Positions 1-64,000 of a stretch of DNA of 64,000 bases are shown here, piece after piece. The stretch is from SAR202 cluster bacterium bin22 (lineage in GTDB: Bacteria > Chloroflexota > Dehalococcoidia > Lucifugimonadales > UBA3495). The notes under the pieces are model-generated. The model had not been told where the DNA came from. It worked only from the letters and a program-made list of their open reading frames with translations, and did no database searches. Position numbers and translations under genes: made by a program. Every line of letters begins with the position of its first letter. Position 1 is the stretch's first letter. The stretch covers positions 806,001 through 870,000 of the forward strand of contig MPMM01000001.1 of assembly GCA_002238505.1 (NCBI GenBank). The letters run 5' to 3'.

Positions 1-908
1 CTCTCGCCTATGCCAGGCCACTCTCCATCGTGGAATTTGTCCTTTCTCCCGGGGTGAAGGTTCTCCAGTTGATAACCAACCTCTTCACCAGAATGCTGGG
101 CATTACCAGTTCCACCAACGCAGTCAGTGAGGGTGAAATTCGCACCCTCATTGAAGTGGGCGCTCAAACGGGGGCGGTAGAGCAGACCGAAGCGGAACTC
201 CTCGACAAGGTCTTTCGCTTTGGCGACCAGCAGGTCCAGGAAATTATGACTCCCCGCACCGAAATAGTGTGGGTGGAAGAAGGCACAACCCTGCGCAACT
301 TCCTTTCCTTGTATGCCGAGCGCAACCACACTCGCTTCCCCGTGTTCGAAGGGGATACCGAGAATGTCAAAGGGGTCCTTTCCAACAAGGACGTGCTGCT
401 GGCCCTTGGCAAGGACGAACTGGGTCTTGAAGACAGCGTAACCTCGCTCCTTCGCGACGCGCATTTCGTGCCTGAAACCAAGACGGTTGCCGATACCTTC
501 TCGGAAATGCAACAGGCGGGTTATGGCCTGGTGCTTACCGTCGACGAATTTGGCGGCATTGCTGGCCTCGTAACCCTGAAGCAGATGCTGGAAGTAATTG
601 TGGGCCAGGTTGATGAGGAGCGTGGGGAGTCCAACGAAGGCTACTCGCAGGTGGATGAGAATACCTACAGGCTGGATGCCAGCACCACGATCCTGCAGGC
701 CAGGGACAGGTTCAACCTCAACTTCCCCGAAGGTGATTACCAGACGGTTGCGGGTTTCATTCTCGACCGCCTCGGCTATATCCCGGAAGCGGGAGAAATT
801 GTCCAGTATGAAAGCCTGACAGTCACGGTCCGTTCCATGAGCGGCGTACGCATCGAGGAAGTCCTCGTCCAGCATCAGGAAGTTGTTTCGACAGAGGAAA
901 CGGCGTGA
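1..908 (+). CDS. HlyC/CorC-family CBS-domain membrane protein, N-terminus outside window
   Basis: The reading frame is open to the left edge, so the start lies upstream and the N-terminal membrane (CNNM/DUF21) part is missing. What remains runs from the end of the membrane region (residues around LSPGVKVLQLITNLF) through two CBS domains to a C-terminal CorC/HlyC transporter-associated domain. The first CBS domain opens with IMTPRTEIVWV and the second contains the family-typical stretch DEFGGIAGLVT. Proteins of this type are linked to magnesium or cobalt efflux and often carry the old label hemolysin C; the transported substrate cannot be told from sequence. The stop codon overlaps the GTG start of the next gene by four bases (GTGA), suggesting translational coupling. 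Confidence 0.9.
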   Translation, partial: LAYARPLSIVEFVLSPGVKVLQLITNLFTRMLGITSSTNAVSEGEIRTLIEVGAQTGAVEQTEAELLDKVFRFGDQQVQEIMTPRTEIVWVEEGTTLRNFLSLYAERNHTRFPVFEGDTENVKGVLSNKDVLLALGKDELGLEDSVTSLLRDAHFVPETKTVADTFSEMQQAGYGLVLTVDEFGGIAGLVTLKQMLEVIVGQVDEERGESNEGYSQVDENTYRLDASTTILQARDRFNLNFPEGDYQTVAGFILDRLGYIPEAGEIVQYESLTVTVRSMSGVRIEEVLVQHQEVVSTEETA

Positions 909-1534
909 AGTTCTCCCTGGTCCGGCACGGCGAAACGGAATGGAATAAGCTGGGCCGGTTCCAGGGGCAGTACGACACGCAACTCAACGAAGCCGGCCTC
1001 GAGCAGGCCCGGGTCATCGCCCGCGCCTCCCGGGAGTGGGGAATCACCGCCATCTATTCCAGCCCCCTCACCCGTACCATGCAGGTAGCCACCGAAATGA
1101 GCCGCGCCCTCGACCTGCCCGTCCACACCCGCGACGGCCTGAAGGAACTGGCCCTTGGAGATCTGGAGGGTGTCGAAGGCGAGGAAATGCGTAAGGGCTG
1201 GCCCGAGGTTTTTTCAACCTGGAACAATCATCCTGAACGGGTGCTCATGCCCGGTGGCGAGTCCCTGGCAATTTTGGAAGACCGCTCGTGGCAGGTTATC
1301 CTGGACCTGGAGCAACAGCACCCGAAAGAGGCTCACCTGGCCTTGGTCTCCCACAACTTTGCCATCCGCGCCATCTGCGGCAAAATGCTCGGAATGCCCC
1401 TGGAGAACTTTCATCGCCTGCGCCTGGCCCTGGGTTCCGTCTGCACTTTTGAAAGCGACGAACGGGGACGTCGCCTCCTTGCTTACAACTCCACCGGTCA
1501 CCTCTTGCAGCCATCCGCTGCCGCGCCCGATTAG
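905..1534 (+). CDS. Histidine phosphatase family protein (phosphoglycerate mutase-like)
   Basis: This 209-residue protein begins with the phosphohistidine motif VRHGETEWN, in which the histidine takes the phosphate. It has a second catalytic histidine in LVSHNFAIRAIC near residue 150 and the usual conserved stretch YSSPLTRTMQVA. Cobalamin-pathway phosphatases (CobC), broad-specificity phosphatases and cofactor-dependent phosphoglycerate mutases all share this fold. The short length and absence of PGM-specific insertions favour a phosphatase over a glycolytic mutase. The GTG start overlaps the upstream stop, and tilS begins only 11 bases downstream, so the three genes probably form one operon. 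The substrate is unknown. Confidence 0.88.
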   Translation: MKFSLVRHGETEWNKLGRFQGQYDTQLNEAGLEQARVIARASREWGITAIYSSPLTRTMQVATEMSRALDLPVHTRDGLKELALGDLEGVEGEEMRKGWPEVFSTWNNHPERVLMPGGESLAILEDRSWQVILDLEQQHPKEAHLALVSHNFAIRAICGKMLGMPLENFHRLRLALGSVCTFESDERGRRLLAYNSTGHLLQPSAAAPD

Positions 1535-1545
1535 CAACGCAAACC

Positions 1546-3048
1546 ATGGCCGCAGTCTCCCACGTCGATAGCAAGGTATCCGCAGCCCTCAAACGGGCCG
1601 GTCTGACAGGACAGGGTCAAACCCTCGTGGTAGGAGTTTCCGGCGGCGCAGACTCCTCCACCCTCCTCTACAGCCTCCATCGTCTCCGCGAATCCTGCGG
1701 CATCGAACTCCACGTGGCCCACCTGAATCACGATTTCCGAGGCGACGAAGCCGACGAAGACGCCCGATTCGTGGGAGAACTGGCCGGTGAACTGGGCCTT
1801 CCCTTTTCCGTGGAGAAGCGCGATCCCATCGCCTACCAGCGCGAACGCCACATATCATCCTTCGAGCAGGGCGCGCGGGAAATGCGCTACCAGTTTCTGG
1901 CTTCAGTCGCCCGGGAAACTGGCGCGCCCGCCGTTGCCGTCGGCCATACCTCCGACGACCAGGCGGAAACGGTGCTGTTGCACATCCTGCGGGGCGCCGG
2001 CCTCCACGGCCTCCGGGGAATGACGGAAACGGCCCCCTGGCCCTTTCCAGCCGGCCTTGAGTCGCCCTTTATCTTCCGGCCATTACTTGAAGTAACAAAA
2101 AGCGAAACCGTCGAATATTGCCTCGAACTGCACCGTGATTACCGCCAGGACAGCGGCAACTCTCTCTTCAGGTTTACCCGGAACCGGGTGAGACAGGACT
2201 TGATGCCGGCCCTGGCCGCCGACTATAACCCCCGCGTACGGGAAGCCCTCGTCAGGCTCGCCGGCACCGCCTCTCTGGACCTGGACTTCCTGCAGCAGGA
2301 ATTGGACCGTGCCTGGCCGGATCTCGTCCTCTCCCTTGAAGTTCCAGACGAAACGGACGAACCATCCGCGACTCTGGTTTTGCGCCGCCAGCTTCTTTCC
2401 TCCCTCCACCCTGCGCTGGTGCGGATGGCCTTGCGCCAGGCCTACGTCACTGTGAATGGCGACCCACGCCGACTGCGGGAGAACCACCTGCGCGCCATGA
2501 CCGACTTCATTACCATCGAAAGCCGGACCGGAGAATTAGCCCTCCCCAGCGGCATTGGACTCCACGCCACCGCCACCACCATCACCCTTTCCACCGCCAA
2601 TCTCCAGCTCGACTGTCCCTACCCCGAGTTGGAAGATCAGCATCAAATTTCCCCTTCCAATATGCCGGCGACCGATGGTGTTTATTTCGCCGGCCAATGG
2701 TGCGTCACCATCGAGACCCTTCCCATCGAAAACGTCCCCGACTTGCGCCCCCCTGATGCCTTCACAGCCTGGTTCGACCCAGAATCTGTGGGAACGGGCC
2801 TATTGGTACGAAATCGGTCTAATGGTGACCGTTTTCAGCCACTCGGTATGGCCAACACCAAGCGATTACACAATTACTTCATTGACGCAAAGGTACCCCG
2901 GCACTGGCGTGACCGGGTACCCCTCCTGGTCAGCGAGCGCGGAATCGCGTGGTTAGTGGGTTACCGCATAGCTGAATGGGCCAAAGTCCCCGGAGACCAG
3001 CCTTTCGGAAGCCCGGTTATGCGGGTGCGGTTTGAATTAGTAGACTGA
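1546..3048 (+). CDS. tilS: tRNA(Ile)-lysidine synthase
   Basis: TilS attaches lysine to C34 of the CAU-anticodon isoleucine tRNA in an ATP-dependent reaction, so that it reads AUA instead of AUG. The N-terminal N-type ATP pyrophosphatase domain shows the PP-loop VSGGADSSTL near residues 31-40 and the family stretches HLNHDFRG and GHTSDDQAETVLLHILRGAG. The C-terminal part, including NRSNGDRFQPLGM and the segment after it, matches the TilS C-terminal substrate-binding domain. At 500 residues it is within the range of long bacterial TilS proteins. The start follows the phosphatase stop by 11 bases, and there is no obvious separate promoter. Confidence 0.95.
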   Translation: MAAVSHVDSKVSAALKRAGLTGQGQTLVVGVSGGADSSTLLYSLHRLRESCGIELHVAHLNHDFRGDEADEDARFVGELAGELGLPFSVEKRDPIAYQRERHISSFEQGAREMRYQFLASVARETGAPAVAVGHTSDDQAETVLLHILRGAGLHGLRGMTETAPWPFPAGLESPFIFRPLLEVTKSETVEYCLELHRDYRQDSGNSLFRFTRNRVRQDLMPALAADYNPRVREALVRLAGTASLDLDFLQQELDRAWPDLVLSLEVPDETDEPSATLVLRRQLLSSLHPALVRMALRQAYVTVNGDPRRLRENHLRAMTDFITIESRTGELALPSGIGLHATATTITLSTANLQLDCPYPELEDQHQISPSNMPATDGVYFAGQWCVTIETLPIENVPDLRPPDAFTAWFDPESVGTGLLVRNRSNGDRFQPLGMANTKRLHNYFIDAKVPRHWRDRVPLLVSERGIAWLVGYRIAEWAKVPGDQPFGSPVMRVRFELVD

Positions 3049-3060
3049 ATATTTGGTGGT

Positions 3061-3085
3061 GACCAGAATTGCGCTTGCTCTGGTC
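3061..3085. terminator. Possible hairpin terminator between convergent genes
   Basis: A seven-base-pair stem (GACCAGA/TCTGGTC) with an 11-base loop lies between tilS and the convergent thioredoxin-domain gene and overlaps the latter's stop codon. There is no clear U-tract on either side, so function as an intrinsic terminator is uncertain. Confidence 0.35.
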
Positions 3086-5147
3086 AATCTTGTAGCTGTA
3101 CCGCCAGGGCATCGGCCTCGGTAACCGGCAACTGGCAGACATAATTCTGGCAAACAAATGCCGCCGCCTTGCCGTCAACCAGTCCCCTGCCCTCCAGCAG
3201 CGGTATGCCCTCCGACGACGTGGCGCTCTCCTCGCCCTGCGCTGACATGTCCACGCCCACCAGTACCCTGTTGGGCAGGAACCTCCCATAGACCGTGTTC
3301 AATAGCGCCGTCGTGTCCTCGTCGTTGCCAGACCCGAAAATGGCTATCTCCTTGGGCAGTGAAATATAGAAATCCAGCACCCCCAGCCAGTACGCGGCCC
3401 CGCCCGGCGCTTGCGACATTACCCTGCTCAAGGCCCTCAGCGGTTGTGAGCCCTTCAGGTTATAGTCCTCGTTCCCCGTAATAATGGCCAGCCTCAGCAA
3501 TACCTCGGCAGCCACAGATCCCCCGCACGGCTGGGCATTATCAAACACATCCCGAGGCCTGGTAACCAGCGTTTCATGTTCCAGGCCCGTGTCGTAAAAC
3601 CCGCCGACTCCCTCGTCCCAGAACAACTCAATCATCGTGTCAGCCAGAACCACTGCCCGGTCCAGCCACTTCCGTTGGAACGTAGCCTCATAAAGCGCAA
3701 TAAAGCCATCTATCACGCAGGCATAGTCTTCCAGGTACCCCTCAATCCTCGACTGCCCCTCCCGGTAAGTACGCAATAGCCGTCCGTCCCGGTACATCTC
3801 GTCATCGATAAAGTCCGCGTTGGCCGCCGCTGCTGCCAGGTAGTCTCCCCGGCCAAGGGTTGCCCCCGCCTCCGCGAATGCCCGTAGCATCAGCCCGTTC
3901 CACGAAGCGATCACCTTGTCATCCCGGAATGGATGGATTCGCTTCTCCCGTTCCTCCAAAAGCACTGGCTTGCCCCGCGCAATTAGCGACTCCAGGTCTT
4001 CTTCCGTAATACCATGCTCCAGCGCAAATGCCTCCGGCGCCTGGTGAATGTTCAGAATGTTCGAGCCTTCAAAATTGCCCGCTTCGGTTACCCCGTAAAA
4101 GCCGCCCAGCAGGTTGCCGTCTTCCTCTCCCAGCGCCGCCGTTATTTCATCCGGCGCCCATACGAAGAACTTCCCTTCCACCCCTTCGCTGTCGGCGTCC
4201 TGCGCCGAATAGAAGCCCCCCAGCGGGTCAGTCATCTCCCGAACCACGTAGTCCAGGATTTCCTCGGTAATCCGCCGGTAAAGCCGCTTCCCCGTAATCT
4301 GGAATGTGTGGAGATAGAGTCGGGCCAACAGGGCATTGTCATACAGCATCTTCTCGAAATGCGGGACCAGCCAGTAAGCATCCGTAGAATAGCGGTGGAA
4401 CCCGCCTCCAAGCTGGTCGTACATGCCCCCATAGGCCATCTTTTCCAGCGTCATCTCCACCATGTCCAGCGCCCGCTGGTTATAGCCATGGTGGTAGTAC
4501 CGCAGCAGAAACTCCGGCGTCATCGGCTGCGGAAACTTGGGCGCCGCCCCAAAGCCCCCATTCTGGTAATCAAAGTTGGCCGCCAGCTTCGAATAGGCCT
4601 CGTGCAGAATGTCAACCGAAAGCAGGTTTGTTCCCTGCGGCAGTTGCCCCGTCCTCCCCATCTGCTCGGTCAACTGGCCCGTTACCCGTTCCACCTCCTC
4701 CCGGTTGGTACGGTAAGCCTCCGTAACCGCCAGCAATACCCGGGGAAACCCCGGCATACCCATCCGGTCTGTCGGTGGATAGTACGTCCCGCCATAAAAG
4801 GGCTTCCCCTCCGGCGTCAGGAACACCGTCATCGGCCACCCGCCGCTGCCGGTAAGCATCTGCACCGCTTCCATGTACACCGCATCCAGGTCAGGACGTT
4901 CCTCCCGGTCCACCTTGATGTTGACGAAATTGGCGTTCATCAGATTGGCGATGGCTTCGTCCTCAAACGACTCCCGCTCCATCACGTGGCACCAGTGGCA
5001 CGCCGAATACCCAATGCTCAGCAGTATGGGCTTGTCTTCGTCCCTTGACCGCGACAGCGCCTCCTCTCCCCACGCATACCAGTCCACCGGATTCTCCGCG
5101 TGCTGCAGCAGGTAGGGACTGGTCTCGTTAATCAGGCGGTTCGCCAT
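3084..5147 (-). CDS. Thioredoxin-domain protein, YyaL/SSP411 (DUF255) family
   Basis: This 687-residue protein has an N-terminal thioredoxin-like domain with the motif [10 protein letters not shown] (CxxC at residues 50-53), followed by a long alpha/alpha-barrel region resembling glycosidase or cellobiose-epimerase folds. The opening [17 protein letters not shown] is diagnostic of the widespread DUF255 family (bacterial YyaL, human SPATA20). The biochemical activity of the family is not settled, so no reaction is assigned. The length is normal for the family and the frame is intact. Its ATG lies one base after the thrS stop, so the two genes are almost certainly co-transcribed. Confidence 0.92.
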
Positions 5148-5148
5148 T

Positions 5149-6927
5149 CTATTGCAACTCCTCGTTCAGCCTGGCCATCAATTCGTCCAGCGGCATGGCC
5201 CCCAGGTTGCCGCCCTCCCGGGTGCGCACGGCTACCGCGCCGTCTTCCTGCTCCCGGTCGCCAACCACCAGCATGTAGGGCACCTTCTGCATCTGGGCAT
5301 TGCGTATCTTCAGGTTCATCCGCTCGCTGCGCCCATCCACTTCCGAGCGGATACCATCCGCCTCCAGCTTTGCCTTCACCGACTCCGCATATTCCTGGTG
5401 GCGGTCCGCAATTGGTATGACCACCGCCTGGGTCGGCGCCAGCCACAGCGGGAAAGCGCCAGCGTAATGCTCAATCAGCACTCCCAGGAACCGTTCCAGC
5501 GACCCCAGAATGGCCCGGTGCACCATGTAGGGCCGGCTGCGCCCCCCCTCTGCATCCATGAACGACAGGTCAAACCGTTCCGGCAGGTTGAAGTCAAACT
5601 GCACCGTCGTGCACTGCCAATCCCTCCCCAGGGCGTCCTTGATCTTGATGTCAATCTTGGGACCGTAGAAGGCTCCGCCCCCGTCGTCAATGTCATAGGC
5701 CAGGTTTCGCTCTTCCAGGGCCCTTCTCAGCGACTCGGTGGCGTGCTCCCACATATCCAGTTCACCGGCGTAGCTCTCCGGCCTCGTGGACAGCGATATG
5801 TAAAAGTCCTTGAACCCGAATGCATCCAGCAGCTCAAAGGTCAGGTCCAGAACCCCGCCAACTTCAGCCTCTACCTGGTCCGGAAGGCAGAATATGTGCG
5901 CGTCGTCCTGCGTGAATCCCCGCACCCGCATCAGCCCGTGCAGCACCCCGCTGCGCTCGTACCGGTAAACCGTTCCCAGTTCCGCAATCCGCAATGGCAG
6001 TTCCCGGTAACTCCGCAGCGACGAGCGGTAAATCATTATGTGGAAGGGACAGTTCATCGGCTTCAGGAAATATTCCTGCTCGTCCACTTCCACCGGCGCG
6101 TACATGCTCTCCCGGTAATGCGACAAATGCCCGCTCGTCTCCCACAGTTGCGAGCGGCCAATATGCGGCGAATAGACTATGCTGTAATCGTGGCGGTAGT
6201 GAATGTTCCGCCAGTAATCCTCCACCAGGCTGCGTACCACCCCGCCCTTGGGGTGCCACACGATCAGTCCCGGCCCTATTTCCTCGTGAATCGAATACAG
6301 GCCCAGTTGACGCCCCAGCGTTCTGTGGTCCCGCCGCTCCGCCTCCTCCAGCCTGTTCAGATAGTCGTCCAGCGCCTCCTGGCTTTCCCAGGCCGTGCCG
6401 TATATCCGCTGCAGCATGGGACGGTGTTCGTCACCCCGCCAGTAAGCCCCTGCGATGTTCAGCAGCTTCACCGCCGGTATGTCGGCCGTGCCGTCCACGT
6501 GGGGACCCTGGCAAAGGTCCACAAATTCGCCGTGCCAGTAGATGCTCAATATGGTCTCGTCCGGCAAGTCCGCAATTATTTCCAGCTTGTAGGGCTGGTC
6601 GGAAAACAGGTTGACTGCTTCGCCCCGGCTGATTTCCTCCCGCTGGAAGGGCTGGCTGGCCGCAATGGTCTGCCGCATCAGCGCTTCAATGCTTTCCAGG
6701 TCCTCGGGAGTGAACGGACGGGAGACATCAAAATCGTAGTAAAAGCCGTCCTGCGTGGGCGGCCCAATGCCCATCTTCGCTTCGGGAAAGATTCGCAATA
6801 CCGCATCCGCCATCACGTGGGCTGCCGAATGCCGCATCCGGTGTCGCAGCGCCTCGCCCGCGTCAACATGAGAGTGATCGAGTGTCCCGTGGTCCAGCAT
6901 AAAGACTTCCTGTAGTGTATTGAGCAT
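5149..6927 (-). CDS. thrS: Threonyl-tRNA synthetase lacking the N-terminal TGS domain
   Basis: ThrS charges tRNA(Thr) with threonine. The editing domain is present, with HSAAHV and CQGPHVDGT supplying the conserved His and Cys. Class II motif 2 is seen in [20 protein letters not shown], motif 3 in [14 protein letters not shown], and the C-terminal anticodon-binding domain begins near [13 protein letters not shown]. The protein starts almost directly at the editing domain, so the roughly 60-residue TGS (N1) domain of E. coli-type enzymes is absent. The annotated ATG is at 6927; a second in-frame ATG at 6900 (MLDHGTLDH) is an alternative start. A downstream gene follows after one base. Confidence 0.95.
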
Positions 6928-6975
6928 AGCCCCGCGACATCGCTCCTTCCTTGGGCCCCCGCAAGGCGTCCACCA

Positions 6976-6981
6976 ATTATA
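6976..6981 (-). promoter_or_regulatory. Candidate -10 element for thrS
   Basis: On the minus strand a perfect TATAAT lies about 50 bases upstream of the thrS start. No convincing TTGACA-like box is present 17 bases upstream (the nearest is TTATCT with an 18-base gap). The implied leader is too short to hold a T-box. Confidence 0.4.
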
Positions 6982-7052
6982 CCCAACATAATCATAGAAA
7001 GATAACGTGATTCACGGAACAGGACAATCGCATTTCCCCGGACAACTCCCCC

Positions 7053-7124
7053 CGTTCGTCCTGAGCCTGTCGAAGGATGGCCCCCTCCACCCAACCGCCG
7101 TTCGTCCTGAGCTCGTCGAAGGAC
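7053..7124 (+). repeat. Two tandem copies of a GTCCTGAGC-TCGAAGGA dispersed repeat
   Basis: Near-identical copies lie at 7053-7079 and 7099-7124. Each reads CGTTCGTCCTGAGC, a variable centre, then TCGAAGGA, forming a partly palindromic unit (TCCT...AGGA). A related unit is at 7285-7307 and a diverged inverted one near 20254. Confidence 0.75.
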
Positions 7125-7220
7125 ATCCCCCTTCATGCAAGAACTCCCACCCCACTGACAGCACCCCCCTTCCCACCCTGGCTAACCCACCCCTACCATC
7201 AAAAGACAATAACCAAACAC

Positions 7221-7259
7221 CCCCCCTCGCCCAATGAGTGCTGGGCCTGGGGTGAGGGC
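7221..7259 (+). repeat. Family-2 dispersed repeat, diverged copy
   Basis: It shows the same frame as the better copies at 7368 and 8173: a C-rich left arm, a short centre, then GGGCCTGGGGTGAGGGC. The central palindrome is degenerate here. Confidence 0.55.
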
Positions 7260-7284
7260 AAGCCCTGTCATCCACCAAACCATG

Positions 7285-7307
7285 TCATCCTGAGCGCAGC
7301 CGAAGGA
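7285..7307 (+). repeat. Family-1 dispersed repeat
   Basis: The unit reads TCATCCTGAGCGCAGCCGAAGGA. It shares TCCTGAGC and CGAAGGA ends with the tandem copies at 7053-7124 but has a different centre. Confidence 0.65.
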
Positions 7308-7367
7308 ACTAAAATCCATACCACATACCATGCCCAGCCAACCGCAACCAACATCAAAACCGAAGTT

Positions 7368-7406
7368 CTCCCCTCGCCCTATCGGAGAGGGGCCGGGGGT
7401 GAGGGC
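7368..7406 (+). repeat. Family-2 dispersed repeat (palindrome plus GC tail)
   Basis: The inner palindrome CCCTATCGGAGAGGGG is followed by the tail CCGGGGGTGAGGGC. It is closely matched by the copy at 8173-8209, which differs at a few central bases. Confidence 0.75.
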
Positions 7407-7454
7407 AGCCCCCGCTACCAGGCACAGGGGAAAGACAGAGGCCATTCCAATAAT

Positions 7455-7498
7455 CCCTTCCCCCTCGACGGGGGAAGGTTAGGATGGGGGTGAAGGCC
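7455..7498 (+). repeat. Family-2-like repeat variant
   Basis: A strong hairpin CCTTCCCCCTCGACGGGGGAAGG is followed by TTAGGATGGGGGTGAAGGCC, which resembles the GGGGGTGAGGGC tail of the other copies. A related variant lies at 10226-10270. Confidence 0.6.
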
Positions 7499-7533
7499 CA
7501 CCCGCAGGTCAACCCCTGCATTTGTGCAAACAT

Positions 7534-7575
7534 CCCCCCTCACTCTATGAGAAAGGAACCGGGGGTGAGGGCCCC
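7534..7575 (+). repeat. Family-2 dispersed repeat immediately upstream of a gene
   Basis: A C-rich arm, CTCTATGAGAAAGG centre and the tail CCGGGGGTGAGGGC are present. It ends 19 bases before the ATG of the unrecognised gene at 7595, so transcripts of that gene may carry the repeat in their leader. Confidence 0.7.
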
Positions 7576-7594
7576 CTCAAAGGAGAAACCAACC

Positions 7595-8389
7595 ATGTAC
7601 ACCCTGTCCCAAATCCGCACCCGCGTAAACGCCCTGAAACGCAAATACGCCCTGGAACTGCAAATCGTCCGCATCCACCGCATCGCCGAAGACTTCTCCC
7701 TCCGGTGGGTTCGTGCCGTCGGAGACCGTCAACCCCTGCCCGAAACCCAGCCCTTCATCCGGCTCATCGCCGACAATGGCTTTCGCTTCCACACCTTCAT
7801 GAACCTGCACACCTACCTGGAACGGTGCCGTACCAACGGCGACAACCCCGACTGCTGGGGCATCATCCGTTCCCTCTACGCCAACCACGACCTCGACCGC
7901 ATCTCCTGCATGGTGGACAAGTGCCACGCCCTGCCCGCACCGGACCCCGAAGACGACCATGATGGCTTTGCCGAACGCCGCCCCCTCTCCACGGTCAGCG
8001 ACCTCATCTACTGGATGGACCGCTGGATAGACCGCGTCCTCCGCCCAAAAGCCGAGCCCATTGCATCCTTTGCATCTGTTGCATCCGCCGCTGCCCCGCG
8101 CCAAGAAAACGCCCACCAGACTTCCCGACCCTGGCGCCGCCGCCAACAGCGCAACACCCCTACCCAAACACACCCCTCTCCCTATGGGAGAGGGGCCGGG
8201 GGTGAGGGCATCAAGGGAAAAAGAGGCCAGCAGGTCAGGAACCGTAAAACGCGGCCTTCACGCTCCTCCGCCGGATTGCCTCCAGCAGTTGGCCGCGAAT
8301 TGATATTCCATAGATGGTTCCCACGAACAGGGTCAGCGGGAGGCAAAGCAAAAGCTGACGCCAACTGGCTTCAGGCACCAGTTGGGTGA
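7595..8389 (+). CDS. Unrecognised protein whose C-terminus reads through a repeat
   Basis: I do not recognise this 264-residue protein. The ATG at 7595 has a good ribosome-binding site (AAAGGAG, about nine bases upstream), which favours it over earlier frames that run through repeat DNA. Residues 1 to about 155 look like an ordinary soluble protein, with aromatic- and charge-rich helices (FSLRWVRAVGD, FHTFMNLHTYLERC, LIYWMDRWIDRVLRP). After that the sequence becomes low complexity and translates the dispersed repeat at 8173-8209 as PSPYGRGAGGEG. The last 52 codons overlap plsY on the other strand, so the true ancestral stop may have been lost. Repeats on both sides and the unusual composition suggest an acquired or rapidly evolving gene. 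Confidence 0.6.
   Translation: MYTLSQIRTRVNALKRKYALELQIVRIHRIAEDFSLRWVRAVGDRQPLPETQPFIRLIADNGFRFHTFMNLHTYLERCRTNGDNPDCWGIIRSLYANHDLDRISCMVDKCHALPAPDPEDDHDGFAERRPLSTVSDLIYWMDRWIDRVLRPKAEPIASFASVASAAAPRQENAHQTSRPWRRRQQRNTPTQTHPSPYGRGAGGEGIKGKRGQQVRNRKTRPSRSSAGLPPAVGRELIFHRWFPRTGSAGGKAKADANWLQAPVG
8173..8209 (+). repeat. Family-2 dispersed repeat inside a coding frame
   Basis: The palindrome CCCCTCTCCCTATGGGAGAGGGG is followed by CCGGGGGTGAGGGC. This is the cleanest copy in the window and is translated in frame at the C-terminus of the unrecognised gene beginning at 7595. Confidence 0.8.
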
Positions 8390-8903
8390 GATCGAAAATC
8401 CAGGCCGCCATCAGCAGAATATTCAGCGTGGCAAAACCTGCCACCAGCCCCGCTATACCGTTCTTGGACAGGAAAATGGTGATAACTCCGGGAATGGCGG
8501 CAACCATCCCGACCAGTGGCACAAATGCCAGGCATATGCCGATCAGTGACGCTGCTCCCTTGCCGCCCCGAAACTTAAGCAGCACCGGCCAGTTGTGGCC
8601 AAGAATCACGCACGAAGCTGTAACATACACAACCCACCAGGGAAGGCCTACCAGCGAGGGCAGCGCCACCGCAATTGCGCCCTTGCCGCCATCGATCAAC
8701 AGCACCGGCAGGGCCCACCACGGCCCCAGTTCCCGGAATGTATTCAGGGTTCCGGCGTTCCTGCTTCCCACCGTCCTGATATCAATGTGTTTGATGTAGC
8801 GGGTCAGATAATACGAAGGTGAAATGCATCCAATGAGGTACGCTGCAAAAGCCAGGAGGATTATGGCCAGTATTTCCAATGGAACGCCTCTGTTCTGAAT
8901 CAA
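8235..8903 (-). CDS. plsY: Acyl-phosphate:glycerol-3-phosphate acyltransferase
   Basis: PlsY is an integral membrane enzyme that transfers an acyl group from acyl-phosphate to glycerol-3-phosphate, the first step of phospholipid synthesis. The family motifs are visible: GSRNAGTLNTFRELG near residue 46, DGGKGAIAV, and GHNWPVLLKFRGGKGAAS. Several hydrophobic segments are consistent with the usual multi-span topology, and 222 residues is a normal length. The 3' end overlaps the convergent unrecognised gene by 155 bases. The matching acyl-ACP:phosphate acyltransferase plsX is not in the window. Confidence 0.95.
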   Translation of the reverse strand: MIQNRGVPLEILAIILLAFAAYLIGCISPSYYLTRYIKHIDIRTVGSRNAGTLNTFRELGPWWALPVLLIDGGKGAIAVALPSLVGLPWWVVYVTASCVILGHNWPVLLKFRGGKGAASLIGICLAFVPLVGMVAAIPGVITIFLSKNGIAGLVAGFATLNILLMAAWIFDLTQLVPEASWRQLLLCLPLTLFVGTIYGISIRGQLLEAIRRRSVKAAFYGS

Positions 8904-9019
8904 AAAGGGATGTATGGTGGAAACGCTGGCTAAGCTGCTGCATCACCGCCAGTCAAAATTCTACCAATCAGCGAAATTTGAAGCAATCGATTCACTGGGT
9001 TTCGGAAGCTGGGATTACG

Positions 9020-9048
9020 TGGCAAACCGCTGCCCATAAACGTATAAT
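9020..9048 (+). promoter_or_regulatory. Candidate promoter for prfB
   Basis: A perfect -10 box TATAAT at 9043-9048 is preceded, 17 bases earlier, by a weak -35 box TGGCAA at 9020-9025. The prfB start is 67 bases downstream of the -10 box. Confidence 0.5.
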
Positions 9049-9114
9049 GCGGCTAACGAATTCGTAAAGGTTGAGCCGGTCCTCTTGGAAAGGGCTCATT
9101 CCGGGAGAAACTTG

Positions 9115-10210
9115 ATGGAAGACTTGAAACAGGACCTGACAGCTTTGGTTCAGAAAATCGATTCTGTAGTGGAGCGTCTTTGACCTCCCTGAAAAAGAAG
9201 CGAACATAACCCGCATGGAACGTGAGGCTTCCGAGCCCGGCTATTGGGATGATCCCCGCCGCGCCCAGGGCGACATGCGGACTCTCGGCCGCCTGAAGGA
9301 AACGGTCAGCCTCTGGCGAGAAATGGAGTCCCAGGCCGCGACCCTGCTGGAACTGACGGAACTGGCCGAGGAAGACGGCGACGAATCCATGCTTTCCCAG
9401 ATCACCGGCGACGCTCTGCAGCTTTCCCGGCAACTTTCCCGTGAGGAAATTGCCTTAACCCTCGCGGGACCCTACGATGATCGTCCCGCCATAGTTTCCG
9501 TCTATTCCGGGGCCGGCGGCACCGACTCCCAGGATTGGGCCGAGATGCTCCTCAAAATGTATGCCGGATGGGGCGAAACCCAGCGCCGCCCCGTTCAGAT
9601 TATGGACATGGCCTACGGCGACGAGGCCGGTCTGCGCAGCGCCACCCTGGAGATCGGCGGCCCCTTTGCCTACGGCTACCTCAGCGCGGAACGGGGAGTT
9701 CACCGGCTGGTACGGCTCTCACCCTTCGACCCAAACAACCTGCGCCATACTTCCTTCGCCCAGGTTGAAGTCCTTCCCGTAGCCGGGGAAGAGGAGGACC
9801 TCGCAGTCCGTCCTGAAGACATTAAGATGGACACCTTTCGCTCCAGCGGACCCGGTGGCCAGAACGTCCAGAAGGTGGCTTCGGCTGTCAGATTGACCCA
9901 CCTTCCCACCAACATTGTCGTCTCATGCCAGACGGAACGTTCCCAGCACCAGAACCGCGAGTACGCCATGCGCATCCTTACGGCCAGGCTGCTGGCCCGG
10001 CAGAACGAGCAGCGAGCCCAGGAACTTGCGCAGCTCCGCGGAGATCGGGTGGCCGCCGAGTGGGGCAACCAGATCCGCAGCTACGTACTCCATCCCTACA
10101 AGTCAGTAAAAGACCACCGCACCAACTTCCAGAGCACCAACCCCGATGCCGTCCTCGAAGGCGGCCTTGACGACTTTATTGAAGCCTACCTCATATCCCA
10201 GGTAGGCTAA
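9115..10210 (+). CDS. prfB: Peptide chain release factor 2, programmed +1 frameshift
   Basis: RF2 releases finished peptides at UGA and UAA codons. The gene is split across two frames: an ATG at 9115 (with GGGAG about seven bases upstream) opens 22 codons ending in CTT followed by an in-frame TGA at 9181-9183. Reading then resumes in the +1 frame at GAC (9182) and runs to 10210, giving about 364 residues. The main frame carries the catalytic GGQ motif in RSSGPGGQNVQKV and the conserved region SGAGGTDSQDWAEMLLKMY. The usual SPF codon-recognition motif appears as LSPFDPNNLRHTSF. Starting at a later ATG (9215) would lose the conserved N-terminal coiled coil, so the joined form is preferred. Confidence 0.95.
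9169..9184 (+). promoter_or_regulatory. prfB: prfB programmed frameshift site (CTT TGA C)
   Basis: The slippery sequence CTTTGAC matches the autoregulatory RF2 site known from many bacteria: low RF2 slows termination at UGA and the ribosome shifts by +1. A GGAG lies a few bases upstream (GTGGAGCGTCTTTGAC) and can act as the internal Shine-Dalgarno stimulator. Confidence 0.93.
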
Positions 10211-10225
10211 CAGCCACATCCAAAA

Positions 10226-10270
10226 CTCTTCCCCGTCATTGGAGAAGGTCAGGAAGGGCACGAGCCCTCC
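10226..10270. repeat. Family-2-like repeat variant in the prfB-ribBA gap
   Basis: The string CTCTTCCCCGTCATTGGAGAAGGTCAGGAAGGGC resembles the variant at 7455-7498 (CCTTCCCCCTCGACGGGGGAAGGTTAGGATGGGGG). It is a diverged copy in the same orientation. Confidence 0.5.
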
Positions 10271-10300
10271 CAGACACACAGACCCGGCAACAAAGAAGAA

Positions 10301-10326
10301 GGGGCAGACCCGCATCGGTCTGCCCC
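10301..10326 (-). terminator. Intrinsic terminator of the riboflavin operon
   Basis: A ten-base-pair stem (GGGGCAGACC/GGTCTGCCCC) with a six-base loop lies 26 bases beyond the ribBA stop. On the minus strand it is followed by TTCTTCTTTG, a T-rich tract, as expected for rho-independent termination of ribBA. Confidence 0.75.
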
Positions 10327-10351
10327 CGTCGCAACTAATGGAGTATGGCAA

Positions 10352-11560
10352 TCAGGAACAGGACCCCAGAATATGGCCCATCCTTAGCCGCTTGGTCTCC
10401 AGGTACTCCCGGTTTTCGTCGTTGGGCGGCACTTCTACTTGCACCCGCTCCACCACCTCAACCTCGGAACCGGCGAGACCCACAAGCTTCTTGGGGTTGT
10501 TGGTCAGCAACTTGACCCGTTTGATGCCCAGGTCGGATAGTATCTGGGCCCCGACGCCATAATGCCGCATGTCCGGGTCGAAACCCAGCATCCGGTTGGC
10601 CTCGATGGTATCCGCCCCGCTATCCTGCAGCGAGTAGGCCCTGATCTTGTTATGAAGCCCAATGCCCCTGCCTTCTTGCCGCATGTACAGGAAGGCGCCC
10701 GTGCCTTCTTCTCCCAGCTTCTTCAAGGCCAGTTCCAACTGTTCGCCGCAATCGCAGCGCATGCTCCCGAAAACATCTCCCGTAAGGCACTCGCTGTGAA
10801 TGCGGGTCAGCACCGGCTGATCTTCAGTCCACTCGCCAATAGTCAAGGCGATGTGTTCGCCCGGTTCAAAGGTGCTCTCGTAGGCCACCACCTTGAACAC
10901 GCCGTACTTGGTAGGCATGCGAGCCTCGGCTATCCTTCTCACCTGGGGCTCAAAGCGCCTCCGGTGAGCAATGATCTGCGCGATGCTTACAATCTTGAGG
11001 TCGTGCTCCTCGGCGAATGTCTCCAGATCGGGCAAACGAGACATGGACCCGTCGTCGTTCATGATCTCGCACACCACCCCCGCCGGATACATGCCCGCTA
11101 TGTCGCACAGATCCACAATGGCCTCTGTGTGACCGGCGCGAACCATGACTCCGCCGGGCTGGTACTGCAAGGGGAACAAATGGCCAGGACGGGAAAACTC
11201 ATCGGGCCGTGCTTCGGGATCAATCAATGCCTGAATAGTGGCGGCGCGGTCACCGGCCGAAATGCCCGTGGTAGTTCCCACCTTGTAGTCCACAGACATA
11301 GTAAAAGCGGTCGGCATTTCGTGCGGGGCATTCTCGCTGTCAATCAGCTTTATCCCCAGTTCACTAAGCCGATCTTCTTTCATGGGCATGCAAAGCAGCC
11401 CGCGACCGTGCGTAACGAGGAAGTTCACCGCGTCGGGGGTAACCATCTCGGCGGCTATCACCAGGTCGCCTTCGTTCTCCCGCTTCTCGTCGTCAACGAC
11501 TATCAGTATCTTGCCGGCTTTGAGGTCTTCCAGGGCCTCTTCCATGCTAGATAGAGGCAT
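10352..11560 (-). CDS. ribBA: Bifunctional DHBP synthase / GTP cyclohydrolase II
   Basis: The N-terminal half (to about residue 200) is 3,4-dihydroxy-2-butanone-4-phosphate synthase, with DDEKRENEGDLVIAAE and GRGLLCMPM. The C-terminal half is GTP cyclohydrolase II, which opens GTP to start riboflavin synthesis; its zinc cysteines appear in CLTGDVFGSMRCDC and its active site in RQEGRGIGLHNKIRAY. At 402 residues both halves are full length. It is the last gene of the dcd-ribD-ribE-ribBA set and is followed by a strong terminator. Lumazine synthase (ribH), needed between this enzyme and riboflavin synthase, is not in the window. Confidence 0.96.
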   Translation of the reverse strand: MPLSSMEEALEDLKAGKILIVVDDEKRENEGDLVIAAEMVTPDAVNFLVTHGRGLLCMPMKEDRLSELGIKLIDSENAPHEMPTAFTMSVDYKVGTTTGISAGDRAATIQALIDPEARPDEFSRPGHLFPLQYQPGGVMVRAGHTEAIVDLCDIAGMYPAGVVCEIMNDDGSMSRLPDLETFAEEHDLKIVSIAQIIAHRRRFEPQVRRIAEARMPTKYGVFKVVAYESTFEPGEHIALTIGEWTEDQPVLTRIHSECLTGDVFGSMRCDCGEQLELALKKLGEEGTGAFLYMRQEGRGIGLHNKIRAYSLQDSGADTIEANRMLGFDPDMRHYGVGAQILSDLGIKRVKLLTNNPKKLVGLAGSEVEVVERVQVEVPPNDENREYLETKRLRMGHILGSCS

Positions 11561-11635
11561 AATATCTGTCAGTCTCCTCTTTGATGGGATCCCCTCTGCC
11601 CCCCAGCCACGCCGCCTTGTTCGGATATTGACAAC

Positions 11636-12211
11636 CTATCTGGCCATCAAGCTCTCCACATACTTGGCCAGTATATCCACTTCCAGGTTGACCCTGTTGC
11701 CTGCAACCTTGTCTTGCAGATTGGTATTGGAAAGCGTGTATGGTATCACAGAAACCGTAAAGGATGCAGCCCCGCGATTCACCACCGTAAGGCTGATTCC
11801 TTCGACCGCGATAAATCCCTTCTCAACGATATATGGCATCAACTTCTTGGGCGCACGGATTCGAAAGATGAAGCAATCCCCTTCGGGACGAATGGACATT
11901 ATCCTCCCAGCAGCGTCCACGTGACCCTGGACGATATGCCCGCCCAACCGGTCATTGACGGCCAGGGGCCTCTCCAGGTTTGTCCTGCTGCTTTCGGACA
12001 ATTCACCCAGGGAAGTGCGTCGCAAAGTCTCGGGGGCCAGGTCAACCCGGAACTGTCCTTCTCCAAACTGAACCACAGTCAGACATGTACCGTTAACGGA
12101 AATACTGTCGCCGAGTTTGACGTCTTCCAGCACTTGCTTTGCCGCCACGGTCAACCCAAAGTCTTCGCAAACTGTAACAGTTCCTACTTCTTCGACAATT
12201 CCAGTAAACAT
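11636..12211 (-). CDS. ribE: Riboflavin synthase alpha chain
   Basis: Riboflavin synthase converts two 6,7-dimethyl-8-ribityllumazine molecules to riboflavin plus a pyrimidine. The protein consists of two similar lumazine-binding barrels, seen from the repeated pattern of MFTGIVEEVGTV at the start and GHIVQGHVDAAGRIMS in the second half. The start at 12211 was chosen over a longer frame because MFTGIVEE is the canonical N-terminus and AGGAG lies just upstream. The result is 191 residues, typical for the family. It follows ribD by 13 bases. Confidence 0.95.
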   Translation of the reverse strand: MFTGIVEEVGTVTVCEDFGLTVAAKQVLEDVKLGDSISVNGTCLTVVQFGEGQFRVDLAPETLRRTSLGELSESSRTNLERPLAVNDRLGGHIVQGHVDAAGRIMSIRPEGDCFIFRIRAPKKLMPYIVEKGFIAVEGISLTVVNRGAASFTVSVIPYTLSNTNLQDKVAGNRVNLEVDILAKYVESLMAR

Positions 12212-12224
12212 AAACTCCTGCCGC

Positions 12225-13328
12225 CTACACGCTCCTGGTCGGATACCCAGTGATAAGCCAGTCCGGGCCAATTTGACGAATCGCGGTTTCCTCCACATGC
12301 CATGCCTGGGAAATGAACTCGGGCCCGTGGCCTTCAATTGGCGACGCCGCCATGCTGCCGCCGATTATCGTTGGTGCAATAAATACTTTCACCTTGTCCA
12401 CCAAGCCGCCGTCAAACAGGGTACCCAGGGTAATTCCTCCGCCTTCCACCAGAAGGTTTACCACTCCCCGTTGGCCCAATTCAACCAGGACTTCCGACAT
12501 CTCCACCATGCCGGGCGAATGCAGCGGGCCCAGCCAGATTTCCGCTCCCGCCTGTCGAAGCCGTTCAATTTCGGCTCCAGAGGCATCTCCTGAGGTTACT
12601 ACCAGCGTCTCTCCAGGTTCTCTTAGCATCCTCGCTGAAGACGGGGTGCGGCAGTGGCTGTCGAGCACTACCCGCAATGGCTGACGATCCTCGGGCTTGC
12701 CGTCTTCGTCTCGAACTGTCAACTGGGGGTCATCCGCCAAAACCGTGTTGATACCTACCATTACCGCATCGCATTCCCGGCGTATTAACTGGACTTCCTG
12801 CCTTGCTAAAGGCCCGGTCACCCACTTGGAATCGCCAGTGTAGGTCGCAATCTTCCCGTCGAGACTCATCGCGAATTTAGCAGTAACAAAAGGCAGGCCG
12901 GTATTAATGTGCTTGGAAAAAGCCTCGTAAAGCTCAGTAACCCCTTCGGAAGATTCAATGCGGGCTGCAATTCCCGCTTCCCTGAGCTGGTCCATGCCTC
13001 GACCTGCTACCAGCGGATTTGGGTCCACAGCGGCGGCGACCACTTCCTTAATTCCGGCCGCGATGACAGCCTCCGTACAGGGAGGAGTCCTGCCGTGGTG
13101 ACAGCAAGGTTCCAGCGTGGTAAAGAGGGTCGCCCCTCTGGCATGAGTTCCGGCCTGCTCGAGGGCGCCAATCTCCGCGTGGCGTTGTCCCGGGGGTAAT
13201 GTGAAGCCCTCCCCAACTATGGCCTCGTCCCGCACGATTACCGCGCCTACGGCAGGGTTGGGGCTGGTATTGCCCAGCGCTTGCCGCGCCAGCCAGATGG
13301 CCCGCTGCATGGGAGAGGTATTACTCAT
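12225..13328 (-). CDS. ribD: Bifunctional riboflavin deaminase/reductase
   Basis: RibD deaminates the pyrimidine intermediate and then reduces its ribosyl side chain, using NADPH. The N-terminal cytidine-deaminase-like domain has the zinc motifs HAEIGAL and LEPCCHHGRTPPC. The C-terminal reductase begins near VTAKFAMSLDGKIATYTGDS and includes NLLVEGGG. The length of 367 residues is normal. The dcd stop is 67 bases upstream, and no FMN riboswitch fits in that gap or upstream of dcd. Confidence 0.95.
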   Translation of the reverse strand: MSNTSPMQRAIWLARQALGNTSPNPAVGAVIVRDEAIVGEGFTLPPGQRHAEIGALEQAGTHARGATLFTTLEPCCHHGRTPPCTEAVIAAGIKEVVAAAVDPNPLVAGRGMDQLREAGIAARIESSEGVTELYEAFSKHINTGLPFVTAKFAMSLDGKIATYTGDSKWVTGPLARQEVQLIRRECDAVMVGINTVLADDPQLTVRDEDGKPEDRQPLRVVLDSHCRTPSSARMLREPGETLVVTSGDASGAEIERLRQAGAEIWLGPLHSPGMVEMSEVLVELGQRGVVNLLVEGGGITLGTLFDGGLVDKVKVFIAPTIIGGSMAASPIEGHGPEFISQAWHVEETAIRQIGPDWLITGYPTRSV

Positions 13329-13395
13329 CTATAACCAGGAAATTCTTCGCACGGTTGTTGAGAATTCCTCCAGGAAAACTGGCCTCGATGGTCCA

Positions 13396-13968
13396 TTAGC
13401 GTGGATTCTTGAAGTCACGGTGAAAGCGACTGGCAGTGGGTCTGGTTTGCCCCTGGTATTTGCTCCCGAGAGCTTCAGAACCGTACAGACGCTCGGCTGG
13501 GGTAGTGAGGGTCAGAAAAGATATCTGCCCTATCTTCATTCCGTAGTAGAGGGTAATGGGCAGGCGTGCCAGGTTGCTGAGTTCAAGGGTCAGATTCCCC
13601 TTCCAGCCAGGGTCCACAAAACCTGCAGTGGAATGGATCACCAGTCCGATCCGCCCCAATGAGCTCTTTCCTTCCAGGCGGGCCACCAAATCTTCAGGAA
13701 GCTCAATGTTTTCCATGGTACTGCCCAGTACGAAATCTCCAGGATGCAGGATGAAGGGTTTGTCCTCTTCTATTCGGACCAACTGGCTAAGGTCTTCCAG
13801 GCTTTCCTTGACATCTATGTAGGGCTGCTGGTGATTGCCAAAGACCAATATTTGTCTGTCCAGGTGCAAGTCAACACTGGCCGGCTGAATATCCTCGGTG
13901 TCGATGGGATCAATTACAATCTTGCCTTCAGCCAAAGCCTGTTTGATCGATCGGTCACTTAAAACCAT
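13396..13968 (-). CDS. dcd: dCTP deaminase, probably the bifunctional dUMP-forming type
   Basis: Dcd removes the amino group of dCTP, feeding dUMP to thymidylate synthesis. The conserved core is EGKSSLGRIGLVIHSTAGF followed by DPGWKGNLTLELSN. The 190-residue length and the HSTAGFVDPG signature resemble the mycobacterial enzyme, which both deaminates and hydrolyses its product to dUMP; monofunctional E. coli Dcd differs at this site. The bifunctional call is therefore inference from motif similarity. It sits upstream of ribD and may share its transcript. A ThyX-like protein is encoded 45 kb away. Confidence 0.93.
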   Translation of the reverse strand: MVLSDRSIKQALAEGKIVIDPIDTEDIQPASVDLHLDRQILVFGNHQQPYIDVKESLEDLSQLVRIEEDKPFILHPGDFVLGSTMENIELPEDLVARLEGKSSLGRIGLVIHSTAGFVDPGWKGNLTLELSNLARLPITLYYGMKIGQISFLTLTTPAERLYGSEALGSKYQGQTRPTASRFHRDFKNPR

Positions 13969-14090
13969 GAATTCCCAAACCCTCGTATGCTTTGCCGTCT
14001 CGTACCGGTCCAGATGCCCACCTGTTGCGGTTCCTCCGACATCGTGTCAGTGCTAGTTAGAGGCAGAAAATACCACATTATAATAGCACC

Positions 14091-14116
14091 GTGGCCCCGG
14101 AAAATACCGGGGCCAC
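14091..14116 (-). terminator. GC-rich hairpin after the SIMPL gene
   Basis: A perfect ten-base-pair stem (GTGGCCCCGG/CCGGGGCCAC) with a six-base A-rich loop lies 57 bases past the SIMPL lipoprotein stop. No U-tract follows on the minus strand, but a TATAAT sequence that may serve dcd lies immediately beyond it. Confidence 0.5.
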
Positions 14117-14172
14117 GAATGTTTCAGGGTTTCATTGCTTGGGAGAATCTACCCCCGTTATGAGAGCGACGC

Positions 14173-15306
14173 CTATTCCCCGGTCGAGATTTGGTACTGC
14201 CCAAACACGCTCACTGAGATGGACACCTCCCCGGGGGAAATGGGCGTGGAAATGCCTCTTTCGGACGCAAAGGCCGCTGGGGCCATGGCGAAGTCTGCCT
14301 TGAACACAGGGGGCGGGGCCCCACCAGATTCAATCAAATAAGTGAGCTCACCCAGCTGTACGCCTGCCAGCCCCGCCAGCTCCGCGGCTTTTTCCTCCAG
14401 GTTGGCGACAGCGTCGGCTCGTGCCTCAGACTGCAGAACGGAAGTGTCTTCAAGGGAGAAGTTCAATCCGTTAAACCTGATGTTGTCTCCACCGGCGTCC
14501 ACAGCCTCGTCAATAACATCGTCCACAGACTCCAGGTCTCTTACCAGTACTGTAAGATTGTTGCTGACTTCATACCCAGTTATAACCGAACGGTATTCCT
14601 GGAAGCACTCCTTGGCTTCGGCCATGACGGAGACAGCCGGCTCCGTCGGACCGCCGATTTCTACCATTGCTTCATCTGGCTTGGTCTCTTTGCCTTCCGC
14701 ATCAATGCAACGAGTTATTTCTCTTCCGGTGTATCGCGGTTGAATGCTGAAATATCCGGTCTGGACGTCCTTCTCTTCAACTCCTGCCTCAGTCACAGAA
14801 TCGATTATGGCCGTCATGGCAGTGGCGGCCGTATCCCGGGCGTCGCCGACGGTCAACTCGATGGCCTGCACTCCCAGCCTCAAGGTAGCCAGGTCAGGGG
14901 CCGAACTGGCCTGCCCCGTACCCGAAACCACAATCCCGGTGGCTTCCATCCCACTCTGGGCAGCAGCGGTTCTCTTCTGGTCCAGGTCCGACGCTGGTTC
15001 AGCAATAACGTTCTCGGTCACTTCTGTTCCTGCGCTCTTCTCAACGACTTCCTGCTCCTGCGGAGTCGCAACCACTTCTGCCTGAGCGTTCCCCTGCGAT
15101 TCGTTAACGGCAGGCGCTTCGCTTACGACCTCGATTTGAGTGTTTTCAATAGGAATCTCCTTATCCACCTCGGTCCTCTCATCGGTTACCTGGGCGCCTC
15201 CCACCGTCGTGCTCACCGGAACCTGCGACGAGCAAGCCAGCAAAAACAGACTCAGGGTTCCAAGAATAGTCAAGACAAAGAGCTTCTTTGGTGCATCCTG
15301 GTTCAT
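14173..15306 (-). CDS. SIMPL-domain (DUF541) lipoprotein
   Basis: The N-terminus has a signal peptide ending in the lipobox LLAC (residues about 22-25), so the mature protein should be lipid-anchored outside the cytoplasmic membrane. Residues about 30-120 are a low-complexity linker rich in Glu, Val and Ala. From about residue 125 a SIMPL domain follows (GTGQASSAPDLATLRLGVQA, then ARADAVANLEEKAAELAGLA). SIMPL proteins are associated with oxidative-stress and envelope functions, but no activity is established. The gene starts six bases after the anti-sigma gene stop, so it is likely part of the sigma/anti-sigma operon. Confidence 0.9.
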   Translation of the reverse strand: MNQDAPKKLFVLTILGTLSLFLLACSSQVPVSTTVGGAQVTDERTEVDKEIPIENTQIEVVSEAPAVNESQGNAQAEVVATPQEQEVVEKSAGTEVTENVIAEPASDLDQKRTAAAQSGMEATGIVVSGTGQASSAPDLATLRLGVQAIELTVGDARDTAATAMTAIIDSVTEAGVEEKDVQTGYFSIQPRYTGREITRCIDAEGKETKPDEAMVEIGGPTEPAVSVMAEAKECFQEYRSVITGYEVSNNLTVLVRDLESVDDVIDEAVDAGGDNIRFNGLNFSLEDTSVLQSEARADAVANLEEKAAELAGLAGVQLGELTYLIESGGAPPPVFKADFAMAPAAFASERGISTPISPGEVSISVSVFGQYQISTGE

Positions 15307-15312
15307 CCCGGT

Positions 15313-17079
15313 TCATCCTCCTCCGTTGCCCAATTTTGGGCGGTTCACCATTAATGACGGATCTATTGCGCCATTAGTTCCCGACTTACCGCCCCCTTGT
15401 CTTCCCACCCAAAGTCGATATAACCCAAATAAAGCTAGAAGCACTACGAGTGCTGCTGCTGTTCCTGCGATGGCCAGCAAAATTTCAGACCTTATTCCGA
15501 ATCCAGGTATGGCAGAATCTCCTTTACTTGCTGAAGGTTGCAGGGCTTGAGGGTGGTCCATGCCCTGACTACCCTGCGGTTCAGTCGCGCCCGTTATCCT
15601 TCCTTCCTCTAACCCGATTTCGGGGCCACCTCGGGACCGGACGGGTTCCCCGTCGTCGACGCCACTGGGTCCAGCCGCTCCCCGATCCTGCGAATGGCCC
15701 TCCAACCCAGCAGGGGCAGGAGATCCCTCACCTTTGGCGGTGGCAACGGGTTCCGGTGGGTCCAATATTGCGGGCGCCGTTTGGAGCATCTCCTGGTCAG
15801 GAACAGAGGCAGGCGGGTCTGGTGCCACGCCAAATGCAGTTTTCGGATCCACTGTTTCAATCTCAGGAGACGCGCTGGCAACAGCCTGCGGCGCCGGCGC
15901 CAATGTTGCCTGCAACGCAGGGTCCCCTCGAGCAGATTCCGTCACAGCCGGATTTACTTCGCTTGATTCGGGCTTCGGAGACTCTGCAGTTTGCTGCGCC
16001 TCCACCATATCGCTGTTTGACCGGGCTGCAACGGCGGGCTGGTCGCTGGCAGAAACCTCAGCACTCGCCTCCGATTGTGGAGATTCCAGATAGTCAGGTA
16101 CCGAAGTGGCTACCGGGGAGACAGCAGGAGATTCCTGGCCTGCGGCAGCGTCACCTAGCTGGACTTCGATTGATGGAGGTGCAGTGGGGACGGCTTTTTC
16201 CTGTGAAGGCGCTGCCGCCATTGCCAGCATGGGTTGGACAGGTGCAGGTGGTGGCGCCTCAATTGTTGCATCTTGTTCGGAATCTTCGATTGCTGCCGAC
16301 GGTGGTACCGTCAATGACTCTTTGGCCATAGACGCAGCGGCGGGAACCGACGTAGGAGCGGGTTCACTTTCTGCTTGAATTAGTCCGGGGGAAGCGCCAA
16401 CATCCTGGAGAGGCTCCTCGTAAGCCTCCGGTGCGAGGAAAGCCGCTACAGGAGCAGGAGTAGGTTCTATATCCCTCAATTCCGGCTGGGCCCCAGTTGC
16501 AAGGGACTCTTCTGCAGCCGCCTGCGGAAAAGGAACATCACTCTCGACCTCCGACTCTGCCGCAGCTGGCGCTGCAGGGGCCGGCACTGGCAAGGGGGGC
16601 ATGGAGGCCAGGCTTTCTGGCATGGAAGCTACCTGCTCCGGTAGGGAAGCCTCTCTTTCAGAAACCTCTTCTGCAACCTCCGGCTGAGAAATTTTTTGCG
16701 AATCCCCGGGCAACCATAGGCTAACGTCGCTGCTTAGGACAAAGACTGCCACCGCCAGCCCAACTACTGAAGCGGCTCCCGCATACGCCCAACCCGGGGG
16801 CCTGAACGTCCAGCCTCGAGGATGATTGACGTTCAAGGCTGGGACGGAAGTAACGCCAGCAGGTGCAGTCGCAAAAACGAAATCGCGGGGAACGTCGTGA
16901 GCAGGCAACTCCCGAAGCAGGGACCGGGTGATTTGCAGTGACTCCAATTCCTGCCGGCACGTAACACACTCGTCCAGCGAGCGCTCCAGTCGCCCCTTCT
17001 GATACGGCGACAACCGTCCGCTCACGTAATCGGAGAGCTTTTCCTCTGCCAGGTGCCTATGCCCGCCAAATATCCACAT
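15313..17079 (-). CDS. Zinc-finger anti-sigma protein with two membrane segments and a long Pro/Ala-rich stalk
   Basis: The first 50 residues form a zf-HC2-type anti-sigma domain (HLAEEKLSDYVSGRLS, then CVTCRQEL). A first hydrophobic segment lies near residues 90-115 (AGAASVVGLAVAVFVL). About 380 residues of Pro-, Ala-, Glu- and Ser-rich sequence with no recognisable fold follow. A second membrane segment, AIAGTAAALVVLLALFGLY, lies near the C-terminus with a short basic tail. It starts seven bases after the ECF sigma gene, so it should be its membrane-bound antagonist. The stalk presumably lies outside the membrane between two anchors, an unusual arrangement for anti-sigma factors. Confidence 0.85.
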   Translation of the reverse strand: MWIFGGHRHLAEEKLSDYVSGRLSPYQKGRLERSLDECVTCRQELESLQITRSLLRELPAHDVPRDFVFATAPAGVTSVPALNVNHPRGWTFRPPGWAYAGAASVVGLAVAVFVLSSDVSLWLPGDSQKISQPEVAEEVSEREASLPEQVASMPESLASMPPLPVPAPAAPAAAESEVESDVPFPQAAAEESLATGAQPELRDIEPTPAPVAAFLAPEAYEEPLQDVGASPGLIQAESEPAPTSVPAAASMAKESLTVPPSAAIEDSEQDATIEAPPPAPVQPMLAMAAAPSQEKAVPTAPPSIEVQLGDAAAGQESPAVSPVATSVPDYLESPQSEASAEVSASDQPAVAARSNSDMVEAQQTAESPKPESSEVNPAVTESARGDPALQATLAPAPQAVASASPEIETVDPKTAFGVAPDPPASVPDQEMLQTAPAILDPPEPVATAKGEGSPAPAGLEGHSQDRGAAGPSGVDDGEPVRSRGGPEIGLEEGRITGATEPQGSQGMDHPQALQPSASKGDSAIPGFGIRSEILLAIAGTAAALVVLLALFGLYRLWVGRQGGGKSGTNGAIDPSLMVNRPKLGNGGG

Positions 17080-17086
17080 ATCCTTA

Positions 17087-17734
17087 TTATTCCCGACGAA
17101 AACCGGAAGGCAGAAGTTCCCCAGCCTCCCTCAGGATGTCTCGCAATTCACGCCTGCCACGACTGATGCGAGACTTTATTGTGCCGATCGAACAGTCAAG
17201 TGCCCCGGCCGCTTCCTCGTAGCTGAATCCCTCCACATCTACGAGGACGATAGCCTCCCTTCTTTCCGGGGAAAGGGCCGAAAGGGCTTGCTCGATGACG
17301 CTCCGCAGGGCCCTCCTTACGGCATAATCTTCCGGTGATTCTTCGCTGGAGGGGATGTCACCTGCTGACAGAACTCTGTCTTCGGCATCCGGATCGGATG
17401 GAGTCGGGTCCAGAGGTACCGAAGGTCGGGCCCGGCTGGCGCGCAACATGTCACGGCAGGCATTGACGATGATCCGCATCAGCCAGCCCTTAAGGTTATC
17501 ACCGCGGAACTGTCCGAAGGACCGGTAGGCAGAAGTCAGTCCCTCCTGCACCGCATCCTCGGCCATGTGCCGGTCATTGAGAATTCGGCATGCGATGTTA
17601 TAAGCCTGAGTCTGGAAGGCAGCGATGATGCAATTGAAGCAATAAGTCTCCCCCTTCCGGTCCACAAGGGGGAGCGTCGGATGGTCAGGACAGGCCTGAT
17701 CGCCGTCACGCAGCCTGAATTCTGTGTTCGCCAT
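17087..17734 (-). CDS. ECF RNA polymerase sigma factor with N-terminal Cys/His motif
   Basis: This 215-residue protein has sigma region 2 (AEDAVQEGLTSAYRSFGQF) and region 4 (FSYEEAAGALDCSIGTIKSR), the standard pair of ECF sigma factors. Unlike most ECF proteins it opens with about 35 extra residues holding CPDHP and, 14 residues later, CFNC. This CxxH/CxxC spacing is suggestive of a zinc ribbon placed directly before region 2. A Pro-, Asp- and Ser-rich linker separates the two sigma domains. Immediately downstream are its probable anti-sigma factor and a SIMPL lipoprotein, suggesting envelope or redox stress as the signal. Confidence 0.9.
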   Translation of the reverse strand: MANTEFRLRDGDQACPDHPTLPLVDRKGETYCFNCIIAAFQTQAYNIACRILNDRHMAEDAVQEGLTSAYRSFGQFRGDNLKGWLMRIIVNACRDMLRASRARPSVPLDPTPSDPDAEDRVLSAGDIPSSEESPEDYAVRRALRSVIEQALSALSPERREAIVLVDVEGFSYEEAAGALDCSIGTIKSRISRGRRELRDILREAGELLPSGFRRE

Positions 17735-17831
17735 CTACCCGTTCGCGGGGTGAACTCCCCCCTTGGCCTTGTCGCACCAACCAGCTTGACTTGACCAACC
17801 ACTCCCATCCCAACAACATGCTCACTGCAGA

Positions 17832-19061
17832 CTAGCCTTGGAAGGATACCCTTCCATCCAGTAACCCACGGGCCATAACGAACTTATGAATTTCGGATGT
17901 ACCACCGCCGATTCGAGCGTGGCGCAAAAGGTGATACCAGTGAGGAATTGGCATGTCCAGGGTCTCCCCAAGCCCACCGAACACCTGCATGATCTTGTCA
18001 ATGCTTCGGCAACCCCATTCACCGGCGCAATACTTGATCATGGAAGCTTCAACGCGAACGTCTTCACCCTGGTCAGCCCTCGCGGCCGTTTCCCTTGTGA
18101 CGGCCCTCAGGTTCATGATGTCGATGTAAACGTCGGTCAACATCCATTGAATGGCCTGACGTTCGCTGATAGGACGGCCATAAGTAATCCTCTGCTTCGA
18201 CCAGTCGATGGCCATTTCCAGGGCGCGGGTTAGAATTCCCAGAGCCATAGACCCACGCAACAGCCGGTCATGATGGACCAGCCATTTTTGCCCCAGGCTG
18301 AATCCCAATCCCACTTCGCCCAGTATCTGCGTCTGGGGAACCCGAACCTCGTCCAGGTTGACCATAAATTGCTGGGCACGGGTCGGAACGATCCAGACCC
18401 GTATGGGGTCGAAACTGAGGCCAGCGGTCGGATTGTCAACAATGAACATCGTGATGCCGCCGCGCTGCCTCTTTTCCGGATCCGTCACAGCCTGCACCAA
18501 GAGAAAATCGGCGGATGCCGCACCGGAGATGAACATCTTCTGGCCGGAAATAACCCAGTCGTCGCCATCCCGAACCGCTCGCGTCTGCATCATTCCGCCT
18601 GGGTCGGAACCGGCCTGTGGCTCCGTTTGTCCGAAGGCGTAATTGAGGTCTCCCTGGATAGCAGGGTAGAGATACTTTTGTTCCTGCTCAGGTGTGCAGG
18701 AACCAATCATCATCATCGGCACCGGGGAAGTAGGTAGCTGGACAACGCTCTTGTGTATCTCTTCGTCCATCACTACGTGCCCTAAGGCGCCCATGCCACC
18801 GCCCCCATATTCTTCCGGCACGAAGGACGTAAAGATACCTGTATCCTTGGATACCTGGTTTAGCCTCCCCCACTTTTCCGGGGAGAGCGAACCAACTATT
18901 CCCATGACGGTTTCGGCAATGCCCTTGGGCCCGCCATCGTCCACGCCTTCTTGAGGTGGATTGGCGAGGTATTCGGTTTCAAGCGGAACGCATTCGTCTC
19001 TAACTATCTGACGGACCATGTTCTTGAGGCCGTCGAGTTCCGGGGGAAGTCCTGCCTGCAT
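17832..19061 (-). CDS. Acyl-CoA dehydrogenase family protein
   Basis: This is a flavoprotein of the acyl-CoA dehydrogenase fold, 409 residues long. Recognisable elements are the FAD/substrate region FGQTEPQAGSDPGGM, the domain boundary GDDWVISGQKMFISGA, and the C-terminal helices with QVFGGLGETLDM and ARIGGGTSEIHKFVMARG. The family oxidises acyl-CoA thioesters at the alpha-beta bond and passes electrons to ETF. The chain-length preference is not readable from sequence. The gene stands alone between the sigma operon and a small secreted protein, so no pathway is implied by context. Confidence 0.93.
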   Translation of the reverse strand: MQAGLPPELDGLKNMVRQIVRDECVPLETEYLANPPQEGVDDGGPKGIAETVMGIVGSLSPEKWGRLNQVSKDTGIFTSFVPEEYGGGGMGALGHVVMDEEIHKSVVQLPTSPVPMMMIGSCTPEQEQKYLYPAIQGDLNYAFGQTEPQAGSDPGGMMQTRAVRDGDDWVISGQKMFISGAASADFLLVQAVTDPEKRQRGGITMFIVDNPTAGLSFDPIRVWIVPTRAQQFMVNLDEVRVPQTQILGEVGLGFSLGQKWLVHHDRLLRGSMALGILTRALEMAIDWSKQRITYGRPISERQAIQWMLTDVYIDIMNLRAVTRETAARADQGEDVRVEASMIKYCAGEWGCRSIDKIMQVFGGLGETLDMPIPHWYHLLRHARIGGGTSEIHKFVMARGLLDGRVSFQG

Positions 19062-19165
19062 GGGTCAGCTCCGTTTCAAGAAGGGAATTAAATCGGCACA
19101 GCCTCTACTGCGGACATGAAAGTCGAGCGAGGTGCAATGAAGTGATGCAATTTGGGGCAAAGTGC

Positions 19166-19384
19166 CTAGTGGAAGGGACAAACGTATGTGAAGGCCTGGT
19201 AAACACCAGGTTGTTTTTCCTGCTCAGCTTTCCCAGGGAAATTCCCGTATTCTGCCACGGCCAAGGCCCCAACTCCCGGCGAAACTGAGTCAGAAGAAAC
19301 CTGGGTCACGGCGCCCACTGCTGCGAAACTAACCGAGACTGCCAGGACAAGGAAAATCGATACGCCTATAATTGTCCCTTTCAT
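19166..19384 (-). CDS. Small predicted secreted protein
   Basis: This 72-residue frame starts at an ATG preceded by AGGTGG and opens with a typical signal sequence (MKGTIIGVSIFLVLAVSVSF AA, cleavage likely after AVGA). The mature part would be only about 50 residues, Ser/Val/Gly-rich, with a single Cys near the C-terminus (YVCPFH). No family is recognised. A longer frame begins upstream at 19456, but that start has no ribosome-binding site. Support rests on the signal peptide and RBS alone. Confidence 0.45.
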   Translation of the reverse strand: MKGTIIGVSIFLVLAVSVSFAAVGAVTQVSSDSVSPGVGALAVAEYGNFPGKAEQEKQPGVYQAFTYVCPFH

Positions 19385-20376
19385 AACCACCTGCTGGAGA
19401 ATCCCGAATCGGGGAACCGGATGCCAAGCTGGCTCGGCTCTAAGGGATACCCTCATATTTTAATACTTTCCCCGGGAAATGCCAATCTGCCAAAGATTCC
19501 GGACGGGACGATCTCACCTTGGCCCTTGAATCTTTTTGTCACCTTTTCAATTCGGGACGGCAAACGTTCCCCCATCTCTTGATTTATGACCCTCGAATCA
19601 CCATTGAGGGTGCGCTGCGCGCCACGGTTGATTCCAAACTTAAAGACGAGGACGCTCCATCTGAGGCAAACTACGCCACCGTGGGCCTCCGTCATCGAGT
19701 CATTTGTAATTTAATGCTCCTTATCCCGTATTCGGTAAAGTGCCTTTGCCATGCATACCGGCCCTTTCCGTTTGCATACCCCCTTCTTGCCTTCGCAATT
19801 ACTGACACTCGCCCCAGTCCCGACTGCGCAACCCTCGCCTACTATGAGAGTGCACAGTTAAAGGAGAGTGGTCCGTTCCAGTTGTGCAGGCAGTTACAGG
19901 AGTGAACAAACGATGCCTTGCCGGTCCCGCCAGAATTATCCATTTTGGCTCGGCATCTCCACTCATAGCTTTGAATTGGAGGCGTACAAAAGTGTCAAAC
20001 CGGCTCCACTGCTAACCGGTATGAGCACTTGCTCAGATACAAAATGGGCACAAATGCGTACAAATGTCGAGGAATTTTAATTTTTCCTGGGGGGGCGCCC
20101 CGGGGAAGCTTGCATGTGCCGTCGCCAGGCATTCCCGATCCGGGGCAATCGCGTCCCGGTTCAGTGTAATCTTGGACGGGGTTGAAGAAGCTGAACTCCG
20201 TCCCGCAGGCCGAATTTCGGACAGCACCACGAACTTGGGGGAAGAATTCCAAATCTTTCGGTTTCGCTCAGGGTGACATACATTCTTGCTTTGGAGTCTT
20301 ACGCAATTTACAGTCAAGTTAAAATGTGACTGCCCTCATCGATAAGCATTCACTTCGGAATCAGTTTGCAAGATCG
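19385..20376. other. Gene-poor region upstream of selA
   Basis: Nearly one kilobase without a convincing gene. Open frames of up to 128 codons occur on both strands, but none has a plausible ribosome-binding site, domain or normal composition. A diverged, inverted family-1 repeat lies at 20254-20278. The stretch around 20085-20170 is GC-rich and irregular compared with the AT-richer flanks. Confidence 0.65.
20254..20278 (-). repeat. Diverged family-1 dispersed repeat, inverted
   Basis: Read on the minus strand it is TGTCACCCTGAGCGAAACCGAAAGA, matching the TCCTGAGC...CGAAGGA frame of the copies at 7053-7124 and 7285-7307 with substitutions. Confidence 0.5.
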
Positions 20377-20385
20377 TGCTAGAAT
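20377..20385 (+). promoter_or_regulatory. Extended -10 promoter element for selA
   Basis: TGCTAGAAT forms a TGn-extended -10 box about 100 bases before the selA start. No good -35 hexamer lies at the standard distance, as is common for extended -10 promoters. Confidence 0.5.
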
Positions 20386-20483
20386 CATTAGCTGTCCGCA
20401 GCGCGATTCTTACTTTCTTTGTTTGTATATCCATCAGCCCGATTGTCTCAGTAGATTAGGGGACAGAGTTTAGGAGTTCCGAG

Positions 20484-21866
20484 TTGACTCAGCTTCGCAA
20501 TATCCCCAGTGTAGAACGCGTAGTGTCGTCGGATTTGCTGGCCAGGGAAGTTAGGGCTTACAGCCGGGATTGGATTGTCTCCCTGGTTCGGTTACAACTG
20601 GACAAGGCCAGGGAAATCGTCAGGGAGGGCGCTGAGGCCCCCAGCGCGGACGAAGTGGCCGAGGCCATCCGCCAACTCCTTGAAAGCATGAATCGCCCAG
20701 CTCCCGTTCCCGTGATTAACGCCACCGGGGTGGTCATTCACACTAATCTGGGACGTGCCCCTCTCAGCAGGTCTGCTTCAGAGGCAGCCATACTGGCCGC
20801 TCAGGGTTATTCAAACCTTGAGTTTGACCTGAGCAACGGTCGGCGTGGGTCCAGACAGGCCCACCTACAGGACCTTCTCCAACAACTTACTGGAGCCGAA
20901 GCAGGGCTGGTGGTCAACAACAACGCCTCCGCGGTGCTCCTTGGTCTTTCCGCCCTGGCTGCGGGCAAAGAGGTAGTGGTTTCCAGGGGAGAGGCGGTGG
21001 AGATTGGCGGTGGATTTCGTGTCCCCGATGTCTTGTCCCAGAGTGGAGCAATTCTGGTGGATGTGGGCACCACCAACCGAACCTATGCCCGCGATTATGA
21101 GAACGCCATTACCGACCGCACAGGAGCCTTCCTCAAGGCCCATGCGAGCAATTTCCGGGTAGAAGGTTTTACTGCCGCCGTTGAGCCTGCAGAACTGGTG
21201 CAATTGGGGGCTGACAGCGGTATTCCAGTGCTTCACGACGTAGGCAGCGGGGCGTTACTGGCCACCGAGGCATACGGCCTGGCTCACGAACCAACTCCCC
21301 AGGAAAGTGTTGCCTCCGGTGTGGGCCTGACTTTCTTTTCCGGGGACAAGCTGCTCGGCGGGCCGCAAGCGGGAATAGTGGTGGGCTCTCGGGAACTCGT
21401 AGAAATGCTGGAACGCCACCCATTGGCCCGTGCCTTCCGTATAGACAAGATGAGCCTGGCCTCGCTGATTGCGACCTTAATGCATTACTTGCGGGGCGAG
21501 GCAGAGAGGGAGGTTCCAATTTGGCGCATGATTTCGGCCCCAGTGCAGATCTTGGAGGAGCGGGCAGAATCATGGAAGAAGGCGATCACCTCCGGCAGTA
21601 GCGTCATTGGAGCGGTGGTAGAGACCCGTTCCGCTATTGGCGGTGGAAGCCTGCCGGGAGAAACCCTGCCAACCCGAGCACTGTCACTGGACTGCTCATC
21701 TATTGGCCGGGGAGCGGAAGGAGTCATGCAGAGGCTTAGACGCTCCAATCCTCCGGTAATTGCCCGTATCGAAGACAACCAGGTTTTGCTGGATCCTCGG
21801 ACCGTATTGCCAGAGCAAGAGGGTCCGTTCCTTAAGTCCTTGCAAGGAGCGATCAGTTCACCGTGA
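20484..21866 (+). CDS. selA: L-seryl-tRNA(Sec) selenium transferase
   Basis: SelA is a PLP enzyme that converts serine on tRNA(Sec) to selenocysteine using selenophosphate. The protein is full length (460 residues). The PLP-binding lysine is in FFSGDKLLGGPQAG (Lys about 289). Other family stretches are NATGVVIHTNLGRAPLS, NNNASAVLLGL and LHDVGSGALL. Translation starts at TTG (20484), supported by TAGGAG nine bases upstream. The cognate selenocysteine tRNA is in this window at 51696-51792; selB and selD are not. The operon partner downstream is an unrelated hydrolase, so selA is not clustered with the other sel genes. Confidence 0.96.
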   Translation: MTQLRNIPSVERVVSSDLLAREVRAYSRDWIVSLVRLQLDKAREIVREGAEAPSADEVAEAIRQLLESMNRPAPVPVINATGVVIHTNLGRAPLSRSASEAAILAAQGYSNLEFDLSNGRRGSRQAHLQDLLQQLTGAEAGLVVNNNASAVLLGLSALAAGKEVVVSRGEAVEIGGGFRVPDVLSQSGAILVDVGTTNRTYARDYENAITDRTGAFLKAHASNFRVEGFTAAVEPAELVQLGADSGIPVLHDVGSGALLATEAYGLAHEPTPQESVASGVGLTFFSGDKLLGGPQAGIVVGSRELVEMLERHPLARAFRIDKMSLASLIATLMHYLRGEAEREVPIWRMISAPVQILEERAESWKKAITSGSSVIGAVVETRSAIGGGSLPGETLPTRALSLDCSSIGRGAEGVMQRLRRSNPPVIARIEDNQVLLDPRTVLPEQEGPFLKSLQGAISSP

Positions 21867-21940
21867 CGACGCAACCAGTGCCTGCATCAGATACTCTTCT
21901 TGCAAACTCCAGGTTTGACTGAATCCACTAAACGGAGCTA

Positions 21941-22714
21941 TTGCGACCCGGCATGACCGACTACCTGATTGTCCACGATGTAGGCCAGGGCGCCTGGTTC
22001 TGGAACCAGGTTTGGGGGAGTGTAACAGCCCCAACAGAACATCCGCCCCAATTACACACGCCCCGATATGCCAGCCAGTTCCATCTGCTCAACCTTCCCG
22101 GCCACGGCAGCGACGAGGAGGGCGACACCTCAGACGTTCGATTTGATGAATGCGTTCAGGCTATAGCCAGAACCGTTGACCGTCGGGACATGCGCGACCT
22201 GGTGCTGGTTGGTCATGGCGTAGGCGGAATGATTGCCCTACAGGCTGCCACGGCGTTGCCCAGTCCTCCCAGGAGGCTTGCACTCGTTGCGGGAGTGATC
22301 CCCGAAAGTGACCGCGCTCCAATTTCCCGTTTTCCTGCCAGTGTGCGTAAGCACTTCTCCAAGGGCCTGAGCTGGGCCAAGCTTGTGGGAAAGGATACCA
22401 GGCTGCCCCGATCAGCCGTGGCAAAATATCTTTGCAACGGGATGGATCCCAGCGATGTCACTCGCGCCCTGGGCTATTTTGGGCCCCTTCCCACTCGGCT
22501 AATGGAGACCGGCGTAAGCCTGTCCCTCAGTGAAATTCCCTGCCCCGTAAGCTACGTGGTACTCGACCGGGATCGCCTTCTCAACCCAAGTATTCAGATT
22601 GCCATGGCACGACTGGTGCCGGATGTCGAACTCCTTCACCTGGATTCCTGTCACCAGGCTTCCTTGCACCTGCCGGCAGAATTGGGGCAGCTAATCCTGG
22701 CTTTGCCTCGGTAA
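21941..22714 (+). CDS. Alpha/beta-hydrolase fold protein with Gly in place of the nucleophile Ser
   Basis: The protein has the plant-esterase-like alpha/beta-hydrolase layout: an N-terminal strand with VGQGAWFW, the oxyanion-region LNLPGHGSD, a nucleophile elbow near residues 91-96, and a late histidine in DSCHQASLHLP. The elbow reads GHGVGG, so the usual serine of GHSxGG is a glycine (residue 93, codon GGC at 22217). Either the protein is not a hydrolase, or it uses a serine-independent mechanism as some hydroxynitrile lyase relatives partly do. A TTG at 21941 has GGAG three bases away; the ATG at 21953 is an alternative start. Confidence 0.8.
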   Translation: MRPGMTDYLIVHDVGQGAWFWNQVWGSVTAPTEHPPQLHTPRYASQFHLLNLPGHGSDEEGDTSDVRFDECVQAIARTVDRRDMRDLVLVGHGVGGMIALQAATALPSPPRRLALVAGVIPESDRAPISRFPASVRKHFSKGLSWAKLVGKDTRLPRSAVAKYLCNGMDPSDVTRALGYFGPLPTRLMETGVSLSLSEIPCPVSYVVLDRDRLLNPSIQIAMARLVPDVELLHLDSCHQASLHLPAELGQLILALPR

Positions 22715-22766
22715 AGAGGGGATAACCCTCTTCAAGCGCCCGGCTGTCCCCCCTCAATCCTGCTTG

Positions 22767-22775
22767 TGCTAGACT
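22767..22775 (+). promoter_or_regulatory. Extended -10 element, nearly leaderless EndoQ transcript
   Basis: TGCTAGACT ends only seven bases before the ATG at 22783. Transcription starting at the normal distance would begin at or next to the start codon, giving a leaderless mRNA. No Shine-Dalgarno sequence is present, which fits. Confidence 0.45.
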
Positions 22776-22782
22776 TCGCCCC

Positions 22783-24015
22783 ATGTCCTTTGTCGCCGAC
22801 CTTCACTTGCACTCTCCCTACGCTTACGCCACCAGTCCCGCTCTGACACTGGAAAACCTTGCAACGTGGGCCGGCTATAAGGGTATTGACCTGCTTTCTA
22901 CCGCTGACTTCACTCATCCCAAGTGGATGCAGGAACTGAAGAACAAGCTGGTGGAGTCTCCGGATGGAGCCTACCGGTACAAGAATGTGGCGTTTGTAAT
23001 GGGAACCGAGATTAGCTGCGTCTTCAGGCAGGGAGGGCGAGGCCGTCGCATCCACCTGTTGGTATTCGCACCCACCATTGAAGTCGCGGAAAAGCTCACG
23101 TCCGGGTTTGCCAGGTATGGCAACCTTCAGTCGGACGGAAGACCTACGCTGGGCCTTTCCGCCAGGGAAGCAACTGCTTTGTGCCTGGAGACTGACCCGG
23201 ATTGCCTGGTTATTCCCGCCCACGCCTGGACACCCTGGTACGGCGTCTTCGGGTCCAAATCCGGATTCGGCAGCCTCTCTAAAGCGTTTGGCGATATGCT
23301 GGACCATGTCCCTGCAATTGAAACGGGACTCTCCAGCGATCCAGAGATGAACTGGTCAGTACCCGGACTGGCCAACAAGGCAGTCGTCTCTTTTTCGGAT
23401 GCCCACTCCCTCCCGAATTTGGGTAGGGAACTGACCGTGTTCGGGGGTAACCCTGGATACGAGGGGCTAAGAAAGGGCTTACAAGACAACGCTGTGGAAT
23501 TCACGGTCGAAATGTACCCGGAGGAGGGGAAATACCACTTCGACGGCCATCGCAAGTGCGGCGTGTCCTGGCATCCTTCCCGGACCCTGATTGAAGGTGG
23601 CGACTGCCCCGTTTGCGGGCGGGCAATGACCCTTGGAGTGCTGCATCGGGTTATGGATCTGGGCGGGCCTAGTTCAACTCCGCAAGTCTCTCCCCCACCT
23701 TTGGAATCCGAATTGTTGCCGCCACATAGTGTTCCCTCACCGGATGGAAGGGCCCCATTCGTCAGAATGGTACCGTTGTTAGACATTATTGCGGCAGCCA
23801 GAAATCGAGGTCCAACTACCAAAGGCGTAATGGCGGAATATCATCATCTGGTATCCGCTATGGGTTCCGAATACCGAACTTTGTTGTGGGCACCTCAAAT
23901 CGAGTTGACTGAAACCTGCGACGAAATTCTGGCAGACGCTATCCTGCGGGCTCGACTAGGCGATATTCACGTCGAACCAGGCTACGACGGCGTCTATGGC
24001 AAAGTATCTCTATAA
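22783..24015 (+). CDS. Endonuclease Q family protein (PHP domain plus zinc domain)
   Basis: The protein opens with the PHP motif DLHLHSPYAYATS and continues with PHP metal-site segments GTEISCVF, PAHAWTPWYGVFGSKSGF, and SFSDAHSLPNLGREL. Around residues 262-285 comes a cysteine-rich zinc element, KCGVSW then GDCPVCGRAMTLGVLHR. This order and the 410-residue length match archaeal endonuclease Q and its bacterial homologues, which nick DNA 5' of deaminated bases such as uracil and hypoxanthine. Activity here is inferred from family membership. There is no clear operon partner. Confidence 0.88.
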   Translation: MSFVADLHLHSPYAYATSPALTLENLATWAGYKGIDLLSTADFTHPKWMQELKNKLVESPDGAYRYKNVAFVMGTEISCVFRQGGRGRRIHLLVFAPTIEVAEKLTSGFARYGNLQSDGRPTLGLSAREATALCLETDPDCLVIPAHAWTPWYGVFGSKSGFGSLSKAFGDMLDHVPAIETGLSSDPEMNWSVPGLANKAVVSFSDAHSLPNLGRELTVFGGNPGYEGLRKGLQDNAVEFTVEMYPEEGKYHFDGHRKCGVSWHPSRTLIEGGDCPVCGRAMTLGVLHRVMDLGGPSSTPQVSPPPLESELLPPHSVPSPDGRAPFVRMVPLLDIIAAARNRGPTTKGVMAEYHHLVSAMGSEYRTLLWAPQIELTETCDEILADAILRARLGDIHVEPGYDGVYGKVSL

Positions 24016-24123
24016 ACCTGGTGAGCAAGCTGGATCCGTGTCCCGGCCTCCCTTTCACTTTCATTTCTTTTTCCTTTGAAAGGCGCATAAGGGATATTCA
24101 AAGCCAGGGGGCCACCAGAGCTA

Positions 24124-24132
24124 TGTTAGAAT
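24124..24132 (+). promoter_or_regulatory. Extended -10 promoter element for the acetyltransferase
   Basis: TGTTAGAAT, a TGn-extended -10 box, lies 58 bases before the GTG start at 24191. Confidence 0.45.
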
Positions 24133-24190
24133 CTAGCAATCTGCAATGGGTCCCAGAGTCCGCAAAAAGCTATCTGGATAGTTATACATC

Positions 24191-24862
24191 GTGGAAGTTT
24201 CGATCCGCCGGCTGAGAGCCGAAGATATTGAGCAGGTTAAGGAAATTGAGCGCGAGGCGTTTGCCCCCTTGTTTATGGGCAACTCCCTTAAGCGTGACCT
24301 GAACAACCGTTACGCCCGCTATCTGGTCGCCTGCCAGCCAGAAATCGAGAATAGCGAATCATTCGCATCTTCTGCCGAAGCGCTACAAGAGGAAGTTGGC
24401 GCACCTTCCGATGCATCGCTTTGGGGACGTATGGTTGGCGGCGTCAAGGGCATTTTTGCCCGAGAACCCGAGGTTGATACAGGCCCCGAAAACATAGCCG
24501 GCTACGTGGGATTGTGGTTCCAGGGAAACGAAGCTCACATAACGGAGATTGCAGTCAGGGAAAAACTTCGGGGCAATGGCATCGGAGAGTTGTTGCTGAT
24601 AGGGTCTGTCAGAGTCGCTATTGAACAGGGGTCCACGGTGCTGACGCTTGAAGCGCGAGTATCCAATTTTATTGCCCAGCGGCTTTACGAGAAATATGGG
24701 TTTCAGGAAGCAGGCATTCGCAAAAACTATTATTCGGACAATCGAGAAGACGCAGTCATCATGACGACCAGTCCAATCCACACACCTGGTTACCAGGAAA
24801 GGTTCAACTCGTTGCAGGAAGCATTTCTGAACCGCTGGGGTGAAATCAATATCGAGATTTAA
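24191..24862 (+). CDS. GNAT acetyltransferase, RimI-like with internal insertion
   Basis: The GNAT fold is shown by the opening VSIRRLRAEDIEQVKEIE, the acetyl-CoA loop VREKLRGNGIGELLL and the C-terminal ARVSNFIAQRLYEKYGFQEAGIRKNYY, which closely follows RimI (ribosomal protein alanine N-acetyltransferase). RimI proteins are about 150 residues; this one has 223, with an extra segment near residues 45-100. The conserved YEKYGF and the YYSDNREDAVIM ending support N-alpha acetyltransferase activity, but the target is unknown. It starts with GTG, and coaE follows 121 bases downstream with its own promoter. Confidence 0.85.
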   Translation: MEVSIRRLRAEDIEQVKEIEREAFAPLFMGNSLKRDLNNRYARYLVACQPEIENSESFASSAEALQEEVGAPSDASLWGRMVGGVKGIFAREPEVDTGPENIAGYVGLWFQGNEAHITEIAVREKLRGNGIGELLLIGSVRVAIEQGSTVLTLEARVSNFIAQRLYEKYGFQEAGIRKNYYSDNREDAVIMTTSPIHTPGYQERFNSLQEAFLNRWGEINIEI

Positions 24863-24924
24863 AGCACAACTTAAGAGGGTCCACTCAGGGGGCCGGAGGG
24901 CTATTTGTCCCTGGGCCCCTAAGG

Positions 24925-24953
24925 TTGACCCGTAGTAACCCCCTTGTTAGAAT
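24925..24953 (+). promoter_or_regulatory. Promoter of coaE-norQ-nudix-norD
   Basis: TTGACC at 24925-24930 and TAGAAT at 24948-24953 are separated by exactly 17 bases, and TG precedes the -10 box by one base. It is one of the two best sigma-70-type promoters visible in the window. It lies 30 bases before the coaE ATG. Confidence 0.7.
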
Positions 24954-24983
24954 TGCCGGAGTGTTTTCTAAATTGGGGCCCGA

Positions 24984-25592
24984 ATGTTGGTTATTGGCCT
25001 GACCGGTGGCATTGGAACCGGCAAAACCGAGGTTTCCAGGATACTTCAGGCTATGGGAGCCACGGTCATAAATGCTGACCAGGTAGGTCACGAGGCGTAC
25101 ACTCCCCATTCCGAAGCATGGGAAGCAGTCGTCAAGGCTTTCGGAAAGGGCATTGTCCAGGAAAGCGGGGAAATAGACCGTAGAAAGCTGGGTGGAATCG
25201 TATTTGCTGACCCCGAGCGGTTGGCGGTTCTTAACGGCATAATGCACCCCAGAATGGCGGCGATTGTCCTAGAGAAGCTCCAGTCTCTTGATGAAGGTGG
25301 AGTTATAGTGGCCGTTGTAGAAGCGGCTGTTCTCTTTGAGGCGGGCTGGGATTCCCTGGTTGATGAAGTCTGGACTACCGAGAGTCCCGAGGACTTTGTT
25401 GTATCCAGACTGCAGGAACGCAACGGCTTCGCTCCAGAGGAAATTCGGAAACGAATAGCTTCCCAGATGTCATCCTCGGAGAGATCGAATCGGGCCACTG
25501 AAGTAGTGAACAATTCCGGCGAGCTTGCCGACCTGGAACGCACGGTCAGGGCAATTTGGAAACGCCGAGTCGAAGGAAGGATTGAGCAATAA
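24984..25592 (+). CDS. coaE: Dephospho-CoA kinase
   Basis: CoaE phosphorylates the 3'-hydroxyl of dephospho-CoA, the last step of coenzyme A synthesis. The P-loop [17 protein letters not shown] is at the N-terminus, followed by [10 protein letters not shown], the substrate-site LNGIMHPRM and the lid region with RLQERNGF. The 202-residue length is normal. It is the first gene of a tight run: the ATPase gene begins two bases after its stop. CoA-related functions otherwise do not dominate that operon. Confidence 0.95.
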
Positions 25593-25594
25593 TA

Positions 25595-26515
25595 ATGGTT
25601 GAAGCGGTAGAGTCCGAACAGAACGAACCCCAATTCAAGGAATATGCGATTGAAGAATTCCTGGTTCGCAGTGAACCCTATTACCGCCCCGTAGGCGATG
25701 AAACTGAACTGTTTACTGCGGCCTACAACCAGCACATACCGGTGTTGCTTAAGGGCCCCACGGGCTGCGGAAAGACCCGTTTCGTGGAATACATGGCCTG
25801 GAAGCTGGGCAGGCCTATGACGGTGGTCCGTCCAATGGATGGCGGACGACCTGCACAGGAGTTAAATGAAGGCGAAGTGCGGGTGCCTCTGGTGACTATC
25901 GCCTGCCACGAAGATTTGACCGCCAGCGACCTGGTCGGACGCTACCTGCTCGACTCCGACGGCACCCGGTGGATTGACGGTCCCATGACCAGGGCCGTGA
26001 AGGCCGGCGCTATCCTTTACCTGGATGAAGTTGTGGAAGCCCGCAAAGACACCACCGTGCTGATTCACCCCCTTACCGACCATCGCAGGATTTTGCCGGT
26101 GGAAAAAACCGGACAAATTATTGAAGCAGACGATCGGTTCCTGCTTTGCATATCCTACAACCCTCATTATCAGAGCGCGTTGAAGGACTTGAAGCACAGC
26201 ACACGGCAGCGCTTCATTTCGGTAGAGTTTGACTATCCACCTGCCGAAATTGAAGCTGAGATCGTGAAGAAGGAAAGTGGTTGCAACGACGATCAGGCAA
26301 GTGCCCTTGCAAAACTCGGAGAAAAGGTTCGCAATTTGCGGGACCACGGACTTGCGGAGGGGGCTAGCACCAGGCTGCTCATTTACGCTGGTCGGCTCAT
26401 GACCGAGGGAATACCGCCCCGTCGGGCCTGCCAGGTTGCGATAGTCTGGACTCTAACCGATGAACCCGAACTTCAGCGTAGCGTGGAAGAGGTGGTTTCC
26501 TCAATCTTCGAATAG
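25595..26515 (+). CDS. AAA+ ATPase of the CbbQ/NirQ/NorQ (MoxR) family
   Basis: This 306-residue AAA+ protein has Walker [11 protein letters not shown] (residues 54-63), Walker [12 protein letters not shown], and the family-typical N-terminus [17 protein letters not shown]. Such ATPases work with a VWA partner (CbbO/NorD) to remodel or load metal into a target enzyme; in other bacteria the targets are Rubisco or nitric oxide reductase. The partner is encoded two genes downstream (27114-30374). Neither Rubisco nor NO reductase genes are present in the window, so the client is unknown. Confidence 0.93.
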
Positions 26516-26523
26516 AGGTTTTG

Positions 26524-27117
26524 ATGGGTTCATCTCTCCCAGACCTGGTTAAGCAGGCATTGGCGCAGCGGTCCAGATTGATATTGACCGATGACAGCCT
26601 TATGCCTGCTGCTGTTTTGGTGACCCTTTACCCCAAGAATGGGGAATTCTGCGTTCTTCTTAACAAACGGTCGGAAATTGTGGAGCACCACAAAGGGGAA
26701 ATTTCTTTTCCCGGCGGAGCCAGGGACCCCGAAGATAACGACTTCCAGGAAACTGCCCTCCGCGAGGCCGAAGAGGAAATGGGGATAAATCCCTTGGATG
26801 TCACCATCTTGGGGCAATTGGATGATGCAGTGACCCGCAGCGGTTTCGGTGTCAGGGTCTTTGTTGGAGAAATACCCCATTCGTACCCCTTTAAGCCCAG
26901 TGATCTGGAAATTGCCGAGGTACTGGAGGTTCCTCTCTTGAGCCTTTATGACCCGGTTAACATCCGCTGGGAAACCCGTTGGACGGGTGAAGAATTGACC
27001 ACGGTATTTTCCTATGTCCACGGCGAGCACGTCGTATTTGGAGCAACTGCCAAGATACTTCAGCAGTTTTTGGACATCATGGAAGAGCCTTTGAAAAAGG
27101 AGGGGCTGACGTCTTGA
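26524..27117 (+). CDS. NUDIX hydrolase, CoA pyrophosphatase-like
   Basis: The NUDIX box is visible from FPGGARDPEDNDFQETALRE through AEEEMGI, preceded by HHKGEISFPGG, which matches the NudL/YeaB-type coenzyme A pyrophosphatases. The protein has 197 residues. The ATG at 26524 is preferred to the adjacent TTG at 26521 because AGAGG lies at a suitable distance. It sits between the NorQ-type ATPase and the NorD-type VWA gene and overlaps the latter's start (TTGA). A link to coaE at the head of the operon (CoA made, CoA cleaved) is possible but inferential. Confidence 0.9.
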   Translation: MGSSLPDLVKQALAQRSRLILTDDSLMPAAVLVTLYPKNGEFCVLLNKRSEIVEHHKGEISFPGGARDPEDNDFQETALREAEEEMGINPLDVTILGQLDDAVTRSGFGVRVFVGEIPHSYPFKPSDLEIAEVLEVPLLSLYDPVNIRWETRWTGEELTTVFSYVHGEHVVFGATAKILQQFLDIMEEPLKKEGLTS

Positions 27118-30100
27118 GCAACGCTCCCTTTGATGAATTAGAAGCTGAATTAGCCAAATTTCCCCCTGCGGTTCTGGATGCCTACCGCGAAGCTTTGGAG
27201 GCAATGGAAACGTCCTTTTCCTCCGAAGAGCTACTTCTCTGGGCCAAGGAAGGCACAGCCATAGCCGGCCAAACGGTACGGTCCTGGGAATCAGCAGTTG
27301 AGTACTATCGCGTTTGCCCGCTGGTAGCCCGATCTCTTGCATTCCCATCATTCATGCAGTGGGCCCGCTGTGGCACCTACCTGTCCCAGGATTCTCCGGC
27401 TCTGGCCGTATCCTTCTTCAAGGCCAGTCCATCTATAGTTTCCAACCTGCGCCCCCAGTACATCCCTCGATGGGCAGGCTTGGGTCGCAGTCTTTACAAG
27501 GGCACCTGGAAGTCCAGCACTCTATCTGGGCGTTTCTTTGAGGTCAGCCCAGACCTGATTCGCAACCTTCCCTTCTGGGACGTGGAAGTTTTTGCTTCCC
27601 TGGTTGAGGCTCTCTCCTACAAGTCATACGACGTGGCAGTTGAGTGCCTTACCTTGGGCAAGGATGTGTTGCCAGCTATGGGCCGGGAGCGCGAAGCCTT
27701 CCTGGCCATGTGCCGCGCCCTTTCTGATGGGAACTGGCGGGAAGTCAAGAGCTGTTTCGAGGTCGCTCCAAAGGCTCTGCAGCAGATAGACGAAGGCCAG
27801 ACCAGTCGATTCCTGAAGCTGGGTGAGCGCCTGACTAAGGTCGGTATCAGGGATACGGCGCGCTTCCTGACCGATGGAAGCCTGGCCCTTGGTCAAATAC
27901 CGCAAAGTTCCCAGGCCCATATACTCGACCTTTGCGAGGGTTTGCTGGCCGTTACCCCCGAAGCAGTACCCTGTTTTCTTAAGAGCCTCGACGGAGTAAT
28001 GCATCGGGTTACCATCAATCAGCTGGATACCTGGTTCCACCACGGGGTGCAACTGCTGAAGGATAATCCGGAGAGCGGCATCGCCTTCTTCAAGGTTGAG
28101 TCCAACACCTCTGAGTCGCTGTTGGAGACCCTCTCTTCCAGCCTGGAACTGGAACGGGTTAAAGGGATTGTTCGGCTCTATTGCCGCGCGTTGTCGGGTA
28201 CTCCTATAGAAGTGTTGAATACCCAGGAACTGGTACGAAGGAACATTGGATGGGTCGATGAGGATACTGCCTCAACCGACGGAACCAAAGTATTCCTGCC
28301 ACCCGTTGTGGACCACTACCAGGACAAGGCACAGAACTTCTCCTGGTTCAAGGTAGTGGCAACCCACCAGGTTGGCCATCTGGAATTTGGTAGCTTCGAT
28401 TATGACTTCAGCCGCCCTGCCCTCCTTTTTGAAGAGGAACGGCGGTATGCCCTGGAACGGGAGCGAGGCGCTGAACAGATCAACGAGGACGTCTTGGTGG
28501 GCGACGTAGAGGCCGATGGCCAGATGCGATCGTATACCGACATAGGCCGCCTGCTGAGCCTGTTCGATGACCGTCGCCTGGCCTTTGACCTGTTTACGGT
28601 GCTGGAGGATTGCCGCCTGGACTACCGCATCAAGGTGGAATATCCGGGAATACGGCAAACTGCCATGGACGTTCAGGGAGACACCCTCTCCCGAAGACCG
28701 GAAGTGGAAGATCTGCCCCTCCAGGAAGCCCTGGTAGAACTGCTCATAAGGATGAGCCTGGACCAATTCAATAACCTGCCCATCCCCGTGGATTATCATG
28801 AAGAGGCCACCATACTGGCCCAGATACTCCATGTGCTTCGCAATGAAGCGGCCAACGTTGAAGATACGGGTGAGGCGACCCTTCGGGCCTACGAGATCAT
28901 TTCCAGGCTGGAGAACGAGACCCAGCCGGAAGACCAGTGGGAACCGGAGGATATGGAAGAGCCTGGAGACTTCTCCGAAGAGGAATTTCAATCTCTGCTG
29001 GACAAGTTGCAGGCATCCCAGGACTCATCAGGGGATGCGGGCGAAGGGGACCCCTACGACTCTCCGGAACCGGTGGACTACAGGGGCGATTTTAAGCCCG
29101 AAATGGTTCAGTTGCTTACCAAGTTGCAGATGGACCAGAACCAGCAGGGCGAAGGAGAACCCCTCTCCCAGGAGATGCTGGAACAGTTGCTGCAAGACAG
29201 CGCTGAACTTGAACTGGATGCCGAGCAGGGTGACATAAACAACAGCACCAGCACCTTTGCACAGAATATTATGAAAGAGGCCGGGGTGCCGCCTCCCAAT
29301 TCCCAGCCAGGACAGGGATACGGTCCGTTGCTTCACGACGACGACCAGGGCGGAGAACTGGAAGCTCGTGAGCCCAAAGCCTATGTCTACGACGAGTGGG
29401 ACTTCCGCGCCAACGACTACAAGCCACGGTGGTGCGTGGTTAAGGAAAAGTCGCTGGACGAGGGCGATTCCGCCTTTTACAACGACGCGCTAAAGAACTA
29501 CTCAACTCTGCTAAGCCATATCAAGCGGCAGTTTGAACTCATCATGCCAGAGACTTTCCGCAAGATATACCGCATGGTGGACGGAGAGGACATCGACCTG
29601 AATGCGGCTCTCGAAGCAGCGGCGGACATTCGTATGAAGGTACCGCCCGACGAAAAGATCTACTGGCGTCGCAACAAGATCGAACGCAATGTCTCCGTTG
29701 TATTCTTGCTGGATATGAGTGCTTCAACCGCCGAAGCCATCGACGAAGGCAGGCATACGGTGGATGACCGGGATGCCCCGGACGACCCCGTGGAATATAT
29801 GGTGTGGTTGCGCCGGCGCCGGGAAGGTCTGGTACGCCGCCACTACAAGCGCATAATCGATCTGGAAAAAGAGAGTACGGCGCTCCTGATCCAGGCCTTG
29901 GAGTCCATAGGTGACAACTACGGTATCTACGGGTTTTCCGGATACGGCCGCGAAAACGTAGAGTTCTACGTCATCAAGGACATCGAGGAGAACTTCACCG
30001 AACGGATAAAGCGACGTATTGACAAGATTACGCCTCTGCACGCCACCCGTATGGGCAGCGCCATCCGGCATGCCATCACAAAGCTGGAAAACCAGGATTC

Positions 30101-30374
30101 GCCGACCAAGATTATGTTCCTCATCAGTGATGGCCGACCGCAGGACAGAGGATACAGCCGTGAGGGTGTGGAGAAAGAATACGCGGTACACGATACCCAC
30201 ATGGCCTTGCTGGAAGCCAAGCGGAAGGACATTACCCCGTTCTGCCTGACGGTGGACAAGGCTGGGCACGACTACCTGAAGGAAATGTGCGGGGACATGG
30301 GTTACGAGGTCCTGGGGGATATTTGGGCCCTTCCTGAGCGGCTCCCCATGCTGTACAGGCAATTGACCGCCTAA
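27114..30374 (+). CDS. NorD/CbbO-type protein with C-terminal VWA domain and long N-terminal helical region
   Basis: This 1086-residue protein has a C-terminal von Willebrand A domain with MIDAS motif FLLDMSASTAEA (near residue 866) and the typical downstream RMGSAIRHAI and FLISDGRPQD. The middle portion has the CbbO/NorD-type segments LFTVLEDCRLDYRIKVEYPG and an acidic Gln/Glu-rich stretch (about residues 610-740). Residues 1 to about 400 form repetitive helical sequence resembling HEAT-type repeats, with recurring Trp-Phe patterns. NorD proteins are typically about 600-700 residues, so this is long. The TTG start overlaps the NUDIX stop. Together with the ATPase at 25595 it should form a NorQD-like remodelling pair. 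Confidence 0.88.
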   Translation: MSNAPFDELEAELAKFPPAVLDAYREALEAMETSFSSEELLLWAKEGTAIAGQTVRSWESAVEYYRVCPLVARSLAFPSFMQWARCGTYLSQDSPALAVSFFKASPSIVSNLRPQYIPRWAGLGRSLYKGTWKSSTLSGRFFEVSPDLIRNLPFWDVEVFASLVEALSYKSYDVAVECLTLGKDVLPAMGREREAFLAMCRALSDGNWREVKSCFEVAPKALQQIDEGQTSRFLKLGERLTKVGIRDTARFLTDGSLALGQIPQSSQAHILDLCEGLLAVTPEAVPCFLKSLDGVMHRVTINQLDTWFHHGVQLLKDNPESGIAFFKVESNTSESLLETLSSSLELERVKGIVRLYCRALSGTPIEVLNTQELVRRNIGWVDEDTASTDGTKVFLPPVVDHYQDKAQNFSWFKVVATHQVGHLEFGSFDYDFSRPALLFEEERRYALERERGAEQINEDVLVGDVEADGQMRSYTDIGRLLSLFDDRRLAFDLFTVLEDCRLDYRIKVEYPGIRQTAMDVQGDTLSRRPEVEDLPLQEALVELLIRMSLDQFNNLPIPVDYHEEATILAQILHVLRNEAANVEDTGEATLRAYEIISRLENETQPEDQWEPEDMEEPGDFSEEEFQSLLDKLQASQDSSGDAGEGDPYDSPEPVDYRGDFKPEMVQLLTKLQMDQNQQGEGEPLSQEMLEQLLQDSAELELDAEQGDINNSTSTFAQNIMKEAGVPPPNSQPGQGYGPLLHDDDQGGELEAREPKAYVYDEWDFRANDYKPRWCVVKEKSLDEGDSAFYNDALKNYSTLLSHIKRQFELIMPETFRKIYRMVDGEDIDLNAALEAAADIRMKVPPDEKIYWRRNKIERNVSVVFLLDMSASTAEAIDEGRHTVDDRDAPDDPVEYMVWLRRRREGLVRRHYKRIIDLEKESTALLIQALESIGDNYGIYGFSGYGRENVEFYVIKDIEENFTERIKRRIDKITPLHATRMGSAIRHAITKLENQDSPTKIMFLISDGRPQDRGYSREGVEKEYAVHDTHMALLEAKRKDITPFCLTVDKAGHDYLKEMCGDMGYEVLGDIWALPERLPMLYRQLTA

Positions 30375-30401
30375 GCACAGGAGGACCGGTTGCAATGCAG
30401 A

Positions 30402-30430
30402 GAGGGCGAACTCTTAGTGAGTTCGCCCTC
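30402..30430 (+). terminator. Intrinsic terminator of the norD operon
   Basis: A perfect 12-base-pair stem (GAGGGCGAACTC/GAGTTCGCCCTC) with a five-base loop is followed on the plus strand by AACTTTTG. It lies between convergent genes and best fits the plus-strand operon. Confidence 0.75.
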
Positions 30431-30467
30431 AACTTTTGCCGCGTCCAATGCCAGCTTTACATGGCCG

Positions 30468-31709
30468 TCATAAAGCCTCATGTTCAGCTACGATCAGTTT
30501 CCGCAGTTCTGTCAGGGCTGTGTTGGATACCCGCCGCTTAATGACAATGCGCCGAGGCGGAGTGCGAAACTGAAGTTGCCGAGTGTGCCTCTTACCGGCT
30601 ATTGCCACAAATACCTGTCCCACAGGTTGGTCGTCAACGGGCTCTGGCCCAATTACCCCGGCTATGGCGATGCTGTAGTCGGCTTCCATTGAATCCCGGG
30701 CAACGTAAGCCATAGCCATAGCAGTTTCGGCGCTGGCCATTCCATTTTCCTCCAGAATGCGGGACGGTACGCCGTTAGCCAACAGCATCCCTCTCGTCGT
30801 CGCCACAATGCCGCCGATGTAATAGCTGGTACTGCCCGAAATGTCCGTTATGCTATTGGCCAGAAATCCGCCGCTGGCAGACTCCATGGTGGCCAGAGTC
30901 AGGCCATGATCGGTCAATGCCTGGCCAGCGGCTTCTTCCGGAGTCTCGGCATCATATCCCCAAATGAACTGGCCCAATCGATCTGTAATGGCAGCTTCTA
31001 CCGGGACGATCATTGCTCTCGCGGTCTCTTCATCTTTGGCCCGGGCAATCACTCGCAAATGGATGCCATCGGCCTTGGAGTAGATTCCCAAATAGGGATT
31101 CTCATGTCCAAAGAACTCGGATATTTCCTCGTCAATAGCGGCTTCCGACATACCCAACGTCTTTATGTTCCTGGTGACAGTGACCTCTTCGTCAACCAAT
31201 TCCCTGAGGCGAGGAGCCACTTCTTCGTGCCAAATGGGCTGCATTTCACCAGGTGGGCCCGGCATGCAGACTATCATCTTCCCGTTCTTTTCAGCCCACC
31301 ATCCAGGCGCTGTACCATTCCGGTTGCGGACAAACTGAGCTGAGGGGATTAAATGGGCCTGTTTGATGTTGTGAGACGGCATGGAAATGCCCCTGCCGGC
31401 GAAATACTCTTCGAGGTTGTCGACTACTTCCTGCTGGACTGTGGGGGCCTCTCCCAGGGCTGCAGCCACCGCTTCGCGCGTCAAGTCGTCCTGGGTAGGT
31501 CCAAGACCGCCGGTAGTGAATATAACGTCGGACCGCTCCAGCCCCCTGGTGAAGGCTTCAGTCAGCTTGTCCAGGTCGTCACCAATGATTGACACCCACT
31601 GAAGCTGAATTCCCAGGGGCGGGAGCTGAGTCGCGATCCATGACCCATTGGTGTCGGTCAACTCGCCCATCAGCAATTCAGTGCCGATGGAGAGGATTTC
31701 AGCCTTCAA
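30468..31709 (-). CDS. cinA: CinA-family nicotinamide-nucleotide amidase
   Basis: The N-terminal domain has the MoCF/COG1058 signature (EILSIGTELLMGELTDTN; FTTGGLGPTQDD), and the C-terminal CinA domain is seen from ALTDHGLTLATMESASGGFL to AIAGVIGPEPVDDQPVGQ. The C-terminal domain hydrolyses NMN, recycling pyridine nucleotides, and the N-terminal one has ADP-ribose pyrophosphatase activity in characterised members. At 413 residues both are complete. It is the last gene of a minus-strand run behind the ABC cluster, with 94 bases separating it from the DUF4340 gene. Confidence 0.93.
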   Translation of the reverse strand: MKAEILSIGTELLMGELTDTNGSWIATQLPPLGIQLQWVSIIGDDLDKLTEAFTRGLERSDVIFTTGGLGPTQDDLTREAVAAALGEAPTVQQEVVDNLEEYFAGRGISMPSHNIKQAHLIPSAQFVRNRNGTAPGWWAEKNGKMIVCMPGPPGEMQPIWHEEVAPRLRELVDEEVTVTRNIKTLGMSEAAIDEEISEFFGHENPYLGIYSKADGIHLRVIARAKDEETARAMIVPVEAAITDRLGQFIWGYDAETPEEAAGQALTDHGLTLATMESASGGFLANSITDISGSTSYYIGGIVATTRGMLLANGVPSRILEENGMASAETAMAMAYVARDSMEADYSIAIAGVIGPEPVDDQPVGQVFVAIAGKRHTRQLQFRTPPRRIVIKRRVSNTALTELRKLIVAEHEAL

Positions 31710-31803
31710 TGGACCACCTCCTGAGTTCGATTAGTTGGGAGCCCAACGTTCCTCCTTCGAAAGTCATTCGCGGAAGAATACTCAGGCGACTCGGACGAGG
31801 GAA

Positions 31804-32808
31804 CTAGCTGCCCTCACCCAAAGGTACGGGAGGATCGGTAACCAGTCCTTCAAGTGAATCTGCCCATTCGGCTGGAACGGTGTAAAGTTCTGTCTGTCCC
31901 GAAGTGATGGCGTAGCGGAGGTCGCCCTCGGGAGTCAGGTCGCCAAGGAAAAACTCGAAAGTCTTATCAGCGTTGGTTGCCAGCCACACACTGGATGTAG
32001 CGGGTTCCAGCCCGTAGTTTTCCGGGTCCCGAAACTCTTCCTTTACCGTGTCGATAACGTCGGGATTTTCCAGCAGCACATCCCAGTCTCCCCACAGTTC
32101 GGCAGGAATTGGGATGTCGCGCTCCTCTTCAGATCCTTCTATTTCTTCAATAATGTACCAGTTTCCTTCCCTGTCTTCGCCATAGATTACTGTGTCTTCA
32201 TCTACGGTGACTTCGAAATAGATGACGTCCTGCTTGCCCACGTTGAGTAATTGGCGGTCCTCAATATCCGTGTCGTAGAGCCGTGGATATGGTGGCTGGA
32301 AAACGAGACGGTTAAGCACCCGAGCCCAGATTTGAGGTACGATAAACAACTTGTCGGAGCCCAAGAGGCGCGCGTACTGATTCTGGCCATCCGGGGTTTC
32401 CAGTCCCAGATGAGCCTCATAGCTGCGACCGGTCCGCTCCGTGATGCGAATTGCCGTAATGGGTGGAGCAAGTCCATATTGAGCTGGGTCTCCCATTTCG
32501 TCGGCGAGGGTGCGGACTACCTTAGGCCCGCTCAGCAACAAAGGAGTACCACTCCACTTATCCTGATACACCTGCCTCTCCCGATCTTCCTCCACAATAA
32601 ACCACCGGATGCCACCGGGTTTCTTCCAGTATTCGACGGTTTCGCCTTGGTAAGTGACTGCAATGTTGGTCAGGGAATTGTCATCCACCCTCCAGAGCCA
32701 GTCCTGATCCTGCTTAGGTTCGGGATTCCTGGTCAAAACCACACCGACAACGGTGCCGCCAAACAGGATAAGTACGACAATCAGGAGAATGGTAAGCCGA
32801 ATATTCAT
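31804..32808 (-). CDS. DUF4340 domain protein, membrane-anchored
   Basis: The N-terminus has one membrane segment, ILLIVVLILFGGTVVGVVL, with the remaining roughly 300 residues predicted outside. The repeating pattern of LTNIAVTYQGETVEYWKK and similar halves (LPxYxxxx..AEF) fits DUF4340, a family almost always next to GldA/F/G-like ABC transporters. The gene follows the GldG-like gene after a 143-base gap in the same direction. No enzymatic role is known; it probably assists the transporter at the cell surface. Confidence 0.85.
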   Translation of the reverse strand: MNIRLTILLIVVLILFGGTVVGVVLTRNPEPKQDQDWLWRVDDNSLTNIAVTYQGETVEYWKKPGGIRWFIVEEDRERQVYQDKWSGTPLLLSGPKVVRTLADEMGDPAQYGLAPPITAIRITERTGRSYEAHLGLETPDGQNQYARLLGSDKLFIVPQIWARVLNRLVFQPPYPRLYDTDIEDRQLLNVGKQDVIYFEVTVDEDTVIYGEDREGNWYIIEEIEGSEEERDIPIPAELWGDWDVLLENPDVIDTVKEEFRDPENYGLEPATSSVWLATNADKTFEFFLGDLTPEGDLRYAITSGQTELYTVPAEWADSLEGLVTDPPVPLGEGS

Positions 32809-32951
32809 TAATAGTTAACCTGCCGACATAGGGGGGATTTTCATAAAACGGATATGCAGTTCCGGCTTGACTCGGATTCCGAGTTTCTTTGTCCTGGACT
32901 GGCCAGTGCAGCCAGTCAGCTCACTCCAATGGGGAGGACAACTGAGCACGC

Positions 32952-34868
32952 TTACCGGCGAATCCACCAGACCAGGCCTGCCATCAGTCCCATCAGCCCA
33001 GGCAAAAGCAGCCAAGAGGAAAACTTGACGAAGTTCTCCTGATTGCGGTCCACATTGAATTCCCTTATGGCCAGTGCCTTGGGGCGAAGTGAAACCAGGG
33101 TATGGTCTCCAACCAGGTAATTGACTGAATTCAGGAAAAGGTCCTTGCCGCTTCCTCTGTCATAGAAACTGTTGGAAACAAAGTCCGAGTCCCCAATTAC
33201 AACCATGCTCGCGATATCGCTCTCTGAAATGGAAGAGGCGCTTGAAGGAGGAGCCGCGCCAACCGGACCCAAGGCCCTGACGAAGGTAACCGGGGAGAAC
33301 GGTCCCTGGGGGTCTGGGTCATTCTCCAAGTCAGTATTGGGCTCCGTACGTTCCGTGTCCTGTATCACATAGCTGTTGAGCGAACTGAAAGCCAAGGGTA
33401 CGGGCTGCCTTAAACCCGTCCCGTCGTCGAAGGACTGCAGAGAGGTAGCGCCTGGCATTAACACAATATCCAAGGATTGACCCTTGGGCGTGGTGATTTC
33501 CAGAAGAGTCTCCAGGATGTCGCGAGGCAATTGGGAGATTACATCCCTGGGTAGTTCCATGGGATTGACGGTTTGCAGCCTAAGTGTGTGAGGATTACCC
33601 GGCAATGACCCGTCCAAGTCTCTAATGTATCCGGTGCCAATCACCACGCCCCATGTCGCCATGAACTGCCGGAAGGTCTGCGGCGTGTCCGGATCACCAA
33701 GAAACACAAGCCTGCCCGCGGAAGGTCGGTCTGACCCGTCCGCGTTCTTACCCTGGAGGAACAGGTTCAAGACCTGGGCATGGGATTCGGGCAACTCGTT
33801 GGTGGGACGCGCCACAACAAGAAGGGCCGCATCTTCTGGCACGCTGACGTTATCATTACTGCTGATCCAGCGCAGGGGTTCCACGCGGTAATTGTCTTGT
33901 TCCAAGCCGACGCGCACATCGCTGTAGCCGTCAGAACCCGTACTGTCAACGCTGCGTTCACCATGACCCGCCAAGAAATAAATGGCCTTCTGCTCCTGGC
34001 CTGTGACTACAAGGATGCTGGTCACCAAATCCTGTTCCAGGTGGCTGTAATTGGCATCACGAGGCTGAATTACATCCACAGTATCCCCGTCCTTGAGTTT
34101 GACCACAATGGACTCATTCACAAAGGCAACAGGGGTGTTGCCAAAGTACTGGTTTACCCGCTGGGGATTGACGTCTGGATCAACGAAGGAAGAAACAAAC
34201 TTTGTTGGCCTGGCAGCCTCAAATTCCCTGAAAGTCTCTTCTACCTTTGCTTCCCGGCTTAGCACCTGAAAGGCCGCGCTGGCGCTACCCTGAGGGCCGA
34301 CGGAAACTTCGCCTTTGTAGAAGGCAATGACTTCGATTTCTTCATCCAGATCATTAAGAAGCTGTTCTGTACGTTCGGCCAGGCTGTACTGGTTGGTCGC
34401 AGTGACGTCCATACGAGCATTTGTGCTGAAGGATACGACGTTGGCAACGAGAACAATGCCAAGAAATGCGGCCAGCATAATCAGGGAATTAACGCCGTAC
34501 CGCCCGGTGCGACTGATAAATGCGGCCACCACTGAACTCAGGGATATCAGGCCTACCAATACCAGTAGCGCCACACCAAATCCCAGGCTGATGTAACCGT
34601 ACAGGCGCATGGAGCTAACGAATGCCACCAGAATAGCGCCCGCGACTATGGCTACGATACCGGCAATTACAAGCGGAGTACCAAAGGTGCCAATGGTGTT
34701 CAGCGAAGGTTCAAGGAAGCTGAACAGAGTGCGGGACCGTAACTCTTGCTCTTCCCCTGATTCGTTGCCCTCGTCTTCCGGAGTTTCGGGTTCTTGCGGG
34801 CGGGATGGTCTGCCTCGGCGCCCTTGCCGGCGCCAGTCTCCGCCCACCTCACTTGGTTGCTCGCTCAT
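32952..34868 (-). CDS. GldG-like ABC transporter auxiliary protein
   Basis: After a charged, disordered N-terminus (Glu/Arg/Pro-rich, to about residue 55), three hydrophobic segments occur (PLVIAGIVAIVAGAILVAFV; ISLGFGVALLVLVGLISL; LIMLAAFLGIVLVANVVSF). A large soluble region with the GldG pattern follows (YSLAERTEQLLNDLDEEIEV; AIYFLAGHGERS), then a last membrane helix WLLLPGLMGLMAGLVWWIRR. The start at 34868 is chosen because it follows the permease stop by one base; a longer frame exists. GldG proteins work with GldA and GldF in export or gliding machinery, and no gliding motility genes are seen here. Confidence 0.88.
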   Translation of the reverse strand: MSEQPSEVGGDWRRQGRRGRPSRPQEPETPEDEGNESGEEQELRSRTLFSFLEPSLNTIGTFGTPLVIAGIVAIVAGAILVAFVSSMRLYGYISLGFGVALLVLVGLISLSSVVAAFISRTGRYGVNSLIMLAAFLGIVLVANVVSFSTNARMDVTATNQYSLAERTEQLLNDLDEEIEVIAFYKGEVSVGPQGSASAAFQVLSREAKVEETFREFEAARPTKFVSSFVDPDVNPQRVNQYFGNTPVAFVNESIVVKLKDGDTVDVIQPRDANYSHLEQDLVTSILVVTGQEQKAIYFLAGHGERSVDSTGSDGYSDVRVGLEQDNYRVEPLRWISSNDNVSVPEDAALLVVARPTNELPESHAQVLNLFLQGKNADGSDRPSAGRLVFLGDPDTPQTFRQFMATWGVVIGTGYIRDLDGSLPGNPHTLRLQTVNPMELPRDVISQLPRDILETLLEITTPKGQSLDIVLMPGATSLQSFDDGTGLRQPVPLAFSSLNSYVIQDTERTEPNTDLENDPDPQGPFSPVTFVRALGPVGAAPPSSASSISESDIASMVVIGDSDFVSNSFYDRGSGKDLFLNSVNYLVGDHTLVSLRPKALAIREFNVDRNQENFVKFSSWLLLPGLMGLMAGLVWWIRR

Positions 34869-34869
34869 T

Positions 34870-35595
34870 CTATCTCCATCTCCGGAATTCCAGGGACCGG
34901 ATTGCCAGGAAAAGGAATACGGCAATGACGCTCAGGAAATACACAACATGCTTGGTATCGATGACGCCCCTGCCGAAGTCTTCGTAATGGGACTGGAACC
35001 CTATCTCTCCAATCAATACGGAGGCAAACCCGCCTACAAGGTCCGTGCTGAAGTGGACCACATAAAGGGCCCCGATAACGCCTATACCTACGATCAGAGC
35101 CACAATCTGGTTGCTCGTAATCGTAGAGGTTAACATTCCGATGGCCAGGGCCGCCGCGCCATATAATATTAGGCCTAAATATCCGGCATAAAGGGGACCC
35201 AGGTCCGGTTCGGCGAAGATATAGAGCAACAAAGGATAGTAGAGTGTCAGTGCCAGCATAGCCAACAGGAATACAAAGCTGGCGGTGTATTTGCCAATGA
35301 TGACTTCCCAGTCTCGGACCGGCGAAGTCAATAGCAACTCTATGGTCCCCAGTTTCTGCTCTTCGGCCAAGAGACGCATGGTCAAGGCCGGTGGCAGGAA
35401 AATGAGGAAAAGTGAGGTCCAGGTGAAGAAGGAATCCAATGTGGCTTCGGGGAAGGGGTTGTTCTCGCTGGGCACTACGCCTATGGCAAAAACGATTCCG
35501 GTCAAGGCCAGGAATATCATTCCTACAATGTAGGCAATGGGTGTGCCAAAATAAACTTGAATCTCCTTCCAGGCCACTGCCTGGATTGTTCGCAT
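34870..35595 (-). CDS. ABC-2 type permease (GldF-like)
   Basis: This 241-residue integral membrane protein has six likely hydrophobic segments, starting with IAYIVGMIFLALTGIVFAIG and ending with VVYFLSVIAVFLFLAIRSLEF. The conserved LLAEEQKLGTIELLLTSPV is typical of GldF/NosY-like permeases. It lies one base downstream of the ATPase gene and one base upstream of the GldG-like gene, so the three are translationally linked. The exported substrate is unknown. Confidence 0.92.
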   Translation of the reverse strand: MRTIQAVAWKEIQVYFGTPIAYIVGMIFLALTGIVFAIGVVPSENNPFPEATLDSFFTWTSLFLIFLPPALTMRLLAEEQKLGTIELLLTSPVRDWEVIIGKYTASFVFLLAMLALTLYYPLLLYIFAEPDLGPLYAGYLGLILYGAAALAIGMLTSTITSNQIVALIVGIGVIGALYVVHFSTDLVGGFASVLIGEIGFQSHYEDFGRGVIDTKHVVYFLSVIAVFLFLAIRSLEFRRWR

Positions 35596-35596
35596 A

Positions 35597-36583
35597 TTAC
35601 AGCTCCTCGTGGGTGGTTAGCCTCAGGAAAATGTCCTCGAGGCTCATGCTTACTAATTGCATACTTAGAAGACTCCATTCGTTGCTTACGACAGCGCGGG
35701 AAATTTCGTCTCGCAGGTCCTTGCCCTGCTCAACATGGACGATGTACACATTGCGGCCCTGATTGTAACGTTGAGTCACCTCGGTTACACCGGGAACCCT
35801 TCGCAGGGCTGCGAGAACTTCCTGAGCTGGCCCCCCAACCTCCACCTGCAACTGATCAACACCCTGCAGCCTCTGAGCCAGGTTTCCCGGGGTATCCTCC
35901 GCAACGATGTGACCCTCATGGATGATAAGCACCCGCTCACAGATCATGTTGACCTCGGGCAGAATGTGACTGCTCAAAACCACAGTCTGTTCCCTGCCCA
36001 GATCCTGAATAAGTCTCCTGGTTTCTACTACCTGAATTGGATCTATACCGATGGTGGGCTCGTCGAGAACCAGAACTTCAGGTTCGTGCAGTATGGCCTG
36101 GGCAATGCCCACCCGTTGCCGGAACCCTTTGGAAAGCTTGCCAATAATTGTTTTGTGATAGTCCTGAAGGCGACAGACATCAATCACTTCGCCAATGCGC
36201 CGCTTAATCTGACGTGCGGGCATTCCCCTTAGGGTGCCCATGTACTTCAGGTAACTGCTCACCGGCATTTCGGTATGAAGGGGAACGGTTTCGGGAAGGT
36301 ATCCAATGCGCTTTCGCACCTCAAGAGACTGTTCAACCACATCATAGTCAGCCAGCGTAACTTTGCCCTCGGTGGGAGGCATGTAGCCGGTCAGAATGCG
36401 CATGGTTGTGGTCTTTCCCGCGCCATTGGGACCCAGGAAGCCAAGGATTTCACCGCGCTTCACACCAAAGCTGACTTCTTCTATAGCCGGCCGCGGCCCA
36501 TAGAAATGAGTAAGATCCATGGCCTGGATCATAAGATCACTATTCTGTGTTTCTTCCATAGCAAGAAGGCTGCGGAACGCCAT
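35597..36583 (-). CDS. ABC transporter ATP-binding protein (GldA-like)
   Basis: This is the nucleotide-binding subunit, with Walker A GPNGAGKTTT, the signature LSKGFRQRVGIAQA, Walker B VLVLDEPTIGID and a switch histidine in LSSHILPEV. The C-terminal roughly 90 residues include the regulatory extension seen in GldA/CcmA-type proteins. The annotated start gives 328 residues; internal ATGs at 36559 and 36532 are alternatives because GGAG lies only two bases before the first ATG. It heads the ABC cluster, transcribed divergently from speD. Confidence 0.93.
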   Translation of the reverse strand: MAFRSLLAMEETQNSDLMIQAMDLTHFYGPRPAIEEVSFGVKRGEILGFLGPNGAGKTTTMRILTGYMPPTEGKVTLADYDVVEQSLEVRKRIGYLPETVPLHTEMPVSSYLKYMGTLRGMPARQIKRRIGEVIDVCRLQDYHKTIIGKLSKGFRQRVGIAQAILHEPEVLVLDEPTIGIDPIQVVETRRLIQDLGREQTVVLSSHILPEVNMICERVLIIHEGHIVAEDTPGNLAQRLQGVDQLQVEVGGPAQEVLAALRRVPGVTEVTQRYNQGRNVYIVHVEQGKDLRDEISRAVVSNEWSLLSMQLVSMSLEDIFLRLTTHEEL

Positions 36584-36640
36584 TTCTCCAGAATTACTAT
36601 GACACTCTCAAACAGCCAGATTCTCTCCACAAATACAGCG

Positions 36641-36669
36641 TTGAATTAGAGCAGTAGTGATGATATTCT
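36641..36669 (+). promoter_or_regulatory. Promoter of speD
   Basis: TTGAAT at 36641-36646 and TATTCT at 36664-36669 are spaced by exactly 17 bases. They precede a leader of about 80 bases before the speD ATG. Confidence 0.6.
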
Positions 36670-36696
36670 ATACGTCGGCATTTGCCAAGAGTTAGT

Positions 36697-36729
36697 CGGG
36701 GGACGGAAGTGTCCCCCGCTTGATTTTTC
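36697..36729 (+). promoter_or_regulatory. Terminator-like hairpin in the speD leader
   Basis: An eight-base-pair stem (CGGGGGAC/GTCCCCCG, 36697-36704 with 36711-36718) has a six-base loop and is followed by CTTGATTTTT. It lies between the likely promoter and the speD start codon, where it could act as an attenuator. No alternative anti-terminator fold was worked out. Confidence 0.5.
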
Positions 36730-36756
36730 CCCTATCGGAGGCGAGAGACAGGAGAG

Positions 36757-37164
36757 ATGCACCTGGTTATTGACGGTTACGCCGGCGACATTGAAAAAAT
36801 GTGGGATGTGGATCTGGTAAGGGAGTTCCTTACGAATTATCCAGACAATCTGGGGATGACCAGGATCACTGAACCCAATGTTCTGGAGTATAACGGGCCC
36901 AAAATTGAGGACGCCGGTGTCTCGGGTTTCGTGATAATTGCGGAAAGTCATATCAGCATCCATACTTTTCCCTACCGAAATTACGTCAATATTGACATCT
37001 TTTCTTGCAAGTCCTTCGACGATGACCAGGCCACTCGTGACGCCAAAGACCTGTTCGGACTTTCCGATACGAAGACCTGGTTGCTGGACCGGGGTTTGGA
37101 GTGGCTAAATACCAATCAGGGTCTAACCGAAACCCAGGAACAACGGTCAGCCCTTCGTTCTTAG
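36757..37164 (+). CDS. speD: S-adenosylmethionine decarboxylase proenzyme
   Basis: The enzyme makes decarboxylated AdoMet, the aminopropyl donor for spermidine. It is the short prokaryotic class (135 residues, SpeH-type). Self-cleavage to the pyruvoyl form occurs at Glu63-Ser64 in AESHISIHT, and the catalytic residues Ser64, His69 and Cys84 match those of the Thermotoga enzyme. GACAGGAG provides the ribosome-binding site just upstream of the ATG. The agmatinase gene follows after 15 bases, so the two polyamine steps are co-transcribed. Spermidine synthase is not in the window. Confidence 0.94.
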
Positions 37165-37179
37165 CAAGAGGTTTCGGAA

Positions 37180-38106
37180 ATGGTCGGAATAGAGGACATG
37201 AACTTGCCCTGGATTCCGGCCAATTTTCTCGCCCTGCCTCCCCACCAATCTGACCTGGCTACCGCCGGAGCGGTGCTGATTCCAGTTCCCTGTGACAGCA
37301 CTACCTCAGTTCGCAGTGGCGCACGCCTCGGTCCCTCGGCGATCATTGAAGCTTCCTATGGCTTGGAAGACTACGACTGGGAACTGGACCTGGATGTTTC
37401 CCAAGTAGGGATCCATACGACACCAGCCCTCGAACCTCACACTGGCAATCCCGCCGAAATGGTCCAGCGGGTTCGTTTGGCCGTTGAAGAGCACCTCTCC
37501 CCCAACCGGATGGTAGGAGTTATTGGCGGCGACCATTCAGTCTGCATCGGCTCTGTCCTGGCCCACCTGGAAGCTTTTCCCCATATGTCAGTACTCTACT
37601 TGGATGCCCATGCAGACCTGAGAGATGAGTATCTGGGCACTGCGTGGGGGCATTCTTCCGGCGCGCGCCGCATCAACGAACACTGCCCCGTCACCCTGGC
37701 GGGTATCCGAAGCATGGCCCCGGACGAACGGGATTACCTCAATGCCGCCAATATAAGCGCCTTTGGATGGCCACCGGGTTCGGGTGAGAGCCGGGAAGAA
37801 TATGCTGAGAGAGTAATCGCAGGGTTGGGAGAAAATGTTTACATAAGCATTGACCTGGACGTGCTGGACCCTTCTCTGATGTCTGCTGTTGGCACTCCGG
37901 AGCCGGGCGGAATGTTCTGGCATGACATTATGGCTTTACTCAGCGGCGTAGCCGATTCTCGCCGAATAGTGGGATTTGACGTTAACGAACTTGCCCCTCG
38001 GGAGGGTCCTCCAGCCTGCGCATATACGGCGGCAAAGCTCATTTACAAAGTCATCGGGCTGACGTCAAATTCTGGTCATTCTCCCATTGCTCCTAAACTC
38101 CAGTAA
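37180..38106 (+). CDS. speB: Agmatinase / ureohydrolase
   Basis: This binuclear manganese ureohydrolase hydrolyses agmatine (or an aminopropyl-agmatine) to putrescine (or spermidine) plus urea. The metal ligands are visible in GGDHSVCIG, LYLDAHADLRDEY and SIDLDVLDPS. The length of 308 residues is normal. It lies 15 bases after speD, and this pairing is consistent with either order of the bacterial spermidine pathway: agmatine to putrescine first, or aminopropylation of agmatine first. Arginase or guanidinobutyrase specificity cannot be excluded from sequence. Confidence 0.92.
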   Translation: MVGIEDMNLPWIPANFLALPPHQSDLATAGAVLIPVPCDSTTSVRSGARLGPSAIIEASYGLEDYDWELDLDVSQVGIHTTPALEPHTGNPAEMVQRVRLAVEEHLSPNRMVGVIGGDHSVCIGSVLAHLEAFPHMSVLYLDAHADLRDEYLGTAWGHSSGARRINEHCPVTLAGIRSMAPDERDYLNAANISAFGWPPGSGESREEYAERVIAGLGENVYISIDLDVLDPSLMSAVGTPEPGGMFWHDIMALLSGVADSRRIVGFDVNELAPREGPPACAYTAAKLIYKVIGLTSNSGHSPIAPKLQ

Positions 38107-38321
38107 CGCTTTCACAATCTCCTTTCCAGGACTCTGAGGCGAGGTAGTTCCTGTAGCCAGTAAGAGTGGCAGACAAGACGAATGCGGTGAATCTAGGTAG
38201 ATTGAGCCTCTCGTATCATTCTATAGGGGCAAACCTGGCGCTTCCGTTTTGAGTCCGGCACTTCTTGGCTGGCGTGGTGATATGGCCACCCGATTTCTTT
38301 AGGGGACGATCTTCAAGGCAA

Positions 38322-39428
38322 ATGGACTCGTCAATACGCCTGGGCAAGGTCTTTGGCATACCGCTGGGCATTAACTACAGCTGGCTGATAGTCTTTGGCC
38401 TGGTCATCTTCCTCATGTCTTCAAGATTCGAGGAAATGTACCCTTATTGGCCGGTTGCATCACGCTGGACAGTAGCCATCTTGACTACAGTTCTGTTTTT
38501 CCTGTCAGTGCTAGCCCACGAACTCTCCCACAGCCTGGTGGCGCTGGCGTGGGGCATACCGGTAAGAGGAATCACATTGTTCATTTTTGGTGGGGTTTCT
38601 CAGTTGGCCCATGATGCCCAGCGTCCGATGACTGAGTTCCTGGTATCGGTGGTAGGACCGGCCACCAGTTTGGCGCTGGCATTGGTCCTCGGCCTTGCAT
38701 GGTACTTTTTGGGTAGCTACAGTTCTTACTTGAGCGCAGTGCTATTCACGCTCTTTGCCATCAATTTATCCCTGGGAATATTCAACATGCTACCGGGTTA
38801 CCCTCTTGACGGCGGTCGCGTACTTCGAGCAGGAATCTGGGGCGCCACCGGAAACTACTGGCTAGCAACCAGGCTGGCAATCCACGCCGGTCAGGGAGTT
38901 GGAATCCTGATGGTTGCCGGCGGCATTGTTTGGGCGCTTACAGGTAATTTCCAGGCCATTTGGCTGGCGCTTGTTGGTGGCTTCCTGATATATGTGGCCA
39001 CCACAAATTATCGTCAAGAGTCAATCAGGCAAGGCTTCCGGAGATTGAAGACGGGTGGCGCTGTTTCTCACCGTTGGCAACTGCTCCCGGGCCACCTGAC
39101 AGTACTGTCCCAGGAAGTGCTGATGGCCATGTTTGTGTCCGGTAATACTGGCATTCTCGTGGACGGCCCGCCCTACGGCGTCCTGACCAGCCGAATTCTA
39201 AATGAGGTTTCAACGCTGAATCCGGCATCCACAACACTGTATCAGACAATGGTCCCACTCTCCGTATTTCCCTGCGTTGATGCGGAGGCCCCGGTCCTCG
39301 ATGCCATGGAAAGGATGGACAGCGAAAAAGCTCAACTCCTGGCTGTTGTTGAGGAAGGGATTCCCATTGCTTTAATCACCAAAATCCAATTATTGGAACA
39401 TATTCGGGCCAACCGCCGTAGTCGTTAA
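38322..39428 (+). CDS. Site-2 protease family zinc metalloprotease (M50)
   Basis: This polytopic membrane protease has its zinc motif in LAHELSHSLVA (HExxH) and the third ligand in LDGGRVLRAG. Around six hydrophobic segments occupy residues 15-240. The C-terminal roughly 110 residues resemble a weak CBS pair (QEVLMAMFVSGNTGILVDG). Such proteases release membrane-bound regulators. The ATG at 38322 is used because upstream codons run through sequence without coding character; an in-frame TTG at 38265 is less likely. No substrate is suggested by its neighbours, though two anti-sigma factors occur in the window. Confidence 0.9.
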   Translation: MDSSIRLGKVFGIPLGINYSWLIVFGLVIFLMSSRFEEMYPYWPVASRWTVAILTTVLFFLSVLAHELSHSLVALAWGIPVRGITLFIFGGVSQLAHDAQRPMTEFLVSVVGPATSLALALVLGLAWYFLGSYSSYLSAVLFTLFAINLSLGIFNMLPGYPLDGGRVLRAGIWGATGNYWLATRLAIHAGQGVGILMVAGGIVWALTGNFQAIWLALVGGFLIYVATTNYRQESIRQGFRRLKTGGAVSHRWQLLPGHLTVLSQEVLMAMFVSGNTGILVDGPPYGVLTSRILNEVSTLNPASTTLYQTMVPLSVFPCVDAEAPVLDAMERMDSEKAQLLAVVEEGIPIALITKIQLLEHIRANRRSR

Positions 39429-39542
39429 TTCGCTGCTTGGGAGGTGCAGGCAGAAGTTTGACCTAGTACCATCCACGAAGGGTATATCCGAATTTAGAGG
39501 CTGCTAAGGTTTCGGAAGACGCGCTACTTCCAAACCTTCCTG

Positions 39543-39551
39543 TGCTAAAAT
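39543..39551 (+). promoter_or_regulatory. Extended -10 promoter element for the cysteine desulfurase
   Basis: TGCTAAAAT lies 29 bases before the chosen ATG at 39580. An upstream ATG at 39550 would be part of the -10 box and therefore not transcribed, which supports the shorter protein. Confidence 0.5.
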
Positions 39552-39579
39552 GTTGCGCAGGTTAAAGCAGAGGTTGCCT

Positions 39580-40773
39580 ATGTCTTCCCAGGGCTTAATT
39601 TACTTGGACCATGCGGGAACTACCCCTACCGACCCTCGTGTGCTGGAAGCCATGCTGCCCTATTTTTCCCAGCTCTATGGGAATCCATCCAGTGTGCACA
39701 CGGTCGGACAGGAGGCCCGGTACGCCCTGGACAATGCGAGGGAAAGAACTGCCCGGGTCCTCGGCTGCCGTACAAGCGAGGTCGTGTTTACCAGCGGGGG
39801 CACCGAGTCTGACAATGCGGCAATAATTGGTGCTGCTACAGCGCTCCACGAGACGGGCAACCATGTCATAACTTCCAGCGTGGAACACCATGCGGTGTTG
39901 CATACCTGCCAGTACCTGGAAAACCTGGGCTACGAGGTGACCTTCCTTCCGGTTGACGAGTATGGGGCAGTTAGTCCGGAACAGGTGTACAATGCCACGG
40001 GCGCAAACACGACCGTGGTTTCCATAATGTACGCCAACAACGAAATCGGTACCATTAACCCGGTAGCCGAGATTTCACAGGCCGTTCACCAAAGGGCTCA
40101 AGAGTTGGACCGTACGATAGTAATGCATACGGACGCGGTACAGGCAGCCGGGTACCTTGACTTGAACGTTCGCCAACTCGGTGTGGATATGATGAGCCTT
40201 TCCGGCCATAAGTTTTATGGTCCAAAGGGCACTGGCGTCCTGTTTGTAAGACGCGGGACACCCTATCTGCCACTGCTGCTGGGTGGTGGCCAGGAGAGGG
40301 AACGCCGTTCCGGGACTGAAAACATTGCTGGAATAGTAGGACTTGCGACTGCTCTGGAACTGGCAGATTCCGAGCGGGAAGAAGCTTCAGAGAATTGCAG
40401 GGGCCTGCGGGAGCGCATAACCAGCGAGATCATCACCAGGGTCCCAGACACCAGCCTGAATGGCCATCCAACCCAGCGTCTGCCGAACAACGTCAACTTT
40501 TCCTTTGAGGGTGTAGAAGGAGAATCAATCCTTCTTGGCCTGGACATGGCCGGTGTGGCAGCCTCCAGTGGCAGCGCATGTAGTTCCGGTTCCCTGGAGC
40601 CCTCCCATGTGCTGCTGGCGCTGGGTCAGACGGCGGAACTGGCCCGCAGCAGCCTTCGTATAACTCTGGGTAAGGAAAACACCGAAGAAGAGATCGAATA
40701 CCTGATTAATATTCTGCCCGACTTGGTGGCACAATTGCGACAACTCCCAACACTATCGGCTACTGGTTCCTGA
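39580..40773 (+). CDS. Cysteine desulfurase, NifS/IscS family
   Basis: This PLP enzyme takes sulfur from cysteine for Fe-S clusters and thio-modified tRNAs. It has the N-terminal [18 protein letters not shown], the PLP lysine in [12 protein letters not shown], and the sulfur-carrying cysteine in [10 protein letters not shown], which places it in the IscS/NifS group rather than SufS. The start at 39580 gives 397 residues. No iscU, iscR, thiI or mnmA lies next to it, so its partner cannot be named from context. Confidence 0.94.
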
Positions 40774-40780
40774 AGAGGGT

Positions 40781-41398
40781 ATGAACAAATTTACTGCACT
40801 TTTCCATTCAAGATTCCTGGTAATTGCGTTATTGATACTGGCCCTGGGCTCCCTGGCAATAATGGCTTGCGCCGATGTTTCCCCCGCCGTGGGGAAATAC
40901 TATACCGGCAGGACACTTCACCTTAGCGTAGTGTCCATGGAACGGGAGCCGGAATTGGTTTATACCTTGCCAAGGGCAGGGGAGGCTCCCCAGTACTTCC
41001 GCCTGGCCCCCCAAAATGAGGACCAGGAGTTGTTGATGCTTCGTTTGAAAGTAGAGAATCACAAGGCCACCAGCGCCATCGTGAGCATCGACCAGAACGC
41101 CGCCGAAATTCGAGACTTTTTCCACGAGAAGTATTTCCCCATAAACGTCAAGGAACGTCCACAGGAAATTGAGGCCCCCGAGGACATTTCAGGTCAGCGA
41201 GTGGCCCGGTGCCCCTTCCAGAATCCGGCCGATCTCTGCTTCCTGTGGAATACCACTTACGTGGATGGCTCTACCCGCGCTTTCGAGCTTTTGCAAGGCT
41301 TTGGTGTGGACGGATGGTTGATTTTCGAGGTTCCTAAAGACGCGGAGATTCGGGAGCTTCGATGGCGCGCCGGCGATGGCCTGACTATAGAGTTTTAG
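40781..41398 (+). CDS. Predicted lipoprotein of unknown function
   Basis: The N-terminus is a signal peptide with lipobox IMAC at about residues 27-30 (after LLILALGSLA). The remaining roughly 175 residues look like a beta-rich extracellular domain, with a pattern (LLMLRLKVENHKATSAIVSID) reminiscent of DUF4352/telomeric-repeat-factor-like domains seen in other bacterial lipoproteins. The similarity is weak and no function is assigned. It starts seven bases after the cysteine desulfurase stop, so it is co-transcribed, although a functional link is not evident. Confidence 0.75.
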   Translation: MNKFTALFHSRFLVIALLILALGSLAIMACADVSPAVGKYYTGRTLHLSVVSMEREPELVYTLPRAGEAPQYFRLAPQNEDQELLMLRLKVENHKATSAIVSIDQNAAEIRDFFHEKYFPINVKERPQEIEAPEDISGQRVARCPFQNPADLCFLWNTTYVDGSTRAFELLQGFGVDGWLIFEVPKDAEIRELRWRAGDGLTIEF

Positions 41399-41484
41399 GG
41401 AACTCAGCAGGTGGTCATCATCAGCACTGAGTGTATGCCCTGCCTTGCTCAGAGGCGACCTCTCCCTAAACTTCCACACAACCA

Positions 41485-42123
41485 GTGACAACGCCCGAAC
41501 ACACAGGACCGATAGTACAGAACGGGCCTACTTGGCAGCGTCGAGCCTTCCACGCATCCGTAGGCACGGCTATTCCCGTGGTTGCGTTATTCCTCCCGGA
41601 CTATCTCCCGGCAATACTTACGGGGCTCCTGGCAGCCGCCAGTCTGTCGCTGGACATTGCCCGTTTTCGCCTGGCCAGGCTCAACCGTTTCTTCTTGCGG
41701 TGGCTTCATGTATTGCTCAAGCGAGAAGAATCACAGCAGGTCACGGGCGCAACGTTCCTTTTGATCGCTGCCTGCCTCTGCTTCCTCTTGTTCGACAAAC
41801 CGATAGCAGTGGCCGTGCTGCTGTTCCTGTCATTTGGGGACCCCGTAGCGGCGCTGGCTGGACGTCCTATGCCAGGGCCAAGAATCCTCGGCAAGTCGCC
41901 AATGGGAACCGTGGCATTTGTCGGTGTGTCTCTGCTGGTATTGGCCCTGCTCTCAGTTGCCGGTATTACAGCATTTAGTGGTGTATTGGTTGTAGCCGCC
42001 ATCATCGCTGGCCTGGTGGAACTTGCGCCCATTCCCCTGGACGACAATCTTACGGTGCCACTGATCAGCGGGTCCTTCGCGCAATATTTTCCCTTTTTGC
42101 TGACCTTGGGAGGCGTAGCTTAG
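41485..42123 (+). CDS. Dolichol/phytol kinase-like membrane protein
   Basis: The 212-residue protein has several membrane helices and motifs of the CTP-dependent polyprenol kinase (Sec59/VTE5) and CDP-diacylglycerol-like family: RAFHASVGT near the N-terminus, TGATFLLIAAC, SFGDPVAALAGR, GKSPMGTVAFVG and the C-terminal ELAPIPLDDNLTVPLISG. The last motif is strongly typical. Members phosphorylate long-chain isoprenoid alcohols; which alcohol is used here is unknown. It starts with GTG (41485) and ends 30 bases before a terminator shared with the convergent amidohydrolase. Confidence 0.85.
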   Translation: MTTPEHTGPIVQNGPTWQRRAFHASVGTAIPVVALFLPDYLPAILTGLLAAASLSLDIARFRLARLNRFFLRWLHVLLKREESQQVTGATFLLIAACLCFLLFDKPIAVAVLLFLSFGDPVAALAGRPMPGPRILGKSPMGTVAFVGVSLLVLALLSVAGITAFSGVLVVAAIIAGLVELAPIPLDDNLTVPLISGSFAQYFPFLLTLGGVA

Positions 42124-42153
42124 CGCCTGGCACTTGACCGCGGAAAATTAAAG

Positions 42154-42178
42154 GGGGCCGCCTTCAAAAGGCGGCCCC
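42154..42178. terminator. Bidirectional terminator
   Basis: An 11-base-pair stem (GGGGCCGCCTT/AAGGCGGCCCC) has a CAA loop. It is followed by CTTCTTTG on the plus strand and preceded by AAATTAAAG (TTTAATTT on the minus strand). It serves the convergent kinase-like and amidohydrolase genes. Confidence 0.8.
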
Positions 42179-42203
42179 TTCTTTGCTGGATGGATCTTGT
42201 CAG

Positions 42204-43550
42204 CTAAGCTGCGCCGTCGTACTCAATTATTTCAGCCCTCTCCCGCTGGAACCTGAGATAAGCATCCTTTTTCATAGCGGGACGGTGGGAACTGATAACT
42301 TCGCCGGCCCTCTTTGCCCCGTCTGTCAGCAGGTCGATGACAACCATCGCCATAATCTTGGCGGGATTGACTACGGCAGCTTCATAGTCAGTGACCAGGT
42401 ATTCCTTGCTGTGTCCAGACCCTTCAGCCCCGGAAGCATAGGGATGACAGGCAGGCATCAGATGGCTTAGGTCCCCCATGTCGGTAGAACCGCCCCGGTT
42501 ACGGCGCCCCGGAATTACGAGGGTGCGGGACTCACCCACCACCGAATTGGCGTTCTGGCGGAACATTTCCTGTAGGTGAGTGTCGTGTTTCATGGGAAGG
42601 TATCCTGGGATGTTGGTAATCCTCACCTGGGCTCCCACAGCCAAGGCACCGGCCCGAAAACAACGGTCCACAATTGCGGAGTTTCTCACCACAGCTTTAG
42701 GAGAAGCTGACCTGACCCGCCACTCCAGGCGGACGTCGGCTGGGACCGCGTTCACAGCCTCGCCACCCTTGGTCATTATGCCGTGGACTCTGACCGTGTC
42801 CTCGCCCCGAAATACTTCCCGGTTGTTGTGGATCGCCTGAAGCGCAAAGGAGGCAGCATTAAGAGCATTGATGCCCATGTGAGGGGCACCGCCGGCGTGG
42901 GCGCCCCTCCCCAGGAACTGGACGTACTTCACGACGTGGCCGTTGCTAGTGCCGCCAACAGCAAATCGGTTATCGCCCATATCGCTGGCGGTGTGGCACA
43001 TCATCGCCATGTCCACATCATCGAATTCTCCCAGGCGGATAAGCTCCTGCTTGCCGCCCATGAATTCAAGCTTATTCTCTTCCCGAAGCTGCAAGCGCCT
43101 GGCAACTTCGATAAATTCCTCGGCGGGGACAGCGAAAGGTACCAGTTCTCCGGACAGTTCAGCCAGCACCTCTGGCTGAGTCAGACCGCGAATTGCGCCC
43201 AGCATCATGCCAATCTGGCAGTGGTGGCCGCAGGCGTGGGCGGCCCCTGTTTCTCCGTCAGCGTGGGGGTGCTCGTTGACTATGAGGGAGTCCAACTCAC
43301 CAATCACTGCGACACGTGGCCCTGAGCCACCACCTCCGTTGATGTGGCCCTTCACCCCGGTCAAGGCGAGGCCCCGGCGGTAGGGAATTCCCATTTCATC
43401 GAACTTGTCGGCAACCAGCTGGGAGGTCTTGTATTCACTGAATCCAGGCTCGGGATTGTTTAATATCTGGCGAGATACCCCAACAATTTCATCCCGATGC
43501 CGGTCAATGGCGGCACAGGCTCGTTTTTTCAACTCTTCCCTAGTCAACAT
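42204..43550 (-). CDS. M20-family amidohydrolase, copy 1
   Basis: This metal-dependent amidohydrolase resembles AbgB/hippurate hydrolases. The metal region is GETGAAHACGHHCQIGMMLGA, shortened here to the core HACGHH, with the acidic partners in GELDSLIV and VPAEEFIE and a late GGSTDMGDLSH. The start at 43550 overlaps the upstream paralogue's stop by 11 bases; a longer frame would extend further into that gene. Likely substrates are N-acyl amino acids or peptides, but this is inferred from the family. Residues 1 to about 430 align with its neighbour throughout. Confidence 0.9.
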   Translation of the reverse strand: MLTREELKKRACAAIDRHRDEIVGVSRQILNNPEPGFSEYKTSQLVADKFDEMGIPYRRGLALTGVKGHINGGGGSGPRVAVIGELDSLIVNEHPHADGETGAAHACGHHCQIGMMLGAIRGLTQPEVLAELSGELVPFAVPAEEFIEVARRLQLREENKLEFMGGKQELIRLGEFDDVDMAMMCHTASDMGDNRFAVGGTSNGHVVKYVQFLGRGAHAGGAPHMGINALNAASFALQAIHNNREVFRGEDTVRVHGIMTKGGEAVNAVPADVRLEWRVRSASPKAVVRNSAIVDRCFRAGALAVGAQVRITNIPGYLPMKHDTHLQEMFRQNANSVVGESRTLVIPGRRNRGGSTDMGDLSHLMPACHPYASGAEGSGHSKEYLVTDYEAAVVNPAKIMAMVVIDLLTDGAKRAGEVISSHRPAMKKDAYLRFQRERAEIIEYDGAA

Positions 43551-44883
43551 TGCTTTCCGCCTCATACGTCTGTTCACTGGCAAGGGATCGCATAAACGCC
43601 AGGTATTCGGTCCGGGTCATTTCCGGCCGGTGTTCCGCTACCACCCTGTTGCCAAGGCTGGCTCCATCGGCAAGAAGGTCAATCACGGTTGCAGCCATTG
43701 CCTTGGCTGCTGTGATTACGGCCAACTGATAGTCCTGCACTACATAGTCTGCGCCGTGTCCCAGTCCGGTGGCCCCGCCCACATAGGGATGTATGGCCGG
43801 CATTATCTGGCTGATGTCTCCCATATCGGTGGACCCTGTGCGGTGGGCCACATGCCCCACGGCTTCTGGTCCAACCAGATCAGATGCGTTTGGCCGAAAA
43901 AGTTCGTTCATTTGTCCATTCTGGGCCAGGGGCATGTATCCAGGAATTGTCTGGATTCTTACGCCTGCTCCCACTGCCATGGCTCCTGCCCGCAGGGCCC
44001 GATCTACCTTCATGTTGGCGTCCATGATTGCGTCGATAGTCTTGCCTCGGACAAAGGTCTCCATCCGCACCTCTGCTGGAACGGCGCTTACTGCCTCTCC
44101 GCCCTTGGTAATAATCGGATGGACCCGTACGGTATCCGCGTCTCTAAAAGTCTCTCTGTTGTAGTGTATGGCAGACAATGCCAGGGTAGCGGCATTCAGG
44201 GCGTTGATTCCGAGGTGAGGGGATCCACCTGCATGTGAACCCTTGCCCAGAAACTGTATCTTCTTTGCCACCGTTCCATTATTGGTTCCGCTAATGCACA
44301 GCTTGCCCTCTTCGACAGTGCTGGTGGTATGGACCATCATGGCCAGGTCCACGTCATCGAATTCGCCGAGCTTGATCAATTCGGGCTTTCCGCCCAGGAA
44401 CTCAATCTTGCCGTCCCTGCGCAGGGAGTCGCGGTATTCGATCTCGATATACTCTTCCGCGGGAACGGCAACCAGCGCAACCCGACCGCTAAGCTGGGCC
44501 AGAACATCAGGCTGGTTGAGGCCAACCGCAGCCCCCATCAACATACCAATCTGGCAGTGGTGGCCACAGGCATGGGCCGCGCCCGTAGTAGCGTCAGCAT
44601 ATGGGTGCTCGTTGACGATGAGGGAGTCAAGCTCTCCCATAAGGGCCATGGTGGGGCCAGGACTTCCGCCCAAAAGGTCGGCGCGGACACCAGTCAGGCC
44701 CAAGCCCGACCGGAAGGGAATTCCCATTTCTCCAAAGAAGCTGCCAACTAGTTGAGAAGTTCTAACTTCCCTGAACCCGGGTTCAGGATTGCCCAGAATA
44801 GTCTTGGCCAGATTCACCAAATCATCGGCTCGTGAGTCGATGGCGTTGAATACCTGGCGCTTCAAGTCTTCCTTTGATGGCAA
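43540..44883 (-). CDS. M20-family amidohydrolase, copy 2
   Basis: A second AbgB-like amidohydrolase of 447 residues, clearly paralogous to the gene immediately downstream: both share ILxNPEPGF, GELDSLIVNEHPYAD, HACGHHCQIGM and GSTDMGDIS. Translation starts at TTG (44883) with GGGAGGT six bases upstream. An extended -10 element lies at 44927. The tandem arrangement indicates a local duplication followed by divergence, perhaps giving two substrate specificities or a heteromer. Confidence 0.9.
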   Translation of the reverse strand: MPSKEDLKRQVFNAIDSRADDLVNLAKTILGNPEPGFREVRTSQLVGSFFGEMGIPFRSGLGLTGVRADLLGGSPGPTMALMGELDSLIVNEHPYADATTGAAHACGHHCQIGMLMGAAVGLNQPDVLAQLSGRVALVAVPAEEYIEIEYRDSLRRDGKIEFLGGKPELIKLGEFDDVDLAMMVHTTSTVEEGKLCISGTNNGTVAKKIQFLGKGSHAGGSPHLGINALNAATLALSAIHYNRETFRDADTVRVHPIITKGGEAVSAVPAEVRMETFVRGKTIDAIMDANMKVDRALRAGAMAVGAGVRIQTIPGYMPLAQNGQMNELFRPNASDLVGPEAVGHVAHRTGSTDMGDISQIMPAIHPYVGGATGLGHGADYVVQDYQLAVITAAKAMAATVIDLLADGASLGNRVVAEHRPEMTRTEYLAFMRSLASEQTYEAESNVD

Positions 44884-44926
44884 TGAAGCACCTCCCAGCT
44901 TTGGTGCCCTACGGCAGCGTATCCCG

Positions 44927-44935
44927 ATTTTAGCA
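44927..44935 (-). promoter_or_regulatory. Extended -10 promoter element for the amidohydrolase pair
   Basis: On the minus strand the sequence reads TGCTAAAAT, 43 bases before the TTG start. Confidence 0.5.
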
Positions 44936-44983
44936 GAGAGGGGTTAAAATAGATACAGGAATTGCTGAAGGTGGTCTCTCACA

Positions 44984-46135
44984 ATGAAGATAGTTATTGC
45001 ACCCCAGAGCTTCAAAGGCAGCGTGATGGCCTTGACCGCCGCCGAAGCTATTGAACGCGGAGTCCGGAGGGCCTCTCCAGAAGCGGAGACCGTGCTTGTC
45101 CCTGTAGCCGATGGCGGCGACGGTACCCTGGAGGTGCTGGTAAACAGCACTGGAGGGAAGATCTTCCGATCCATCGTGACAGGCCCGCTGGGACACGCCG
45201 TGGAAGCCTTGTGGGGCGTGATGGGGGACGGCAGTACGGCAGTAATTGAGATGGCGCGCGCATCCGGGCTGGCCATGGTACCTCACAGGCGTCGTAATCC
45301 CCGCACCACCACTACTTTCGGCACGGGAGAGATCATACGGGAGGCGCTGGAACGAGGTTACGAACGAATCGTAGTTGGCATGGGTGGCAGCGCTACCAAT
45401 GACGCGGGCATGGGCATGGCCACAGCGCTGGGAGCCAGATTCCTGGATGACCAGGGAAAGCCATTGCCCAAGGGCGGATCTGCACTGGCAAGGCTGAATA
45501 AGATTGACATAACAAACTTGCACAGCAGGCTCAGGGAGGTCACGATAATCGGCGCAACTGACGTGACCAACCCCCTGTGCGGCTCGTCTGGAGCCTCTGC
45601 CATTTATGGTCCCCAAAAAGGCGCTACGCAGGAAATTGTGGAGGAACTTGATGCGGCCCTTGCCAACTTTGCTCGGGTAGCCCAGAGTGACCTCGGCATA
45701 GACTTCCTGAATGAAGCACATCCTGGCGCTGGCGCAGCCGGAGGGCTAGGAGCAGGCCTTATGGCTTTCGCCAATTGCAGACTCCAGTCAGGAATAGACC
45801 TGGTGTGTGAAGTGCTCAAGTTTGAGGAGCACGTAAGAGAAGCAGACCTGGTACTGACCGGAGAAGGAAGGGCCGACCTGTCCTCAATCTACGACAAAGC
45901 CCCAGTTGGTGTGGCGCGAAAGGCCGCTCCCTATGGGGTTCCTACCGTGATCCTGGCTGGCAGTCTGGGCGAAGGGTATGAGCAACTGTACCAGCACGGA
46001 ATAGCCGGGGTTGTTTGCATTGCGGATCGGCCCATGAACTTCGAGCGAAGCCTGGCCCGAACGGAGGAGTTATTGGAAGGCGCAGCGGAAAGAACTGTCA
46101 GATTGCTGCAACTGGCCGGTCCGACTGGAAGATAG
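44984..46135 (+). CDS. glxK: Glycerate kinase, GlxK/GarK family
   Basis: The enzyme phosphorylates glycerate (2-glycerate in GarK-type enzymes), feeding it into glycolysis. The family hallmarks are the opening IVIAPQSFKGSVMALTAAEAI, VPVADGGDGTLEVLV, VGMGGSATNDAGMGMATALG and the C-terminal LVLTGEGRADLSS. Its 383 residues are normal for this class, which is unrelated to the MOFRL-type kinases. It converges tightly with the HEPN gene (two bases between stops), so it is a single-gene unit. LutABC nearby suggests a small-organic-acid theme. Confidence 0.93.
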   Translation: MKIVIAPQSFKGSVMALTAAEAIERGVRRASPEAETVLVPVADGGDGTLEVLVNSTGGKIFRSIVTGPLGHAVEALWGVMGDGSTAVIEMARASGLAMVPHRRRNPRTTTTFGTGEIIREALERGYERIVVGMGGSATNDAGMGMATALGARFLDDQGKPLPKGGSALARLNKIDITNLHSRLREVTIIGATDVTNPLCGSSGASAIYGPQKGATQEIVEELDAALANFARVAQSDLGIDFLNEAHPGAGAAGGLGAGLMAFANCRLQSGIDLVCEVLKFEEHVREADLVLTGEGRADLSSIYDKAPVGVARKAAPYGVPTVILAGSLGEGYEQLYQHGIAGVVCIADRPMNFERSLARTEELLEGAAERTVRLLQLAGPTGR

Positions 46136-46137
46136 CT

Positions 46138-46539
46138 TTATCCCAGCCGCTCCTTCACAAAGTCAACAACGGTGCTTCCAAGAAACAGGGCGCGCTCGGC
46201 ATCCAGGTCTTCGAAGGCTTCAGAACATGTACCGCCGGGCAGGAAAGCAGGGTAACGAGTTATTTCGTAGTACTTATCCAGTTGTCGTGCTTCACTCTTG
46301 ATGGTGTCGAAGAACATCTCAAACAGCTTGGCGTCCTCGCACAGGTCAATGAGCGAGTGCCCCCACACATCCTCAGCTCCCCTATGGTACAAATAAGCCT
46401 TTACCGCCTTTTCCGCTGCCTGTTGACACAGGAAGCAGGCAAGGTTAAAGCGCTCCCCTTCGCGATTGTACTGGGCATCCAGCAGGTCCTGTTCAGCTTG
46501 GCGCAGCCACCGTGCACCCTCGGCCAGATTATTCGGCAC
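46138..46539 (-). CDS. HEPN-domain protein
   Basis: This small helical protein (133 residues) has the HEPN pattern: [18 protein letters not shown] at the start, then [20 protein letters not shown] followed by [17 protein letters not shown] proteins paired with MNT nucleotidyltransferases form a very common toxin-antitoxin-like or RNA-processing module. Its start overlaps the MNT gene end by 11 bases, the standard arrangement. Whether this member is a toxin with ribonuclease activity is not visible from the motif alone. Confidence 0.88.
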
Positions 46540-46873
46540 TGTATATCACCCTTCCGTGCTTGATTGCGGTTGTGAGCGCGGGAAGCGAGTCCTGAATTTC
46601 CTCGAATTCTTGCGGTGTGTAAACCTGGCAGTCCACGGCAACCATGCTGCTCAAGTGATACGAAAAGAAATCAGCCCTCCGGCCATAAGCATCTTCCACA
46701 TCATGAACCACTATCAGATCCAACCTGCTGTCAGGGGTAATGTCTCCGGATACCATGTCCCCGGTCAAATACACCTTCTCAACCCCCAATTGGGGTAACA
46801 AGCTCATGATGTTTTCCAGTTCCTTTTCAAGCATTTGCTTTCGGAACTGGGTAAACCCAATTCTGACTGGCAT
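46529..46873 (-). CDS. MNT-type nucleotidyltransferase-fold protein with degenerate active site
   Basis: The 114-residue protein has the minimal nucleotidyltransferase layout, with the core at [23 protein letters not shown]. Active MNTs usually show GSxARG followed by SDxDL; here the serine is Asp and the first Asp of the pair is Arg (SRLDL). Catalytic function is therefore doubtful. It is directly upstream of the HEPN gene and overlaps it. In known HEPN-MNT systems the MNT may modify the toxin, so loss of catalysis would point to a different control mode. Confidence 0.82.
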
Positions 46874-46913
46874 AAGAGACCTCCGCAGGATTCATACTGG
46901 TGCAATAGTTTTG

Positions 46914-47687
46914 CTAACCCAGCAAAATTAAGTGGACTTCTTTGGGTCCGTGGACTCCTACTACCAGCTTCATTTCAATATCCGCGGTGCGACTGGGGCC
47001 GGTAATGAAGTTCAGGTAACTGCCCATCTCTTCGCCGTTTCGGTAGTATTCCAGCCTGCGCAGCAGGAAGACATCGTCCAGACTCTCTACAAGATCTTCA
47101 ATGCGTACGATGGCGAGATGGACGGGTGGAACCAGCGAAACCAGCCTGCTCAGTCCTCTTCGCGGAACGACTACCACCGAACCAGTCTCGGCAACAGCAT
47201 AGTCGGCTCCGGTCATGCCCAGACCTGACTCAATGATCTGGGACCTAAGCCGTTCGCGGGAACTCGCTTCATCCTGCAAGACAGTCACGCACTCGATTCC
47301 CGAAGACTGCAAAGCGGAGTCCAGGGGAAGCTCAGAAAACACCGACTGGTCTGACCGGGCTATTTGCGATATCGAGTGATTCCTGGCCAGTTCTACAGCG
47401 TAACCCACTGCATCCTCAGCGTTGGTAGTCCTGAATAAATTCCAACTGCGCAGCCGGGCAGTCTCAGCGAATTGGTCCAGCAGATGACTTCTTTTGTCCT
47501 CCAGGCGACGCCTGATCTCCGCTGCATGCTCTTCCAAAACGGCCAAATCTTCGGCCAGACGGTGATAAGGAGGGGACGGATCGAGGCGATCAGAGCGGCC
47601 AAGGCTCCGGCGAACGTGTGCCAGGAAGTCATTTTTCGGTATCCCCAGGGATTTCACATTTTGTTTTTCGACCATGGTAGCCTTCAA
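46914..47687 (-). CDS. lutC: Lactate utilization protein C (LUD domain)
   Basis: LutC is the third component of the LutABC iron-sulfur L-lactate oxidation complex. The LUD domain is seen in GADYAVAETGSVVVVPRRGL, with downstream ITGPSRTADIEMKLVVGVHG, which is typical of the family. TTG at 47687 overlaps the lutB stop (TTGA); an ATG at 47675 is an alternative. The length of 257 residues is normal. Confidence 0.93.
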   Translation of the reverse strand: MKATMVEKQNVKSLGIPKNDFLAHVRRSLGRSDRLDPSPPYHRLAEDLAVLEEHAAEIRRRLEDKRSHLLDQFAETARLRSWNLFRTTNAEDAVGYAVELARNHSISQIARSDQSVFSELPLDSALQSSGIECVTVLQDEASSRERLRSQIIESGLGMTGADYAVAETGSVVVVPRRGLSRLVSLVPPVHLAIVRIEDLVESLDDVFLLRRLEYYRNGEEMGSYLNFITGPSRTADIEMKLVVGVHGPKEVHLILLG

Positions 47688-49141
47688 CCCCGGGTTTCAG
47701 ATTCGCCTTCCAGTTCATCTGCCCATATTTGTCGAAAACTGCGCCTGGCCAATGTGGGCAAATCTCGGGCCGCAGTCCACTGGGAAACCAGCGGAAGGGA
47801 TACCTTTTTTGCGACTTTGCCTTCAGAAGAAAAGGGCTTTTGCACCATTCTGCCAACCTTACTTGCCGCAGAAAGAGCCGCGGGATTACTCATAAGCCAA
47901 GTGTATCCCTTGGCGGCCTGCCTTTCGATCAGGGTTGAAGAGTTTTCTGCGTCGCTGGGACTCTCGGCCAGGCGATGCCGGAGATGGAGCAACATGCGCG
48001 GGATGTTGATCTTGATTGGGCAGACCTCCCGACAAGCCCCGCAAAGGCTGGAGGCATGGGGAAGGTCCTTGGCATCCTTCAACCCTACCAGGGCCGGGGA
48101 GACAATAGCCCCAATGGGACCCGGGTAAACCCAGCCATAAGCATGCCCGCCGATTTTGCCGTAAACAGGGCAAATGTTCAGGCATGCACCGCAACGGATG
48201 CAATAAAGGGCCTCCCTCAATTCGGGGTCAGCCAGCAGTCTGGACCGGCCATTGTCCACCAGGACAAGGTGGAATTCCTCGGGCCCATCTTCGTCTTCGT
48301 TCCGCCGCGGTCCAGTTACCATGCTGACGTAACTAGTGAGTCGCTGTCCCGTAGCTGAACGGGGGAGCAAGCGGAGAAAAATAGAAAGGTCTTGCAACGA
48401 AGGTATTACCTTTTCCATGCCAGTGATGCCAATGTGGATCTTGGGAGCGGACGTACACAGGCGGCCATTGCCTTCGTTGGTAATGATTACCAGAGTCCCT
48501 GTCTCTGCAACCAGGAAATTCGCTCCGCTAATTCCCAGGTCGGCAGCCAGGAACCTGCTCCGAAGCGCTTCCCTGGCCACTCTAGCCATTTCCTCGATGT
48601 CATCAGTGAGGGGAACGCCCAATTTTTCGTGAAATAGTTCAGAAACTTGTTCCTTTGTCTTGTGCAATGCTGGAGCTACCAAGTGTGAGGGTGTCTCCTC
48701 AGCCAGTTGAATAATGTACTCGCCCAGGTCCGTCTCAAAAACATCGACCCCAACGGATTCCAGGGTCTTGTTCAAGTCCAGCTCTTCGGAAACCATGGAC
48801 TTGCTCTTGGTGGCGACTTTTACTCCCCTGGCCTGGGCAATCTCGGCGACTATTGCATTAGCCTGGGCCGCGTCTCGAGCAAAGTGGACTTGCCCGCCGG
48901 CTTTGGTTACCTGTTCGTAAAGCAACTCCAAATAGTAGTCAAGGTGTTCCAGGGCATGCACCTTGATCCGGCGCGCCTCTTCCCGCCACTGCTCCCAAGC
49001 TTCCCAGCTAACCTCTTCTATCGCCTCCAATCGAGCCTCATTGAAGCCGCCGCCAACTTGCCGCAAGGCGCGTTGCAAGGTGGCATCTTCTATGGCGGCG
49101 CCTGAGGCAGCGACGAAATCCTGGGTTTTGACCTCAGCCAT
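47684..49141 (-). CDS. lutB: Lactate utilization protein B (iron-sulfur)
   Basis: LutB carries an N-terminal LUD domain (NFLVAETGTLVIITNEGNGR) followed by two 4Fe-4S cysteine groups: CIRCGACLNICPVYGKIGG and CGACREVCPIKINIPRMLL. The start at 49141 is used because AAGGAG lies just upstream; an earlier frame begins at 49168. It overlaps lutA by eight bases and lutC by four. The three proteins oxidise L-lactate to pyruvate and use an unknown acceptor. Confidence 0.94.
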   Translation of the reverse strand: MAEVKTQDFVAASGAAIEDATLQRALRQVGGGFNEARLEAIEEVSWEAWEQWREEARRIKVHALEHLDYYLELLYEQVTKAGGQVHFARDAAQANAIVAEIAQARGVKVATKSKSMVSEELDLNKTLESVGVDVFETDLGEYIIQLAEETPSHLVAPALHKTKEQVSELFHEKLGVPLTDDIEEMARVAREALRSRFLAADLGISGANFLVAETGTLVIITNEGNGRLCTSAPKIHIGITGMEKVIPSLQDLSIFLRLLPRSATGQRLTSYVSMVTGPRRNEDEDGPEEFHLVLVDNGRSRLLADPELREALYCIRCGACLNICPVYGKIGGHAYGWVYPGPIGAIVSPALVGLKDAKDLPHASSLCGACREVCPIKINIPRMLLHLRHRLAESPSDAENSSTLIERQAAKGYTWLMSNPAALSAASKVGRMVQKPFSSEGKVAKKVSLPLVSQWTAARDLPTLARRSFRQIWADELEGESETRG

Positions 49142-49898
49142 TGCCTTCTCCTCCTGACCCTTCAGCACCGTCCAGGACCTCCGCGATGTGGCGGATATTC
49201 ATTGACTGACCCTGTCGGCTCAAGCCTCCATCTATATGAATCAGACAGCTCATGTCGCAAGCAACGAGGGTGTCTGCGCCCGTGGCGAGGACGTTGGCTA
49301 TCTTGTCTTCCATCATACCTTCGGAAATATGGGGATACTTGACGGAAAAGGTTCCTCCAAACCCACAGCAGGTTTCAGCCTGGGGCAGGGGACACAGCTC
49401 AAGACCGTCCACTTGTCCAAGCAGATTGACGGGCTCCTGTCTTACTTCCATTTCCCGCAGCAAGTGGCAGCTTGAGTGGTAGGTAGCCTTGGCTGGAAAG
49501 TAAGAGCCTGTGTCGCTTATGCCAAGGACCTTGACCAGGAATTCGGAAAACTCATACACCTTTTCCGACAATTGCTCGGCCTTCTCCCCGTAGTCAGGGT
49601 CACCCGAAAACAATTCGCGGTAGAAAACTTTCAGCATGGCAGCACAGGAGCCAGAAGGAACTACCACATAGTCGCTCAATGTAAAACTATCGATAACCCT
49701 TCGGGACAATTGGCGGGCCAGCTGGGTGTATCCCGAATTAAACAGGGGCTGCCCGCAGCAAGTCTGCTCCCCTGGGAAATCCACAATCACGCCATTACGC
49801 CGTAGCACGTTCACGACACTAACTCCCACCTGAGGGTAGAGCTGGTCCACGATACAAGTAACAAAAAGAGAGGCGTGAACTTGGGTGGGTTGGGTCAA
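49134..49898 (-). CDS. lutA: Lactate utilization protein A (CCG-domain)
   Basis: LutA belongs to the cysteine-rich (CCG) family that includes glycolate oxidase GlcF and heterodisulfide reductase HdrB. Its two CCG motifs are in GEQTCCGQPLFNSGY and AETCCGFGGTFSVKYP. The TTG at 49898 is chosen because AGAGGA lies five bases before it and gives the family-typical N-terminus near ASLFVTCIVDQLYP (254 residues). A longer frame extends to 50030 but reads through non-conserved DNA. It heads the lutABC operon. Confidence 0.92.
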   Translation of the reverse strand: MTQPTQVHASLFVTCIVDQLYPQVGVSVVNVLRRNGVIVDFPGEQTCCGQPLFNSGYTQLARQLSRRVIDSFTLSDYVVVPSGSCAAMLKVFYRELFSGDPDYGEKAEQLSEKVYEFSEFLVKVLGISDTGSYFPAKATYHSSCHLLREMEVRQEPVNLLGQVDGLELCPLPQAETCCGFGGTFSVKYPHISEGMMEDKIANVLATGADTLVACDMSCLIHIDGGLSRQGQSMNIRHIAEVLDGAEGSGGEGNG

Positions 49899-50364
49899 GG
49901 CGTTCCTCTGGGATTGATTGACTGGCTCGGTCCGGTTCAGGGGCGACCGTATTTGAACCGCATTAAAGCAACGGGAATTATTAGGTAGAGTAGCAGAGCA
50001 TCCAGGCAGTGGCAACCGACGTTTTCCCAAAGAGAGCAGCCAGGTACCTCACCCGAATTCTCACCTGTGTCATGCTAAGCGCTGCATATTCGGAATCGAA
50101 ACCGGAGCGTTGGAGTTTTGCTGTGTCAATTTCAAGCGGCTCCAGTTGACTGCCGATGACTGGCCCAAACGGGTGTCGATGCTGTCAGCAAGTCCACTCC
50201 CATTTGCTGGCTTCGGGGTGTCACATGGAACTCAACGATCTGAACACCGACGATCTACACCGGAGTTTTCTCAGTGTTCACCGATCGAGCATCAGGCCAC
50301 AAAAATATTTCGGCGTTAGAAAGAGATTGCGTTCACCCGCTGCCGGATTTATTTGAGGCATGGA
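49899..50364. other. No gene seen upstream of lutA
   Basis: No supported gene. Short frames on both strands have no RBS or recognisable domain. The lutA promoter should lie here, but no strong -35/-10 pair was found. Confidence 0.6.
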
Positions 50365-51160
50365 TAAGGCCTGAAAGCCCCCAGAGACCACCGCAACCGT
50401 ACGGAGGCAGAGCGTCGCTTCTTCATCATCCCCTGCAAGTATGGTTGGGAACTGTGTTCCCCCAATTGATGCCCCTACCGTGGCATCTTGTATAGCCCGC
50501 GCAACGACGAGAATGCCAAAGTCCTGCAATGCTTCAACCACTCCCGGAACTTCGAGCCTGTCTCACCTGACCTGATGGATGTGACAGCCTGTCGACTTTT
50601 GCCAATAGAAGGACCGGAACCGGGCCTGGCCATCCGGCTGGACAGATATCTACCTTTCATTAGCCCGGAGGACTCGACACCCGAGAGACGTAGAAGCACT
50701 TGAATCGTGCCAGGCTGGATTTCCCGCAGGTGAACTGGAATGGTCCCGACATTTCAATGGGTATGTTAAGGCCCTTCCCGAACTAATGGGATTAGTTACG
50801 GATGGGGATTCGGGCTGCAGTGGCACACTCAAATGCAAAGTCCTGTCGGGGCCCCGGTACGAGATCGCTCTTCGCCCCAGATAGATTCCGCGACTGGTTG
50901 AGGAAAGGATCCCGCTCGTTCTTACCTCACCGATCAAAAAAGACATTCAGCAATGCCCCTCATACGGAAACTGGTAGAGGACTTGCCTTTCATTGAGGCA
51001 ACGGTTCTAGTTGAGTAGCTGCTCGAAGAGTAGTTTGGCTTCTACAGCGAAGTTGGAAAGCATGTAATAACTACCGGCTATTTGCCTACCGGGGATCCGC
51101 ACTCGACGCGGTGCCTCTTGACTTTGACGTTACGCGTTAACAAGCCAGGACGGCGCGGTT
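50365..51160 (+). pseudogene. Decayed coding region, product not identified
   Basis: Plus-strand translation gives coherent protein-like segments broken by stops and frame changes. In frame 1, GLKAPRDHRNRTEAERRFF continues to a TGA at 50467, then CPYRGILYSPRNDENAKVLQ to a TGA near 50701. Frame 2 carries HPRDVEALESCQAGFPAGEL and KALPELMGLVTDGDSG, broken at TAG 50882, then IPRLVEERIPLVLTSPIKKD to TAG 50975. Frame 1 resumes with MPLIRKLVEDLPFIEATVLVE and two TAGs. DVEALESCQAGF..GELEWS weakly recalls the C-terminus of Rieske oxygenase large subunits. At least three frame changes or stops mean no functional protein is made as written. Confidence 0.4.
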
Positions 51161-51629
51161 GAACCGACATCGGATCCACCAGCAGTACCCGTGGTCTCGA
51201 AGTTTCCGATTTTGGCCCAATCGCAGAGCCAAGGAAACAAGCGGCGGAGAACCTAGGGTAAAACGTACAGTGTTGATCTACCGTTTTCACGGCGGGAGGG
51301 GCCGCCTAATTTAGGCGGAGCGGAATGCATTCTGCAAATGGAAGGGTGCAACCTGCAGATAGCACCACGTGGGGTAAGGCTGGTCCCGGAATCTCTCTCG
51401 TGGCACAGTGCCCTAAGCACTAAATCCAGGTTGGCCGATGGAGGACATTCCTGGGAAGCCCAGCACATTTGACAGAAAGGGACTGTAAAGAAAGACCTTC
51501 CCATTGCCGGCAAGGAATATTTGGCCCTTCGAATCCATTGGAAGAAGCGGGCAAGAAAACATCCAGAAATGGCTACAAATAAATATCCCTTAACTCAATT
51601 CCAGTCCCGCATTCGAGTCGCAAAGAAAC
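51161..51629. other. No gene seen between decayed region and tRNA-Sec terminator
   Basis: Short open frames on both strands lack RBS and conserved motifs. Nothing further is identifiable. Confidence 0.55.
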
Positions 51630-51658
51630 GCAGTGCAATCCGTAATGGATTGCACTGC
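51630..51658 (-). terminator. Terminator of the trxA-tRNA-Sec unit
   Basis: A perfect 12-base-pair hairpin (GCAGTGCAATCC/GGATTGCACTGC) has a five-base loop and is followed on the minus strand by GTTTCTTTGCG. It begins 38 bases past the 3' end of the selenocysteine tRNA. Confidence 0.75.
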
Positions 51659-51695
51659 AATTGAAAATCCTGAAGAAGGAGAATTACCGAACGTG

Positions 51696-51792
51696 TGGCG
51701 GGAGTGCGAGGGAGTCGAACCCACCTACCCCGCTCTTCACGAGGCACAACGGATTTGAAGTCCGCAAGAGCCACCGGGCCCCTTCCACTCCC
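51696..51792 (-). tRNA. selC: Selenocysteine tRNA (anticodon UCA)
   Basis: Read on the minus strand, this 97-base gene begins GGGAGTGG and ends GCACTCCCGCCA, with CCA encoded. The acceptor stem is at least seven pairs (GGGAGTG/CACTCCC). The anticodon arm is GCGGACTTCAAATCCGT, with anticodon TCA and the GGACTTCAAATCC core found in E. coli selC. A long variable arm lies between it and the T-arm, whose loop reads GGTTCGACTCC. These features separate it from a UGA-suppressing ordinary tRNA. It lies 29 bases after the trxA stop and is followed by a strong terminator, so it may be cut from a trxA transcript. Confidence 0.93.
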
Positions 51793-51821
51793 TTGTCACA
51801 TCACAGGAGAGGAAGCGGAAG

Positions 51822-52151
51822 CTAGCTGCCCAGCACCGAGTCGATCTTTCGCTTCAATGCGCCCTTTGGCAGCGCTCCGACTACCTGGTCCACTGGTTCC
51901 CCGTCCTTAAAGAAAATCAGGGCCGGAATACTGCGTATCCCATATTTCATAGCGATGTTCGGGTTATTGTCCACATCCACTTTGGCTACGTTGAGTCTTC
52001 CTTCGTACTCCAAAGCCAGATCGTGAACCGCTGGCGCAATCATCTTACAGGGGCCACACCATTCGGCCCAGAAATCGACCAGTACGGGCAGTTCAGAACC
52101 TTCAACCTGGTCTGCCCAAGTATTCTCATTGACATCTACTGGTTCCGGCAT
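51822..52151 (-). CDS. trxA: Thioredoxin
   Basis: This is a standard 109-residue thioredoxin, with the redox motif FWAEWCGPCKMIAP (Cys32 and Cys35), the cis-proline region IRSIPALIFFKDG and the C-terminal helix ALPKGALKRKIDSVL. It reduces protein disulfides, using thioredoxin reductase as its own reductant. The gene is followed after 29 bases by the selenocysteine tRNA in the same direction, an unusual pairing. Confidence 0.95.
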   Translation of the reverse strand: MPEPVDVNENTWADQVEGSELPVLVDFWAEWCGPCKMIAPAVHDLALEYEGRLNVAKVDVDNNPNIAMKYGIRSIPALIFFKDGEPVDQVVGALPKGALKRKIDSVLGS

Positions 52152-52318
52152 TTAATCCTCCAGGGAAACCTCTCCCCCATTAGCATTCCTGAATAAAGGA
52201 CTGGCGGCTGTCAACTCTTGGCTGGACGCCCTTCCTGCCTTCAGTTTAGCTTTTCGAATACTTTCCGGTCAACCGGAAGAGGTCGATTCGAGCTATGCCA
52301 CCAGGTTACGCCACAATC

Positions 52319-52348
52319 TTGGAATAACTCAGACCTTTAGTTTATAGT
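52319..52348 (+). promoter_or_regulatory. Candidate promoter of the RlmD-Maf/Tat unit
   Basis: TTGGAA at 52319-52324 and TATAGT at 52343-52348 are separated by 18 bases. The predicted start site lies only about ten bases before the TTG start codon, beside GGAGGAG. Confidence 0.45.
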
Positions 52349-52364
52349 GTGAAGCGGAGGAGTT

Positions 52365-54206
52365 TTGGTTCAACAGAACTTGAGCGCGGGTGAACGCATC
52401 GAATTGCGGCTGACTTCCTGGGGACGCCTTGGAGAGGCTATGGCTTCCTATGTTGGGCACGATGTGTTCGTTCTCGGTGGCATACCTGGGGAAAGAGTCA
52501 TTGCGGAAGTCGTAAGAGTTCGACGCAAGTACGTTGCCGCCATTGTGGTGGAAGTGCTGGTGTCCTCCCCTGTACGCATAGCGCCGCCGTGTCCCTATTA
52601 CGGCTTCTGCACCGGTTGCCAGTGGCAGCATGTGGACTACGAGGCTCAACTGGACGCAAAGCGCGATAAGGTGAGCGACGCTCTGAAACGGGTCGGAGGA
52701 ATGGAGCAGATTCCTGTGGAGAAAACGTTGCCATCTCCTGTTCAGTACGGCTACCGGAACCATGCGAGGTTTACCGTCGGAAAAAGCGGCGACCTGGGCT
52801 TTGTGAATCGCGAGACCAGGCAATTCATTCACATAGACCGTTGCATGCTGATGCACGATGGAATCAATCACATCCTCGAAGAGTTGCAGGACCGGTGCAG
52901 CGAAACCACGCAATTGGCGGTCAGGGCCGGCCGGGATACAGGTGATTACCTGGTGCAGCCGCCCCTGAAGAACCCAGAAATATCCATTCCCACTGGACAA
53001 AAGCATTACCAGGAGTCGGTGTCAGGCCGGGCGTTTCGGGTTGCCTCACCCTCCTTCTTTCAGGTCAATGTTGATCAGGCAGCCCAGCTAATCGAAGTGG
53101 TGCGCAATACTGTTGGTCTCAGTGGCAACGAAGTGCTGCTGGATGCGTACACGGGGGTGGGAACTTTTGCAGTATTGCTCGCCCCATTTGCCAGACAGGT
53201 TTATGCCATTGAAGAGTCTTCGGCTGCAGTGGAGGATGCCAGGCAAAATGCCGCCGGCGTGGAGAATCTGGGGTTTCTGCTTGGTAAGACTGAAGATGTA
53301 TTGGCCGACTTGCCGCAGTCTCCCGATATTGTCATCCTGGACCCGCCCCGGGCCGGGTGTCAGCCTTCGGCGCTGGCCAAACTGCTGGACCTCAAGGCTC
53401 CAAAGATAGTCTATGTGTCCTGCGACCCCGAAACCCTGGCCAGGGACTTGAAGGTGCTGTGCGCGGACTCCTATTCGGTAGTCCATATTCAGCCCGTCGA
53501 CATGTTTCCCCAAACACAGCATGTGGAATGTGTAGCTGTTCTCACACTTTCCAGCAGCAGTCCTCTTATCTTGGCTTCCGGCTCTCCGAGGCGTCGGGAG
53601 TTGCTCACTGAACTCGGTCTGAAGTTTGAAGTCCGCCCGTCTAATGCACCAGAAGAACAGATTGAGGGCGAGACCGCCGAAGAGATGGTGCAGCGCTTGT
53701 CGCGCGATAAAGCCATGGTAGTGGCCGCTGACCTGACGGAAGGGTTTGTAATCGGCGCGGACAGCACGGTGGTGCTGGAAGGGCGGTCAATCGGGAAACC
53801 CGAGGATGAAGAAGACGCCCGGCGTATGCTCATGGAGTTGCGAGGCACGGAACACCAGGTAACTACGGGTTTAACCGTTGTCAATGTTGCTACCGGCCGG
53901 CTTCTGACGGAATATATGACTGCAGAAATTGTTATGCGCAACTTCACTGAAGAGGAGATGGAACAGTCCATAGCCTCGGGCACTCCAATGGACAAAGCAG
54001 GGGCGTATGCCGTTCAGGACACTGAATTCAGGCCGGCTACCCTTCAGGGTGGCTGCTACACCAACGTGGTCGGACTGCCCCTTTGCCGCCTGATGGAGAT
54101 GCTGGAAGAACTGGGATACGAGGCGCTGCCAGACTTGAAATCGGACGTAGGCAGCCATTGCCTGGGCTCTTGCCCCTTCCGGGGTTGCGGTGAGGCTACA
54201 CAGTGA
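52365..54206 (+). CDS. Fusion of RlmD-type rRNA methyltransferase and Maf nucleotide pyrophosphatase
   Basis: The N-terminal part (to about residue 393) is a 23S rRNA (uracil-C5)-methyltransferase of the RumA/TrmA family. It has a TRAM-like start, Fe-S cysteines in CPYYGFCTGC plus Cys near residue 160, SAM motif LLDAYTGVGTFAVL, and the catalytic cysteine in YVSCDPETLARDL. From about residue 396 a Maf domain follows: ILASGSPRRRELL, GADSTVVLEGRSIGKP, and DKAGAYAV near residue 545. Maf hydrolyses non-canonical and canonical NTPs and affects septum formation. There is no stop or frame change at the junction. The last 25 residues are an extra tail with three cysteines (GSHCLGSCPFRGCGE). TTG start, GGAGGAG upstream. 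Confidence 0.9.
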   Translation: MVQQNLSAGERIELRLTSWGRLGEAMASYVGHDVFVLGGIPGERVIAEVVRVRRKYVAAIVVEVLVSSPVRIAPPCPYYGFCTGCQWQHVDYEAQLDAKRDKVSDALKRVGGMEQIPVEKTLPSPVQYGYRNHARFTVGKSGDLGFVNRETRQFIHIDRCMLMHDGINHILEELQDRCSETTQLAVRAGRDTGDYLVQPPLKNPEISIPTGQKHYQESVSGRAFRVASPSFFQVNVDQAAQLIEVVRNTVGLSGNEVLLDAYTGVGTFAVLLAPFARQVYAIEESSAAVEDARQNAAGVENLGFLLGKTEDVLADLPQSPDIVILDPPRAGCQPSALAKLLDLKAPKIVYVSCDPETLARDLKVLCADSYSVVHIQPVDMFPQTQHVECVAVLTLSSSSPLILASGSPRRRELLTELGLKFEVRPSNAPEEQIEGETAEEMVQRLSRDKAMVVAADLTEGFVIGADSTVVLEGRSIGKPEDEEDARRMLMELRGTEHQVTTGLTVVNVATGRLLTEYMTAEIVMRNFTEEEMEQSIASGTPMDKAGAYAVQDTEFRPATLQGGCYTNVVGLPLCRLMEMLEELGYEALPDLKSDVGSHCLGSCPFRGCGEATQ

Positions 54207-54499
54207 ACCTCTTTGGCGTGGGGTTCCTGGAACTGGCCGTCATATTTCTTATCGCCTTTCTGGTTATGGGGCCAGCCAAGGCCATTGAAATGGCGCGGAC
54301 AGCCGGGAAGCTCTTAGGCGACATGCGCCGCACTGTCAACGAAATGACCGCTGCAGCAGACTTGAACGAGCACCCTGCAGCGCAACCTCCAACACCTTCA
54401 CAAGCTCCCAGCCCATCCGTGACGCCACCTGCAGGGGCGGTGCCCACCTCTGGACCAGAAGAAGGGAATGAGCAGCAGTCGCGAACTCACACTGATTGA
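54203..54499 (+). CDS. TatA/TatB-like twin-arginine translocase subunit
   Basis: This 98-residue protein has an N-terminal membrane helix (FLELAVIFLIAFLVMGPAKA) followed by an amphipathic helix (EMARTAGKLLGDMRRTVNEM) and a Pro/Ala/Thr/Ser-rich tail, the layout of TatA/TatB. The helix ends with the MGP motif typical of TatB. GTG start overlaps the fusion gene's stop (GTGA). It overlaps tatC by 32 bases. A second, clearly TatA-type protein is encoded convergently at 55295, so this one probably acts as TatB. Confidence 0.85.
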   Translation: MNLFGVGFLELAVIFLIAFLVMGPAKAIEMARTAGKLLGDMRRTVNEMTAAADLNEHPAAQPPTPSQAPSPSVTPPAGAVPTSGPEEGNEQQSRTHTD

Positions 54500-55238
54500 G
54501 CACCTGGTAGAACTGCGTAAGCGCGTATTTATCAGCTTGGTGGCGCTCATTATTGGCGCGATGGTAGCGTTCCTGTTCTGGACGGACATTGTCGAGCTAT
54601 TGAAGCGGCCTGCCCAGGAAGTGAACGACGGTGAAGGCGTCGTCCTGATTGCAACCCAGGTGACGGAATTGTTGTCCACCAGCGTGAAGGTCTCGCTGGT
54701 TGGGGGCTTTGTCCTGGCCATGCCCATAATCCTTTACCAGATAGTCCGGTTCGTAGCACCAGGCCTCACTTCATCGGAACGCCGTTATCTTTTCCTGTTT
54801 ATGCCGGGGGCTCTCCTGGCCTTTGTCTGCGGCCTGGCCTTCGCCTATTACGTCCTGACCCCCAGGGCTTTGCCGTTTCTGCTGACCTTTGGCGGCGGGG
54901 TGGCTGACCCACTCATAAGAATCAGCAACCTGGTTGACGTAATGTTGAGGCTGCTATTTTGGATGGGACTGGCCTTTGAAACCCCTGTAATCATGTACCT
55001 GCTGGCACAGTTGGGTATAGTCACTTCTGGGATGTTCAGACGGTTCAGGAAATACTGGGTGGTTATTGCCTTTATTCTGGGGGCCATCATCACACCTACT
55101 TTCGACCCCCTGAACCAGACCCTGGTCGCCGCGCCGCTGCTGGCCCTGTACGAGTTGGGCATTCTCCTGGCATGGCTTGCGGGTCGCGGCAGGCAGAGAG
55201 CCAGAAACGAAATGGCATCGCTCTCGGAAGGACACTAA
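54468..55238 (+). CDS. tatC: Twin-arginine translocase subunit TatC
   Basis: TatC is the membrane core that binds twin-arginine signal peptides and exports folded proteins. Six hydrophobic segments are visible, with the conserved opening SSSRELTLIEHLVELRKRVF, the FVAPGLTSSERRY region and the LRLLFWMGLAFETPV segment. The length of 256 residues is normal. It starts inside the tatB-like gene (32-base overlap) and its stop (TAA) abuts the hairpin that terminates the opposing tatA. Confidence 0.94.
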   Translation: MSSSRELTLIEHLVELRKRVFISLVALIIGAMVAFLFWTDIVELLKRPAQEVNDGEGVVLIATQVTELLSTSVKVSLVGGFVLAMPIILYQIVRFVAPGLTSSERRYLFLFMPGALLAFVCGLAFAYYVLTPRALPFLLTFGGGVADPLIRISNLVDVMLRLLFWMGLAFETPVIMYLLAQLGIVTSGMFRRFRKYWVVIAFILGAIITPTFDPLNQTLVAAPLLALYELGILLAWLAGRGRQRARNEMASLSEGH

Positions 55239-55263
55239 AAAAGGGACGGTTCTGCACCGTCCC
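55237..55263 (-). terminator. Intrinsic terminator of tatA
   Basis: An eight-base-pair stem (GGGACGGT/ACCGTCCC) has a five-base loop, and on the minus strand it is followed by six Ts (TTTTTT) that include the tatC stop region. It is the clearest rho-independent terminator on the minus strand here. Confidence 0.8.
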
Positions 55264-55294
55264 CTGTGGTTATTCTGCCTGACTCCGTTTAGGC

Positions 55295-55501
55295 TCACTT
55301 GTTATCGTTGCTCGCATCAGTAGTTTCATTCTGGACGGTGCTTTGCTTTGCGTCCTCTTCACCGGTTACTGAACTCTTGAAACTACGGATTCCTTTCCCC
55401 AGCGAGGACCCAATTTCGGGCAAACGCTTGGCGCCGAAAATCAACAACACAATTAACAGAATTATTAGAATCTGGGGCAATCCAATAGGACCGAAACCCA
55501 T
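55295..55501 (-). CDS. tatA: Twin-arginine translocase subunit TatA
   Basis: This 68-residue TatA has a membrane helix (GLPQILIILLIVLLIFGAKR), the FGAKRLPEIGSSLGKGIRSF hinge and amphipathic helix, and a short charged tail. It forms the pore-like part of the Tat export system. GGGAGG precedes the ATG. It converges on tatC instead of being in the tatBC operon, so its transcription is separate. Confidence 0.93.
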   Translation of the reverse strand: MGFGPIGLPQILIILLIVLLIFGAKRLPEIGSSLGKGIRSFKSSVTGEEDAKQSTVQNETTDASNDNK

Positions 55502-55617
55502 GACGCCTCCCGTCTGGATAGACTGTTTAGCTATGATAACAGATTCGAAACACGTTTGACAGTTTTTCTAAACCGCCTGGCTGGGTATCCCTTTTTGGGT
55601 AACCATGCAGTTCAAAC

Positions 55618-55646
55618 TTGTTAGCGGATAAGACTGTCGCTATAAT
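55618..55646 (+). promoter_or_regulatory. Promoter of lpdA
   Basis: TTGTTA at 55618-55623 and a perfect TATAAT at 55641-55646 are separated by exactly 17 bases, 30 bases before the lpdA ATG. It is one of the two best promoter matches in the window. Confidence 0.7.
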
Positions 55647-55676
55647 CGGGCCAATCTTGTATCTGAGTAGGGAAAA

Positions 55677-57062
55677 ATGGCAGGGGAATACGATCTGGTA
55701 GTAATAGGGGCCGGTCCAGGAGGCTACGTGGCGGCCATAAGGGCCGCACAACTGGGCCTCAAGACGGCCATAGTGGAACGGGATGAACTGGGCGGTGTGT
55801 GCCTGAACTGGGGCTGCATTCCCAGCAAGGCGTTGCTGAAGAACGCCGAGATTGTCTCCTATTTCAATCGAGCCGAAGAGTTCGGCCTCAAGTTTGACAA
55901 CTTCTCCGCAGATTACGGCGCTGCCGTCGAGCGCAGCCGGAAAGTAGTTGACCGAAACGTGCGCGGCGTGGGATACCTCCTCAGGAAGAATGAGGTGGAG
56001 CAAATTACCGGGGAGGCTGTGTTTCGGGGCAACGGCATGGTGGAGGTGGCGCCGGATGGGCGGAAGCTGCAGGCAAAGAGCATAATTGTTGCCACCGGCG
56101 CCCGACCCCGTACAATTCCACCACTTCCGGTAGATGGCAGCAGGATCATCACCAGCAAGGAAGCAATCGTGCTTTCCGACCTGCCCCAGTCCATAGTGAT
56201 CGTGGGCGGTGGCGCAATCGGGCTGGAATTCGCCTATTTGTACCGAATGTATGGCGTAAATGTGACCATCGTGGAACTCCTGCCCAGGCTGGCTCCCAAT
56301 GAGGACCAGGAGATAAGTCGCCAGGTAGAACGGTCCATGGGACGTCATGGAGTTAACATAATTACAGGCGCGGGTGTCACAGGTGCGGTGGAAGAAGGCA
56401 ACGGGCTGAAGGTTACTGTAGAAAAGGGTGGGAACCAGCAGTCTTTGAGTTGCGACAAGGTCCTGGTGGCCATTGGCGTCCAACCCAACAGTGAGAACCT
56501 GGGTCTGGAAGGACTGGGGGTAGCAATGGAGGGGGGCTCTATTCAGGTTGATGATTCCATGGCGACCAACATACCAGGGATCTACGCCATAGGCGACGTC
56601 ACCGGAAAACTTGCTCTCGCCCATGTGGCTTCCGCCCAGGCAGCAGTCGCCGCGGAAACTATCGCAGGTCAAGAGCCCCAGGCATTGGATTATGGAATGA
56701 TGCCCAGGGCTACTTATTGCCAACCCCAGATAGCCAGCTTCGGCCTGACAGAGGCCCAGGCGGAAGAGACAGGCCACGATGTAAAGGTGGGCAAGTTTAA
56801 CGTCCAGGCCAATGGCAAGGCGCTCGGCATGGGCGAAACCGACGGGATGATCAAGTTGGTGGTGGACAGCAAGTACGGTGAGATCCTGGGTGCCCATATG
56901 GTGGGACCGGAAGTTACCGAATTGTTGGGGGAACTCTCTCTTACCCGCCTGCTGGAAGGAACGACGTTGGAATTGGGTTGGATGGTCCATGCACATCCGA
57001 CAATTTCTGAGATAATTAAGGAAGCGGCTTTGGCCGCAGATGGCCGCGCCGTCCACATGTAG
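55677..57062 (+). CDS. lpdA: Dihydrolipoyl dehydrogenase (E3)
   Basis: This FAD/NAD flavoprotein reoxidises dihydrolipoamide in 2-oxoacid dehydrogenase or glycine-cleavage complexes. The FAD-binding GAGPGGYVAAIRAAQLG leads the protein, the redox disulfide is Cys42 and Cys47 in GGVCLNWGCIPSKALL, the NAD site is VVGGGAIGLEFA, and the C-terminal active His/Glu pair is in HAHPTISEIIKEA. At 461 residues it is full length. The E2 gene follows after 38 bases, so the two components are co-expressed; E1 genes are not in the window. Confidence 0.96.
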   Translation: MAGEYDLVVIGAGPGGYVAAIRAAQLGLKTAIVERDELGGVCLNWGCIPSKALLKNAEIVSYFNRAEEFGLKFDNFSADYGAAVERSRKVVDRNVRGVGYLLRKNEVEQITGEAVFRGNGMVEVAPDGRKLQAKSIIVATGARPRTIPPLPVDGSRIITSKEAIVLSDLPQSIVIVGGGAIGLEFAYLYRMYGVNVTIVELLPRLAPNEDQEISRQVERSMGRHGVNIITGAGVTGAVEEGNGLKVTVEKGGNQQSLSCDKVLVAIGVQPNSENLGLEGLGVAMEGGSIQVDDSMATNIPGIYAIGDVTGKLALAHVASAQAAVAAETIAGQEPQALDYGMMPRATYCQPQIASFGLTEAQAEETGHDVKVGKFNVQANGKALGMGETDGMIKLVVDSKYGEILGAHMVGPEVTELLGELSLTRLLEGTTLELGWMVHAHPTISEIIKEAALAADGRAVHM

Positions 57063-57100
57063 CGGCACGGGTCAGGCAAGGCAATCTGCAGGAGGTTGAG

Positions 57101-58522
57101 TTGGCAACCACCATAGTAATGCCCAAGATGGGTTACGACATGCGGGAAGGTACGGTAGTCCGCTGGTACAAGCAGGAAGGCGAAGAAGTGGCCCGGGGAG
57201 AGGTTATCGCCGACATTGAAACCGATAAGGCCACCGTTGAGTTTGAAGCTTTTACCGGAGGGGTACTTCACCGCCGGGTAGCCCAGGAAGGCATTCCGGT
57301 TCCTGTTGGAGACGCAATAGCCATAATCGCCGATCCTGGAGAGTCTGTTGAAGATTCCCCTACAGTTGTCGAGGGAGTCCAGGAAGCGACAGCCGAGCCA
57401 ACAGTTGAGACCGCAGCAGTTGCCAATGTCACAGCGACTCCCCAGCGCGCCGAGGGAGAGGTACGTGCATCGCCGATTGCACGAAGGCTGGCAAGAGAAC
57501 GAGGAATAGATTTGACCTTGGTGGCCGGAACGGGACCAGGAGGGCGGATAGTTGAGAAGGACATATTGGAGTACGTCCCGGAGACTCAACCGGCCCAGTT
57601 GAACGGGTGGGTTAAGGCTTCGCCGCTGGCGCGCCGCCTTGCCCGAGAAAGAGGAATCGACTTGACCCTGGTTTCAGGCAGTGGTCCAGAAGGTCGAGTG
57701 GTCGAGCATGACGTCCTGTCATACACCGCGCCGAATGCGGAAGTTAGAGAGACCGAGGCAACTACTCCCTACCAGGCAGCGGCCCCGAGCCCTGCGGAGG
57801 TTGCAGCCGTAGCTCCGTCCGAATCTGCCACCCCATCCTCATTAGAAAGGGTGGAACTGTCCCGCATGCGCCAGGCCATTGCCAGAGTGACTGTGGACAG
57901 CAAGCAGCAGGCTCCCCATTTCTATGTAACTGCAGAAATTGACATGGGACGGGCAATGGAGTTGCGCCGAGAGGTTAACGACGTGTTGAACGCTGAGGAG
58001 CGGGTCAGCGTCAATGACATGGTGGTCCGGGCCTGTGCCATTGCACTTTCCAGGAACCCCAAGTTCAACTCCTTCTTCAGGGAAGACCACCTCCAGTTTA
58101 ATGGTTCAATCAATGTTGGTATTGCCATATCCCTTGAATCCGGCCTGATGGTTCCAGGAATCAGCGATTGTGGCGCCAAGTCGCTGGCAGAAATCGCGGT
58201 GGCCAGTAAAGACCTCATCGCCAGAGCCAACAGCGGTTCGCTCCGCAATGAGGAATACAGCGACACTACTTTCAGTATCAGCAATCTGGGAATGTTTGAC
58301 GTGGACAGCTTTGCCGCCATAATTTTCCCACCCCATGCGGCAGTACTGGCGGTGGGCACCGTGAAGGAACAGCCCGTAGTCAGGGATGGAGAACTTGCTA
58401 TTGGACAGGTAATGAAGGCGACTCTGTCAACGGATCATCGAGTGGCCGACGGGGCCGAAGCGGCCCGCTTCCTGGTGGAAGTGAAGGAACTATTGGAGAA
58501 ACCGGTCAGCCTGCTTTTGTAG
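57101..58522 (+). CDS. pdhC: Dihydrolipoamide acyltransferase (E2) with two peripheral subunit-binding domains
   Basis: The protein starts with a lipoyl domain (lipoylated Lys43 in IETDKATVEFEA). Two successive peripheral subunit-binding domains follow near residues 123-157 and 173-207, opening ASPIARRLARERGIDLTLV and ASPLARRLARERGIDLTLV. A Pro/Ala/Ser-rich linker precedes the acyltransferase domain with active-site DHRVADGAEAARFL. E2 forms the core of pyruvate, 2-oxoglutarate or branched-chain complexes; which one cannot be decided without E1. TTG start at 57101. The gene directly follows lpdA. Confidence 0.92.
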   Translation: MATTIVMPKMGYDMREGTVVRWYKQEGEEVARGEVIADIETDKATVEFEAFTGGVLHRRVAQEGIPVPVGDAIAIIADPGESVEDSPTVVEGVQEATAEPTVETAAVANVTATPQRAEGEVRASPIARRLARERGIDLTLVAGTGPGGRIVEKDILEYVPETQPAQLNGWVKASPLARRLARERGIDLTLVSGSGPEGRVVEHDVLSYTAPNAEVRETEATTPYQAAAPSPAEVAAVAPSESATPSSLERVELSRMRQAIARVTVDSKQQAPHFYVTAEIDMGRAMELRREVNDVLNAEERVSVNDMVVRACAIALSRNPKFNSFFREDHLQFNGSINVGIAISLESGLMVPGISDCGAKSLAEIAVASKDLIARANSGSLRNEEYSDTTFSISNLGMFDVDSFAAIIFPPHAAVLAVGTVKEQPVVRDGELAIGQVMKATLSTDHRVADGAEAARFLVEVKELLEKPVSLLL

Positions 58523-58617
58523 GCTGCTCGGCTGTTCCAATTTTCCCTCTTTCCAGGGGTTGGCACCAGCATTGCCTTTCCCCCCGCCAATTGGATTAAC
58601 TTAAGGAACCTGACCTC

Positions 58618-60051
58618 ATGTCTACGCCTCCGGAGACCACTTACTCCCCTCGGATTTATCCCCTCGATGCTCACAAATTGACTGAAGAGGAGATTGCCGT
58701 GGCCTTCGCCATGACTTCGCGAAGGGCGGAACCCTTCGACGAAATCGCGGAGCAGGTAAGCAAGGAAAAGGCGGCCGACTTTCACGAGCGTTGGGTCCTG
58801 GGTTACGGGCACGCCTCGGTGGCAGAACATGCGGTTATCCATCTGGCAGTGGAGAACATTAGCAGGCTGGTTTGTGACACGCTGGAAGATAACAGGCTGG
58901 CCTCATACACCGAAAAGTCCTCCCGCTACCAGTTAATGCCCCGGGACTACTTTCACATTCCCGAGGAACTCGAGGCCAACCCCGAAGCAAAGGCTGTTTA
59001 TCTGTCCACTTGCCAGGGACTCTTTGCTTCCTACGAGCAACTGGTAGAAGGCTGCATGGAATACCTGCGCCACGAACTCCCTCAACGAGAAAGGGAGAGA
59101 GATGGGGCATACAACCTGAGGTTGCGAAGGCTCACCACTGACGCGTGCCGGTCAGCCCTGCCTTCCGCCACGCTTACCAATGTGGGACTCACCGCCAACG
59201 CTCGTGTGCTGGAGCACGCCATTTCCAAGCTGATGTCTTCAGGACTTGCTGAGGAACGGTTACTTGGAGAGCAGCTTCGGGAGCAAGGAAGGGTTATAAC
59301 TCCAACCCTCATTAAGTACGCCGACCGGAGCAAGTACCTAGAAGATACACTTCAGCGTGACTGGCAACTGAGATTCCACGCCGGGGCGGGAGGTTTATCC
59401 GGCAACTCTACAACTGTAAACCTGGTCCACTTTGACGGGCATGCCGAAGAAAAGCTGACCGCCGCCCTACTGTTTCGCCTATCCTCGGGGGACTACGTGG
59501 GGGCATGGGAACAATCTCAAGAAATGGACCCGGAAGCACGTTCTCAGCTAATCGGCAACCTGATGGAGAACCTGGGCGACCATGACGCTCCGCTTCGCGA
59601 GTTTGAACTGGTGGACTACACCTTCGAATACATAATGGACTATGGCGCTTATCGGGAATTCAAGCGCCATAGAATGCAGTCCTACTTTCCTCAGGCGCTC
59701 ACTGCGGACCTGGGATACAAGACACCTGAACTGCTGTTGCAAGCAGGTCTGGAAGAGTCCTTCAGTGGCGCCATGGAAATGGCGGAAGAAGGATTTCGGC
59801 GCATTTCGCAGGATGCGCCACTAGCTGCCCAATATCTTGTAACCCACGGCCACTACCGAAGGGTACTGTCCAAGCTAAATCTCAGAGAGTGTTACCACCT
59901 GTTTAAGCTGCGGTCGTCGAAGCAGGCTCACGAGTCTATCAGGGAACCCGTTCTGGAAGCCATGAGGTTGGCAGTCGAGGTTCATCCTCAATTATTCCGT
60001 TGGCTGAAACTCAGGGATTATCCTGACTGGTGGCCCTTTGACGATCGATAG
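58618..60051 (+). CDS. Double-domain ThyX-like (flavin-dependent thymidylate synthase family) protein
   Basis: This 477-residue protein contains two ThyX-like halves. The N-terminal half has GHASVAEH (residues 64-71) and RLASYTEKSSRY, matching the end of the ThyX signature RHRxxSxNExSxRY without the RHR. The C-terminal half has YREFKRHRMQSYFPQALT near residue 350, which keeps the RHR but not the NExSxRY end. Single-domain ThyX proteins are about 220-250 residues and function as homotetramers, so this looks like an internal duplication with split active-site motifs. Flavin-dependent dTMP synthesis is plausible but not certain. Upstream dcd may provide dUMP. A hairpin follows. Confidence 0.8.
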   Translation: MSTPPETTYSPRIYPLDAHKLTEEEIAVAFAMTSRRAEPFDEIAEQVSKEKAADFHERWVLGYGHASVAEHAVIHLAVENISRLVCDTLEDNRLASYTEKSSRYQLMPRDYFHIPEELEANPEAKAVYLSTCQGLFASYEQLVEGCMEYLRHELPQRERERDGAYNLRLRRLTTDACRSALPSATLTNVGLTANARVLEHAISKLMSSGLAEERLLGEQLREQGRVITPTLIKYADRSKYLEDTLQRDWQLRFHAGAGGLSGNSTTVNLVHFDGHAEEKLTAALLFRLSSGDYVGAWEQSQEMDPEARSQLIGNLMENLGDHDAPLREFELVDYTFEYIMDYGAYREFKRHRMQSYFPQALTADLGYKTPELLLQAGLEESFSGAMEMAEEGFRRISQDAPLAAQYLVTHGHYRRVLSKLNLRECYHLFKLRSSKQAHESIREPVLEAMRLAVEVHPQLFRWLKLRDYPDWWPFDDR

Positions 60052-60072
60052 ACAATCCAAGGACCAAAACAA

Positions 60073-60102
60073 GAATGGGCCCCTCGGTTGAGGGGCCCAT
60101 TC
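60073..60102. terminator. Terminator between convergent ThyX-like and VOC genes
   Basis: A perfect 13-base-pair stem (GAATGGGCCCCTC/GAGGGGCCCATTC) has a GGTT loop. On the minus strand it is followed by TTGTTTTGG, so it best terminates the VOC gene and may act in both directions. Confidence 0.78.
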
Positions 60103-60130
60103 CAATGTCTGACCAGAGCGAGTTAGCAAC

Positions 60131-60658
60131 TTATACGCCTGCGCCCCGCTGGGTGCGCATGAAGTCTTCCAAGGCTTCCAGGTAGTCCGGGCTTGGGAAC
60201 CGTTCGCCGTTTCGGACTTTCATGCCGTCGGTGAAAATTTCCAGGCGATTGCCGTCAGGGTCGCTAAAATAGAAGGAACGGCTGCCACTTCCGTATATGT
60301 TGTTGTCGCTTTCTATACCGTGAGTGGTGGGACCATTCAAGATCTTTACACCGTTGGTATGCAGATGAGCCAAGGCGCGCATGAATTCGTCCCGGTCTTC
60401 TACCTGGAAGGCAATCTGCTGAACCAAGCGAGCGTTGGCAGGAATGGCTTCGGAAACGTCCACACCTTCGGGAGCGGTGGCAATCACTACGTCGTGGTGA
60501 GTTTCGTCAAACCTCAAGAAGGCCGTTTCGCTGCCGTCGGGGCGCTTTCGATGGTTGGTAACCTGGAGACCCAAAACCTCGGTATAAAACTTGAAGGAAC
60601 GCTCAAAGTCGGAAACCAGAATACCCACATGGCCAATGCCTTTGATGTTGATGCCCAT
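60131..60658 (-). CDS. VOC superfamily protein (glyoxalase/dioxygenase fold)
   Basis: A two-module vicinal-oxygen-chelate protein of 175 residues: GIGHVGILVSDFERSFKFY in the first module, and VQQIAFQVEDRDEFMRAL followed by FYFSDPDGNRLEIFTDGM in the second. Metal ligands in the family are a His near the start of each module and a late Glu; here GHV supplies the first, Glu of LEIF the last, but the second-module position reads QQIAF where many relatives have HIAF. Metal use may therefore be altered. Possible roles are dioxygenase, glyoxalase or resistance protein; none can be preferred. Confidence 0.85.
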   Translation of the reverse strand: MGINIKGIGHVGILVSDFERSFKFYTEVLGLQVTNHRKRPDGSETAFLRFDETHHDVVIATAPEGVDVSEAIPANARLVQQIAFQVEDRDEFMRALAHLHTNGVKILNGPTTHGIESDNNIYGSGSRSFYFSDPDGNRLEIFTDGMKVRNGERFPSPDYLEALEDFMRTQRGAGV

Positions 60659-60832
60659 GATTCGATGCTCCTTGTTCAGATTTGTTCAACCCAAGCCCAG
60701 GAAACAAGCTGACTCTACTTTTGACCAAAACAATCGCCTGTTCCCCTAGTTACGGGGAAGTATAGCAAAATGCACTGGGAGGTCAAAGCCGGAAGCAGAA
60801 CTTACTGACTTGGTGAAGCTCAATCCCTGAAC

Positions 60833-60991
60833 TTAGGGGTCCGAACAGTCACGGGTGAAACCGCAGTTGGGACAGCTGATCTTGCACTGCCGCTGAATCA
60901 TTTGGGCGCCGCAGATTTCGCAGAGCAAGTCGTCGGCTCGGGTGGAAAACTTGCAATTTGCTGAAGTGGAATTCAGGGTGGGGTTGGTCAT
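60833..60991 (-). CDS. Small zinc ribbon protein (52 residues)
   Basis: From the ATG at 60991 the product is about 52 residues with two knuckles, LCEICGAQM and SCPNCGFTRDCSD, making a CxxC...CxxC zinc ribbon. Similar small zinc ribbon proteins with this CPNCG..RDCSD ending are common in Chloroflexota and other phyla; their function is not known. A longer frame begins at 61069, but the shorter start keeps the conserved part and lies just downstream of the anti-sigma gene, with which it is probably co-transcribed. Confidence 0.7.
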   Translation of the reverse strand: MTNPTLNSTSANCKFSTRADDLLCEICGAQMIQRQCKISCPNCGFTRDCSDP

Positions 60992-61019
60992 GAATTCAAC
61001 GACCCCCTCACTAGCATTT

Positions 61020-61946
61020 CTATCTGTCGCCAGGCGAAAGTATCCTGGTTTGGAGAACCATCTCTTCACCGGCGCCGGCGCCCGACTGGTGCTTGTCCAC
61101 GGTCAAGTTCATCCAGTCAAACCCGTACAGCGATTCGGGTGGATTCAAGGCCATGGTTCCCCACCCCGAAGAATCTACTGAAATCTGCCCCGCTGGCAAG
61201 TGCTGCCCATTGCGGGACAGCCAGACGTTAAATGCCTGCGTGTTCTGAGGAGTTTCCATATTGGCCAGCATCAAAATCGCCTTACTGCCATCGCTGGTTA
61301 CCAGAAGCACGCCTTCGGATTGGCTGTTCCCGTCGGTGGGACTCAGGAGAAGTGGCTGCGTAAACGGACGGGCCATCAGGTAACTGGTTTCCATCACCTG
61401 CTTCAAGTTAGATTCGGCCCGCCTCCCTTCTTCCGCCAATTGGGAAACTCCCGTATTGGCAGAGGTAAGTCCAGCCTCCAACTGCTCCAAACGGGAGGTG
61501 GTCTCAACCCTTTCCTGCTGCAATGTATTCAACCTGCTGGTTGTGACGACGTTCATTATGAGGGAGGCAGTCAGCAGCCCAACCACCAGGGTGGCGGCCA
61601 AGGGCATGGCGAAACTGCTAAAGGTGAAACGGGTTGAGTGTTCGTTGTTGTCTGCTTCGGAGGGTATTCCCTCTACTGAAGGACTGAAGATCTGGGGAAG
61701 TTCTTCGACCGACTCCATGACACGGGCTCTAAGCCCTTGTGGAACAGCCAGCTGAGGTACGGCTTCGGACAAGGCCAGTCCGACTCGGTCGATGTCTGCA
61801 ACTGTCCCGGCGCAAAGCAAGCAGCTTTCGAGGTGGGCCTCTAAGGCATCTCTCTCATCCTCTTCCAGCGAACCCAGAGCATAGGATTCGAGCAAGTCTT
61901 CCGGGTGCTCTGCAGGATCTTGCAGTGGTGGATTATTCGTCGTCAT
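61020..61946 (-). CDS. Anti-sigma factor (zinc-finger plus RskA-like domain)
   Basis: The N-terminal portion has a ZAS-like pattern (DLLESYALGSLEEDERDALE then HLESCLLCAGTV). A single membrane helix PLAATLVVGLLTASLIMNVV lies near residue 115, followed by a coiled-coil stretch and a C-terminal RskA-type domain (GSKAILMLANMETPQNTQAF; FDWMNLTVDKHQSG). Such proteins hold SigK-type sigma factors at the membrane and release them upon proteolysis. It overlaps the end of the ECF sigma gene upstream by 14 bases, which pairs the two. Confidence 0.9.
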   Translation of the reverse strand: MTTNNPPLQDPAEHPEDLLESYALGSLEEDERDALEAHLESCLLCAGTVADIDRVGLALSEAVPQLAVPQGLRARVMESVEELPQIFSPSVEGIPSEADNNEHSTRFTFSSFAMPLAATLVVGLLTASLIMNVVTTSRLNTLQQERVETTSRLEQLEAGLTSANTGVSQLAEEGRRAESNLKQVMETSYLMARPFTQPLLLSPTDGNSQSEGVLLVTSDGSKAILMLANMETPQNTQAFNVWLSRNGQHLPAGQISVDSSGWGTMALNPPESLYGFDWMNLTVDKHQSGAGAGEEMVLQTRILSPGDR

Positions 61947-62508
61947 CTTGCCGTAGTTCTTCCCGAAGTTTCTGCAGGGCTAACCGAGCCCTGGTTTTTA
62001 CTGTTCCCAGTGGCTGTCCCAGCCTGGCAGCAATCTCCGACTGGGAGAGGCCACCAAAGTAGGCCAGGTTTATTACCTCTTGCTGGGCGGCCGGCAACTT
62101 TGATAATGCCTCACGTACTCTTTCGGCTTCCAGGTTTCGTTCAACGGCTTCGTCTGTAGCTACTTCAGCCGAGGGAAGCAGGTCCAGAGTTTCGTACTCT
62201 TTGGGGTCAGAAATGGCGGCGGCCCGTCGCCGGGACCTGATTACGTCGATAATCTTGTGATGAGCGACACTCATTATCCAGGTTTTGGGCTGTCCTCGCG
62301 AGGAACTATAACTGGCTGCCTTAAGCCAGATGTTCAGGAACACGTCCTGGGTAGCTTCCTCCGCCACCGCTTCCGAACGTAGCATGTACCGGGCCAGCGA
62401 ATAGACTGCCGAGGAATACCGCTCGTAAATGGCTTCGAGGGCATCCTTGTCTCCGGCAGCGATTCGAACTAGCAGCTCCTGGTCCTCCAGGACCTGGTAG
62501 TCAGTCAC
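61933..62508 (-). CDS. ECF sigma factor, SigK-like
   Basis: This 191-residue ECF sigma factor has region 2 (DALEAIYERYSSAVYSLARY; ATQDVFLNIW) and region 4 (SQSEIAARLGQPLGTVKTRAR). There is no N-terminal Cys/His extension, unlike the other sigma factor in the window. GTG start at 62508, preceded by GGGAGA six bases away. It is coupled to the RskA-like anti-sigma gene by a 14-base overlap, matching known SigK-RskA pairs. Target promoters are unknown. Confidence 0.92.
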   Translation of the reverse strand: MTDYQVLEDQELLVRIAAGDKDALEAIYERYSSAVYSLARYMLRSEAVAEEATQDVFLNIWLKAASYSSSRGQPKTWIMSVAHHKIIDVIRSRRRAAAISDPKEYETLDLLPSAEVATDEAVERNLEAERVREALSKLPAAQQEVINLAYFGGLSQSEIAARLGQPLGTVKTRARLALQKLREELRQDDDE

Positions 62509-62597
62509 CGTTTATCTCCCATTGCCTGGAGTTGATACGGCTCTTATCCTGCATTACGAAAATCGGGCAAGACCGGATTCTCGCCTGAATAACGCAT

Positions 62598-63428
62598 TTA
62601 CTCATTGGCGCTTGAGAAGCGCTGGATCAAGTCTCGTGCAGCGTTGATCTCCCGAACGTTATTGGAGCGGCCTATCAGCGACTCCAGGGATTCCAAAGCA
62701 GCGCTCTTGTCGCCCCGATCCATTTGACAACGTGCCAGAACCAAATAGAGCGCGGTGTTGTCCGGGTCTATGATTAACATTCGCTCGACTACGGGCGCCA
62801 AGTGCAACCAGTCCCGAAGCTGGAAGTAAATGAAGCGGAGGTTGTTCAGCATTCGTTCAAGTATTCGCAAGGATGTGGTGGGAGCCAGGTAACTGTCGTC
62901 CCACTCAAACTGTTGCCCAAACAACTGCTCAGCCAGCCGACGACAGTCTGCTGCTGAAAGCAACTGACCGGCATGAAACGGATCCATGTAAAGGTCTAGA
63001 TCTCGAACGTTCACCAGGAAATGGCCCGGCATTCCTACGCCCTGGCAGTGCAGCCCCAGGCGCCCGGCCAAGCCGAGATACAGGACCGAAAGGGTTATGG
63101 GTATGCCAACCCGAGTATCCACAACTCGATTGAGAAAACTGTTTTGGGGACTGTAATAGTCGCCAGCGTTGCCGGAGAATCCCAATTCATCAAAGAACCA
63201 GGCATTCAGGCCCCGCGCAAGTTCCTCCAGATCAGCAGTCTCCCCCACCGACGCCTTAACTTGCTGAGCCATCTCGTCTATTGCCAGTAGATATGCATCT
63301 ACGTCCAGGCCCGGGTATTCTTCGCCCGCGATATACAGGGCGGCCCGCTGCAAGTCAATCTCGTCTTCGGGAAGTCTTACCTCCCTAGTGAAAAGCTCGC
63401 GGTAACCAGCAGGAGAGATATCTGGCAT
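62598..63428 (-). CDS. SirB1/transglutaminase-like protein with TPR-like C-terminus
   Basis: This 276-residue protein matches the SirB1 family: FDELGFSGNAGDYYSPQNSF, then TRVGIPITLSVLYLGLAGRL and GVGMPGHFLVNVRD. The C-terminal roughly 90 residues form TPR-like helices (LARCQMDRGDKSAALESLES). The family has a transglutaminase-like fold, but its catalytic Cys is often missing and its function is not established. It follows the MmgE/PrpD gene by 26 bases in the same direction, so the two may be co-transcribed. Confidence 0.87.
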   Translation of the reverse strand: MPDISPAGYRELFTREVRLPEDEIDLQRAALYIAGEEYPGLDVDAYLLAIDEMAQQVKASVGETADLEELARGLNAWFFDELGFSGNAGDYYSPQNSFLNRVVDTRVGIPITLSVLYLGLAGRLGLHCQGVGMPGHFLVNVRDLDLYMDPFHAGQLLSAADCRRLAEQLFGQQFEWDDSYLAPTTSLRILERMLNNLRFIYFQLRDWLHLAPVVERMLIIDPDNTALYLVLARCQMDRGDKSAALESLESLIGRSNNVREINAARDLIQRFSSANE

Positions 63429-63454
63429 AGTCAGCCTTTCGCTTGACCCCTTCC

Positions 63455-64000
63455 CTAGACGACCAGTGTATCCAGCAAACGGGTCAAGTCCGCCTCTTCC
63501 TCAAAGCGCCACAGGATATCCAGCGCCTGCATACATTGCTGCTCAGACAACACGTCCGAAGAGAGGCTGGTGAACTTCTCGCCAACTTCCTGGTCGCTAA
63601 GAGGGTTGTTCTTGTGCCCCTTGGGATAGGAAGTTATAGCCAACGTCTTGTCACCGCTGGAGTCTGTAACTACTATGCGGCAGTTGTATTGCTGGGGGTA
63701 CATTTCAGTAAACCCCGGTCCTTCGGACATGGTCATCCTGGACATCAGCGCCCGAAGGCTCGGATCTGCGATGCGCTGGGGAGTGAAACTGGAGGGAGTG
63801 ACTGCGCCGTCCTGGAGCGCCATGGCTACCAGGAAAGGTATGCTGTGATCCGCAGTTTCCCTGGTCTGGGGATCCCATTTTTCGGGTTCAGTAGCCGGAC
63901 TGCTGACGCCAGACCGGTAAGTTTCTATGGAAATGGACTCGATCTCCTGCAGGTTAATTCGAGGGCTCAGGCCCACGGCGAGGCCGATTGGGGCCTGAGT
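63455..64000 (-). CDS. MmgE/PrpD family protein, C-terminal part
   Basis: Only the C-terminal portion lies in the window; the frame is open to the right edge (AspIGLAVGLSPRINLQEIE upstream continues in frame). Visible family features are IESISIETYRSGV, HSIPFLVAMALQDGAVTPSSF and the C-terminal helices around EEEADLTRLLDTL. The family includes 2-methylcitrate dehydratase (PrpD) and related dehydratases. The GTG at 63976 is probably internal. No methylcitrate-cycle gene is next to it, so the substrate is unknown. Confidence 0.87.
   Translation of the reverse strand, partial: TQAPIGLAVGLSPRINLQEIESISIETYRSGVSSPATEPEKWDPQTRETADHSIPFLVAMALQDGAVTPSSFTPQRIADPSLRALMSRMTMSEGPGFTEMYPQQYNCRIVVTDSSGDKTLAITSYPKGHKNNPLSDQEVGEKFTSLSSDVLSEQQCMQALDILWRFEEEADLTRLLDTLVV

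Follow-up and report, generated by a model that had tools for sequence, protein, structure and literature searches.

A single open reading frame of SAR202 cluster bacterium bin22 joins an RlmD/RlmCD-type 23S rRNA m5U methyltransferase to a YhdE-type Maf nucleotide pyrophosphatase, and probably specifies a native bifunctional protein, two independently working enzymes on one chain that are chiefly thereby made in a fixed ratio. The frame lies in what is here called the window, the whole 64,000-nucleotide stretch of DNA analysed. Among related RlmD sequences, 87 distinct ones have the same joined frame, and the recurrence of the fusion is therefore far past chance. The single unbroken frame of the original prediction is thus confirmed, both by the frame itself and by these relatives. 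The features of the gene and of its downstream neighbours are collected in Table 1.

Table 1. Coordinates, within the window, of the fused gene, its parts and the genes that follow it.
Feature	Coordinates	Strand	Basis or remark
GGAGGAG, probable ribosome-binding site of the fused gene	52356..52362	+	read from sequence
rlmD-maf fused gene	52365..54206	+	613 codons, TTG start, TGA stop; unbroken open reading frame
RlmD/RlmCD-type 23S rRNA m5U methyltransferase domain, residues 1-393	52365..53543	+	profile scores, alignment, Foldseek
Linker, residues 394-399	53544..53561	+	length differs among relatives
YhdE-type Maf nucleotide pyrophosphatase domain, residues 400-584	53562..54116	+	profile scores, alignment, Foldseek
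GCYTNVVGLPLC segment with C564 and C574	54054..54086	+	alignment of Mafs
C-terminal tail, residues 585-613, with C599-x3-C603; little conserved beyond the Cys pair	54117..54203	+	
tatA/B-like gene	54203..54499	+	GTG start overlaps the TGA stop of the fusion as GTGA
tatC	54468..55238	+	overlaps tatA; apparent operon with the fused gene and tatA

Two complete domains on one chain

Both domains are recognized by independent profiles. Pfam matches were obtained for Maf at residues 400-582 (E 2.2e-53; 181 bits, cut-off 27) and for tRNA_U5-meth_tr at 223-393 (E 1.1e-20), while the NCBIfam models TIGR00479 (RlmD/rumA; 317 bits, curated cut-off 183.55) and TIGR00172 (maf; 156 bits, cut-off 117) both scored above their thresholds; the limits originally assigned to the two halves agree with these matches. 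A joint structure, proposed earlier as a check, was predicted with AlphaFold2 from an alignment with 61 fused relatives (mean pLDDT 90, pTM 0.72), confidence being poor chiefly in the C-terminal tail. Foldseek matched the N-terminal half of the model to RlmCD/RumA (5zq0, 1uwv; target TM 0.77-0.79 over about 450 columns), with the dual-site enzyme RlmCD as top match, and the C-terminal half to YhdE and B. subtilis Maf (target TM about 0.84-0.92), the folds that the two halves are accordingly modelled to adopt.

Residues expected at the active sites are also retained. In a 62-sequence alignment of fused proteins, C76, C82, C85, C160, C353 and E388 of the RlmD half are invariant; by reference to RumA we take the first four to be the Fe-S cysteines, C353 (in a VSC motif) to be the nucleophile, and E388 to be the catalytic Glu. 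Invariant in the Maf half, whose residue numbering is taken from alignment to YhdE, are S407, R409, E430, K449, D466, K478 and Q551, with S467 also among the residues mapped, and the catalytic residues of Maf are kept in fused and unfused Mafs alike. Of the R-T-Q signature of YhdE (Arg12, Thr71, Gln153), R409 and Q551 are preserved whereas S467 replaces Thr, a position occupied by T in 49 of 88 fused relatives and by Ser in the window's family; the Maf half is clearly distinct from the W-Q-E signature of YceF. Profile scores, alignments and folds together uphold the earlier claim that both halves are complete and keep their catalytic motifs.

Compared with characterized enzymes, the methyltransferase half shares the fold, Fe-S cysteines and VSC nucleophile motif of RlmD/RumA and RlmCD (TrmA superfamily; PDB 1uwv, 2bh2, 5zq0), but these are single-domain chains of about 430-450 aa, whereas the corresponding domain of the fusion ends near residue 393 and continues into Maf. 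Similarly, the Maf half shares with E. coli YhdE and B. subtilis Maf BSU28050 the fold, the catalytic residues, and the R and Q of R-T-Q; solved YhdE-type Mafs are free-standing, however, in contrast to the joined Maf of the fusion, with its Ser for Thr and its extra cysteines at 564, 574, 599 and 603.

Searches of the window's genome (about 97% complete) with the whole protein and with the Pfam Maf and tRNA_U5-meth_tr models returned the fused gene as the sole detected match, and one TrmA-superfamily gene was detected; since no other match to either domain was found in the genome, both functions are represented there, as far as detected, by the fusion alone. In comparison with L087, a relative 83% identical, omega is 0.107 for the RlmD half and 0.087 for the Maf half, with the linker saturated and the tail relaxed (omega 0.28). 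Both halves are thus under strong purifying selection, and the low omega in each suggests that both domains are maintained as working enzymes. Loss of activity is known, as a general matter, in some fusion partners, and the exchange of T71 for Ser in the window's family might be read in that light; nevertheless, it is very unlikely that one half is enzymatically dead and acts as a dimerisation or RNA-delivery module, given that every catalytic position checked is kept in both halves, that omega is low, and that no second genome copy of either domain was detected.

Other genes of the window were recorded in passing. An ordinary lactate-utilisation cluster, comprising LutB and probable LutA/LutC, occupies 46914-50030 (-). 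A tRNA-Sec gene is located at 51696-51792 (-), beside a thioredoxin gene, and SelB is encoded in the genome with a score above the curated cut-off; from this pair of genes, the organism probably decodes selenocysteine. A 477-aa protein encoded at 58618-60048 (+) consists of two tandem ThyX-like stretches, about twice the normal ThyX length, and scores just below the ThyX equivalog cut-off; its full length is kept in most of the window's family and in some related families, and a second copy, 47% identical, lies on contig C23 of the same genome.

Distribution and history of the fused state

Within the window's family, 37 of 41 loci are fused (counting L003, a fused locus whose Maf is interrupted by a single in-frame TGA) and 4 of 41 are adjacent. 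Counted over all loci with family codes, 19 family-level groups of Dehalococcoidia/SAR202-type Chloroflexota contain fused genes and 28 contain adjacent ones, with three groups (f1, f7 and f49) containing both. Among the best 80 loci, a list ordered by match score and thereby tilted toward fused genes, 68 are fused. Named relatives, from a scan that relied on motifs particular to the lineage of the window, are nearly all MAGs of Dehalococcoidia/SAR202-type Chloroflexota. Many same-lineage matches with the same junction had been anticipated as the mark of a real fusion, and the 87 sequences provide them, as does the presence of the fused state in 19 family-level groups. The converse concern, an assembly error joining genes that are separate in relatives, is so improbable as to be negligible: some relatives do have two genes, but the join recurs in more than 80 distinct sequences (the 87 noted above), single-contig genomes among them. 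Most relatives are MAGs. An assembly artefact is rejected on these grounds.

In the rest of the class, and in another class of the phylum, rlmD and maf are distinct genes lying side by side, in many cases with overlapping ends. Maf frames elsewhere in the phylum are mostly 200-300 aa, consistent with separate genes. Several relatives have rlmD and maf apart or no detected maf. The earlier view that the fusion is uncommon for either family therefore holds in general, as far as tested, but fails in its own lineage, where fusion is usual. In another class of Chloroflexota, rlmD and maf adjoin in several genomes (e.g. G779, G727 and G554), and in one (G596) they share a frame, separated by a single TGA; the occurrence of adjacency in this other class suggests that the adjacent state of rlmD-maf is old. 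Two long frames were rejected as fusions: in G720 (668 aa) Maf and a permease gene overlap in different frames, so that RlmD is not involved, and in G800 (866 aa) the RlmD and Maf reading frames, although in the same frame, are parted by stops.

Many unfused relatives have a maf start that overlaps the stop of rlmD (offset -1, as in ATGA) or comes immediately after it (+2, as in TAATG or TGATG), an arrangement characteristic of translationally coupled genes. The fusion would have arisen by loss of the short stop/start junction between such genes. Members of the window's family with split or still-separate genes (L076 and L078 of family f1, genus g12; L051; L053) likewise have the maf start at, or overlapping, the rlmD stop. 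Near the window's own junction no start codon preceded by a Shine-Dalgarno sequence was found, so that a separately translated Maf is not expected, and independent translation of Maf within the fusion was rejected. The linker, fast-evolving and variable in length among relatives, comprises six residues in the window. Its shortness and variability might accommodate post-translational cutting of the fusion into two ordinary enzymes in cells; this is highly improbable, however, as the sequence shows neither a protease motif nor a conserved cut site, and the window offers only those six residues.

On a tree of 159 RlmD-domain sequences, the fused/unfused label changes 15 times, as against a mean of 52 for shuffled labels; the tree is unrooted, and the count carries no direction of change. 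Forcing all fused sequences into one clade (55 sequences) lowered the log-likelihood by 128 (AU p 9e-62). A single origin of fusion is rejected on this test, subject to the weak support for deep branches in the RlmD tree. Because fused monophyly is rejected and the label changes 15 times, fusion and/or fission has happened repeatedly.

A few relatives (L003 and L090) have stops inside the frame, which counts against a native bifunctional protein, though these may be sequence errors or decay. The same gene in L003 (~2920) and L090, from a same-genus relative, has an in-frame TGA in the Maf half; a selenocysteine reading was rejected because the window protein has Gly at this position rather than Cys, and a mutation or sequence error appears likelier. 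Two further loci deserve mention. The gene of L092 (PBML01000036.1), a record titled Acidobacteria, groups within the window's Dehalococcoidia family, and the record is probably a mislabelled MAG. L049, from a single-contig genome (G016), has a 976-aa frame whose RlmD half contains long in-frame low-complexity insertions rich in Gly/Ala/Val, together with short tandem duplications.

Cysteines shared by fused and unfused Maf proteins

The Cys-containing tail singled out in the original prediction does exist, but it is a conserved element rather than a peculiarity of the fusion, since Mafs across much of the phylum carry it whether fused or unfused. Every one of the 87 fused Mafs that could be scored has Cys at 564 and 574, in the segment GCYTNVVGLPLC; a CxxC or CxxxC pair is present in the tail of 80 of 88, and several of the remainder have CxxH. 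Unfused neighbour Mafs carry the same motif, although position 574 is frequently W or A. Among standalone Mafs of other families in the phylum, one type has these cysteines and the other has S or D at 564 and no tail pair. The solved Mafs in the alignment have neither C564 nor C574. As judged from these alignments, C564, usually C574, and the tail pair represent a candidate zinc/metal or disulfide site of many Chloroflexota Mafs, and our reading is that it predates the fusion. All 10 scored Mafs without C564 also have neither C574 nor the tail pair; shared loss of the four cysteines was nonetheless rejected as proof of one metal site, because the tree yields only 2 independent contrasts with good support (6 if every branch is counted), too few for significance.

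A possible m5U-based partnership

RlmD makes m5U, and the N-terminal half would use SAM and its Cys nucleophile, together with a [4Fe-4S] cluster, to methylate 23S rRNA, forming m5U at what is probably the equivalent of U1939, as in its family. The C-terminal YhdE-type Maf would hydrolyse dTTP, UTP and, best, m5UTP to the monophosphate and pyrophosphate. If the Maf half dimerises like its solved relatives, the chain would form a Maf-held dimer with two methyltransferase domains. The main effect of the fusion would be a fixed 1:1 ratio of two independently working enzymes.

YhdE-type Mafs are known to hydrolyse dTTP and UTP, with m5UTP giving the lowest KM and the highest kcat/KM (PMC3899018). 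Since the Maf signature, R-S/T-Q, appears to be of this type and m5UTP is the best measured substrate, a link through m5U between the RlmD writer and its Maf partner is plausible. A stronger proposal is that the partnership itself was selected: the Maf half would clear m5UTP generated by re-phosphorylation from degraded m5U-bearing rRNA, blocking random re-incorporation of m5U. Consistent with this are the residues that point to the YhdE type for the Maf (R409, S/T467, Q551), the m5UTP preference of that type, the wide retention and repeated fusion of the rlmD-maf linkage, and precedents in which Maf is fused to or near methyltransferases, namely the Maf-methyltransferase fusion ASMTL and the association of Maf and methyltransferase genes in some archaea (PMC3899018). 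The linkage takes in tatA, however (and tatC in the window), without such functional logic; because this tatA/B-like gene is the conserved downstream gene in most relatives, linkage alone is poor evidence. Moreover, the genes lie apart, or maf went undetected, in the several relatives already mentioned, and a diffusible free NTP pool requires no physical link. We regard selection for such a partnership as possible but rather unlikely, and rank above it a mainly co-expression role with two independent activities. A fuller version, in which the chain acts as a dedicated m5U hygiene enzyme that both sets the m5U mark in rRNA and breaks down free m5UTP against misincorporation, with a Cys3/Cys4 metal or redox site that stabilises or regulates it, is somewhat more doubtful again. 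The earlier suggestion that the fusion couples rRNA methylation with NTP surveillance is accordingly weakly supported: the signature makes an m5U link plausible, but the genes are old neighbours, often translationally coupled, beside tatA/tatC, and the fused state has been gained and/or lost repeatedly. Its other suggestion, septum control, finds nothing in this analysis in its favour.

An architectural parallel is ASMTL of human and other eukaryotes, likewise a YhdE-type Maf covalently linked to a SAM-dependent methyltransferase (PMC3899018); there, however, Maf is N-terminal and the predicted methyltransferase ASMT-like, whereas in the fusion Maf is C-terminal and its partner an RNA m5U enzyme; by Pfam and NCBIfam, domain order and methyltransferase family both separate it from the ASMTL type. 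A search of open-licence papers found no published RlmD-Maf fusion. The fusion is a genuine yet mild novelty, not a new kind of system, because the join recurs across a large, mostly uncultured Chloroflexota group in which both genes are normally tightly coupled neighbours. In it an RNA-modification writer is naturally and repeatedly paired with a sanitiser of modified nucleotides whose predicted base preference matches, and its many fused and split relatives furnish clean comparative material. The fusion would allow a direct test of whether YhdE-type Mafs, as proposed, exclude modified bases such as m5U from new RNA.
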